Below are positions 1 through 44,783 of a stretch of 44,783 bases of DNA, in pieces (position 1 is the first letter of the stretch; each line of letters begins with the position of its first letter). A program made the position numbers and the translations under genes. The DNA comes from an uncultured bacterium (GTDB taxonomy: Bacteria > DUMJ01): contig CALGNK010000030.1 in NCBI GenBank assembly GCA_937958695.1, forward strand, positions 1 to 44,783. Direction: 5' to 3'. The notes under the pieces were generated by a model, which had not been told where the DNA came from, made no database searches, and worked only from the letters and a program-made list of their open reading frames with translations.

Positions 1-1389
1 AGAAAAGATTCTCTTTCTAAAGTCTTCTGCATCTCTACAAAATTAGGAAAAGAGGCAATCGTAAATGGTATAGAATTAGCAACACTTAAAAATCTAAGGT
101 TAGACTTTTTTGCTGTTCTATCTATATCTAAGGATGGAAGACCTAAAGATATGCAGGTAGCTTTCCTTAATGGAGAAAGGTTAGATAGCTTCGAGTTAGT
201 GGGACCTTATCCATATGACTACTTTTTCAACTTTGATTTTCTTGAAAAGATATCTGAAATAGAAAAGAAAAGCGACACTATAGCATATGAGACAGGAGAA
301 GAGAAAGAGAGAGTAGTTTTAGTTGATATAAGAAATGGAAAAGACAAAGCACTAGAAGATTACCTCTTTGAGGAGTTAGAAAGATTAACTATTACTGCAG
401 GTGGAGACGTTGTATATAAGTTGTCTCAAAGAAAAGATTCTCCTGATCCTAAATACTATATAGGCGAAGGAAAGTTAAGAGAACTTGCTGATATAGTTCA
501 ACGGGTATCAGGAAATCTTGTTATATTCAATGGAGAACTCTCACCATCTCAGGTGGCGAATTTAGAATCTGTTCTTGGAGTTAGAGTGATTGATAGGACA
601 GATTTAATCCTCGATATCTTTGCCAAACATGCAAAGACAAAAGAAGGTAAGTTACAGGTAGAATTAGCTCAGTTAAAACATATATTACCTAGACTCGTGG
701 GGAAAGGTAAAGAGCTTTCTAGACTTGGTGGAGGAATAGGGACAAGGGGTCCAGGAGAAAGAAAGTTGGAAACTGATAGAAGACACATAGAACGAAGGAT
801 AGAATTTCTAGAAAAGGAGATAGAGAAAGTTAAGCGCCATAGAGCACTTATACGTTCAAATAGAGAGAGAAATAGTATACCTGTAGTAACGCTTGTTGGG
901 TATACGAATGCAGGTAAGTCTACCCTTATGAATGCTCTTACTCATTCAAATGTATTGGTAGAAGATAAACTCTTTGCTACTTTAGACCCAACAACTAGGA
1001 TATTATGGCTTGGAGACACAAAAGCACTCTTAACCGATACGGTAGGATTTATTCATAAACTTCCTCATCATTTAGTAGAAGCTTTCTCTGCAACCCTAGA
1101 GGAAATAAAATATGCAAATATTATACTAAATGTAATAGATGCGAGTGATCCCTTCTTCTACGAGCATATAAGGGTTGTAGATGAGATGCTGAAATATCTA
1201 GAGGTATATAATAAACCTATAATAAGGGTTTATAATAAGATAGACTTAATAGAGGATAGAAGTGATCTTATTCCTCTTACAGGAGATAGGAGTGTATTCG
1301 TTTCTGCCATAACAGGAGAAAATCTTGATGAACTTAGATCTCTCCTGAGTTCGGAAATTGAGGGGCTCTTGACAAATGCAAATTTTTAG
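1..1389 (+). CDS. hflX: GTPase HflX, 5' end outside window (partial)
   Basis: Ribosome-associated GTPase of the HflX/Obg superfamily, which splits or rescues stalled ribosomes in the cytoplasm. The reading frame is open from base 1, so the gene begins upstream; the first in-window ATG (151) lies inside the protein. The early residues (around CISTKLGKEAIVNGIELATL) resemble the extra N-terminal domain of long HflX proteins of clostridia and relatives. Next come the HflX glycine-rich stretch (GGGIGTRGPGERKLE) and the G domain: G1 GYTNAGKST, G3 DTVGF, G4 NKID, and a Ser-Ala near FVSAITGENLDEL as G5. The stop at 1387-1389 lies 21 bases before a tRNA gene, and its last codons contain the promoter of that tRNA unit. 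Family assignment is firm; the role is known from the family. Confidence 0.93.
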   Translation, partial: RKDSLSKVFCISTKLGKEAIVNGIELATLKNLRLDFFAVLSISKDGRPKDMQVAFLNGERLDSFELVGPYPYDYFFNFDFLEKISEIEKKSDTIAYETGEEKERVVLVDIRNGKDKALEDYLFEELERLTITAGGDVVYKLSQRKDSPDPKYYIGEGKLRELADIVQRVSGNLVIFNGELSPSQVANLESVLGVRVIDRTDLILDIFAKHAKTKEGKLQVELAQLKHILPRLVGKGKELSRLGGGIGTRGPGERKLETDRRHIERRIEFLEKEIEKVKRHRALIRSNRERNSIPVVTLVGYTNAGKSTLMNALTHSNVLVEDKLFATLDPTTRILWLGDTKALLTDTVGFIHKLPHHLVEAFSATLEEIKYANIILNVIDASDPFFYEHIRVVDEMLKYLEVYNKPIIRVYNKIDLIEDRSDLIPLTGDRSVFVSAITGENLDELRSLLSSEIEGLLTNANF

Positions 1390-1397
1390 AGTATCAT
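1369..1397 (+). promoter_or_regulatory. Sigma70-type promoter of the tRNA-tilS-hpt-ftsH unit
   Basis: TTGACA (1369-1374) and TATCAT (1392-1397) are separated by exactly 17 bases, a near-perfect housekeeping promoter. It sits inside the last codons of hflX and ends 13 bases before the first tRNA, so transcription would start a few bases upstream of the tRNA 5' end. Seen in sequence; activity is inferred. Confidence 0.75.
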
Positions 1398-1410
1398 CTA
1401 TAATAGAAGA

Positions 1411-1487
<77 letters not shown>

Positions 1488-1495
1488 TTTTTTAT

Positions 1496-1571
1496 GGCGG
1501 CATAGCTCAGGTGGCAGAGCAGGCGGCTCATACCCGCTATGTCCGAGGTTCGAATCCTCGTGCCGCTACCA
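1496..1571 (+). tRNA. Elongator tRNA-Met (CAT)
   Basis: A 76-base tRNA with encoded CCA; acceptor GGCGGCA/TGCCGCT (G1-U72 wobble), anticodon loop CTCATAC (CAT), T arm CGAGG-TTCGAAT-CCTCG. A CAT anticodon could also mean the tRNA-Ile that TilS modifies, but positions 4 and 5 are G:C in the opposite sense (GG, not CC) to the known TilS identity pairs, and the overall sequence resembles Bacillus elongator Met. The CCA ends 7 bases before the tilS start codon. Confidence 0.92.
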
Positions 1572-1578
1572 ATGTTTA

Positions 1579-2958
1579 ATGAATTTTACAGAAAAAGTCA
1601 AAAATTTTATTCTAAAACATAAGCTTATCTCTCCTAAAGATACAATTCTAATAGGTGTATCTGGTGGATCAGATTCTATGGCTCTTCTTTTTGCATTGTC
1701 TTCTCTAAGAGAAGAATTGGCCTTTTCCATGTTTGTCTGTTATGTTGACCATAAACTTCGACCAGAAAGTAAAGATGAAGCAGTCTTTGTCTCTCAAACA
1801 TCCAAAAAGTTAGGCTTGCCATTTATATTAAAGGAATTAGATATGGAAAAGATGAAAAAACAGGGAAGTTTAGAGGAGATTGCTAGAATTGCTAGATACA
1901 GAGCCTTAGAAGAGGCAAGGATAGAGAGTAATAGCAACAAGATAGCTGTTGCCCATCACCTAGATGACCAAATAGAAACTGTTATTATGCGTATTATAAG
2001 AGGAACTAGTATAAAAGGATTAAGAGGAATCCCGATAAAGAATAAAAATATTATTAGACCATTAATGTGTGTATGGAGAGAGGAGATATTAGATTTTTGT
2101 AGAGAGAATAATATAAGCTATGTCATTGATAGCTCAAACTTAAGTACTACTTTTACAAGAAATAGAATAAGACTAGAGCTTTTACCAAAGCTTGCAGAAT
2201 ATAATCCAAGGATAAAGGAGGCTATACTAAAAATAGCTGTTCAGGCGGAGGAGTTAGACGAGTTTCTGTCTTATCTAGAGAATAGTTTTCTAGAAAAGTA
2301 TAGAGGTTCTGAGAGAGAATTTTACGTTCCTATAGAAGATATAAAACCTTTGCCTAATCTCTTAAAAAGAAGAATATTTATGAAGATACTCATTGATATT
2401 AGTCCGAAGCCAAATGAGGTAAGAGAAAAGTCCTATGAAATGATCGAATATCTTTTAGAGAGCTCTACTGGTAAAGAGTTAAACCTTCCAGGAGGCGCTA
2501 TAGCCTATAGAGATCATAGTGGAATAAGGATATTAAGAGAAGAGCTTGAATCCCTACCTATATACGAACTTAATGTGCCAGGAGTAACTATTATAGATAG
2601 GCTAAATAAAAAAGTATGTATAGAAATAATCGACAATGACAGATATTTAAGGGAAAAACTATCTAATAATCTATATACTTTTTATTTAGATTTTGATAAA
2701 ATAAAATTGCCAATATACCTTAGAAGTCCTAAAGAGGGTGAAAGATTCTCTCCTTTAGGTCTTGAAGGTAAGAGTAAAAAACTGCAGGACATAATGGTTG
2801 ATAGAAAGATACCGAGGGAGTATAGAGGTCTATACCCTGTTATAGTTGATAGTAATGGAGAGATTATATGTATCCCTGAATATACCATTAGTGAAAAGGT
2901 AAAGGTGACCGATAACACAAGAGAGATACTTTTAGTAAGGATTGAAAGCTATGAGTAG
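1579..2958 (+). CDS. tilS: tRNA(Ile)-lysidine synthetase TilS
   Basis: ATP-dependent ligase that joins lysine to C34 of tRNA-Ile(CAU), changing its decoding from AUG to AUA. That is essential in a genome that uses ATA heavily, as this one does. The N-terminal PP-loop is SGGSDS at residues 28-33; a linker and the C-terminal substrate-binding domain follow (459 residues, usual length for the long form). The start codon lies only 7 bases after the CCA of tRNA-Met, with no Shine-Dalgarno sequence, so tRNA 3' processing would leave an almost leaderless mRNA. The last 8 bases overlap hpt (ATGAGTAG). The tilS-hpt-ftsH order is a classic bacterial operon. Confidence 0.95.
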   Translation: MNFTEKVKNFILKHKLISPKDTILIGVSGGSDSMALLFALSSLREELAFSMFVCYVDHKLRPESKDEAVFVSQTSKKLGLPFILKELDMEKMKKQGSLEEIARIARYRALEEARIESNSNKIAVAHHLDDQIETVIMRIIRGTSIKGLRGIPIKNKNIIRPLMCVWREEILDFCRENNISYVIDSSNLSTTFTRNRIRLELLPKLAEYNPRIKEAILKIAVQAEELDEFLSYLENSFLEKYRGSEREFYVPIEDIKPLPNLLKRRIFMKILIDISPKPNEVREKSYEMIEYLLESSTGKELNLPGGAIAYRDHSGIRILREELESLPIYELNVPGVTIIDRLNKKVCIEIIDNDRYLREKLSNNLYTFYLDFDKIKLPIYLRSPKEGERFSPLGLEGKSKKLQDIMVDRKIPREYRGLYPVIVDSNGEIICIPEYTISEKVKVTDNTREILLVRIESYE

Positions 2959-3505
2959 CATAAAGATTCTTTATTCGCAGGAAGAGATACAGAAAAGAGT
3001 GAGAGAGCTGGGAGAAGAGATTACAAAGGCTTATATGGGAAGGATGCCACACCTAGTATGTATCCTTAGAGGAGCAGTAATATTTTTATCCGATTTAATA
3101 AGATATATAAACCTTCCACTTACTATAGACTTTATGGCTGTTTCCAGTTACGGAAGAGGTACTAAGTCTAGTGGTGTTGTAAAGATTATAAAGGATCTAG
3201 ATGAATCTATAGAGAATAGAGACGTACTTATAGTAGAGGATATTATAGATACAGGACTCACCCTTGAACATCTTACTAAGATATTTAAGGCTAGGAACCC
3301 TAGAGATTTAAAGGTATGTGTTCTCTTAGATAAAGAATCTAGGAGGATAGTAAATATAGATGTGGATTTTATAGGATTTAAAGTCCCAGATGAGTTTATA
3401 ATAGGATACGGATTAGATTATAATGGCCTTTACCGAAATTTGCCATTTCTTGGTATCTTAGATAATTTAGAAGTTGGAGGCGAAAGTTTTGAGAAGACAA
3501 CTTAA
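2951..3505 (+). CDS. hpt: Hypoxanthine phosphoribosyltransferase
   Basis: Purine salvage enzyme that converts hypoxanthine or guanine plus PRPP to IMP or GMP in the cytoplasm. The start ATG at 2951 overlaps the tilS stop; the protein begins MSSIKILYSQ. The PRPP-binding loop is VLIVEDIIDTGLTL, and CILRGAVIFLSDLI and SYGRGTKSSG are typical of the family. About 184 residues, a normal length. The 3' end overlaps the chosen ftsH start by 17 bases, indicating translational coupling. A TTG nine bases upstream is possible but less likely. Confidence 0.94.
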   Translation: MSSIKILYSQEEIQKRVRELGEEITKAYMGRMPHLVCILRGAVIFLSDLIRYINLPLTIDFMAVSSYGRGTKSSGVVKIIKDLDESIENRDVLIVEDIIDTGLTLEHLTKIFKARNPRDLKVCVLLDKESRRIVNIDVDFIGFKVPDEFIIGYGLDYNGLYRNLPFLGILDNLEVGGESFEKTT

Positions 3506-5288
3506 TGGAGCTATAATATACTTTATTATATTTATTATTCTAGCTATCTTTTTCTGGAGGTCTATGTTTAACATAGGTTCTTCCCCTATAGAGATAAGTT
3601 ACTCAGACTTTCTTGACTATGTAAGGCAGGGAAGAGTAGCAGAAGTTACCATTGGAGAAACTATAAAGGGGAAATTTTTAGATGGAATCGAGTTTGTTAC
3701 CTACAAAATTGACGATCCGAACCTTGTAGAAGAGTTAAGGAAGGCTAATGTAAAATTTGCAGGTGTTCCACCTTCTCAACCTTCATGGTGGCTTGGATTA
3801 GTTTCACCACTTATAACAGTAATACTTATAGGTCTACTCTGGTATTTTATGTTTAGGCAAGCTCAGGGTGCAAATAATCAAGCAATGTCTTTTGGGAAGA
3901 GTAGAGCAAGGCTGGCTTCGGAGAGTAAAGTCAAAGTAACATTTGCTGATGTAGCAGGCGTAGAGGAGGCTAAAGAAGAGCTAAGGGAAGTTGTAGAATT
4001 CCTGAAAAACCCAAAGAAATTCCAATCGTTAGGAGCAAAAATTCCCAAAGGAGTACTTTTAGTTGGACCTCCTGGGTCTGGTAAGACACTACTGGCAAGA
4101 GCGGTAGCTGGAGAGGCAGGAGTTCCTTTCTTTAGCATAAGTGGTTCAGAATTCGTTGAGATGTTTGTAGGTGTAGGAGCATCTAGAGTGCGAGATCTCT
4201 TTAATCAAGCTAAAAGACATGCTCCATGTATAGTGTTTATAGATGAGATAGATGCTGTAGGAAGGCATAGAGGAGCTGGCTTAGGTGGAGGACACGACGA
4301 GAGAGAACAGACTCTAAACCAGCTTCTAGTTGAGATGGATGGATTCGATGCTAATACTGGTATTATAGTTATAGCTGCTACCAATAGGCCAGATATACTT
4401 GACCCTGCTCTTTTAAGACCTGGAAGGATAGATAGAAAGGTAGTGGTAGATAATCCTGATGTAGAAGGAAGATTGGAGATATTAAAAATACATGCCCGAG
4501 GTAAGCCTTTAGCAGAAGATATAAACTTACAGATAATAGCTCAGAGGACTCCTGGTTTTTCAGGAGCAGACTTAGCAAACCTTATGAATGAAGCAGCTTT
4601 ACTTGCAGCTAGAAGAAACAAAAGCAAGATTACAATGCAAGAACTTGAAGAAGCAATAGACAAGGTTATTGCAGGTCCAGAAAGAAAGAGTAGGGTCTTG
4701 TCTGAGAAAGAAAAAGAACTAATTGCTTATCATGAAGTAGGTCACGCTCTGGTAACGAAGTTTCTGCCAAATGCTGATAAAGTCCATAGGATTTCAATAA
4801 TACCAAGAGGGATGGCTTTGGGATATACTCTACATCTTCCTACCGAAGACAAGCATATACTAACAAAAGAAGAACTGTTAGATAAGATAGTCACAGCTCT
4901 AGGTGGAAGGGCGGCTGAGGAGATAATATTTAATGAAAGTACTACAGGAGCTCAAAATGACCTAGAGGTAGCCACAGAGATAGCTAGGAGGATGGTAACT
5001 GAGTTTGGTATGAGTGAGGAGTTAGGGCCATTAACATTTGGCAAGAAGCAAGGTCAGGTCTTCTTAGGTAGGGATCTTATAGAGAGTAGAAACTACAGTG
5101 AACAGGTAGCCTTTATGATAGATAAAGAGGTCAGGAAGATAGTAGAGTCCTGTTATGAAAGAGCTAAGGAGATTCTTTTGAGCAATAAAGAGATCCTTAT
5201 AAAGATTGCCAATATACTTAAAGAGAAGGAAACTATTGAGGCAGAAGAGTTTGAAAGGCTCGTGGCGGAAAATCTTGCGGTGACTTAA
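3489..5288 (+). CDS. ftsH: ATP-dependent zinc metalloprotease FtsH
   Basis: Membrane-anchored AAA+ protease that degrades misfolded membrane proteins and short-lived regulators. Numbered from TTG 3489 (599 residues): transmembrane segments at about 7-24 and 102-122 with an extracytoplasmic loop between, Walker A GPPGSGKT at 193-200, Walker B VFIDEID at 249-255, arginine-finger region around 311-316, and the zinc site HEVGH at 415-419. The TTG at 3489 was chosen because GGAGG (3476-3480) sits 8 bases upstream; a TTG at 3474 would overlap that ribosome-binding site. Last gene of the tilS-hpt-ftsH operon, followed by a strong terminator. Confidence 0.96.
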
Positions 5289-5293
5289 AAAAG

Positions 5294-5325
5294 AAAGAGG
5301 GAAGATTAATTACTTCCCTCTTTTT
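5294..5325 (+). terminator. Rho-independent terminator after ftsH
   Basis: An 11-bp perfect stem (AAAGAGGGAAG / CTTCCCTCTTT) with an 8-base loop runs straight into a T tract. It lies 5 bases after the ftsH stop. Confidence 0.88.
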
Positions 5326-5342
5326 ATTATTATACTTAGGGT

Positions 5343-5360
5343 ATACTCTCTAAGGAGTAT
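5343..5360 (-). other. Small hairpin between ftsH and malK 3' ends
   Basis: ATACTC-TCTAAG-GAGTAT forms a 6-bp perfect stem downstream of the malK stop on the minus strand. It lacks a following T run in that direction, so it is at best a weak 3'-end structure for the malK transcript. Confidence 0.3.
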
Positions 5361-5400
5361 CACCTCGTAAATTCAAAATCTTAGAATTTAAATAAGTTCT

Positions 5401-6507
5401 TTATATAATTGCTTCGCCTGTATTTGGATCAAACAGGTGCATCTTATCCATATCAAAGTATACTCTCCACTCTAGCCCTGTCTGTGCCTTGGTTGCAGGA
5501 TCTACTGTAGCTACTATAACATGTTCTCCTGTTGTTAAATACAGGTTGACCTCTGAACCTAAAGGTTCTGTAACATCTACGGTAGCCTTTATGGTCCACT
5601 CAGGCTTTGTATCGGCCTCTCTCATAAGTTCTGCATCATAGATGTCTTGAGGCCTTATACCAAAGATAACTTCTTTCGTAGCGTATGGTTCAACTAGAGA
5701 ATTTAGAGATTCCGGTATCTTTACCTCAAAACTTCCAGCATTTAGCCAATAACCACCATTTTTTCTTTCTAATACTGCGTTTATAAAGTTCATCGCTGGG
5801 CTGCCTATAAATCCTGCTACAAATAGATTTCTAGGTTTGTTAAAGAGATTCAATGGTGAGTCTATCTGCTGAATCACTCCATTGTTCATAACAACAATCT
5901 TGTCACCCATAGTCATAGCCTCTACTTGGTCATGAGTTACATAGATTGTTGTAACTTGGAGCCTGTTGTGGAGTCTCTTCAATTCCGCCCTAGTTTGGAC
6001 TCTTAGTTTGGCATCTAGGTTAGATAGAGGCTCGTCCATAAGGAAGACTTGAGGTGTTCTAACAATAGCCCTACCTAATGCAACTCTCTGTCTCTGCCCG
6101 CCGGACAGCTCCTTTGGTTTTCTCTTAAGAAGGTCCTGGATACCAAGCATCTCTGCTACTTCTCTCACCTTTTGTTCAATCTCCTTCTTAGGGACCTTCC
6201 TAAGCTTAAGCCCAAATGCCATATTATCAAAGACTGTCATATGAGGATAAAGCGCATAATTCTGAAAGACCATAGCAATGTCTCTGTCCTTAGGGGCAAC
6301 ATCATTAACTAACCTATCTCCAATATAGATGTTACCTTCGGTTACTTCCTCAAGGCCCGCAATCATTCTTAATGTTGTCGTTTTACCACAGCCTGAGGGA
6401 CCTACTAGGATGCAAAATTCCTTGTCTTCAATAACAAGGTTTGCATCCTTTACCGCTTCTACCGTACCAAATCTTTTCGTCACATGTTCAAGTACTACTC
6501 GCGCCAT
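5401..6507 (-). CDS. MalK/MsmK/UgpC-type sugar ABC transporter ATPase
   Basis: ATP-hydrolysing subunit that energises carbohydrate uptake transporters of the CUT1 type at the inner membrane face. 368 residues: Walker A GPSGCGKT at 36-43, Q-loop near 82, signature LSGGQ at 134-138, Walker B FLMDEP with D158-E159, switch His in YVTHDQVEAM, then a C-terminal OB-fold (TOBE-like) regulatory domain from about 235 as in MalK. Start ATG has GAGGAGGCG upstream. No permease or binding protein is adjacent; it follows sugar-metabolism genes. It could serve several permease sets, including the one at 41782-44783. Exact substrate unknown. Confidence 0.93.
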   Translation of the reverse strand: MARVVLEHVTKRFGTVEAVKDANLVIEDKEFCILVGPSGCGKTTTLRMIAGLEEVTEGNIYIGDRLVNDVAPKDRDIAMVFQNYALYPHMTVFDNMAFGLKLRKVPKKEIEQKVREVAEMLGIQDLLKRKPKELSGGQRQRVALGRAIVRTPQVFLMDEPLSNLDAKLRVQTRAELKRLHNRLQVTTIYVTHDQVEAMTMGDKIVVMNNGVIQQIDSPLNLFNKPRNLFVAGFIGSPAMNFINAVLERKNGGYWLNAGSFEVKIPESLNSLVEPYATKEVIFGIRPQDIYDAELMREADTKPEWTIKATVDVTEPLGSEVNLYLTTGEHVIVATVDPATKAQTGLEWRVYFDMDKMHLFDPNTGEAII

Positions 6508-6554
6508 ACTTTTTTAACGCCTCCTCTTTATAAGATTTTTTACTCTTATTAATA

Positions 6555-6584
6555 ATTATACCTTTATATATGAACAAATGTTCA
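6555..6584 (-). promoter_or_regulatory. malK promoter overlapped by a GAAC-N4-GTTC palindrome
   Basis: On the minus strand, TATAAT (6555-6560) lies 18 bases from TGAACA (6579-6584). That -35-like hexamer is one arm of the perfect inverted repeat TGAACAAATGTTCA (6571-6584), placed where a bound repressor would block RNA polymerase. The palindrome also covers the stop codon of the upstream isomerase gene. It fits the core of the Gram-positive LexA box, but it could equally be a sugar-regulator operator. Confidence 0.5.
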
Positions 6585-7637
6585 CCCCCTCTTTAGGTAT
6601 TCTTTAAGCTTTTCTATACTATCGACAGGGGTTGGATCTACCCCTCTCTTGATTGCTAGATAGAAGGAGACAAAATCTCCAATGTATATAAGAGATAAAA
6701 ATCTTTCTAGCAGAGACTCTCCTCTACTCCAGACCTCCTCTATACCTGCAGATATTGAGGAGATAAATTCTTTCATATACTGAATTCTAAGCTTTATTCT
6801 TTCTGTCTCTGTCTTATCTCTAAGAAAGACAACAAAAGTCTTCTTTAGGAATTCATCCTTACCTTCCCATCCCATAATCTCATTATGGTTTAATTCGGGG
6901 AAGCTATTCCATATTGCAAAAAGTTTACTATTCTCATTAAGCTGACACTTCCACCTGTAAGCAATCACTCCAAAATACTCATCAGGTGCGTATATAATCG
7001 GTAAATATCCATCAATCTTATTAGCTAATCTCTTAGCAATATTAGACTCTTCTGAAATCTCTTCCCTTAATTCACTGTCCCTCATATCGTGCATCAAACT
7101 TACAGCCTTTTTGATATCTTCATCGGTAATATTAATCAGTCCTAATCTTGATAGAACGCTTAAAACTGGTATAAAGGTATAGCCTAGAGCAGCTCTAGGA
7201 GGAAACCCTTTAGGAATAGTAATAGAAGTTATACCTTTCCCTTTTGATATACACTCTATCTCTCCACCAGAAGCCACTGTTATAACGTTAGCTCCTTTTT
7301 CTAGGCCCTCTTTACAGGCACTTACAGATTCTTCTGTATTTCCGGAATAGCTAACAACTATAAGTAATGTATTCTTATCGACAAAGCCAGGGAGAGAGTA
7401 ATCTCTAACTATAGAGAAAGGTATCTTAAGCTCCCAATATCCAAGAGACTTTATTATGTCTCCTCCTATGGCAGACCCACCCATACCTACAAGAACTATG
7501 TTATTCCAAGGTCCAGTTAAATGAGAAATGTCGACATTCTTTCCAACTTCCCAGGCAGATAGAATCTGTTCTGGAAGATTATATATCTTTTGGTACATAC
7601 CAGATGAGTCTTTCCCAGAAAAGACTTCCCTTTCCAC
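6582..7637 (-). CDS. Bifunctional phosphoglucose/phosphomannose isomerase
   Basis: SIS-fold isomerase interconverting glucose-6-P or mannose-6-P with fructose-6-P in the cytoplasm. 351 residues. Sugar-phosphate-binding motifs are visible: VGMGGSAIGGD near 50-60, VSYSGNTEES near 114-123, GFPPRAALGY, the catalytic region ELNHNEIMGW, and the typical C-terminus GVDPTPVDSIEKLKEYL. These match the archaeal/bacterial PGI/PMI subfamily rather than classical Pgi. The start is GTG, 9 bases after AAAGGAG. It lies 25 bases after the ROK kinase gene in the same direction, so the two probably share a transcript. Confidence 0.9.
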   Translation of the reverse strand: MEREVFSGKDSSGMYQKIYNLPEQILSAWEVGKNVDISHLTGPWNNIVLVGMGGSAIGGDIIKSLGYWELKIPFSIVRDYSLPGFVDKNTLLIVVSYSGNTEESVSACKEGLEKGANVITVASGGEIECISKGKGITSITIPKGFPPRAALGYTFIPVLSVLSRLGLINITDEDIKKAVSLMHDMRDSELREEISEESNIAKRLANKIDGYLPIIYAPDEYFGVIAYRWKCQLNENSKLFAIWNSFPELNHNEIMGWEGKDEFLKKTFVVFLRDKTETERIKLRIQYMKEFISSISAGIEEVWSRGESLLERFLSLIYIGDFVSFYLAIKRGVDPTPVDSIEKLKEYLKRG

Positions 7638-7662
7638 TTCTAGATTCTCCTTTCATTGAAGT

Positions 7663-8655
7663 CTAAATAATATGTATTCCTTTTTCTAATTTTTCCATAA
7701 CAAGAACACAGGCACCTATCATACCAGCAGAATCGCCCAACTCAGCAGGTATAATCTCTACAACATCTCTAGAGCCAGGGAAACTCCTAGTTTTCACCAT
7801 CTGTATAGCCGGAGGCATAAGTATATCCCAAGATTTAGCGATTCCTCCACCAACAATTATACATTCTGGATTAAATACAGTAGTAAGAGTTACAAGTCCT
7901 AACCCAAGATAATAACTTGTTTCTTTAAATACTTCCAATGCCACTTTATCTCCCATCTTTGCTGCCTTGTATATTAACGCAGGAGTTATCTTATTTATAT
8001 CTCTGTCTGCCAATTCAAATATCTTTGTCTCTATCCCACTTTTAATAGCTTTTTCCGCCCTAGCAACCATAGAAGGGCCAGCAGCAAGTGCTTCAAAGCA
8101 ACCATAATTACCACAGTTACACTTTGGTCCGTTACTATCTATCACCATATGCCCTATTTCTCCACCGCCTCCAATGCTTCCACGGAATAATTCTCCATTA
8201 ATGATAATTCCTGAGCCGATTCCAGTTCCAAGGGCTATAAATATCATATATTTTCTGCCTTTTCCAGCCCCAAATCTCCTCTCTCCTAGAGCAGCTACAC
8301 GGACATCATTCTCTATGAATACTGGAGCGTTTAAATGATTCTTTATAGGACTGACCATATCTACATTATGCCACTTTAGATTTGGAGAGAATATATTAAT
8401 TCCCTTATCAACATCTAAGATGCCAGGAGCACCCAAACCTACCCCAATGATGTCCTTTTCTGTAAGTTCTGCCTTTTCTATAGCTATATCTATATATTCA
8501 ACAATCTTATTCATCACAGCATTAGGGCCGTCTTCTACCGGAGTCTCCGTATCTACTCTAGAAAGGACATTCCCGTCAAAGTCCATAACCCCAACTGTAA
8601 AGGTTGTTCCACCTAAATCTACTCCAATGACTTTTTTGGTCTTGTCAATGCTCAT
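7663..8655 (-). CDS. ROK-family sugar kinase (probable glucokinase)
   Basis: Phosphorylates a hexose, most likely glucose, with ATP, feeding the neighbouring isomerase. 330 residues: phosphate-1 motif GVDLGGTT at 11-18, sugar-binding FIEND with catalytic D117, LGTGIGSGI at 142-150, and the ROK zinc site with H169 and C179/C181/C186 (CNCGNYGCFE). There is no N-terminal helix-turn-helix, so it is a kinase rather than a NagC-type repressor. The start ATG overlaps the aldolase stop by 4 bases (ATGA), indicating translational coupling. Sugar specificity cannot be read from sequence alone. Confidence 0.9.
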   Translation of the reverse strand: MSIDKTKKVIGVDLGGTTFTVGVMDFDGNVLSRVDTETPVEDGPNAVMNKIVEYIDIAIEKAELTEKDIIGVGLGAPGILDVDKGINIFSPNLKWHNVDMVSPIKNHLNAPVFIENDVRVAALGERRFGAGKGRKYMIFIALGTGIGSGIIINGELFRGSIGGGGEIGHMVIDSNGPKCNCGNYGCFEALAAGPSMVARAEKAIKSGIETKIFELADRDINKITPALIYKAAKMGDKVALEVFKETSYYLGLGLVTLTTVFNPECIIVGGGIAKSWDILMPPAIQMVKTRSFPGSRDVVEIIPAELGDSAGMIGACVLVMEKLEKGIHII

Positions 8656-9503
8656 ACCCTTCCTGCACTCCCTAATATATCTATATTATTTAAGACTTCT
8701 TTTTTTACACTCTCTATTCCCTCTGTTAGGTAGTCTCTAGGCTCTATAGTTCCATTGCTTAATGCCCTTTTTATTCCATCTGCCATAGCCATCTTTAATT
8801 CAGTAGCGATATTAACCTTCTTTATTCCAAGCTGAATAGCTTTTTTGATATCCTCTTTTGGAACACCAGAGGAGCCGTGAAGAACTAGAGGAACATCTGG
8901 AAGTCTAGAATGTATCTCCTCTAGTCGCTGAAAGTTTATCTTAGCATTTTTCTTTTGCATTCCATGAGCGGTTCCTATAGCTATTGCTAGAGAAGTAACT
9001 CCAGTAAGTTCATAAAACTTTACTGCATCTTCTACCTCTGTATATATAGCCTCGTCCTCCCTCACTTTAATATGCTCTTCTACCCCACCAATCCTACCTA
9101 TCTCTCCTTCTACCGGTATCCCTACCGCCTTAGCTATTTTCACAATCTCTTTTGTAGTAGCTACATTCTCATCAAAGGGTAGATGAGATCCATCATACAT
9201 TATAGAGGTAAAGCCAGCCTTTATAGCTCCTACAATAGTCTCTAGCTTTCTAGAGTGGTCTAGGTGAAATACGATAGGAATATTTTCGGAGAACTTATCA
9301 GCAAATTTAATAAGATGGGCTAAGTAGTCAAATCCCAAAAACTTTACAGTACTTTCGCTAGCCTGAATAATAAGTGGAGAATTAGCCTCCTTAGCAGCAA
9401 GGATAATTGCAACTAAAAATTCTCTATTGGAGATATTGAATGCTCCAATAGCATAATCACTATTAACAGCTTCTCTTAGTAGTAAATCTGCAGTAACTAA
9501 CAA
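8652..9503 (-). CDS. fba: Class II (Zn-dependent) fructose-1,6-bisphosphate aldolase
   Basis: Cleaves fructose-1,6-bisphosphate to glyceraldehyde-3-P and dihydroxyacetone-P. 283 residues, TIM-barrel: metal/active-site cluster HLDH at 80-83 (D82 catalytic, H83 metal), VEGEIGRIGG at 131-140, H180 in GTAHGM, and H209 in LHGSSGVP with the phosphate-binding GSSG. YDGSHLPFDENV is also characteristic. A tagatose-bisphosphate aldolase cannot be excluded. The start is TTG with AAAGGAG 9 bases upstream. It sits between a secreted TPR protein and a ROK kinase in one minus-strand unit. Confidence 0.93.
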   Translation of the reverse strand: MLVTADLLLREAVNSDYAIGAFNISNREFLVAIILAAKEANSPLIIQASESTVKFLGFDYLAHLIKFADKFSENIPIVFHLDHSRKLETIVGAIKAGFTSIMYDGSHLPFDENVATTKEIVKIAKAVGIPVEGEIGRIGGVEEHIKVREDEAIYTEVEDAVKFYELTGVTSLAIAIGTAHGMQKKNAKINFQRLEEIHSRLPDVPLVLHGSSGVPKEDIKKAIQLGIKKVNIATELKMAMADGIKRALSNGTIEPRDYLTEGIESVKKEVLNNIDILGSAGRV

Positions 9504-9518
9504 CTTTATAACTCCTTT

Positions 9519-10505
9519 CTATCTATATTTATTTAATAGGTCTTTTACCTCTTGATCTTCTGGCTCTAATACCAGATAACTGTTAAGAATATCTTTTGCA
9601 TCCTCCAATTTCCCTTGAGATATGAGAAAATTAGAATAATTCTTTACTATCTCCTTGTTACTGGGGCTCAATATATATCCTTTAGAGAAGTACTGTTCCG
9701 CAGTCTTTACCTCACCTAACTTCCAGTAAATAATTCCAGCGACATTATATGTATAGGGTAATTGATAGTTAGGAATAATCCTATCTATAGTCTTTTTAGC
9801 TCTTTCTAAGTCTCCAAGCTGTAAAAGGATATAGGCATATGCATTTAATCCCATAGGATTATCAGGATATATTTTTAAATACTTCTCTATTTCATTCTTA
9901 GCAGAATTCCAGTCAGAATTAGATACGTATCTCCTAGTATTAGAATAAAAGAGCAATGCATTTTTAATCGTACTATTCTCTACTATACTTAATCTCTTGT
10001 CTTTAGGAAGAACTATAACAGTAATATTAGGAGCTTCTCTTACCCATAACGATTTAAATTTATCTTCATCTAGGATATAATTACTCCTAATAATAGGATC
10101 ATTAGTTACCAATCCCTTCTGATCATCAAACCCTATAACTAGCCTCCAATAGAGATAATCATAAGGCTTTCTGAAAGACTGTCCAACTATAACCGGTATC
10201 TCTGAATAATTTATTATGTTTCTAATCTCCCTTATCTGAAGCTGAGTTATATAAACCCTATAACCTTTACTTTCTAAATAACTTATTGCAGAGAATAAAT
10301 CTTCCCAGCCTAAAGAAGCTATTTTTGACTTTAATTCTTCTCCGTCAAATCTCTCTCCATAGTATCCTAAAATCATAGAGAGGCAACTAGTAAGCGGATA
10401 GCCTGCTATATTATAGTAAGGAACAGAGACTAAAGAAAAAGAATCTGCTATTACCCTATAAGGTAATAAAAGAAAAAGCAATATTAATGCTGATAATCTA
10501 TACAA
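9519..10505 (-). CDS. Secreted C39-like (papain-fold) domain plus TPR protein
   Basis: 328 residues if started at TTG 10505, four bases after the rpsU stop; a longer start at ATG 10574 would lie inside rpsU and spoil the signal peptide. Residues 1-20 form a signal sequence ending VIA. Residues 25-155 resemble the C39-like peptidase fold (PYYN..YPLTSCLSMILGYYG with C41, and VIGFDDQKGLVTNDP), but the usual catalytic His before the VVxGYD strand is absent (YLYWRLVIGFD, R121). Residues 175-325 hold three to four TPR units. Probably exported and involved in protein interaction rather than proteolysis; function unknown. Confidence 0.7.
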   Translation of the reverse strand: MYRLSALILLFLLLPYRVIADSFSLVSVPYYNIAGYPLTSCLSMILGYYGERFDGEELKSKIASLGWEDLFSAISYLESKGYRVYITQLQIREIRNIINYSEIPVIVGQSFRKPYDYLYWRLVIGFDDQKGLVTNDPIIRSNYILDEDKFKSLWVREAPNITVIVLPKDKRLSIVENSTIKNALLFYSNTRRYVSNSDWNSAKNEIEKYLKIYPDNPMGLNAYAYILLQLGDLERAKKTIDRIIPNYQLPYTYNVAGIIYWKLGEVKTAEQYFSKGYILSPSNKEIVKNYSNFLISQGKLEDAKDILNSYLVLEPEDQEVKDLLNKYR

Positions 10506-10509
10506 AACC

Positions 10510-10677
10510 TTACCTCTTTCTCTTTCTGGAAGCCTCTCTCTTCCTCTTTTCGCTTGGTTTTTCGTAGTGTTCATGTCTACGGATCTCTGAAAGTATTCCC
10601 GATTTCTGGATCTCTCTCCTAAACCTCTTTAAAGCACTATCTATAGACTCATTTTCTTGAACCTGAATTTCAGGCAT
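10510..10677 (-). CDS. rpsU: 30S ribosomal protein bS21
   Basis: A 55-residue gene. The protein begins [19 protein letters not shown] and continues [20 protein letters not shown], ending with a strongly basic tail ([12 protein letters not shown]). This is the S21 signature: an acidic start, a central helix and a Lys/Arg-rich C-terminus. S21 joins the 30S platform near the anti-Shine-Dalgarno region and promotes initiation. An AAAGGAGGGG ribosome-binding site lies upstream, with a near-consensus promoter further up (10724-10752). The stop is 4 bases before the TTG of the secreted TPR gene, so rpsU leads the unit that runs into the glycolytic genes. Confidence 0.93.
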
Positions 10678-10723
10678 TACATAGCCCCTCCTTTCAAAAT
10701 TTCATTATATTTTTAACAGTTGA

Positions 10724-10752
10724 ATTATAAACTTCCTATGCAAAATTTTCAA
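10724..10752 (-). promoter_or_regulatory. rpsU promoter
   Basis: On the minus strand TTGAAA (10747-10752) and TATAAT (10724-10729) are 17 bases apart, in the gap between the V-ATPase operon end and rpsU. Start of transcription would be about 40 bases upstream of the rpsU ATG. Confidence 0.78.
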
Positions 10753-10757
10753 TAGGG

Positions 10758-11378
10758 TTATCTCCCCCTAATAATATCTTTTATCCTCATTAATCTAGTA
10801 ATAGTTTCTAGTTGTAGCTCTTCTAACTTCATTGAAATAAATCTTATTGCCGATTCCATCTGTGGAATAAGTTCATACTCTAAGGCGTTAACCCTTCTCC
10901 TTGTACTCTCTAAAGCGATACCAAGATTTATAACTGAAACTTCTAACTCCATAAGCCGTATAAGCTTATCTAGAGAGTCTAAAAGCTGTTTATAAGCAGA
11001 GTCTAACTCAACAGAAACACCTAAGAATCCATAGAGTAAAGGTCCAGGATATACCACTTCAAGGACTGGTATTGGAACGTTGATTAAAGATCTCCACCTT
11101 ACATTTATTTCCATCTTACTAAGTGGTTCTACTAATGTTCTATCAAACAAAAAAGGGTCTCCTAAGGCGCTTGCTAATTGGAAGGCCATATTTACATCCT
11201 CTAGGGAAGTTATAAGTTCTGTAAGGATAACCTCCAACTCAGTTAGATAACTTAAGAATTGTCTCATTAATTCTTCCTGTTTATCTTTTAAGAGCTTATG
11301 TCCTCTTCTAGCTACATTTAAACGTCTAGTTAGCTTTAATAGCTCCATCCTATTTGGACGAACTTTAATTTCTGGCAT
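10758..11378 (-). CDS. atpD: V-type ATPase subunit D
   Basis: Central rotor shaft of the V1 (A1) sector: a long coiled coil inside the A3B3 ring that transmits torque. 206 residues with long helices at both ends ([19 protein letters not shown] near the N-terminus; [15 protein letters not shown] near the C-terminus, a subunit D hallmark). The start overlaps the atpB 3' end by 14 bases. Last gene of the nine-gene operon; no clear terminator follows and the rpsU promoter lies just beyond. Confidence 0.94.
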
Positions 11379-12741
11379 CGAAATACACCTCTAGATATTT
11401 ATCCCTTATACGTTTTAACTCCTCTCTAGGAAGCATCCTAAGTAATTCCCATGCTATATTTAAAGAATCTTCTATAGATCTATCCTCATACTCTCCTTGC
11501 TTGACTAGCCTATCCTCAAACTGATTGGCAAATTCTATATATTTTCTGTCTATGTCAGTAAGGGCACCTTCACCAAGTATTACTGCTAATTCCTTTAGTT
11601 CCTGTCCTCTAGCGTAAGCGGCGAAAAGTTGATTTGATACATCAGCATGGTCCTCCCTAGTTTTACCAGCACCTATACCTTTATCTTTCAATCTAGACAG
11701 GGATGGAAGGACATTTACGGGTGGATAGATTCCTTTTCTATGAAGCCCTCTATCTAGAATAATCTGACCCTCTGTTATATACCCTGTCAAGTCTGGTATC
11801 GGATGAGTAATATCGTCTTCAGGCATAGTAAGTATAGGCATTTGGGTTATAGAACCTTTCTTGCCTCTAATTCTTCCTGCTCTTTCGTAAATACTGGCAA
11901 GGTCTGTATAGAGATAACCAGGATATCCTCTTCTACCTGGCACCTCCTTTCTAGCAGCAGAGATCTCTCTCAATGCCTCACAGTAATTTGTCATATCTGT
12001 GAGTATTACTAACACATGCATATCTTTTTCAAAAGCCAAATATTCAGCTGCTGTCAGAGCCAACCTAGGGGTAGCTATCCTTTCTATAGCAGGGTCATTG
12101 GCTAGATTTATAAAGAGGACTGCCCTTTCGAGAGCTCCAGTCCTTCTAAAGTCATCTATAAAGAATTCTGCCTCTTCAAAGGTTATACCCATAGCGGCAA
12201 ACACTATAGCAAAACTCTCCTCTGCAGTTAATATCCTAGCCTGTCTAGCTATCTGAGCGGCTACTCTATTATGTGGAAGCCCAGATGCTGAAAATATTGG
12301 AAGTTTCTGCCCTCTTACTAGAGGATTCATAAGGTCTATAGATGAAATTCCTGTCTGTATAAATTCAGAGGGGTAATCCCTATTATATGGATTTATTGGA
12401 TTTCCATTTATATCAAGTCGCTCTTCTGGTATATATGGAGGGCTTCCGTCTATAGGTCTTCCGAAACCGCTCATTATCCTACCAAGCATATCTAAAGAAA
12501 CACCTAATTCTATACCTCTGCCAGTAAACCTAACCTTGCTTCTTGCTAGTTCTAATCCTGTAGCCCCTTCAAAAAGCTGAACTAAAGCCTTGTCTTCATT
12601 TATCTCTAGGACTCTACCTCTTCTTATATTTCCATCAGGAAGTTCGACTTCAACCATCTCATCGTATTTTGCTCCTTCTACCCCTTCTACCAGCATAAGA
12701 GGACCAGCTATTTCTCTAATAGTAAGATATTCCTTTATCAT
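11365..12741 (-). CDS. atpB: V-type ATPase subunit B (non-catalytic)
   Basis: Nucleotide-binding-fold subunit alternating with A in the hexameric head; it contributes an arginine to the catalytic interface but does not hydrolyse ATP. 458 residues. The P-loop position reads SGLPHNRVA, lacking GKT as expected for B. Other family signatures: [30 protein letters not shown], and [17 protein letters not shown]. Starts 2 bases after the atpA stop and overlaps atpD at its 3' end. Confidence 0.96.
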
Positions 12742-12743
12742 TT

Positions 12744-14510
12744 CTACGCCTTTACCCCCATAAGTCTAGAAAATTCTCTCTTTACCATATCTTCAAGCTC
12801 AAAGAATTTTACCTTTTCTTGTTCAGGTATATATTTCATACGAGAGATCTCTTCTCTTACAGGTAGATTAAGTATATCCTCTAATGAAGCACCATTGTCA
12901 AGAGCAGACAAACCTTGATGATAAAAATCTAAGATTATACTTAACATATGTAGCTGTTTCTCTAGAGATGTATATGTATCTAACTCATTAAACGCATTCT
13001 GAAGTAAAAAGTCATCTCTTATAGACCTGGCGACTTCTAAAAGGAATCTTTCTTTTAGAGAGATTGCCTCTATCCCTACCAATCTAGTAATCTCTCTAAG
13101 CTCTGCCTCTCTACTCAATATACCTAATGCCTCATTTCTTAGTGATACATAATCTCTACCTGTAATTGTCTTTATATAATCACCAACTGACTCTACATAG
13201 AGGGAATAACTTGTTAGCCAGTTTATAGCTGGAAAGTGCCTTTCATAAGCTAGAGAAGCATCTAAACCCCAGAAGCATCTCACTACCCTTAGCGTATTCT
13301 GGACTACTGGTTCTGAGAGGTCTCCTCCCGGAGGAGATACTGCACCTACAATCGTCAAGGTACTCTCCTTATCCTCACTTCCTAATACCCTTACCTTTCC
13401 TGCTCTTTCATAGAATTCTGCTAATCTGGTCCCTAGATAGGCAGGATATCCTTCTTCTCCGGGCATTTCCTCTAATCTTGCAGACATCTCTCTTAAAGCT
13501 TCTGCCCATCTAGAGGTAGAATCTGCCATAAGAGCTACATTATATCCCATATCTCTAAAATACTCTGCAATAGTTATACCAGTATATATGGATGCCTCTC
13601 TTGCCGAGACAGGCATATTTGATGTGTTGGCTATAAGAACAGTCCTCTCCATTAATGGGCGTCCAGTCCTAGGATCAGTAAGGTGAGGAAATTCTAGAAG
13701 CACATCTGTCATTTCGTTTCCTCTCTCTCCACAGCCTACATATACTACTATATCTGCATCTGCCCACTTTGCTAACTGATGTTGTACTACTGTTTTGCCA
13801 CTTCCAAATGGACCCGGGATACAAGCAGTTCCACCTTTTGCTACAGGGAAGAATGTATCTATAACTCTTTGACCTGTAACAAGAATCTCTTTAGGTGGAA
13901 GTTTCTCTTTTACAGGTCTAGGCTTTCTTACCGGCCATCTCTGTAGCATAGTAATGTCATATATTCTTTCTTTATCCTTTACCTTAGCAACAACTTCATC
14001 TACAGTGAACTCTCCCTCTTTTATCTCTTCTATGATGCCTTTAATCCCTGGTGGGATCATAATTCTATGGGTTATAGTCTCAGTCTCTTTTACCTCTCCT
14101 ATAACATCTCCACCTTCTACTTTAACACCTTTTTTAACTATTGGCTTAAAATGCCAACGTATATCCCTATCTAGAGATGGGACCTCTATCCCTCTAGTAA
14201 TGTAATCTCCTACTCTTTCAGCTATAGCCTTCAAGGGCCTCTGTATTCCATCGAATATGGTACCTATAAGTCCAGGACCAAGCTCTACACTAAGAGGAGA
14301 ACCTGTTGTCTCTACTGGTTCTCCAGGACCTATACCCGAAGTATTTTCGTAAACCTGTATATAGATGTTTTCTCTCCTTAGCTCTATTATCTCGCCAATC
14401 AGTCCTAACTCTCCAACTCTTACCACATCAAACATTCTAGCTCCAGGTAAACCTCTAGCTACTACTAGAGGACCTGAAACCCTTACCACATAACCTTTAC
14501 TATTTTCCAT
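12744..14510 (-). CDS. atpA: V-type ATPase subunit A (catalytic)
   Basis: Catalytic ATP-hydrolysing (or synthesising) subunit of the V1 head. 588 residues: N-terminal beta-barrel, the A-specific insertion at roughly 115-200 that distinguishes A from F1-beta, P-loop GPFGSGKT at 233-240, GERGNE glutamate region shortly after, and [13 protein letters not shown]-like segment ([12 protein letters not shown]). Start ATG overlaps atpF by 11 bases and has GGAGGGAA upstream. Confidence 0.97.
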
Positions 14511-14811
14511 TACTATTTCCCTCCGTAAAGATCTTAGTGCCTACCGCTCTTATAACAAAGTTTGAGAAGAAGCCTTTTATCTTTTCCCCACCTTGGGTAG
14601 GGACTACTCCAAGAATTGGTAGCTTTTCTTCCCTCTCTATTTCTAATATGTTTGAAAACTCTTCATCTATTAAAACTAGACCATAATCTTTTAATTTTCT
14701 TATAGTGTTTAAAACCTCTTCTTTTGTCCTAGCATCAAATATGTCTATACCTAATACCTCGTATATGGAGAGGAATTCTTTCCTTCCAACAACTGCAACC
14801 TTATAAGCCAC
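14500..14811 (-). CDS. atpF: V-type ATPase subunit F
   Basis: Small Rossmann-like subunit that binds the D shaft and modulates activity. 103 residues from GTG 14811 ([20 protein letters not shown]). That start was chosen because AAGGAGT lies 8 bases upstream; a GTG nine bases earlier overlaps the ribosome-binding site itself. Conserved features are the AVVG first strand, LVLIDEEF and [12 protein letters not shown] near the middle. Overlaps atpC upstream by 11 bases and atpA downstream. Confidence 0.88.
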
Positions 14812-15766
14812 GGATACCACTCCTTAAGATCTGGATAGGAAGTCTGTATTCTAATCCAGAAAAGATAAAAAGGATATTCTTATGCTCTATCTCTTTTCTA
14901 AAGAAATAATCTAATATGGGCTCATAACCAAAGGCGGTATATTTACTTACACTTAGGAGTTCAATAAGACTTTCCTCTATCTTCTTCTCTAAAACTATAG
15001 GTTTATCTAAGTAATCCCCCATACCTAGCTTTTCTACTACTTCACTGTCTTTCCAAGTTTCAAAGGCGGTATCTAGCAATCTTAGGTATTCTTTTATTTC
15101 TATCGTCCCTCCACTATAGAAGAATAATCTATACCTGTCTGGATAATTTACTGTCTTTATCCTCAGAGCTATCTTAATGTTTTCGAGATCTATCTGTTTA
15201 ACCAAGAGAGATTCTAGAAGAGTATATCTATTTTTCTTACTGAGTTCAATAAGGCCCTTGAAGTAAGCCTGTTCTAGGTAGTATGTCCAGAGGACAGGTT
15301 CCTCTTTAATCTCTCTTAAAATATCCCAAGGGTATGGCAGATTTCTTAATGACTCTAAATCTTTACTATTCTTTATCCCTTCTAGGATTTCTAAAGGAAT
15401 TAAACCTCCACTATATAGAGTTACATCTTTCTCACTTAATATGCCATAGAGAACCCTTTTTATATTTCCCAGATCGATCTTATATCTAAAGTAGTACAAA
15501 AATTCTCTCTCGGGTAAGAGCTTCTCCACCTCATTCATCTCTGAAAGGAGATGATAGACTAATTTATGCTGGATGTCATCGAAACTATCCGTATCACTTA
15601 TAACTCTTCCATAAGGGGTTTCAATAAGGAGCCTAGCTAAGTCTTTAACAGTTTTTGCAGTCAGAAGTCTTTCCCAATCAGCAGGTGTAAATAATCTTGC
15701 AGATAAAGCCCTTATTTTGCCTACTGCAGTGGCAAAATTTAAGTTTTCCTTAAATACTATTGACAT
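14801..15766 (-). CDS. atpC: V-type ATPase subunit C (d-type connector)
   Basis: Funnel-shaped connector between the central shaft (D/F) and the membrane proteolipid ring. 321 residues, all-helical, with the family start NFATAVGKIRALSARLFTPADWERLL and the recurring DLENIKIALR-type helices of the three-fold repeat. Similar to Thermus subunit C and yeast Vma6. Overlaps atpE upstream by 17 bases. Moderately diverged but position and pattern agree. Confidence 0.9.
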   Translation of the reverse strand: MSIVFKENLNFATAVGKIRALSARLFTPADWERLLTAKTVKDLARLLIETPYGRVISDTDSFDDIQHKLVYHLLSEMNEVEKLLPEREFLYYFRYKIDLGNIKRVLYGILSEKDVTLYSGGLIPLEILEGIKNSKDLESLRNLPYPWDILREIKEEPVLWTYYLEQAYFKGLIELSKKNRYTLLESLLVKQIDLENIKIALRIKTVNYPDRYRLFFYSGGTIEIKEYLRLLDTAFETWKDSEVVEKLGMGDYLDKPIVLEKKIEESLIELLSVSKYTAFGYEPILDYFFRKEIEHKNILFIFSGLEYRLPIQILRSGIRGL

Positions 15767-16346
15767 TTTTCTCAGCCTCTTTAAGAACCTTGCCTACTTG
15801 TTGCTCTATCTCTGGCCTTATATTCTGAAAGGTAAGCTCTAAAGTGTTATTTATGTCAAAATCTGTACCTCTAACTATAAATCCACCCTTAATATCGCCA
15901 CTAGCAATCTTAAGAGTAATATCACCCTTAACTCTCTTTAATTCTTTGAGTAAGAATTCCCCAAATCTTTGAGCGTCATAATCGGAAAGCACAATCTCTT
16001 CGTTACCTTTAAAATCTATCTCTAATAACCCTTTTAAAAGATAATCAAAATATTTAGGGCTTTCTAAGATTTCTTGAAAAGCTTTAGAAATAATCTCCTC
16101 AATGGTGTTCTGAACCTCCATAAGGATACTTTTCTGCATCTCTAGACGAATGTTAGCAAGACTCTGCCGTTTTAGAACAGCCATGTCTCTTTCTATATTT
16201 CTCAAGCCCAATGTTTTTATATTTTCCGCCTCTATATTAGCCTCTTCTAATATGCTCTCAGCCTTTTTATTAGCCTCTTTTATTATATATTCTGCATTCT
16301 TGCTGGCTTCAGATAGTATTCTATCTTTAAGTTCTTGGAAACCCAT
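15750..16346 (-). CDS. atpE: V-type ATPase subunit E (peripheral stalk)
   Basis: Peripheral stator stalk subunit that pairs with the small H/G coiled-coil protein. 198 residues: an N-terminal long coiled coil rich in Ala/Glu/Lys (ASKNAEYIIKEANKKAESIL and onward) and a globular C-terminal domain with DIKGGFIVRGTDFDINNTL, typical of subunit E. The ribosome-binding site AGGATGAGG precedes the ATG. Lies 12 bases after atpK. Confidence 0.9.
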   Translation of the reverse strand: MGFQELKDRILSEASKNAEYIIKEANKKAESILEEANIEAENIKTLGLRNIERDMAVLKRQSLANIRLEMQKSILMEVQNTIEEIISKAFQEILESPKYFDYLLKGLLEIDFKGNEEIVLSDYDAQRFGEFLLKELKRVKGDITLKIASGDIKGGFIVRGTDFDINNTLELTFQNIRPEIEQQVGKVLKEAEKNVNSI

Positions 16347-16358
16347 ATATCCTCATCC

Positions 16359-16829
16359 TTATATCTTTATACCATTTAAAAGAAGAATAGTTGCTAAAAG
16401 GCCTAAAATAGCGTATGTCTCTACAAGAACCGCTAGGATCAAAGCTCTTCCAGCTTCTTCTGCCCTCTTAGCCACCATACCTACACCAGCAGCTGAAACC
16501 TTCCCTTGATAAATTCCAGATACAAGACCACTTATAGCTACTGGAAGACAGGCAAATAGAATCTGAAGTCCCTGAAATATCTCTGGTGTTGCAGGTGTTC
16601 CTCCTAGTAATCCTAATTTAGAGATTACTAGGAATCCTGCTAAGAAGCCATATATCCCCTGTGTCCCTGGAAGAGCTGCTAATAATAAAAGGTTACCAAA
16701 CTTTTCTGGTTGTTCGCTTAATAATCCTGCACAAGCCTGACCAGCTATTCCTACACCTAGGCTAGACCCTATACCTCCACCAAATACAGCTAATGCAGAT
16801 CCAAGTATTGCTAGAGCAGTTCCTAACAT
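16359..16829 (-). CDS. atpK: V-type ATPase proteolipid subunit K, sodium-type
   Basis: Membrane rotor ring subunit that carries the pumped ion. 156 residues forming two helical hairpins (four transmembrane helices), the same length and layout as Enterococcus hirae NtpK. The sodium-ligand residues of NtpK (Leu61, Thr64, Gln65, Gln110, Glu139) are all matched: L53, T56, Q57 in LPGTQGIYGF, Q108 in SGIYQGK, E137 in LVETYA. The first hairpin has no ion-binding carboxylate, so one carboxylate serves four helices, as in ion-pumping V-ATPases. It begins directly after the atpI stop (TAGATG). Ion choice is inferred from these residues. Confidence 0.94.
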   Translation of the reverse strand: MLGTALAILGSALAVFGGGIGSSLGVGIAGQACAGLLSEQPEKFGNLLLLAALPGTQGIYGFLAGFLVISKLGLLGGTPATPEIFQGLQILFACLPVAISGLVSGIYQGKVSAAGVGMVAKRAEEAGRALILAVLVETYAILGLLATILLLNGIKI

Positions 16830-18812
16830 CTATTTCATTACCTCCTTCTCTATTGTATATGTCCTTATCTTTCTTAATGGATTGAATTCCCTTCCTCCAC
16901 CTTCAAAGAATTTACCAAAGAATTCGACAAATTGTAATCTACTTGAATGGACAAATGCACCAAAGGCATTTATAACCATATTAAACAAGTGTCCTCCAAT
17001 AAAGACTATTATCCCTATTATAGTTCCAAGTATTGGTATACCACTAAAGGTTTTTACCAATTCATTTACTACGGTTGCTATAACACCAGTAGCTAACCCT
17101 AAAGCTAGTAATCGTGAGTAAGACAAAACGTCGCTTAAGTAACTTATTACTGAGTAGAGACTACCCAATCCACTAGTAATCTTAAGGAATATGGACTTCT
17201 GATGTCTACCCTGTGTGGCAACCAATGCTATAGCCATAATTAAAGTAAAATATATAGCTGGTTTGCTGATAGACTTTAACCCTTCTACCATAAACGTTCC
17301 ACCGGTAAGTATTATAGATAGAAGAAAGATTATCCAGAAGAGCTGATCAAAGATAGCTTCTTTATACTGTTTTCTCTTAAGGTTTAATAGCATCTTTACA
17401 AATAATCCAAATATTATCTGTATAAAGCCTAAAGCTAAAGATAAACCTAAAAAGATAATAGGGTCTTTTAATGGGTCAAAAAGAGTCAATCTTTTTCTTA
17501 TAGGTTCAAAGAAAGCTAAAAATGTAAATGCCTCTGAGACATTACCAAACCATCCACCAGTAATAGCCCCTGCAATAATAGTAAATAATCCACATACAAA
17601 TAGAAGTTTCAGTAACTTCTTTCTATGTTTTTCAATAACTAAACTTTTATATAGGTACAGAGAAAGAATAGATAGAATTATCCCGTAGAAGGCATCGGTA
17701 AGACACAGAGCAAAAAAGACAGCAAAGAAAGGTGCCAATAGTGGGGTGGGATCAAACTCTTTACTGTTAGGATATCCATATATGCCAGTAACGACTTCAA
17801 ACGGCGAAACAAAAGAGTTGTTTTCTAAAGCTATTGGCGGTTCATCATCAGGTCCTGGCGCAGATGTTTCTATGTATAGATCTTCAAATCTAGCTTCTAA
17901 TATCTCCTTTATCTTTTTAGCATCTTTCTCTTTGATCCATCCCGTTATAAAGAACATCTTCTTTGTATGCACAATTCTACCAAGATGTTCATATCTGACA
18001 AGATCATCCTGATGACTATCATATTGGACATAAAGAGCATTAAGTAATATCTCCCCTTTTTCTTTTATCTCTCTAAGGATATTTTCCCTTCTCTTTATGA
18101 GATTATCTATCTTTCTTTCGATAACAGATAACTCTTCCTTAGGGGTTCCAGAAAATTTCTCTAGATTGAATACAGTCACATTATATTTAGAAAATATCCC
18201 CCTTATCTCTGTAGTTATATCTCTATGAGCGGTAATAATAAAGAAAGCATATTGAGACGTTTCTTTTACAACAGACACATCTGCTAGATAATTCCTAATT
18301 TCTTCAGCAAATTTCTCTAGGTCACCTTTTCTTATCTGGCAGAAGAACACATCTACATATTTCAGTTCTCTTATGATCCTAATAGGAATATTTAGATTTT
18401 CAAATGGCATTAGAATCTCTTTATCTTGCAGTAAGGTATTTATTGAATTTCTAATCTCTTCTAATGAGGATTGCCAAGACTCGATAGTATCATGTCCACC
18501 GTTATTGTTAAAATTTCCAATAAGATCTTCCTTCTCTTTGCTAGATAAAGGAAGCTTTTGAGGGACAAATAAGTCTATAACACTACCCTTTGTCTCTATA
18601 AAGTCTTTTAGAAACAATATATTTGACTTTATTCTATTAAGCTCTCTACTAATATCTGAAATCTTAGATGGTAACCAATCTAAATCAAAGTCATTATCTT
18701 TATTAATCTTTTCTATTTCAATAGCGCCTAAGTTCTGTAATAAAGATACAACATTTTCCTCCTCATCTTTATGCCCAACTAGAAAAAGTCTAAGCATTGG
18801 GAGGATAGCCAT
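16830..18812 (-). CDS. atpI: V-type ATPase subunit I (a-type stator)
   Basis: Large membrane stator that forms the ion half-channels and anchors the peripheral stalks. 660 residues: a soluble N-terminal half (about 1-345) and a C-terminal half with seven to eight transmembrane helices. The channel helix contains YSRLLALGLATGVIA, whose Arg is the conserved ring-facing residue, and the last helices contain GGHLFNMVINAFGAFVHSSRLQFVEFFGKF, highly typical of the family. The start ATG follows the upstream stop with no gap (TAAATG); a second ATG five codons in is possible. Confidence 0.95.
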   Translation of the reverse strand: MAILPMLRLFLVGHKDEEENVVSLLQNLGAIEIEKINKDNDFDLDWLPSKISDISRELNRIKSNILFLKDFIETKGSVIDLFVPQKLPLSSKEKEDLIGNFNNNGGHDTIESWQSSLEEIRNSINTLLQDKEILMPFENLNIPIRIIRELKYVDVFFCQIRKGDLEKFAEEIRNYLADVSVVKETSQYAFFIITAHRDITTEIRGIFSKYNVTVFNLEKFSGTPKEELSVIERKIDNLIKRRENILREIKEKGEILLNALYVQYDSHQDDLVRYEHLGRIVHTKKMFFITGWIKEKDAKKIKEILEARFEDLYIETSAPGPDDEPPIALENNSFVSPFEVVTGIYGYPNSKEFDPTPLLAPFFAVFFALCLTDAFYGIILSILSLYLYKSLVIEKHRKKLLKLLFVCGLFTIIAGAITGGWFGNVSEAFTFLAFFEPIRKRLTLFDPLKDPIIFLGLSLALGFIQIIFGLFVKMLLNLKRKQYKEAIFDQLFWIIFLLSIILTGGTFMVEGLKSISKPAIYFTLIMAIALVATQGRHQKSIFLKITSGLGSLYSVISYLSDVLSYSRLLALGLATGVIATVVNELVKTFSGIPILGTIIGIIVFIGGHLFNMVINAFGAFVHSSRLQFVEFFGKFFEGGGREFNPLRKIRTYTIEKEVMK

Positions 18813-19127
18813 TTATCCAACCACCTTCTCTTTTATCCAATTCACGATAATTTGTCTTCTCTCTTCTAGTAAAGATTTAAATCTTTCCAAGAGAAGATTA
18901 TTTTCTCTTAATAAAATTTCTCTAATCTCTTCTATTTCTCTTTTAGTCTTTTCAATTGCTAATCTTCTCTCTTCTTCTATATCTAATCTGGCCTGATTAA
19001 TTATTTCTAAAGCTTCTCTCCTAGCCCTCTCTTCAATCTCTTTGGCTCTAGCTTTAGCTTCCCCTAATATCTTTTCACTATTACTCTCTATATTCTGAAT
19101 CTGAGTAAGTATATCCTCTGGTTTCAT
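18813..19127 (-). CDS. V-type ATPase small coiled-coil stalk subunit (H/G-like)
   Basis: First gene of the operon. 104 residues, almost entirely charged coiled coil (GEAKARAKEIEERARREALE and similar) without transmembrane segments, ending IVNWIKEKVVG. In Thermus and archaeal A-type ATPase operons a small protein of this type at this position pairs with subunit E in the peripheral stalk. Function inferred from position and composition, since coiled coils diverge quickly. GGAGGCG lies upstream of the ATG. Confidence 0.8.
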   Translation of the reverse strand: MKPEDILTQIQNIESNSEKILGEAKARAKEIEERARREALEIINQARLDIEEERRLAIEKTKREIEEIREILLRENNLLLERFKSLLEERRQIIVNWIKEKVVG

Positions 19128-19152
19128 TCACATCGCCTCCGCTTAGGAAGAT

Positions 19153-19182
19153 ATTCTAACATACTATTCTACGTATAGTCAA
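19153..19182 (-). promoter_or_regulatory. Promoter of the V-ATPase operon
   Basis: On the minus strand TTGACT (19177-19182) and TAGAAT (19153-19158) are 18 bases apart; each matches the housekeeping consensus at five of six positions. Predicted start of transcription is near 19146, about 20 bases before the first ATG of the operon. Confidence 0.75.
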
Positions 19183-19219
19183 ATATTACGCAATTTTTAG
19201 TTTAAAGATTTGTCTAAAC

Positions 19220-19248
19220 TTGATTTAGAAACTACTATCCTATACAAT
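19220..19248 (+). promoter_or_regulatory. Possible promoter of the PAC2-family gene
   Basis: TTGATT (19220-19225) and TACAAT (19243-19248) are 17 bases apart. They sit in the 140-base gap shared with the divergent V-ATPase promoter. The implied start of transcription falls very close to the ribosome-binding site at 19254-19259, so the exact site is uncertain. Confidence 0.45.
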
Positions 19249-19266
19249 TTAATAGGAGGGATACAT

Positions 19267-20151
19267 ATGGATGATTTGATAGTATATGAAAAGATCGAGT
19301 TAAATAAACCATATTTGGTTATGGGTTTCTATGGCTGGCCTAACGCTGGCGAGGTAGCTACTAACACATTACTCTATCTTATAAAAAATCTTTCCGCAAA
19401 GATCTATGCAGAGATAAATCCTGAAGACTTCTATATCCTAACTACATCAGAATATGCAAGGCCTCAGGGAGCTATAGAGAAAGGAACTCTAGTAGCATTT
19501 GATCCGCCAAAAACAGTCTTGTACTACTGGAAGAATGAGAAGGGGAATGATATTCTGTTTCTACTAGGAAGAGAGCCAGATATAAGATGGAAAAAGTATT
19601 CAGATACTATACTTGATTTTCTGTCAAAATTTGGTCTAAAAAGAGTATTTACTATAGGAGGAGAGTATGCTCTAGTTCCTCATACTAGAGACCCTAGAAT
19701 ATCGGTTGTGGTTAATAACGAGAGATTAAAGGAAGAGATTAAGGGATTAAATATAGATTTCGTTGATTATAGTGGTCCTACTAGTATTCACACATATCTA
19801 CTATTGGCATGTAAGATTAGAGGGATAGACTGTATAAGCCTCTGGGGAGATGCGCCTAACTATATACAGATGTATAATCCAAAGGTCTCTTATTTCGTGT
19901 TAAAAATACTTGTAAAGCTCTTAGGTATAGAGATACCTCTAGAAGATATAAAGAAGGAAGGGGAAAATTTTGAGCAGCAGATTTCTAAAGCTATTGCACA
20001 AAAACCTGAGGCTCAAGAGTTCCTAGAGAAGCTAGAAGAAGCTTATGACGAAAGCAAAAAAGCAGACAGTTCTGATAAAGGAGAGATAGAAGAACTTATA
20101 AAAGGAGTAGAAGACTTCTTAAGGCGGGATGGGCAAGAAAAATCAGAATGA
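19267..20151 (+). CDS. PAC2-family protein
   Basis: 294 residues with the PAC2 (proteasome assembly chaperone 2) fold, widespread in archaea and in bacteria without proteasomes, where its job is unknown. Recognisable features are KPYLVMGFYGWPNAGEVA at the start, DILFLLGREPDIRW, FTIGGEYALVPHTRDPR, GPTSIHTYLLLACKIRGID and LWGDAPNYIQMYNPK. A charged C-terminal tail follows from about 235. The ATG at 19267 was chosen for its AGGAGGG ribosome-binding site; an upstream in-frame TTG (19210) lacks one. Followed 15 bases later by a methyltransferase gene. Confidence 0.82.
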   Translation: MDDLIVYEKIELNKPYLVMGFYGWPNAGEVATNTLLYLIKNLSAKIYAEINPEDFYILTTSEYARPQGAIEKGTLVAFDPPKTVLYYWKNEKGNDILFLLGREPDIRWKKYSDTILDFLSKFGLKRVFTIGGEYALVPHTRDPRISVVVNNERLKEEIKGLNIDFVDYSGPTSIHTYLLLACKIRGIDCISLWGDAPNYIQMYNPKVSYFVLKILVKLLGIEIPLEDIKKEGENFEQQISKAIAQKPEAQEFLEKLEEAYDESKKADSSDKGEIEELIKGVEDFLRRDGQEKSE

Positions 20152-20166
20152 GAGTATAGACGGGTA

Positions 20167-20928
20167 ATGGGTCAAGTATATGGAGATAAGTTTGCAAAAG
20201 TATACAATATAATGTGGGGCAACTTTGCAGAAAATGTAGCTCCAGTCTTACTAGAATTTTATCGTAATAGGTGTAATATCTCTAATAAATATATTTTAGA
20301 CCTTTGTTGTGGAACTGGTCAATTGGCAAAGTATTTTCTTAAGGAAGATTATTATGTTATAGGGATTGACCTTTCTGAAGGCATGCTCTACTATGCTCAG
20401 GAGAACAATAGAGAATTTATTGAAGAAGGTAAGGCAAGATTTATAAAGGCCGATGCTTGCAATTTCACAATTGATGAGGAGGTTGGTCTAGTAGTTTCTA
20501 CATATGATGCCATAAATCATATAAAGGATATAGAATCATTGAGAAACTGTTTTATTTCGGTTTATAGAGCGCTTATTGAGAGTGGATACTTTATTTTTGA
20601 TCTAAATACACGGTTTGGACTAAAGAATAGTTGGAATTCATTGAATTTCATAGATAGGGGTAATATAGTACTGTTAAATAGAGGTATATACGATGAAGAG
20701 AATAATGTAGCGGTAACAAGAATCACTGGCTTCATTCAAAATGAAGACGAATTGTACGAGAGATTTGATGAAGTAGTATACAATATTGGCTATGACTTAA
20801 ACGAAGTTAAAAGTCTTTTAGAAGAATCAGGTTTTAGAGATGTATATTTTGCAAAGTTGAGAGACTTAGGTAATCCAATTTTAGAGCCGGAAAAAGAATA
20901 TAGGGTATTTACAGTTGCAAAAAAGTAG
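20167..20928 (+). CDS. SAM-dependent methyltransferase (class I)
   Basis: 253 residues with a Rossmann-fold methyltransferase core: motif I ILDLCCGTGQLAKYFL near 43-58, the acidic end of strand 2 in VIGIDLSEGMLYYAQ, ADACNF, and motif IV-like LVVSTYDAINHI. Resembles the small stand-alone methyltransferases of the TylM1/DesVI type. The substrate cannot be inferred; no biosynthetic genes are near. It follows the PAC2 gene closely and probably shares its transcript; the ribosome-binding site is poor. Confidence 0.8.
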   Translation: MGQVYGDKFAKVYNIMWGNFAENVAPVLLEFYRNRCNISNKYILDLCCGTGQLAKYFLKEDYYVIGIDLSEGMLYYAQENNREFIEEGKARFIKADACNFTIDEEVGLVVSTYDAINHIKDIESLRNCFISVYRALIESGYFIFDLNTRFGLKNSWNSLNFIDRGNIVLLNRGIYDEENNVAVTRITGFIQNEDELYERFDEVVYNIGYDLNEVKSLLEESGFRDVYFAKLRDLGNPILEPEKEYRVFTVAKK

Positions 20929-20939
20929 ATAGGAGTATT

Positions 20940-21045
20940 CCTAGACTATGAGGGAGAAACCGTATGACTAAAGGTATGCTAGGTTAGAATATTACTGGGG
21001 CAAGAAACCCTAATTACTAGACTTAGGTCATGGGGGAGAATGAAC
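20940..21045 (+). other. Structured non-coding stretch, possible remnant of an IS200/IS605-type right end
   Basis: No reading frame explains this stretch. It holds short nested stems: CCTAG (20940-20944) with CTAGG (20979-20983), GGG with CCC around 20997-21010, and CCTAA (21009-21013) with TTAGG (21023-21027). It ends GGGGGAGAATGAAC. Its look, with a GAAACCGTATGACT core and serial small hairpins, recalls the 3' ends of tnpB genes where guide-type RNAs lie. No transposase is adjacent, so this is tentative. Confidence 0.25.
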
Positions 21046-21159
21046 TTAATGTATTTCCTGTATTTTGTAGAAAAAACATTTATACCAAGAGCACTAGACG
21101 CTGAAGAATCTACTTTTCAATACAAGTCTAGAGAAATAATGATTTATTATTGGAATTAG
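21040..21159 (+). CDS. Short open frame, possibly a gene relic
   Basis: A 39-codon frame beginning ATG at 21040 or, with better spacing from GGGGGAG, ATG 21049, ending TAG at 21157-21159. It encodes a peptide starting MNLMYFLYFVEKTFIPRALD and ending MIYYWN. Composition is protein-like and codon use resembles its neighbours, but no family is recognised. It may be the tail of a decayed gene or a chance frame. Confidence 0.2.
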   Translation: MNLMYFLYFVEKTFIPRALDAEESTFQYKSREIMIYYWN

Positions 21160-21166
21160 GGGGGCT

Positions 21167-21766
21167 TTACTGTAAAGATTGGAACCTTTTCACATAGGTA
21201 TTCTCTAATCTAGAGACAATGACCTTAGCGAAAATAGAAGAGATGGCAGATTTAATTATATCCGGGATAATAAATGGGAAAAATCCAAGCCTTAATACTC
21301 CAGTTATATCAGTACTCTTTCCTAGATAGAGGTTAAGAATTATATATAGGTATGGTAAGCCTACAAGATATATAGCCAACAAGCCAATAAAAGAAGCTAG
21401 AAAGTAATTTTTTAATAGACCTTTATTTTTCTCTAGCACTTTACCTGACAGCCAGCTGGCAAGAATAAATCCTAGAAGGAAGCCAAAAGTAGGTTTTAAT
21501 ATATAAATAAACCCACCATAAGGAGGCGAAGCAAAAACAGGAATGCCTATAAGGCCCAGAAGTATATAAACTAACATACTTATGGCTCCTAGTCTAGGGC
21601 CTAAAATCATTCCAGAAAGGAGTGATATCATAGGCAAAAGGCTAAAAGGAACGAGCATTGTTCCTGTTCCTAACCTGACGATGACAGCAGAGACTGCCGC
21701 CAAAGCAGTAAAGAGTGAAACCCTGGTTATATCTTTAGAAGAAATGTCTATTTTTCTGTTCATCAT
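21167..21766 (-). CDS. bioY: Biotin transporter BioY (ECF S-component)
   Basis: Membrane substrate-binding component for biotin uptake, working alone or with a shared ECF energising module. 199 residues, about six transmembrane helices. BioY signatures: VPFSLLPMISLLSGMILGPR near 40-60, VYILLGLIGIPVFAS and GGFIYILKPTFGFLLGFILA. No EcfA/EcfT genes are nearby, so it probably uses a shared module encoded elsewhere. The start ATG (21766, with another at 21763) is preceded by AAGGAGGG. A strong promoter lies upstream and a small hairpin (AAGCA-GTTGA-TGCTT) lies in the leader. Confidence 0.88.
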   Translation of the reverse strand: MMNRKIDISSKDITRVSLFTALAAVSAVIVRLGTGTMLVPFSLLPMISLLSGMILGPRLGAISMLVYILLGLIGIPVFASPPYGGFIYILKPTFGFLLGFILASWLSGKVLEKNKGLLKNYFLASFIGLLAIYLVGLPYLYIILNLYLGKSTDITGVLRLGFFPFIIPDIIKSAISSIFAKVIVSRLENTYVKRFQSLQ

Positions 21767-21823
21767 AAACTAAATCCCTCCTTAAAAATCTTAAGACAAG
21801 CATCAACTGCTTTTGCATCATAT

Positions 21824-21853
21824 AGTATAATTCTATCTCTCTGAACCTGTCAA
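21824..21853 (-). promoter_or_regulatory. bioY promoter
   Basis: On the minus strand TTGACA (21848-21853) and TATACT (21824-21829) are 18 bases apart. The leader of about 50 bases before the ATG includes a 5-bp hairpin AAGCA/TGCTT immediately downstream of the predicted start, a possible operator. Confidence 0.75.
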
Positions 21854-21907
21854 TCATTTTGTTGGAGTTATTTCTTTTTTAAAATATCATTATAAATGAC
21901 TTAATTA

Positions 21908-21927
21908 AATCTATGATAAAATAGATT
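21908..21927 (+). promoter_or_regulatory. Inverted repeat upstream of the MFS gene
   Basis: AATCTAT-GATAAA-ATAGATT is a perfect 7-bp inverted repeat 13 bases before the exporter ATG. It covers the likely -10 region (GATAAAAT), a usual place for a TetR/MarR-type repressor to bind. No regulator gene is adjacent. Confidence 0.4.
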
Positions 21928-21939
21928 ATATTTATAGAG

Positions 21940-23364
21940 ATGAAAGTAAATTTGGAGGATAGAGCGGAAATAGAGAAGACCAATATATTAGAATATAAAA
22001 AATTACAGAATACAGTTCTAATCATTTCTATAACAAGTTCTTTTCTTACAGCATTTTTAGGTGCAGCAGCAAATATCGCCTTACCTCTACTTAGTAGAGA
22101 ATTGCTACTAGATACCGTGTTGCTTACGTGGATAAACACATCGTATCTACTCTCAACTACTATATTTCTAGTTCCATTTGGCAGATTATCTGATATCTAT
22201 GGTAGAAAGAGGATCTTTCTATATGGAGTTTCTGTTTTCACACTATCTTCTATTCTCTGTGGAATAGTAAACAGATATATCTTTTTAATAATATTTAGGA
22301 TAATTCAAGGAATTGGTGCAGGTATGTTATTTGCTACTAGTACAGCTTTATTAACCTCTGTATTTTCTGTTGGAGAAAGAGGTAAGGCGTTGGGTGTTAA
22401 TGTCACCTCAGTGTATCTAGGGCTTTCTCTTGGCCCATTTTTAGGGGGTATATTAACTAAGAATTTTGGGTGGAGGAGTATATTTATATTTAGCGGTACA
22501 TTAGGAATTATTACTATAACACTTATTCTTACCAATCTAAAGGAGGAGTGGATAGAGGCTAAAGGGGAAACTTTTGATATCTTTGGAACAATAATATATG
22601 GAGTTACAATAGCTAGCTTTATGTATGGATTTACTAGATTACCAAGTAAAACAGGATTCTATTGGATATTAATTGGAATCTTAGGATTTATAACATTCTT
22701 TTATAATTCCTCTAGAATAAAGACCCCAATATTAGATATACATCTCTTTCTTAATAATAGGGCTTTTTCCCTGTCAAATGTTTCTGCATTGATAAATTAT
22801 AGTGCAACTTCTGCGGTATCTCTCCTTCTAAGTCTATATCTACAACAGATAAAAGGATTAGATCCTCAGTCCGCTGGTATGGCACTAATCTTTCAACCTT
22901 TGACACAGGCATTATTTTCTCCTTTAGCAGGGAGACTCTCTGATAGGATTCAGCCAGGATATATAGCTTCTATAGGAATGTTCTTTACAGCACTGGGATT
23001 ATTTTTATTAAGATACATAGATGTCCATATACCTATAACATTTATAATTTTCTGTTCTATAATACTAGGCTTTGGCTTTGGTTTATTCTCATCTCCTAAT
23101 ACTAATGCTATTATGAGCTCTGTTGATAGGAAAGTATATGGTATAGCGTCCTCTATGGTTGCCACGATGAGAATGTTAGGGCAGACATTTAGTATGGGTA
23201 TATCAGCAATAGTATTTACTCTGATTATTGGAAAGGCTCAGATAGGGTCAGAAAACTATTCCTTACTGATCACTAGTATAAAATTACTGTTTACCATCTT
23301 TACTATCTTATGTTGCTTTGGCATTTTTACCTCTTTAACCAGAGGAAAGATAATAAGAGATTGA
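21940..23364 (+). CDS. MFS drug/solute exporter, DHA2 (EmrB/QacA) type
   Basis: Proton- or ion-driven efflux protein in the inner membrane. 474 residues with about 14 hydrophobic helices. Motif A is GRLSDIYGRKRIF, the antiporter motif C region reads LGPFLGGILTKNFGWRSIF, and a repeated motif A-like AGRLSDRIQPGY occurs in the second half. There is no clear Shine-Dalgarno sequence before the ATG. Substrate unknown. The adjacent dehydrogenase gene is 29 bases downstream with its own good ribosome-binding site, so the two are probably co-transcribed. Confidence 0.9.
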   Translation: MKVNLEDRAEIEKTNILEYKKLQNTVLIISITSSFLTAFLGAAANIALPLLSRELLLDTVLLTWINTSYLLSTTIFLVPFGRLSDIYGRKRIFLYGVSVFTLSSILCGIVNRYIFLIIFRIIQGIGAGMLFATSTALLTSVFSVGERGKALGVNVTSVYLGLSLGPFLGGILTKNFGWRSIFIFSGTLGIITITLILTNLKEEWIEAKGETFDIFGTIIYGVTIASFMYGFTRLPSKTGFYWILIGILGFITFFYNSSRIKTPILDIHLFLNNRAFSLSNVSALINYSATSAVSLLLSLYLQQIKGLDPQSAGMALIFQPLTQALFSPLAGRLSDRIQPGYIASIGMFFTALGLFLLRYIDVHIPITFIIFCSIILGFGFGLFSSPNTNAIMSSVDRKVYGIASSMVATMRMLGQTFSMGISAIVFTLIIGKAQIGSENYSLLITSIKLLFTIFTILCCFGIFTSLTRGKIIRD

Positions 23365-23393
23365 TAGCTTATTGTAGTTGGAGGTGAAGATTA

Positions 23394-24167
23394 ATGGATA
23401 GTGAATATAAGGACAAGGTTGTAGTTGTAACTGGAGGGGCACAAGGAATAGGTTATGCCATCTCTAAGGCATATCTAAGTGAAGGAGCATATGTCTCTAT
23501 AATAGATATAGACGAAGAGGCTCTTAATGAGATTAAGGCATTAGATTTTAAAGAATTTGAGGACAGGGTTATGTATATAAGATGTGATCTGGCAAGTGAA
23601 GAAGAAATAATAACGGCGTGTAGTATGATAATCAAAAGATTCAAAAAGATAGATATACTTATTAATAATGCTGGAATTGGCTCAACTAAGAGTATCTTTG
23701 AAAGGGAGACTTGGGAATGGGATAGGGTAATTAATGTAAACCTTAGAGCACCTTACCTTATGACCAAATATCTAGCCAAGAATATGAATGAAGGAGGGTC
23801 CATTATTAATATAGCTTCTACAAGGGCATTTATGTCTGAACCAAATACTGAACCATACTCTGCATCGAAAGGAGGATTAGTAGCGTTAACCCATTCTCTA
23901 GCAATATCCCTTTCCCCTTATAAGATTAGAGTAAACTGTATTAGCCCTGGATGGATAGAGACCTCTAGTTATAAGAAGATTTCAAAGAGGACTACTCCAC
24001 AACTTAGAGATGTAGACCATTCTCAGCACCCAGTAGGAAGAGTAGGAGTTCCTGAAGACATAGCATATGCCTGCCTCTTTTTAACATCAAAAAAGGCAGG
24101 CTTTATTACAGGGACAAATCTAATGGTAGACGGTGGGATGACTATAAAAATGATCTACGCAGAATAA
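23394..24167 (+). CDS. Short-chain dehydrogenase/reductase
   Basis: NAD(P)-dependent oxidoreductase of the classical SDR family. 257 residues: cofactor loop TGGAQGIG at 13-20, D38 after beta-2 (SIIDID) suggesting NAD preference, NNAG at 91-94, catalytic S142, Y155 and K159 (YSASKGG), and PGWIETS after the active site. Similar to glucose/3-oxoacyl-type dehydrogenases; substrate unknown. GGAGGTGA lies before the ATG. Its stop is a single base from the stop of the convergent LolA-like gene, so the two transcripts must overlap. Confidence 0.9.
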   Translation: MDSEYKDKVVVVTGGAQGIGYAISKAYLSEGAYVSIIDIDEEALNEIKALDFKEFEDRVMYIRCDLASEEEIITACSMIIKRFKKIDILINNAGIGSTKSIFERETWEWDRVINVNLRAPYLMTKYLAKNMNEGGSIINIASTRAFMSEPNTEPYSASKGGLVALTHSLAISLSPYKIRVNCISPGWIETSSYKKISKRTTPQLRDVDHSQHPVGRVGVPEDIAYACLFLTSKKAGFITGTNLMVDGGMTIKMIYAE

Positions 24168-24168
24168 G

Positions 24169-24924
24169 CTACTTGCCAGGCTGTGATCCGAATGGAAATC
24201 CAGGAGTCCCTTGAATAGTCCCACCCTTTATTATCTTAGCATCCTTAGGAAAACTCCTTAAGCTAGCGACCTTAAGACCTATATTATGCTTTATATCCAG
24301 AAGTTCTATTATCCCAATGGACTGTCCCTTGGTGTCAAACAACTCTATCTTTATGGGGCTCAAGGAATTCTTTTCTAAATAAAAGATTCCCTTACCAAAA
24401 TCTCCTTTCTGATTCTGCTTTAAAGTAGCGGTCAGAATATAAACATCTTTTTTATCTATCTTCTTTTCCTCTACAGTTAAATCATAAGCCTTTTCCAGTT
24501 CTGTAAAGATGGATGTGGGATTAGTAAAATCTATAGTAGATGTGGTGGTCTGTTTCTGTTCTATCTTACTTTGGACTACTTGGTTAGTTATTGGAGAATA
24601 CATGCTCAGAAGGTTCTTCTCGTTATCAATAAGCATTACAGTTCCCTTAAAGGTGTCTGGTTCTAAGTATGTAATTCTTACTATTGTAGGATTAGTAATA
24701 GTTTCTACTTTAAATCTATATGTAAGTTTTGTGGTCTGAGTAGAACCTGAGCTAACGCCTGTGATATTCATACTCATCTTTATATCTACATAAGAATCTT
24801 TTACGTCCTTTGTCTCACTCTTTATCTTATCTATAAGTTCTTTAGGTGTAATAGCAAAAGCCAAAGAATTTATAGTGACAATAAAACAGATAAGAACTAC
24901 AGTTACTAAAATTTTCCTTTGCAT
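24169..24924 (-). CDS. LolA-like outer-membrane lipoprotein-sorting protein
   Basis: 251 residues with an N-terminal signal peptide (about 1-24, ending SLAFA). The body matches the LolA/LolB-like half-barrel family that carries lipids or lipoproteins across the periplasm: YRFKVETITNPTIVRITYLEPDTFKGTVMLIDNEKNLLSMY-like pattern (seen as TNPTIVRITYLEP and GTVMLIDNEKNLLSMYSP). The C-terminus is Gly/Pro-rich. It follows a beta-barrel gene by 16 bases in the same direction, consistent with envelope work. AGGAGGCG precedes the ATG. Confidence 0.78.
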   Translation of the reverse strand: MQRKILVTVVLICFIVTINSLAFAITPKELIDKIKSETKDVKDSYVDIKMSMNITGVSSGSTQTTKLTYRFKVETITNPTIVRITYLEPDTFKGTVMLIDNEKNLLSMYSPITNQVVQSKIEQKQTTTSTIDFTNPTSIFTELEKAYDLTVEEKKIDKKDVYILTATLKQNQKGDFGKGIFYLEKNSLSPIKIELFDTKGQSIGIIELLDIKHNIGLKVASLRSFPKDAKIIKGGTIQGTPGFPFGSQPGK

Positions 24925-24940
24925 CTTCGCCTCCTAATGT

Positions 24941-25801
24941 CTAGAATGATTCGCCATAGGATATTCCTATAGTATCTGGATTTACTCTAAGAGTTACCCA
25001 ATTTGTATCTGAAAGTTCAAATACAAGTTTACCTATATATAAGAGATTGTCTTTATAATAGTCAACCCCTAAATTCAGTTTAACTCTGTTAAGCCTTAAA
25101 TCTCCCTCAAGATTTATACCCCAGGATCCATCGTTAAAACATACATATGGTATAAATCTGCCTCCTATAATAATTCCATTATCTAACCTTTCTCTATAAC
25201 CTACCCCAAATGGAAGCGAGTTAGAGGGGAAATTAAATATGTCACTTGTAGTGTATATGTAGCCTAATTCAAAATCTATCGCCTGAGTTCCACTTGCAAA
25301 TCCTAAGGAAGAGTAAGTTCCGAAGCCAAAACTACCCGAAGCATCCAAAGTTATGTAATTTCTATAGTTATAATTTCCTAAAATTGGTCCTAATATCTCT
25401 GTTCCCTCTCTCTTATAACCTAACCCCCAAGAATTTCCTAGCCTATATAATCCTATGGTATCATTATAGCCTTCAAATGCTAACTTTACTTCTAATGAAA
25501 TTGCATCCTTTCTATCTGGAGTTGAACCCCAAATAATAGAATAAGAGTTCATACTTTCATCATTTAAAGAAACTAAGATTCCTCTGGTATTATATCTTAT
25601 TATAAGTCTATCTCCATCCTCTTGAAGGTTTCCTAAATAGAGTTTCATAGTCTCATAATCCACCCTAGCATCAAATAGTATTCTTCCATCTAAAGATGAC
25701 CATGAGGCACCTAATTCCCAGCTATTCTGGCAAAGTGCATACCCTGTTATAAGGCTACTTAAAATAATTACCAAAATGTTAATCAGTGCTATTCTTTTCA
25801 T
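24941..25801 (-). CDS. Predicted outer-membrane beta-barrel protein
   Basis: 286 residues. Signal peptide 1-24 (ends GYALC/Q; the Cys could alternatively hint at a lipobox, but LCQN is a poor one). The mature part is a run of short amphipathic strands rich in Gly, Tyr, Asn and Trp with aromatic turns, and it ends GISYGESF with a C-terminal Phe, the classical barrel-insertion signal. No specific family recognised. AGGAGG lies upstream of the ATG. Together with the LolA-like neighbour this argues for an outer membrane. Confidence 0.65.
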   Translation of the reverse strand: MKRIALINILVIILSSLITGYALCQNSWELGASWSSLDGRILFDARVDYETMKLYLGNLQEDGDRLIIRYNTRGILVSLNDESMNSYSIIWGSTPDRKDAISLEVKLAFEGYNDTIGLYRLGNSWGLGYKREGTEILGPILGNYNYRNYITLDASGSFGFGTYSSLGFASGTQAIDFELGYIYTTSDIFNFPSNSLPFGVGYRERLDNGIIIGGRFIPYVCFNDGSWGINLEGDLRLNRVKLNLGVDYYKDNLLYIGKLVFELSDTNWVTLRVNPDTIGISYGESF

Positions 25802-25846
25802 CGTTCAAAACCTCCTATATATAGAATAGTACTTATAAATATATGG

Positions 25847-25872
25847 AAGAGTTCGAATTTATCTGAACTCTT
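25847..25872 (-). terminator. Hairpin at the korB stop codon
   Basis: AAGAGTTC (25847-25854) pairs perfectly with GAACTCTT (25865-25872) around a 10-base loop, overlapping the last codons of korB. On the minus strand it is not followed by a T run; it may stall or protect the kor transcript end. Confidence 0.4.
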
Positions 25873-26713
25873 TTAGTATATCAGAGTAATCAATACCTGT
25901 TATAGGAATCTTAAATAAAGGGCTATCTTTTAACTGTGATAATTGTTCTTCATATGTAGGGCGATTATTTACATATATGACTCCTATTGGGATTCTATCT
26001 CCCCATTCTAAAGCCTTTTCAAAAGCAGATATCCTATCTGTTGGGTCATAACTATCATCAAGCTTATATACTCGATCTTTATACCATTTGAAAGTATTTA
26101 TTCTGTTAAACGTTACACAGGGTTGTAGGATATCCAAAAGGGCAAAACCTTTGTGAGTTATTGCAGACTTCATCATAGCAACTAGGTGTTCAGGTTCTCC
26201 GGAAAAACTTCTGGCTACAAAGCTAGCATTTAGAGCTATAGCTACCGCTATAGGGTTAAAAGGAGGGCTTAATACTCCATCTATCTGAACCTTTGTCTTC
26301 ATCCCAAGGTCTGAGGTTGGAGATGCCTGACCTTTTGTTAGTCCATAAATCTGATTATTATGAACAAAGACCTTTATGTTTACATTTCTCCTTATATTAT
26401 GTATAAAGTGATTTCCTCCCTCACCATAGGTATTTCCATCACCAGATTCTGCTATAACTATCAAGTTATGATTGGCAATCTTAGCTCCAACAGCTACAGA
26501 GATATCTCTTCCATGTAGCCCGTTAAAGAGATTACATCTAAAGTAATGAGGAGCTTTAGCTGCCTGTCCTATACCAGAGACCATAAGAACTCTATCTGGA
26601 GGTATATCAAGTTCTGCTAAGGCTTGCTTCAGAGATTTAAGAATAGAGAAATTTCCACATCCAGGACACCAAGCCGGGATTTGATCGTTATCATACGTTT
26701 TTATATCTACCAT
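25859..26713 (-). CDS. korB: 2-oxoacid:ferredoxin oxidoreductase, beta subunit
   Basis: Thiamine-diphosphate-binding subunit that decarboxylates a 2-oxoacid (2-oxoglutarate or pyruvate) and passes electrons to ferredoxin. 284 residues: CPGCG at 16-20, SGIGQAAKAPHYFRCN near 46-61, GLHGRD, TPP/Mg motif GESGDGN...N with HNIRRN, and NNQIYGLTKGQASPTS. Two cluster cysteines (C16, C19) are present, but the third classical position (after SGIG) is Gln, with a nearby C60 and a later C in LQPCVTF. It overlaps the korA stop by 7 bases. Substrate range not decidable. Confidence 0.92.
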   Translation of the reverse strand: MVDIKTYDNDQIPAWCPGCGNFSILKSLKQALAELDIPPDRVLMVSGIGQAAKAPHYFRCNLFNGLHGRDISVAVGAKIANHNLIVIAESGDGNTYGEGGNHFIHNIRRNVNIKVFVHNNQIYGLTKGQASPTSDLGMKTKVQIDGVLSPPFNPIAVAIALNASFVARSFSGEPEHLVAMMKSAITHKGFALLDILQPCVTFNRINTFKWYKDRVYKLDDSYDPTDRISAFEKALEWGDRIPIGVIYVNNRPTYEEQLSQLKDSPLFKIPITGIDYSDILKEFR

Positions 26714-28389
26714 ATCTTTTTCACCTCTTTCACAATTTCAGATGGGGTAAATGGTCTTCCGTTATACTTTAAAATCTTCTCTTTTATATCTATGCCTGTC
26801 TCCCTTTTTATAAGTAGGGCAAATTGACCTGTAGCATTTCCTTCCACACATATAAGCCTCTTATTCTTATACTTCTCTAACTGTTTATAGGGAAGAGGAT
26901 ATACATCAGAAAAGTGTAATAAACCTACATTAAAACCCTCTTTGATAAGCCTATCTGCCGATTCCTTCATTGCTCCATAAGTGGATCCCCAACCTACTAA
27001 GATAACATCCGGATCAGAGACACCAAAATATATAGGTTCTTCTACATCCCCTTTGAGCAATTCTCCCTTCTTTAACCTCTTCTCAACAAGTCTTTTCCTT
27101 ATACTCAAGTCTTCAGTTATATGTCCTTCTTCATCGTGCTCATCACTATCAGTTATAACTAATATACCCTCTGTTCCTGGAAGAGCCCTTGGGGATATAC
27201 CAGATTCTGTAATAAGATGCCTCTTATAATCTCTAATAGGATTATATTCGATGTACCTCTCTATCTTAATATTGTTTAACTCAAGGTCTTCTATTGTTAC
27301 CATAGAGTCCACAAGAAATTGGTCAGTAAGTATTATAGAGGGTATCTGATATTTATCAGCCAGGTTAAATGCCTTTATAGTCTTATAAAATGCATCTCGA
27401 GCATCTCTTGGGGCAGTTACATATCTAGGAAATTCTCCATGTCCAGCATTTATTACAAATAATAATTCTCCCTGCTCTGTCCTCGTAGGCAATCCTGTTG
27501 CTGGGCCTGGTCTTTGTCCTACATGAATAACACAAGGGGTTTCTGTCATACCTGCAAGGCTGAGTCCTTCAACCATTAAGGCAAATCCGCCACCTGAAGT
27601 GGTAACCATAGACCTTACACCAGCAAAGGATGCACCTAACACCATATTTATAGCAGAAATCTCATCCTCCGCCTGTTCTACCACTATATTGTATCTTTTA
27701 GAATGTCCAGCTAAATAATTCATTACTGCTGTTCCAGGGGTCATAGGATAGGCAGATAAAAATCTACATCCAGCTACTATAGCCCCAAAACCAACGGCAG
27801 AACCTCCATCTATGAGGAGTCTATTATTAACTGTTAGAAAAGGCGTTTTAAAAGAAAAATCTTTTCTACCATTTCCAATTTCATATCCGGCTCTTGCGGT
27901 CAAAACATTTTTTTCTCCTATTTCTGGATCTTTAAATTGCTCTCTCATAATTGTTTCTAAGATAGAAAAATCTCCATCTAACAAACCTACCAACACACCA
28001 CAGGCTGAAGAATTAACGGCAAGTTTCGTTTTGGCATTCTCTAAAGCTATCCTCTGGAGGGGAACACCAAAGAATAATCTATTTACGTCTTCATAATTTA
28101 TAAGCTCGCTATCATATATAATTACCCCATTTTGAGAAACTTCTTCCTTATGAAGATCTATCGTCTCTCCATTCAAAGCTACCAATATATCTATCCCATC
28201 ATCTGGACTTAATATAGGATCTGTTGATACCCTTACCTGTGTAAAATTATGCCCACCTCTTATTCTTGACTGATAACTCTGCTCAGTAAAGACATAGTAA
28301 CCTGAACGGAGGAAAAATTTAGACATAATAGTACTAATAGTTTGAATCCCTTGTCCTGCTTCTCCACCTATAACAATCCTTAGTTCCAT
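26707..28389 (-). CDS. korA: 2-oxoacid:ferredoxin oxidoreductase, fused gamma-alpha subunit
   Basis: Partner of korB. 560 residues: an N-terminal gamma-type domain (IGGEAGQGIQTISTIM, RGGHNFTQVRVS) fused to the alpha domain starting near 195, with the motif SAYPMTPGTAVMNYLA and the Glu-containing VEQAEDEISAINMVLGAS, then GLPTRTEQGEL and a C-terminal domain with VGWGSTYG. The gamma-alpha fusion is the two-subunit form seen in Sulfolobus and many anaerobes. ATG 28389 is preceded by GGAGG; a TTG 12 bases upstream would place that ribosome-binding site inside the gene. Confidence 0.93.
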   Translation of the reverse strand: MELRIVIGGEAGQGIQTISTIMSKFFLRSGYYVFTEQSYQSRIRGGHNFTQVRVSTDPILSPDDGIDILVALNGETIDLHKEEVSQNGVIIYDSELINYEDVNRLFFGVPLQRIALENAKTKLAVNSSACGVLVGLLDGDFSILETIMREQFKDPEIGEKNVLTARAGYEIGNGRKDFSFKTPFLTVNNRLLIDGGSAVGFGAIVAGCRFLSAYPMTPGTAVMNYLAGHSKRYNIVVEQAEDEISAINMVLGASFAGVRSMVTTSGGGFALMVEGLSLAGMTETPCVIHVGQRPGPATGLPTRTEQGELLFVINAGHGEFPRYVTAPRDARDAFYKTIKAFNLADKYQIPSIILTDQFLVDSMVTIEDLELNNIKIERYIEYNPIRDYKRHLITESGISPRALPGTEGILVITDSDEHDEEGHITEDLSIRKRLVEKRLKKGELLKGDVEEPIYFGVSDPDVILVGWGSTYGAMKESADRLIKEGFNVGLLHFSDVYPLPYKQLEKYKNKRLICVEGNATGQFALLIKRETGIDIKEKILKYNGRPFTPSEIVKEVKKIW

Positions 28390-28404
28390 AATTACCTCCA
28401 AAAT

Positions 28405-28434
28405 GATAAAATTAGAGGGGCGTAAAGTCCCCCT
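28405..28434 (-). terminator. Possible weak terminator after the copper operon
   Basis: On the minus strand AGGGG-(9)-CCCCT is followed by a T-rich stretch. It lies 13 bases after the SHOCT gene stop and before korA. The stem is only 5 bp, so termination may be partial. Confidence 0.35.
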
Positions 28435-28446
28435 ATTCTAGAAAAC

Positions 28447-28695
28447 TTAACTCTTTAAATCTTCTAGCTTTTTTTGAAACTCTTCTTTAGTAATTTCTCC
28501 TTCTGCATATTTTCTACGAAGGATATCTATGGCAGTATCTCCTGTAGAAAGTCTAGAGACATTAGATTTACTAATTATGTACAATATAAAAAAGACAGCT
28601 ATACCCAATAAAATAACATTAAAAATCCACGGTGTTATATTCCAATATCCTCTATACCAAGGAGCTCTACCAAACCACATTGGGCAAGTCCACAT
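28447..28695 (-). CDS. Small membrane protein with SHOCT domain
   Basis: 82 residues: a Trp/Met-rich N-terminus (MWTCPMWFGR...), one transmembrane helix at about 25-45, and a C-terminal SHOCT domain (AIDILRRKYAEGEITKEEFQKKLEDL), a short oligomerisation motif found at protein ends. It is the third gene after copA and csoR. The N-terminal Met, Cys and Trp could hint at copper contact, but that is speculation. GGAGG precedes the ATG, within a duplicated segment. Confidence 0.8.
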   Translation of the reverse strand: MWTCPMWFGRAPWYRGYWNITPWIFNVILLGIAVFFILYIISKSNVSRLSTGDTAIDILRRKYAEGEITKEEFQKKLEDLKS

Positions 28696-28705
28696 ATCCT
28701 TTTAC

Positions 28706-28737
28706 CTCCTTTCTTATTATACTCCTTTCTTATTATA
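28706..28737 (-). repeat. Perfect tandem duplication of 16 bases carrying a Shine-Dalgarno sequence
   Basis: The plus-strand unit CTCCTTTCTTATTATA occurs twice back to back (28706-28721 and 28722-28737). On the coding strand each copy reads TATAATAAGAAAGGAG, giving two ribosome-binding sites and two TATAAT blocks between the csoR stop and the SHOCT start. Confidence 0.9.
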
Positions 28738-28995
28738 CTAAAAATAACCTAAAATCTCTTCAATCTCACTAATCTTACTTTCTAAATCGCCTGTAACCAT
28801 AGCTTCTTTGACGCAAGTTTCCATATGAGCCTTTAAAACCTTTTCATTGGCTTTTCTTAAAAGCGCTATAAGTGATAGTAACTGTTTAGATATGTCAATA
28901 CAGTATCTTCCATCCTCTATCATTTTTATAACTCCTTCTATCTGTCCCCTAGCTGTTTTGAGAAGGTTCAGAGCTTCTTCATGTTTATTGCTCAT
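28738..28995 (-). CDS. csoR: Copper-sensing repressor CsoR
   Basis: Small all-helical repressor of the DUF156 family that leaves its operator when it binds Cu(I). 85 residues from ATG 28995 ([12 protein letters not shown]). Counted from that start, the Cu(I) ligands are C32, H57 and C61 ([15 protein letters not shown]), matching the Cys-His-Cys set of characterised CsoR proteins and separating it from RcnR, FrmR and CstR types. [13 protein letters not shown] is the family helix. The start lies inside copA (11-base overlap), so the repressor is made from the operon it likely controls. Confidence 0.93.
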
Positions 28996-31204
28996 CAAGT
29001 TTAATCCTCCTTAACCTCAAAGAGTTAGATATCACATTTAGAGAGCTAAGCGCCATTGCTATCTCAGCAATGACTGGATGTAATAATCCTAGTCCTGCTA
29101 TTGGTATAGCGATAACATTATAAAAGAAAGCCCAAAATAGATTTTGCTTTATCTTCTTAAATGTCTCTTTAGAAAGTTTTATAGCTCTTATAATGTTATA
29201 TAAATCGCTATTAATAAGAACTATATCTCCAGATTCTATAGCAATATCAGTTCCACTACCCATAGCTATCCCTACATTTGCCTGTTTAAGGGCAGGTGCA
29301 TCATTTATCCCATCTCCAATCATAGCTATAATCTTTCCTTGCTCTTGCAATCCTTTTATTATACTTACCTTATCTTGAGGGAGTACTTCTGCTATTACTT
29401 GATCTACCTCTAATTTATCTTTCATCGTAGATGCATTACTTTTGCTATCACCTGTAAGTACTATAACTTTTAGACCGAGATTTTTTAAAGATTTTACTAC
29501 ATACCTTGCATTATCCTTAGGTACATCTGAAACCCCAATAACTCCTACTATATCTTGTTCATCTGCTACAAGAACTACGGTAGCTTTATCCTTCTCCAAC
29601 ATCTCTATCGTCTCATAGTAAAGACTTACATTATAGCGGTTTTCTGTTAAAAGATGCTTATTCCCAACTATATAGTCTTTTCCATCTAAGGTAGCAATTA
29701 TTCCCTTACCTGGTATATACCTAAAAGACTCAATTTTTATAGGGGTTACTCCCTTTCTCTTGGCATAGTCAACTATAGCTTTCGCTATTGGATGTTCAGA
29801 GTTATACTCTATAGAACTTACAATTTTTAGAAACTCTTCTATAGTCAATTTCGACCATACATATGATACCTCTGGTCTTCCTAAGGTCAAAGTTCCAGTC
29901 TTATCAAACACTACTGTATCTACATCTTTTAATCTTTCTATCGCTTCTCCCGTTTTAATAAGTATACCTCGCTTTGCCCCAATACCTGTTCCAACCACAA
30001 GAGCGGTTGGGGTAGCCAATCCTAAAGCGCAGGGACAGGCTATTACTAGTGTAGCAATCATAGCAGATATTGCCTGAGATAGAACACTATCTCCAAGCCT
30101 AACCCATGGAAGTAAAAAAGATACCTTCTCTAATATTGATATCCCAAATTGAGGAAATAGAATCCAGAAGAGAAAAACCCCGATAGATATTATTATTATG
30201 GATGGCACAAAGATCCCAGTTATTTTATCTGCTAACTCCTGAACTGGAACCTTACTCTCTTGTACAGATTCTACCAATTTTATTATCTGAGCCAAGAAGG
30301 TATCCTTACCCACCTTGGTTATTCTTACTCTTATTGTTCCTAATTGATTTATTGTAGCACCTATTACACTATCTCCTACAGTCTTTCTTACAGGAATAGA
30401 TTCTCCTGTAACCATAGATTCGTCTACATAGGTATCTCCCTCTATAACAATTCCATCAGAGGGGATCTTTTCTCCTGGTCTTACTATTACAATATCACCC
30501 GTTTGAAGCTCTTCTATTGGAACATCTATCTCCTTGCCGTCTCTAATCACTCTAGCATCTTTAGCACCAAGTTGAATAAGTTCTTTTATAGCATTCGTTG
30601 CCCTGCCCTTAGCTATCGCTTCTAGATATCTTCCCAGTAAGTGAAATGTCATAATCATTGCTCCTATCAAGGCATAGTTCTCTATGTTAAATCCTGAAAT
30701 CTTTAGGATGCCTGTGGCAAGAGAAGAGAGAGTTCCTAAAGCTATAAGAACATCCATCCCAAATGCTAAATGCACCATAGATTTTAACGCTGTTTTTATT
30801 ATATTAAATCCTGCCAAAAGGATTACTGGTAGAGAAAGCGAAATCTGGATGATATCAGAATAGGGAATTATAGTAATCTTAGACATCTCTAAAAGCATAA
30901 GTATGATTCCTGGAATAGTAAAAATAAGAGAATAGAAAAATCTTCTTTTGCAAAAATCTATCCGGCTCTCATCATCTGTTTCTTCTTCAAGCAATTTGTA
31001 CCCAATATTCTCTACTAAATTGGCAATCTCTCTGGTATTGATCTTACTCGAATCATATGTAATTGTTGCCTTCTCTGTAGCTATGTTTACTCTAGCATAT
31101 AAGATTCCGGTTGTCTTATGTAAGTTTTCTTCTATCCTTCTAGCACAACCTGCGCAGGACATACCTTCCACTTTAAATACCTTAGTTACTGTTTTTTGCT
31201 CCAT
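28985..31204 (-). CDS. copA: Copper-exporting P1B-type ATPase CopA
   Basis: Pumps Cu(I) out of the cytoplasm at the expense of ATP. 739 residues: one N-terminal heavy-metal domain with SCAGC (C17, C20), actuator TGES at 267-270, the transmembrane metal site CPC at 390-392, phosphorylated D434 in DKTGTLT, the HP motif in [16 protein letters not shown] hinge, and last-helix motifs FYN and [16 protein letters not shown] (the P1B-1 Cu(I) pattern). AAGGAGGAAG precedes the ATG. It leads the copA-csoR-SHOCT operon. Confidence 0.96.
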
Positions 31205-31220
31205 ATTCTTCCTCCTTCCT

Positions 31221-31261
31221 ATCCCCCACCCGTATATGGGAGGGATTACAAGAACATTATA
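31221..31261 (-). promoter_or_regulatory. copA promoter with probable CsoR operator
   Basis: TATAAT on the minus strand is at 31256-31261, with a weak TAGAAA 17 bases upstream. Just downstream of the expected start lies an imperfect GC-tract inverted repeat, 31221-31246 (plus strand ATCCC...ACCC-GTATAT-GGGAGGGAT). C-tract/G-tract dyads of this kind are characteristic CsoR binding sites, and this one is the only such island in very AT-rich sequence. Confidence 0.6.
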
Positions 31262-31335
31262 ACATAGAAGTTTATAAATTTCTAGTCCTCAAAGTGGAGG
31301 AAAATAAGATTAGTATTTATTTTTTGGCAATTTTA

Positions 31336-31344
31336 TGGTATAAT
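31336..31344 (+). promoter_or_regulatory. Extended -10 promoter of the anchored binding-protein gene
   Basis: TGGTATAAT (31336-31344) is an extended -10 element with perfect TATAAT at 31339-31344. Transcription would start near 31351, four bases before ATG 31355. An upstream in-frame ATG at 31343 overlaps the -10 itself and would not be transcribed. Confidence 0.65.
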
Positions 31345-31354
31345 GGAATCTGCT

Positions 31355-32982
31355 ATGGCAGAGATAAAAAGAGAAACAGATATTATTCCGGAAGATTTTT
31401 GGAATGAACTTTTACCTATTTGTTATAAATATCTAGGCTCCAAGGGTGAAACAGTATTAAATGAAACATTAGAAATCTTAGGCAAGGACAAGAGCAATGT
31501 CACCTTCGGAGACCTCACAGATATATATAATGCCCTTATAAGCAAGCTGATATACCTTGATAAAAGGGCTGACTTTAGGATGGAGCTGTATGACCTTAGA
31601 AGAAGGTACATGGTCCCTCCTGAAGCCATAGAATATAGGCCTAGTAAATTAGAACTATTCTTTAACAGATTGTTCGCTAGGAGAAGCTCAGCCATCTTAA
31701 TAATATTAACCTTAATTATAGCTATAGGTATAGGGCTTTATTATGGGCTTAAGCCTAAGAGTAGTTCTGGTGTAATAAGTGGAAAGTATGACGTAGTCCT
31801 ATGGTCTGGTATTTATTCGAAGAGTATGGAAAAGACGATAAATGAAATAATGGAAAAGTTTGATGAACAGTATAAGCCTTATAAATCTAGACTAGACCTT
31901 CTACCTAGTGGTGGAGACCCTATGGCGGAGATGGGAACTCAGATGAAGATTATGGCAGTATTTGCTGCAGGAGAACCACCAGACATCATATATGGAACAC
32001 AGAATCCTCTATATATAAATGGACCATATCTATTAAAGATACCTAAAGACCAGATTCTGTCGCTAGAATATTTCCCTCAGATATTAAATCAAATAACTTC
32101 CGATGGAGAATACTTCTATTGTTATCCAGTTATGTTATCTCCCAAATTTATAATGATAGGAAATAAGACCCTGGTAGAGGGATTAGGGTATAATTACAAG
32201 AAGATTCAGAAAGAGGGTATAAACTGGGATGATTTTCTAGACCTGGCAAGTAAACTTAAATTAGTCTCCCCTTACCCTATCCTTATAAGTCTAAGAGGAA
32301 GTTCTCTCTTTGATATCTTCTGGATGCTAATGGTAAATAATGGGGCAGGAAAAGCAGTAGAGGATGGAAGATTCCTATGGGATGAGGCAAAGATAGAGGA
32401 GACTCTGAGGTTTTTTGATAGATTGGTTAAAAATGGTATTATTAACCCTACCTTACTTGGAGGCAAAATTTCTACCAATATAGACATATTTAGTGATGGA
32501 AAAGCAGGTATACTTATAGGAAATTATTTAGATTACAAAATGATAGATAACGCTAAAAAAGTAAAACCAGTGATTCTTCCTTTCCCAAATAATCAGGGGA
32601 ATAAGATATCTTCACTTTGGGAGATTTACGGTTATTTCTGCTTTAGACAGAGGGATAATTATAACTTTGACAAGGCTCAAAAAACGCTTCTTCTAGCTAA
32701 GACGTTAGCTGAAAACTCGAGATGGGTCCTAGATATTGGAGGATTACCGGCATCTAGAAATATCTGGAATATTTTAAATCTTCACAAAGAGGAGAATCAT
32801 AGCTTCTTATATAGTTATATAGAAAGTGCAGTTCCTGTAGATATTGACCCCCTATTTACTCAGATAGCTTTTGAAGCCATAAATCCACAGTTAGAAAATA
32901 TAGTTACAGGAAAAACAGATATTAATCAGGCTTTGGAAGGTATAAAAGATAGGTTAGATAAAATCCTGTCTCAGAGTAGAAA

Positions 32983-32986
<4 letters not shown>
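31355..32986 (+). CDS. Membrane-anchored protein: cytoplasmic domain, one TM helix, solute-binding-like ectodomain
   Basis: 543 residues from ATG 31355. Residues 1-110 form a helical, charged cytoplasmic domain that I do not recognise; 111-132 is one transmembrane helix (ILIILTLIIAIGIGLYYGL); the rest resembles family-1 extracellular sugar-binding proteins (YDVVLWSGIY at the first strand, MKIMAVFAAGEPPDIIYGTQ, INWDDFLDLASKL, GKAGILIGNY, LENIVTGKTDINQALEGI). Normal binding proteins have a cleaved signal or lipobox and no cytoplasmic domain; here the receptor is tethered to a possible signalling domain. No ABC permease is adjacent. It overlaps the next gene by 4 bases (ATGA). No Shine-Dalgarno sequence; likely leaderless. 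Confidence 0.72.
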
Positions 32987-35855
<2,869 letters not shown>

Positions 35856-35867
35856 TTGGAGGGAGAT

Positions 35868-38303
35868 ATGGAAGAGAATAAGGGAAGTATTATAGGAGTA
35901 AAGATAGAAGAGGAACTACAGGCTTCATATCTGGATTATGCAATGAGCGTAATAATAGGTAGAGCTCTTCCTGACATAAGAGATGGATTAAAGCCAGTTC
36001 AAAGAAGGATACTCTATGCTATGTTAGAATTAGGTATGGAGCCAAATAAACCATATAAAAAATCTGCAAGAGTGGTTGGAGAGGTCTTGGGTAAGTATCA
36101 TCCACATGGAGATGCTCCTGTGTACGATGCTTTAGTTAGAATGGTGCAAGACTTTACTTTAAGACATCCGCTGGTAGATGGGCATGGTAATTTTGGTTCT
36201 ATCGACGGTGATGAACCTGCTGCTATGAGGTATACGGAGGTAAGATTAGCTCCTATAGCTATGGAGCTTCTAAAGGATATAGATAAGGATACGGTAGATT
36301 TTATGCCAAACTTCGATGAATCTTTAAAAGAACCTGTAGTATTACCTGCAGGATTTCCTAACGTCCTAGTGAATGGTAGTTCTGGTATAGCGGTTGGAAT
36401 GGCTACTAATATCCCTCCTCATAACCTAAAAGAGGTGATAGATGCACTTATCTACCTTATAGATAATCCTTCGGCAACTGTAAATGATTTAATGAAGTAT
36501 ATCCCTGGCCCTGATTTTCCCTCTGGCGGGATAATAAGAGGCAAAAAAGGGATAATAGACACATATACAAAGGGAAGAGGGCATATTGTCTTAGAGGGAA
36601 AAGTAGAGATTGAAGAGCATAGAGGGAGACAAAACCTTATAATAACAGAGTTACCATATCAGGTAAATAAGGCTGTTCTTATAGAGAAGATAGCAGGGCT
36701 AATAAAAGACCGCAAGATTACAGGTGTTCAAAATATAAGAGATGAGTCAGATAGGGAGGGAATGAGAGTAGTAATAGAACTAAAAAAAGAAGCAATACCA
36801 CAGGTTGTAATAAATCAGCTTTACAAGCATACCGCTTTAAGAATTACATATGGAAGTATTATGTTAGTTATATCAGACGGGATACCTAGGACAATGCCTC
36901 TAGATGAAATGTTAAAGGAGTTCTTAAGTTTTAGAAAAGAGGTGGTTAGAAGAAGAACCATCTATGATCTTAATAAGGCAAAGGCTAGAGCTCACATCCT
37001 TGAGGGATTACTTATAGCGTTAGACCACCTAGACGAGGTGATAACCTTGATAAGAAATTCTAGAGATGTAGAGTCAGCAAGAAATGGGCTTATGACTAAC
37101 TTTAATCTTTCTAGAGAGCAGGCTCAAGCAATACTAGATTTGAGGCTTCAAAGACTAACCGCATTAGAAAGAGAGAAGTTAGAGGAAGAGTATAGAGAAG
37201 TTTCAGAAACAATAAAATCTCTAGAGGCAATACTAAACGATGAAAAACTTTTACTAAATGTAATAAAAGAAGAACTGTCAGCAATAGCAAAAAAGTTTGC
37301 CCAACCTAGAAGAACAGTAATATCAGAAGATGTAAAAGAGGAAACAACAGAAGAAGACTTGCTACACAATATAGACATACTTATTACACTTACAGATAGA
37401 GGATATATAAAGAGGACACCTCTAGCTACGTATAGAAAACAGCGTAGGGGCGGAAAGGGAATTATAGGACTTGAGGCAAAGGAAGATAAGGTGGCTCAAA
37501 CTATAGTGGCAAAAGAGCTTGATAAGATACTATTCTTCTCCGATAGAGGTATAGTGTACCAACTCAAAGGTTATCAGATTCCAACGGCAAGTAGACAGGC
37601 GAAAGGGACATCCATATCCATACTACTTCCAGTAAAAGAGGAGGAAAAGATTACCGCGCTGTTCCCAGTCCCAGAAGACTTAGATACATTTGGTAAGATT
37701 GTTATGGTAACAAGTAATGGATTGGTTAAACTCTCTAATCTGAAAGAGTATGTAGACCCACCGTCCAAGGGTAAAATAGCTATATCACTGCAAGAAGGAG
37801 ATAGACTTGTTGGGGTAAAAGCTCTAATGGGGGATGAAGACCTGATACTTGTAAGTAACAAAGGTTATCTAGCAAGGTTCACAGTAGCCTCTTTGAGAGA
37901 GATGGGAAGGACCGCTAGAGGTGTAAAAGGGATAAGACTAGAAGAAGGAGATAAGGTGATCGATGTAGAGACTTACGAACCAGAGAAGTCTCTCCTGTTT
38001 ATTACAAGAATGGGCTATGGGGTAAAGATAGGACTAGATGAAATACCACAGAAGAAGAGTAGAGGAATTAAAGGGGTGAAGGGATTAAAATTTAGGTCTG
38101 GCGATGAGTTGGCTGACGTAATTAAGGTTGGAGAGGATGATGAGATAGTTATTATGACCTCCTTAGGGAAAACAATAAGACTCTTAGTGAAAGGTATAAG
38201 ACAAGTCGGCAGGAATAATAGTGTAGGCATAAAGTTGATATCTTTAGAAGAGGGTGATTCTGTACAGAGTGTAGCATTGGTGGAGAACGAAGAGGATGAA
38301 TAA
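35868..38303 (+). CDS. gyrA: DNA gyrase subunit A
   Basis: DNA-breaking subunit of gyrase. 811 residues from ATG 35868 (GGAGGGAG upstream). The catalytic tyrosine is Y122 in [10 protein letters not shown]; the quinolone-pocket helix reads [15 protein letters not shown] (Ala where many have Ser at the classic site). A coiled-coil tower and exit gate follow, then the C-terminal wrapping domain with the GyrA box QRRGGKG at 525-531, which marks gyrase rather than topoisomerase IV. The last 8 bases overlap the archease gene. Confidence 0.97.
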
Positions 38304-38718
38304 ATTTGACCTTATAGAACATACTGCAGATATAGGATTAATAGCCTATGGTAAGACTAAGGAGGAGTTATTTGAAAATGCAGGAGAGGGACTTTTCTCT
38401 ATCATCACTGATATAGATAGGGTATCCCCTGTAGAAGAATTTGGTATCTCTATCTCTGGAGAAAGCCTGGAAGATCTATTTATCTGCTGGCTTAATGAAC
38501 TTATATACTTTTGGGAAGTTAATAGGGTTCTTCTATGTAAGTTCAAGGTAATTATAAAAGAAGATACATTTTTAAAGGGAACAATCTCTGGAGAAAGATT
38601 TGAACATAGTAAGCATACTATAGAACATGGTGTAAAAGCAGTAACCTATTATGATTTTAAGTTAGAGTATGACCGTAAGAGTAACATATGGACTGCTAAG
38701 GTTATAATAGATGTATAA
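38296..38718 (+). CDS. Archease
   Basis: 140 residues, full length for the family. Archease activates the RNA ligase RtcB by promoting its guanylylation, in RNA repair or tRNA splicing. Signature residues are D12 in EHTADIGL, the [18 protein letters not shown] helix, [13 protein letters not shown], and the C-terminal metal-binding Asp (D139 of IIDV). No rtcB gene is in this window. Translationally coupled to gyrA by an 8-base overlap. Confidence 0.92.
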
Positions 38719-38741
38719 GATGGAAGGTGGTGTAATAGAAA

Positions 38742-39908
38742 ATGCGGAACTTTGAATTTTTAAGTCCAACTAAGATAATATTCGGCAAAGGGGTGGAGGA
38801 AAGGGTAGGAGAAGAAGTTAAGCAGTATGGTAAAAGGATATTATTTCATTACGGTAAAAGTAGTATATTTAAAACAGGCTTATACGATAAGATTGTAGCA
38901 TCCTTAAAAAAGTCAGGGATAGAGTATATAGAATTAGGTGGAGTTCAGCCGAATCCCAGATTGGGTTTAGTAAAAGAAGGTATAGAGCTATGTAGGAGGA
39001 GTGGAATAGATTTTATATTAGCAGTTGGCGGTGGTAGCGTAATAGATTCAGCCAAGGCTATTGCAGTTGGAGTTCCATACGAAGGAGATGTATGGGATTT
39101 CTATTCTGGGAAGGCAGAGCCTAAAACTGCTTTACCTATAGGGGTAGTATTAACCATACCAGCTGCTGGAAGCGAAGCAAGTAAGAGTTCAGTTATAACA
39201 AACGAAGACGGATGGTATAAGAGGTCCTTAAATGTAGATATCATAAGACCAAAGTTTGCAATAATGAATCCAGAAGTTACGTTTACTCTCCCGCCTTACC
39301 AAACTGCATGTGGAGTAGCAGATATAATGGCTCATGTCATGGAGAGATACTTTACAAATGAAAAGGGAGTAGATTTTACTGATAGATTATGCGAAGCAAC
39401 GCTAAAAACTGTTATAGAGAACGTCTTTATAGTCTTAAAGGATCCAACTGACTATGATGCTAGGGCTCAGATTATGTGGGCTAGTACTGTAGCACACAAT
39501 GACCTCTTGGGGACAGGAAGAATTGGAGACTGGGCATCGCATGCTATAGAGCATGAACTAAGTGGCATATACGATATCCCCCATGGTGCTGGATTAGCGA
39601 TAGTATTTCCTGCTTGGATGAGATATGTCTATAGACATAATGTAGAGAGGTTTGCCCAGTTTGCAGTAAGAGTATGGAATGTTGACCCTAACTTTGAATC
39701 CTTTGAGAGAACTGCTCTAGAAGGGATAGAGAGGCTTAGAAGATTCTTTAGAGATATAGGCCTTCCTACAACTTTGGCAGAAGCAGATATAGGGGAAGAT
39801 AGATTAGAAGAGATGGCTACTAAATGCACCGAAAAAGGAGAAATAGGGAATTTTGTAAAACTTAATAAAGATGACGTCTTAAATATTTTAAGGTCTGTAG
39901 TAAGGTAA
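38742..39908 (+). CDS. Metal-dependent alcohol dehydrogenase, YqhD/BdhA type
   Basis: Group III alcohol dehydrogenase that reduces aldehydes with NAD(P)H in the cytoplasm. 388 residues: GGGSVID at 97-103 (cofactor), AAGSEAS near 141-147, metal ligands D194, H198, H267 and H281, at the same positions as the zinc ligands of E. coli YqhD. Likely electron sink in fermentation or aldehyde detoxification. The ribosome-binding site (GGAAGGTGGTG) is far from the ATG and weak. Twenty-three bases after archease. Confidence 0.93.
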   Translation: MRNFEFLSPTKIIFGKGVEERVGEEVKQYGKRILFHYGKSSIFKTGLYDKIVASLKKSGIEYIELGGVQPNPRLGLVKEGIELCRRSGIDFILAVGGGSVIDSAKAIAVGVPYEGDVWDFYSGKAEPKTALPIGVVLTIPAAGSEASKSSVITNEDGWYKRSLNVDIIRPKFAIMNPEVTFTLPPYQTACGVADIMAHVMERYFTNEKGVDFTDRLCEATLKTVIENVFIVLKDPTDYDARAQIMWASTVAHNDLLGTGRIGDWASHAIEHELSGIYDIPHGAGLAIVFPAWMRYVYRHNVERFAQFAVRVWNVDPNFESFERTALEGIERLRRFFRDIGLPTTLAEADIGEDRLEEMATKCTEKGEIGNFVKLNKDDVLNILRSVVR

Positions 39909-40007
39909 ACTTTTGAAAGATAAGACTCTCAATTAAAAAGATGACCTATATTTATTACTGGATAAGTCGGCAAGAAATTAAAAGAAGTAAACATGAATTT
40001 ATTAAAA

Positions 40008-40043
40008 CGCTACTAAGGGAAATTTTTATTTCCCTTAGTAGCG
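40008..40043 (-). terminator. Strong hairpin terminator
   Basis: A perfect 15-bp stem (CGCTACTAAGGGAAA / TTTCCCTTAGTAGCG) with a 6-base loop. On the minus strand it is followed by TTTTAAT, so it ends the secreted-protein gene at 40066-40614; it may also stop transcripts coming from the alcohol dehydrogenase. Confidence 0.8.
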
Positions 40044-40065
40044 ATAAAAAGTAGCCAGAGTAATA

Positions 40066-40614
40066 TTAATCTTCAATAGATGGTTTAATTGTTATCTCTT
40101 TTGTAGTAGAGCCATTTTGTTTTCCATAGATATCATACTTAACCATAACCTTAAATGTTATACCATCAGTTGGCAAATCTAAAGTGACAGTTTCTGCTTC
40201 CCCATTTTTAGTTGAATTTGGTCCTAGTTCTTTTTTTTCTACGTCTGTTTTATCTACTAATAACTTCCAATCTTCGCCATCTTTTTTCCATATTTTGTAA
40301 CCTAATCTAAAAGTCTGCTTACTAAATATCTGTTGATTAATATAGGTGTATTTGATGGTAAAGATTAACTTTTTGGCTCTTTTGCTGAGATCATAAGAGG
40401 ATCCATTATCTGGCATTTTACAGTTAAAGCTTGCAACCCTCCCCAAAGTATCTACGCTTAATAGAACCTCTCCAACAACTACTTTTCCAGTACCCCAGGT
40501 TCCACTGTCTGATACCCCAAGGCTATTACCATTAGTCCACTGAGCGGAGACTAGTGTAAAATTTGACAAGACAATAAACCCGATTATAATAACCGCTAAT
40601 ACTTTTGAATACAC
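40066..40614 (-). CDS. Secreted protein of unknown function
   Basis: 182 residues, GTG start with GGAGGTGAGG upstream. A signal peptide spans about 1-25 (VLAVIIIGFIVLSNFTLVSA|Q). The mature protein is beta-rich, without repeats or catalytic motifs that I recognise, and has features of an immunoglobulin-like sandwich (LIFTIKYTYINQQIFSKQTF, FKVMVKYDIYGKQNG). One Cys only. It is alone on the minus strand, divergent from the sugar-transport regulator, with a long upstream region and its own terminator. Confidence 0.65.
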   Translation of the reverse strand: MYSKVLAVIIIGFIVLSNFTLVSAQWTNGNSLGVSDSGTWGTGKVVVGEVLLSVDTLGRVASFNCKMPDNGSSYDLSKRAKKLIFTIKYTYINQQIFSKQTFRLGYKIWKKDGEDWKLLVDKTDVEKKELGPNSTKNGEAETVTLDLPTDGITFKVMVKYDIYGKQNGSTTKEITIKPSIED

Positions 40615-40651
40615 AGAACCTCACCTCCAAAGCAAAAATTTATTTATTGGA

Positions 40652-40663
40652 AACTCTAGAGTT
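40652..40663. promoter_or_regulatory. 12-base perfect palindrome, possible operator
   Basis: AACTCTAGAGTT, flanked by a near-symmetric GGA/TCC, lies 38-49 bases upstream of the GTG start of the secreted protein on the minus strand, in the range of a promoter or leader. Confidence 0.35.
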
Positions 40664-41004
40664 CCTTGTAGGTTTATCCCTGAAGATAGATTTATCTTAA
40701 AGTCCAACTATCTTGATTTTTATATCCAAATAGATTTTACTAAGCCCAATAAAGTTAGAAAACTTACCAATTGGAACTAAAGAGATAATTTGGACTTAAG
40801 ATTATACAAATTAACTCCAAGATATAAAGACCACAAGAAATCTCACAGAGATATCCTTCTTCTTTTTACCCCAATATTCAACTATGAAGGTACAGTCCTA
40901 TTCTTATAATAAACTTTATAGCTTGGGCATAGGACCCTTAGGCTAACTCTCTTTAATATTTATTTTATTCCCCTTATTGTATTTGTCAATAGGCCGAGAC
41001 TCTC

Positions 41005-41034
41005 TTGACAGTTCAATATCGACTGTATTATACT
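41005..41034 (+). promoter_or_regulatory. Promoter of the FadR-type regulator
   Basis: Perfect TTGACA (41005-41010) and TATACT (41029-41034) are 18 bases apart. Transcription would start near 41041, about three bases before ATG 41044, giving an essentially leaderless mRNA. Confidence 0.78.
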
Positions 41035-41043
41035 TTTGGTAAG

Positions 41044-41754
41044 ATGGTAAGACCAGTTAATCGTATAAAATTAACTGAAAACATAATAGAAGCCATAGTG
41101 GATTATGCCTCTTCCAGTAACTTAAAGATAGGGGATAAGCTTCCATCTGAAAGAGAACTTGCTAGTGAATTGAGAGTTAGTAGACCTCTATTGAGAGAAG
41201 CGCTGAGGAAGATGGAGAGCCTAAATCTGATAGATGTTTTACCAGGTAAAGGGATATTTATTAAAGCCCCGCTAAAAAATGGTATGTCCTACATAGTTCT
41301 TCACATAGAGCAAGAAAGGGACAGAGTAATGGAAATACTAGAAATAAGAAAATTATTGGAAAAATATGGGATGGAAGAGGCTATAAAGAATATAACAGAA
41401 GATGAGGTAGCTGAGTTAGAAAGGTGGGTGAATCTTTTGGAAGAAAAACTACGGAGAGGGGATGATAGCAGGGAGGAAAATTGGGCATTTCATAGTATAA
41501 TCTATCAGTCGGCAAGGAATAAGTTTCTCTTTGATATCCTAGATGCTCTTAAGGAGTACCATTTATACTGGGAAGACCCCTTTAGTTGTCCTTCTTTTGC
41601 CGATAAGACTTATTCTTTTCATAGAGAACTCTTTAAGAGCATAAAAGAGAAAGATATAAAAAGGGCTTATTCTGTAATAGACAAATTGATAGATATGATT
41701 AAGGATGAGGTAAGAAAGGGTAATATGCCTAAGAATGGGGGGAGAAACTATTAA
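41044..41754 (+). CDS. GntR/FadR-family transcriptional regulator
   Basis: 236 residues from ATG 41044. An N-terminal winged helix-turn-helix (DKLPSERELASELRVSRPLLREALRKMESL at about 31-60; the motif splits into LPSERELASEL and VSRPLLREALR) is followed by an all-helical FCD effector domain with ENWAFHSIIYQSARN and SFHRELFKSI, whose histidines suggest metal or organic-acid binding. It lies directly upstream of a sugar-binding protein and permeases and probably controls them. A TTG 39 bases earlier is the -35 box, not a start. Confidence 0.9.
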   Translation: MVRPVNRIKLTENIIEAIVDYASSSNLKIGDKLPSERELASELRVSRPLLREALRKMESLNLIDVLPGKGIFIKAPLKNGMSYIVLHIEQERDRVMEILEIRKLLEKYGMEEAIKNITEDEVAELERWVNLLEEKLRRGDDSREENWAFHSIIYQSARNKFLFDILDALKEYHLYWEDPFSCPSFADKTYSFHRELFKSIKEKDIKRAYSVIDKLIDMIKDEVRKGNMPKNGGRNY

Positions 41755-41781
41755 TAAAATTTCAAAAAGGAGGGAGTAAGA

Positions 41782-43146
41782 ATGAAAAAGTCTATTTGGG
41801 TAGTTATTCTTAGTTTAATTTTGGTGATTGGTATAACAGTTTCTAGCGCTACCGCTGCAGTAGAACTTATATATACCTACTGGGGTAGTCCACTAGAGAG
41901 AGATGCTCAGGCAAAGATGTGTAGAGACTTTGAAAAAGCATATCAGAGTATCTTCCCTGGGATTAAGGTAAAAGATATTTATATACCATCGAACTATGAT
42001 GAAAAGATAAATGCAATGATTGCTGCTGGAGAGCCTCCCCATGTGGCACAGTTAGGAGAAGCTCTTGCCTTAGAGTGGGCTGAAAAGGGCATACTAATGG
42101 ACATATTACCTCTAATAAAACAGGATAAAGATCCTTCTGTACAGATTGAAAATCGTCTCTCTATGACCTGGTACTGGTATGACAAAGGAAAGAAAACAAT
42201 TGGGACAAATCTTGCAGCAGAAGTTATGGTCCTTTGGTATAATAAAGAAATTTTTGATAAAGCAGGAATTCCATATCCAGCATCTAATCCAGAGGCTTGG
42301 ACATGGGAGAAATTCTTAGATACGGCAATAAAACTTACTACTGATAGAAATGGACGACATCCTGGTGACCCTGGATTTGACCCAAGCAATATAGATACCT
42401 TTGGTGTTGCCTTTGGAACTTGGTGGGGACCTATACTTCCATTTATATGGTCTAACGGTGGGGATATCTGTGACTCAGAAGGTAAACGTCCACTGATTAA
42501 TACTCCTGCTTCAGTTGAGGCTATCCAGAAACTGGCAGACCTTATGCTTAAATATCATGTAGCTCCAACACCTACTCAAATGCAAGCCTTCCCTGCACTT
42601 AGGATAGCACTACAGACGAAAAAAGTAGCTATGTATATTGATGGGCAGTGGGCTTTATTAGATCTAGGACAAATGGCAAAAGAGGGTAGAATTAAACTTG
42701 GAGTTGCTCCATTACCAAAACTAAGAAAGCCTGTATGCTTAGAGCTAGGGGCTCCAAATGTTATGTTCACCGCTTCTGCTCAGAAGGCCCTTAAAGAGTC
42801 TTGGGAATTCTATAAATGGACTACTAATAGTGAAAAAGTTATATCTCTTGTAAGAGGCGGTCTCTGGATGCCTCTACAGAAGTGGTACTACACTAATCCC
42901 AAATATATGAACCAGTGGTTAGACCCAGCTGTTCATCCACCAGAATATAAACCTGCGGTTATAGACTATCTATTAAAATATGGTAGGAGAAGTCCTAGTT
43001 ATTATCTAAGAAATTGGGGTAAAATATCAGATATTATGTATCAAGAGTTAACTAATGTATGGCTTGGTAAAGTATCTGCTAAGGTTGCTTGTGATAATAT
43101 AGCAGATAAGATTAAGCCATTACTAGTTGGAAGATACGATAAGTGA
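41782..43146 (+). CDS. Sugar ABC transporter substrate-binding protein (family 1)
   Basis: 454 residues; signal peptide about 1-26 (MKKSIWVVILSLILVIGITV... ending ATAA). The mature part is a two-lobed periplasmic binding fold: LIYTYWGSPLERDAQ, AGEPPHVAQLGEALALEWAEKGILMDI, VMVLWYNKEIFDKAGIPYP, AMYIDGQWALLDLG. It binds a sugar or oligosaccharide of unknown identity. Good ribosome-binding site (AAGGAGGGAG). First structural gene of a CUT1-type uptake operon, separated from the permeases by a stable hairpin. Confidence 0.93.
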   Translation: MKKSIWVVILSLILVIGITVSSATAAVELIYTYWGSPLERDAQAKMCRDFEKAYQSIFPGIKVKDIYIPSNYDEKINAMIAAGEPPHVAQLGEALALEWAEKGILMDILPLIKQDKDPSVQIENRLSMTWYWYDKGKKTIGTNLAAEVMVLWYNKEIFDKAGIPYPASNPEAWTWEKFLDTAIKLTTDRNGRHPGDPGFDPSNIDTFGVAFGTWWGPILPFIWSNGGDICDSEGKRPLINTPASVEAIQKLADLMLKYHVAPTPTQMQAFPALRIALQTKKVAMYIDGQWALLDLGQMAKEGRIKLGVAPLPKLRKPVCLELGAPNVMFTASAQKALKESWEFYKWTTNSEKVISLVRGGLWMPLQKWYYTNPKYMNQWLDPAVHPPEYKPAVIDYLLKYGRRSPSYYLRNWGKISDIMYQELTNVWLGKVSAKVACDNIADKIKPLLVGRYDK

Positions 43147-43153
43147 TAAATAT

Positions 43154-43180
43154 AGGAGCCGGGATTTATTCCTGGCTCCT
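43154..43180 (+). other. Intercistronic hairpin after the binding-protein gene
   Basis: An 11-bp stem (AGGAGCCGGGA / TCCTGGCTCCT, one G-U pair) with a 5-base loop, 8 bases after the stop, followed only by a short TTATTAATTTC. As in malE-malF spacers it probably protects the upstream mRNA or lowers permease expression rather than ending transcription. Confidence 0.7.
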
Positions 43181-43208
43181 TATTAATTTCAAACAAGGGT
43201 GATAAGTA

Positions 43209-44111
43209 ATGAATAGAAACAGGTCTCTTTATAGTAGCGAGGCTAAGTGGGGAATAATATTGGCTCTTCCTGCCATACTAGGTTTTCTCATCTGGACATT
43301 GGGACCTATGATAGCAAGCTTTGTCTTAGGTTTTACTGATTGGAATGTAGTATCTACCCCTCACTTCATAGGTATGGGAAACTTTAAAAAGATGTTTGTT
43401 GAAGATTTTATATTCAAAAAATCCATCTACGCTACTGTGTATTATTCTTTAGGAAGTGTTATAGCTTCTATAGTGTTTGCATTTCTGGTAGCTTTTCTAT
43501 TAAATCAAAAAGTGAAAGGTTTACCATTATTTAGGACCATATTCTATCTACCATCTATTACCCCAGCAATTGCAAGTGCAATGCTTTGGATCTGGCTTTT
43601 TAATCCTGACTTTGGACTATTAAACCAGATACTAAAGAGATTTGGGTTCCCTAGACTCTTATGGATATACGATGAAAAGCAAGTTATCCCTTCTCTCATA
43701 TTTATGAGTATCTGGGGAATGGGTGGGATGATGGTAATATTTTTAGCTGGTCTACAAGGTGTCCCACAAGAACTCTATGAAGCGGTAGAGATAGATGGTG
43801 GAAATTGGTGGCATAGATTTAGATACGTTACTATACCAATGATGACTCCAACGATATTCTTTAACTTAGTTATGGCAATAATAGGAAGCTTTCAGGTCTT
43901 TACTAGTGCTTATATAATGACAAGTGGTGGTCCTAACTATGCAAGTATGTTCTACGTTTACTATATATATCTTTCTGCATTCAGATATGGACAGATGGGT
44001 TATGCATGTGCTCTAGCTATAATATTATTCCTGATAATACTCTCATTTACACTTTTAGTTTTTAAATCATCTCCATATTGGGTCTATTATGAAAGTGCTA
44101 GAAGGAGGTAA
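43209..44111 (+). CDS. Sugar ABC transporter permease (MalF/UgpA type)
   Basis: 300 residues, six transmembrane helices. The EAA loop that contacts the ATPase is YEAVEIDGGNWWHRFRYVTIPMMTP near 190-215 (shown as two parts: EAVEIDGGNWWHRF and YVTIPMMTP). N-terminal region KWGIILALPAILGFLIWTLG is typical of the first CUT1 permease. Works with the downstream permease and an ATPase not encoded beside it. Confidence 0.94.
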   Translation: MNRNRSLYSSEAKWGIILALPAILGFLIWTLGPMIASFVLGFTDWNVVSTPHFIGMGNFKKMFVEDFIFKKSIYATVYYSLGSVIASIVFAFLVAFLLNQKVKGLPLFRTIFYLPSITPAIASAMLWIWLFNPDFGLLNQILKRFGFPRLLWIYDEKQVIPSLIFMSIWGMGGMMVIFLAGLQGVPQELYEAVEIDGGNWWHRFRYVTIPMMTPTIFFNLVMAIIGSFQVFTSAYIMTSGGPNYASMFYVYYIYLSAFRYGQMGYACALAIILFLIILSFTLLVFKSSPYWVYYESARRR

Positions 44112-44116
44112 TAACA

Positions 44117-44783
44117 ATGGCTCTCAGTAAGTCCCTTTCGATAAAGCTTGGTAAAACGATAACATACATAGTCTTAGTAATAGGTTCGTTAATCTTTATG
44201 CTACCATTTATATGGCTTCTTAGAAGCTCATTTATGGAGTTAGGTCAGATATTTATCTTACCTCCAGAGTGGATTCCAAAGCCATTCAGATGGCAGAATT
44301 ATCCAGAGGCATTAACTGCTGCGCCATTTTTGACATACTTTTTAAATACGCTTAAGATATTGATATTTAACGAATCAGGAGTAATATTGACCTCTATTAT
44401 CTGTGCGTATAGTTTTGCAAGATTAAGATGGCCTGGTAGGGATCTTATATTTGCAATACTATTAACGTCTTTGATGCTTCCCTATGCGGTTACTCTTATC
44501 CCAACATTTATACTTTGGAAGATGCTAGGAGCTCTTAATACATTTGTGCCGTTAACAGTGCCAGCCTGGTTTGGTGGAGGAATGTTCTATATATTTCTCC
44601 TAAGGCAGTTTTTCTTAACCATCCCTTATGAATTAGATGAAGCTGCATATATGGATGGTGCCAGTCCATTAAAGGTCCTCTGGAGCGTTGTTGTTCCTCT
44701 TTCTAAGCCTGCTATTATAACAGTAGCAATATTCAACTTTATAGGTGTCTGGAATGACCTATTAGGACCAATAATATATCTCA
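44117..44783 (+). CDS. Sugar ABC transporter permease (MalG/UgpE type), 3' end outside window (partial)
   Basis: Open to the last base; starts ATG 44117 with GGAGG (44104-44108) upstream, 5 bases after the first permease. About 222 residues visible: N-terminal helix (YIVLVIGSLIFMLPFIWLL), SSFMELGQIF, NYPEAL, YFLNTLKI, SFARLRWPGRD, and the EAA loop DEAAYMDGASPLKVLWSVVV. This is the second CUT1 permease. Whether an ATPase or glycosidase follows cannot be seen. Confidence 0.92.
   Translation, partial: MALSKSLSIKLGKTITYIVLVIGSLIFMLPFIWLLRSSFMELGQIFILPPEWIPKPFRWQNYPEALTAAPFLTYFLNTLKILIFNESGVILTSIICAYSFARLRWPGRDLIFAILLTSLMLPYAVTLIPTFILWKMLGALNTFVPLTVPAWFGGGMFYIFLLRQFFLTIPYELDEAAYMDGASPLKVLWSVVVPLSKPAIITVAIFNFIGVWNDLLGPIIYL

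Follow-up and report, generated by a model that had tools for sequence, protein, structure and literature searches.

The window analysed here, a stretch of 44,783 nucleotides from an uncultured bacterium (GTDB lineage Bacteria; DUMJ01), carries on its forward strand an open reading frame at positions 31343-32986 that codes for a protein with an N-terminal domain, a transmembrane (TM) helix and a solute-binding protein (SBP) part, with a product of 543 residues. The conserved start is the ATG at 31355 (MAEIK...), which is kept in all three genomes of the upstream comparison; the ATG further upstream, at 31343, sits within a TATAAT sequence and is absent from the other two genomes. This TATAAT is part of an extended -10-like motif, TGgTATAAT (31336-31344, forward strand), recognized by eye and by its conservation and a resemblance to the consensus only; TATAAT itself is conserved in 3/3 upstream sequences and the preceding G in two of them. 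Between its end and the start codon at 31355 there are 10 bases, a spacing at which the mRNA may be leaderless or nearly so. In a promoter and terminator scan of positions 30900-34100, no terminator-like sites were found and promoter-like sites occurred at chance level. Each of the three genomes examined from the phylum, which belong to one genus, encodes the protein in intact form, at 86% identity, and two of these genomes match the MAG contigs JAOACC010000152.1 and JACIXS010000385.1.

The gene is followed by one for a multi-span membrane protein of the LPG_synthase_TM (flippase-like) family (32983-33966, forward strand; PF03706, E 8.8e-20), a candidate partner of its product. The two genes overlap by four bases (ATGA), and the overlapping order is the same in the other two genomes. 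The remaining neighbors are a divergently oriented gene for a copper-type ATPase and, beyond the LPG_synthase_TM gene, gyrB and gyrA, the ATPase and gyrase genes being named by sequence resemblance. Among the neighbors of the gene there are no two-component genes, and no ABC permease gene lies beside it. A CUT1-type ABC set is located elsewhere in the window (41782-44782) and has its own SBP (41782-43143). The genome, of 2.1 Mb, appears to be very rich in ABC importers (72 BPD_transp_1 matches), and no SLC5 (SSF) match was found in the whole of it.

Within the protein, residues 1-88 (31355-31618, forward strand) form a helical domain, predicted to lie on the cytoplasmic side and folded over about residues 11-88. 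It is followed by a juxtamembrane stretch, residues 89-110 (31619-31684, forward strand), which is modeled with low pLDDT, may contain a short helix at 98-106 and is absent from the stand-alone paralogue described below. A single TM helix is predicted from hydropathy at about residues 111-132 (31685-31750, forward strand): the 19-residue Kyte-Doolittle profile peaks at 2.5 for the segment starting at residue 114 and exceeds 1.6 elsewhere only at residue 309, with a value of 1.61. The rest of the protein, residues 140-543 (31772-32983, forward strand), is a predicted extracytoplasmic ectodomain of the SBP_bac_1 family (PF01547, match at 31826-32587, E 1.8e-13, with a score of 51.6 bits where the cut-off is 26). 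Its nearest solved relatives by sequence are NagB1 (7ehp, E 6e-7) and Lin1841 (5ysb, E 1.9e-6), which suggests a ligand of the oligosaccharide type. SBP_bac_1 is the only family over its Pfam cut-off in the protein, and no output domain was recognized. We infer an N-in/C-out (type II) topology since there is no signal sequence before the N-terminal domain, the paralogue looks soluble and SBPs by their nature act outside; the positive-inside signal is weak, with four K/R before the TM helix and three after it. The anatomy given in the preliminary description is borne out. The two segments that it quoted occur in the frame 31343-32986 where it placed them, and residues 1-110 (31355-31684) are helical and charged, as it stated; they precede the single hydrophobic stretch and contain the helices of the AlphaFold2 (AF2) model, with the folded part limited to about 11-88 and residues 89-110 being the low-confidence juxtamembrane stretch. 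An independently folded domain on the inside that one TM helix connects with a binding fold outside the cell is likewise supported.

The N-terminal domain and its relation to STAC

On the AF2 model, constructed from six sequences, the N-terminal domain is an independently folded domain and not a linker. The model has a pLDDT of 85.6 overall and of about 95 over residues 11-80, and DSSP assigns helices at 13-41, 51-63, and 68-86. Conservation gives the same picture, no other part of the protein being as strongly constrained: dN/dS is 0.022-0.024 for the N-domain vs. 0.062-0.067 for the SBP part (rough values, synonymous sites being near saturation), and identity between species is 91-93% over residues 1-88 vs. 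84-85% over the ectodomain. Furthermore, the same genome encodes a stand-alone paralogue of 89 residues, which is 41% identical to residues 18-90 (E 5.5e-14) and conserved in 3/3 genomes. Together with the intact protein in three genomes at 86% identity, this constraint and the paralogue indicate that the architecture of the reading frame is not due to chance. The paralogue gene (locus L010, 6943-7212, on contig C1 of the same genome) is located between a TPR gene and polysaccharide-export (SLBB/Wzz-like) genes; upstream of it lie tyrS, a phoU-like gene, and pst-like genes, the latter group being named by sequence resemblance.

Sequence-family searches with Pfam and NCBIfam yielded nothing over cut-off for the domain. 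DapH_N was matched on the full protein with E 0.0064 and 17.1 bits, under its cut-off of 27, and the matches to DUF3855, DUF3189, and Costars, which extended over parts of the segment, failed to reach cut-off or looked like chance. Sequence searches of the PDB with the A1 and A4 profiles gave E-values of 0.2 at best and no STAC entry. STAC domains, of which Af1502 from Archaeoglobus fulgidus (5a1q) is the reference structure, are described in excerpts of PMC4834066 as four-helix bundles of 60-90 residues, built of two hairpins with a nine-residue linker and sharing the motif LGPx(x)A between h1 and h2; according to the same excerpts they occur either alone, beside receptors or transporters, or in one chain with an SLC5 domain on one side and a kinase on the other. 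The published STAC region of RpuS from S. fredii has itself no Pfam match at or above cut-off, nor an NCBIfam match that covers the STAC region alone among the 25 matches listed, so that a missing Pfam hit is no argument against a STAC relationship of the window domain.

Fold comparison of the segment alone places Af1502 at the top. Foldseek returned 5a1q as the first match of the window model (probability 0.99, E 0.28, TM 0.63 by target length), the next unrelated match having a probability of 0.20. In VIA the same entry ranked first of 115 chains with Z 6.3, an rmsd of 3.2, and 68 of 68 residues aligned, and for a model of a second, bridging family it again ranked first with Z 7.2, an rmsd of 3.0, and 69 residues, although Z-scores of 6-7 (under 13) may for helical bundles reflect a common arrangement and are not decisive. 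The bridging-family domain is predicted to fold alone (pLDDT 89.3) with helices at 4-16, 18-31, 40-58, and 61-80 and an eight-residue linker at 32-39, which is the two-hairpin layout of STAC. For this model Foldseek gave 5a1q a probability of 0.51-0.54 (E 2.3-2.9), with an unrelated entry higher at 0.66. The window domain, all helical and with about 78-88 residues within the STAC size range, has a linker of nine residues (42-50), but its DSSP helix 13-41 is unbroken where STAC has a hairpin.

The bridging family emerged from a search with the profile of the window domain family (A1), which found the domain in 5 of 386 genomes, including two weak matches outside the genus (G158, E 9.4e-4; G168, E 0.002). 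The latter belongs to family f20, where the domain is present in 48 of 50 genomes, at the N-terminus of long proteins that are probably coiled-coil as judged from the frames read. From their sequences these bridging relatives are probably Thermaceae, likely Thermus. A1 and the 19-row bridging-family alignment (A3) have no sequence in common and match each other with a probability of 94 and E 9.3e-8. As STAC reference we used RpuS of S. fredii NGR234, which adjoins the only SSF match of pNGR234b and is described as an SLC5/STAC kinase in the portion of PMC9100948 consulted; with it, SLC5-kinase reading frames were found in 14 of 386 genomes (18 loci, one fragment dropped, 18 rows including RpuS). 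A search for SLC5-kinase fusions via PF00474 in 153 genomes gave no clear one among the matches listed, and the four regions with long frames fetched from it held no kinase fusion.

In the 1167-column SLC5-kinase alignment, the best local match of A1, A3, and a third profile, A4, is in each case the STAC region, where the LG of the window domain aligns onto the STAC G. Against the STAC alignment of these 18 rows, hhalign scored A1 at 25.3, A3 at 29.0, and A4 at 33.7. The maxima among 200 column shuffles were 17.9, 15.7, and 15.6, respectively, and among 94 windows from other kinase regions 15.7, 13.0, and 12.8, so that the real score was reached in 0/200 and 0/94 cases for each profile; reversed profiles scored 12.3, 11.7, and 10.3. 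The stand-alone paralogue sequences alone reached 26.6 (shuffle maximum 17.3), the three fused sequences alone a marginal 16.5 (shuffle maximum 16.0), and a STAC HMM gave the window domain 0.5 bits. Given the weak score of the fused sequences alone, the link to STAC is transitive, by way of the paralogue on the one hand and the bridging family on the other. The motif LGPx(x)A is absent from the window protein, which has LGSKG, and from the paralogue, which has LGDKT; LG is kept in both, while P and A are lost. In the bridging family, LGPx(x)A is present in 6 of 19 rows, whereas 17 of them show LG followed by A two or three residues on. The exact motif occurs in just one of the 18 SLC5-kinase STAC rows (read from the printed matches), so it is loose in STAC too. 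The N-domain thus looks like a distant, diverged homologue of STAC as far as profiles and models can tell, and we call it STAC-like without filing it as a STAC member, since the stated defining feature of that family, LGPx(x)A, is missing. The preliminary description had been unable to place the domain in a known signaling family: for Pfam and NCBIfam this stands, whereas the profile-profile and predicted-structure searches that it proposed for this segment alone give a STAC match and Af1502 as top fold.

Possible function of the fused protein

Excerpts of the literature leave the role of STAC elusive, as it is termed in print (elusive or unknown; PMC7918813; PMC9100948). In CbrA, STAC is reported to rest under the SLC5 transporter, and a relay of the motions of the latter has been proposed (excerpts of the preprint PMC13022988). 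Deletion of STAC lowered crcZ expression in Pseudomonas putida (excerpts of PMC7096432), and in Pseudomonas fluorescens it had no visible effect on growth (excerpts of PMC5715377). For the window protein we lean, with modest confidence, towards a type II receptor or adaptor, in which the STAC-like domain, the TM helix, and the SBP ectodomain form one chain that is docked inside the cell on a membrane transport protein. The ectodomain would bind a solute outside and close, and the TM and juxtamembrane helices would carry this change inward. There the STAC-like module would be docked on the cytoplasmic face of the transport protein, for which the product of the overlapping LPG_synthase_TM gene is the best candidate, and would couple ligand occupancy to this membrane protein or to a soluble partner. 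Docking, partner, and signaling are all argued by analogy. The preliminary description proposed a one-protein transmembrane receptor, which fits the anatomy; the absence of a recognized output domain favors coupling to another protein over a complete one-chain receptor, and STAC-type domains are regarded as docking or coupling elements.

The SBP_bac_1 fold is of the oligosaccharide-binding type, and the 72 BPD_transp_1 matches offer many possible importers, so the protein might instead be a membrane-held SBP that feeds an ABC importer, its N-domain recruiting it to a permease with no signaling involved. We regard this as unlikely, because no permease is encoded in the gene string, the CUT1-type set of the window has its own SBP, a folded cytoplasmic domain is unnecessary for mere anchoring, and the N-domain is under stronger constraint than the SBP and also occurs in a gene free of any SBP. 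A receptor that signals to a soluble partner rather than to a transporter, for example to the stand-alone paralogue or its TPR neighbor, has a precedent in Af1502/Af1503, where an effector-less receptor comes with a separate, stand-alone STAC protein (excerpts of PMC4834066), and the 89-residue paralogue is encoded next to a TPR protein and to genes for polysaccharide export; its gene is not linked to that of the window protein, however, and this arrangement seems to us rather improbable as well.

Two further explanations concern the nature of the domain. DALI-type scores of the size observed are common among helical bundles, and the searches of Pfam, NCBIfam, and PDB sequences yield chance-level matches such as DapH_N, as would be expected for an unrelated helical domain that resembles STAC in its four-helix arrangement only. 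Against such a coincidence, which we consider quite improbable, stand the in-register agreement with the STAC profile, equaled in 0/200 shuffles and 0/94 windows for three profiles, and the first rank of 5a1q in VIA for two separate models. A linker or membrane-targeting segment that does not fold independently, a profile match to which would according to the preliminary description refute its reading, is a suitable account of residues 89-110 alone, with their low pLDDT; for the region as a whole it is hardly credible in view of the confident predicted fold of residues 11-80, the existence of a stand-alone paralogue, and a purifying selection stronger than elsewhere in the protein.

The window protein shares features with several known systems. 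Af1502 is the top match in fold of its N-domain, and the two are alike in the size of the bundle, in LG at the h1-h2 turn, in the nine residues between the helix ends at 41 and 51, in the existence of stand-alone versions, and in the overlap or coupling of the gene with that of a membrane protein; the window protein differs in having a TM helix and an SBP fused to the domain, in the reduction of the motif to LG, and in the lack of a DSSP break in the first hairpin. With the SLC5/STAC kinases CbrA, CrbS, and RpuS it has in common a cytoplasmic STAC-type domain near the membrane and a profile that aligns in register, but it contains neither SLC5 nor PAS, DHp, or CA, and its domain stands at the N-terminus, ahead of the TM helix, whereas in these kinases STAC follows 13 TM helices. 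Its ectodomain matches SBP_bac_1 over the Pfam cut-off and also matches solved oligosaccharide binders of this family such as NagB1 and Lin1841, yet it is TM-anchored and joined to an inside domain, with no adjoining permease genes, where those proteins are secreted or lipoproteins. Sensors of the BvgS type have an N-terminal SBP-like ectodomain and a kinase as output domain. They share with the window protein the succession of an outside binding fold, a TM helix, and an inside domain, but the window protein has them in reverse order along the chain, and an output domain is not recognized in it. A STAC-SBP fusion was not found in the literature excerpts searched, with the founding STAC paper (Korycinski, 2015) outside their scope, and the fusion may be new.

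Relatives of the domain beside transporters

In the excerpts consulted, STAC is described almost only between SLC5 and kinases or as a stand-alone protein. A STAC-like-SBP fusion in a genome free of SLC5 would separate the function of STAC from SLC5 and from two-component signaling, and the receptor, the stand-alone paralogue, and the overlapping membrane-protein gene would form a small system for studying docking. A broader and still speculative view, to which we give little weight, is that STAC-like modules serve quite generally as adaptors that dock from the cytoplasm on unrelated membrane transport proteins, namely SLC5 and MgtE and, judging from gene neighborhood, Amt, MscS, and LPG_synthase_TM. 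The window protein would then be the minimal one-chain version, in which neither kinase nor SLC5 is involved and an external SBP reports solute occupancy directly to a transporter at its cytoplasmic face. With the long proteins encoded beside MscS and the proteins beside Amt as relatives, the STAC family would be widened past its present definition.

In the bridging family (L025 and L026-L055), a gene for an MscS channel adjoins the domain gene in 28 of 30 loci; in L025 (437-3150), the domain gene starts two bases after that for the MscS-type channel. In two genomes of one class (L024, 1468-3205; L057, 1498-3583), a protein of 249 residues with the domain at its C-terminal end is encoded immediately downstream of a gene for an ammonium transporter (Amt), identified in L024 by PF00909 (E 6.7e-83) and in L057 by resemblance. 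In two further loci, L094 and L095, no transporter was seen adjoining the domain gene. These associations with transporters are suggestive only, as they represent at most a few independent events. A possible roadblock-like reading, made by eye, of the relatives of 224-249 residues (L024, L057, L094, L095) was dropped, as no Pfam family was found for any of the four, and a DUF4388 reading of the neighbor in L024 likewise (E 0.17). For L094 and L095, Pfam recognized neither of the two short proteins, and for a secreted-looking protein of L095 it gave only weak matches below cut-off. The three-gene clusters at these two loci carry the domain twice, in a protein of 224-242 residues and at the N-terminus of a long protein, and also hold a secreted-looking protein with C-terminal hydrophobic stretches.
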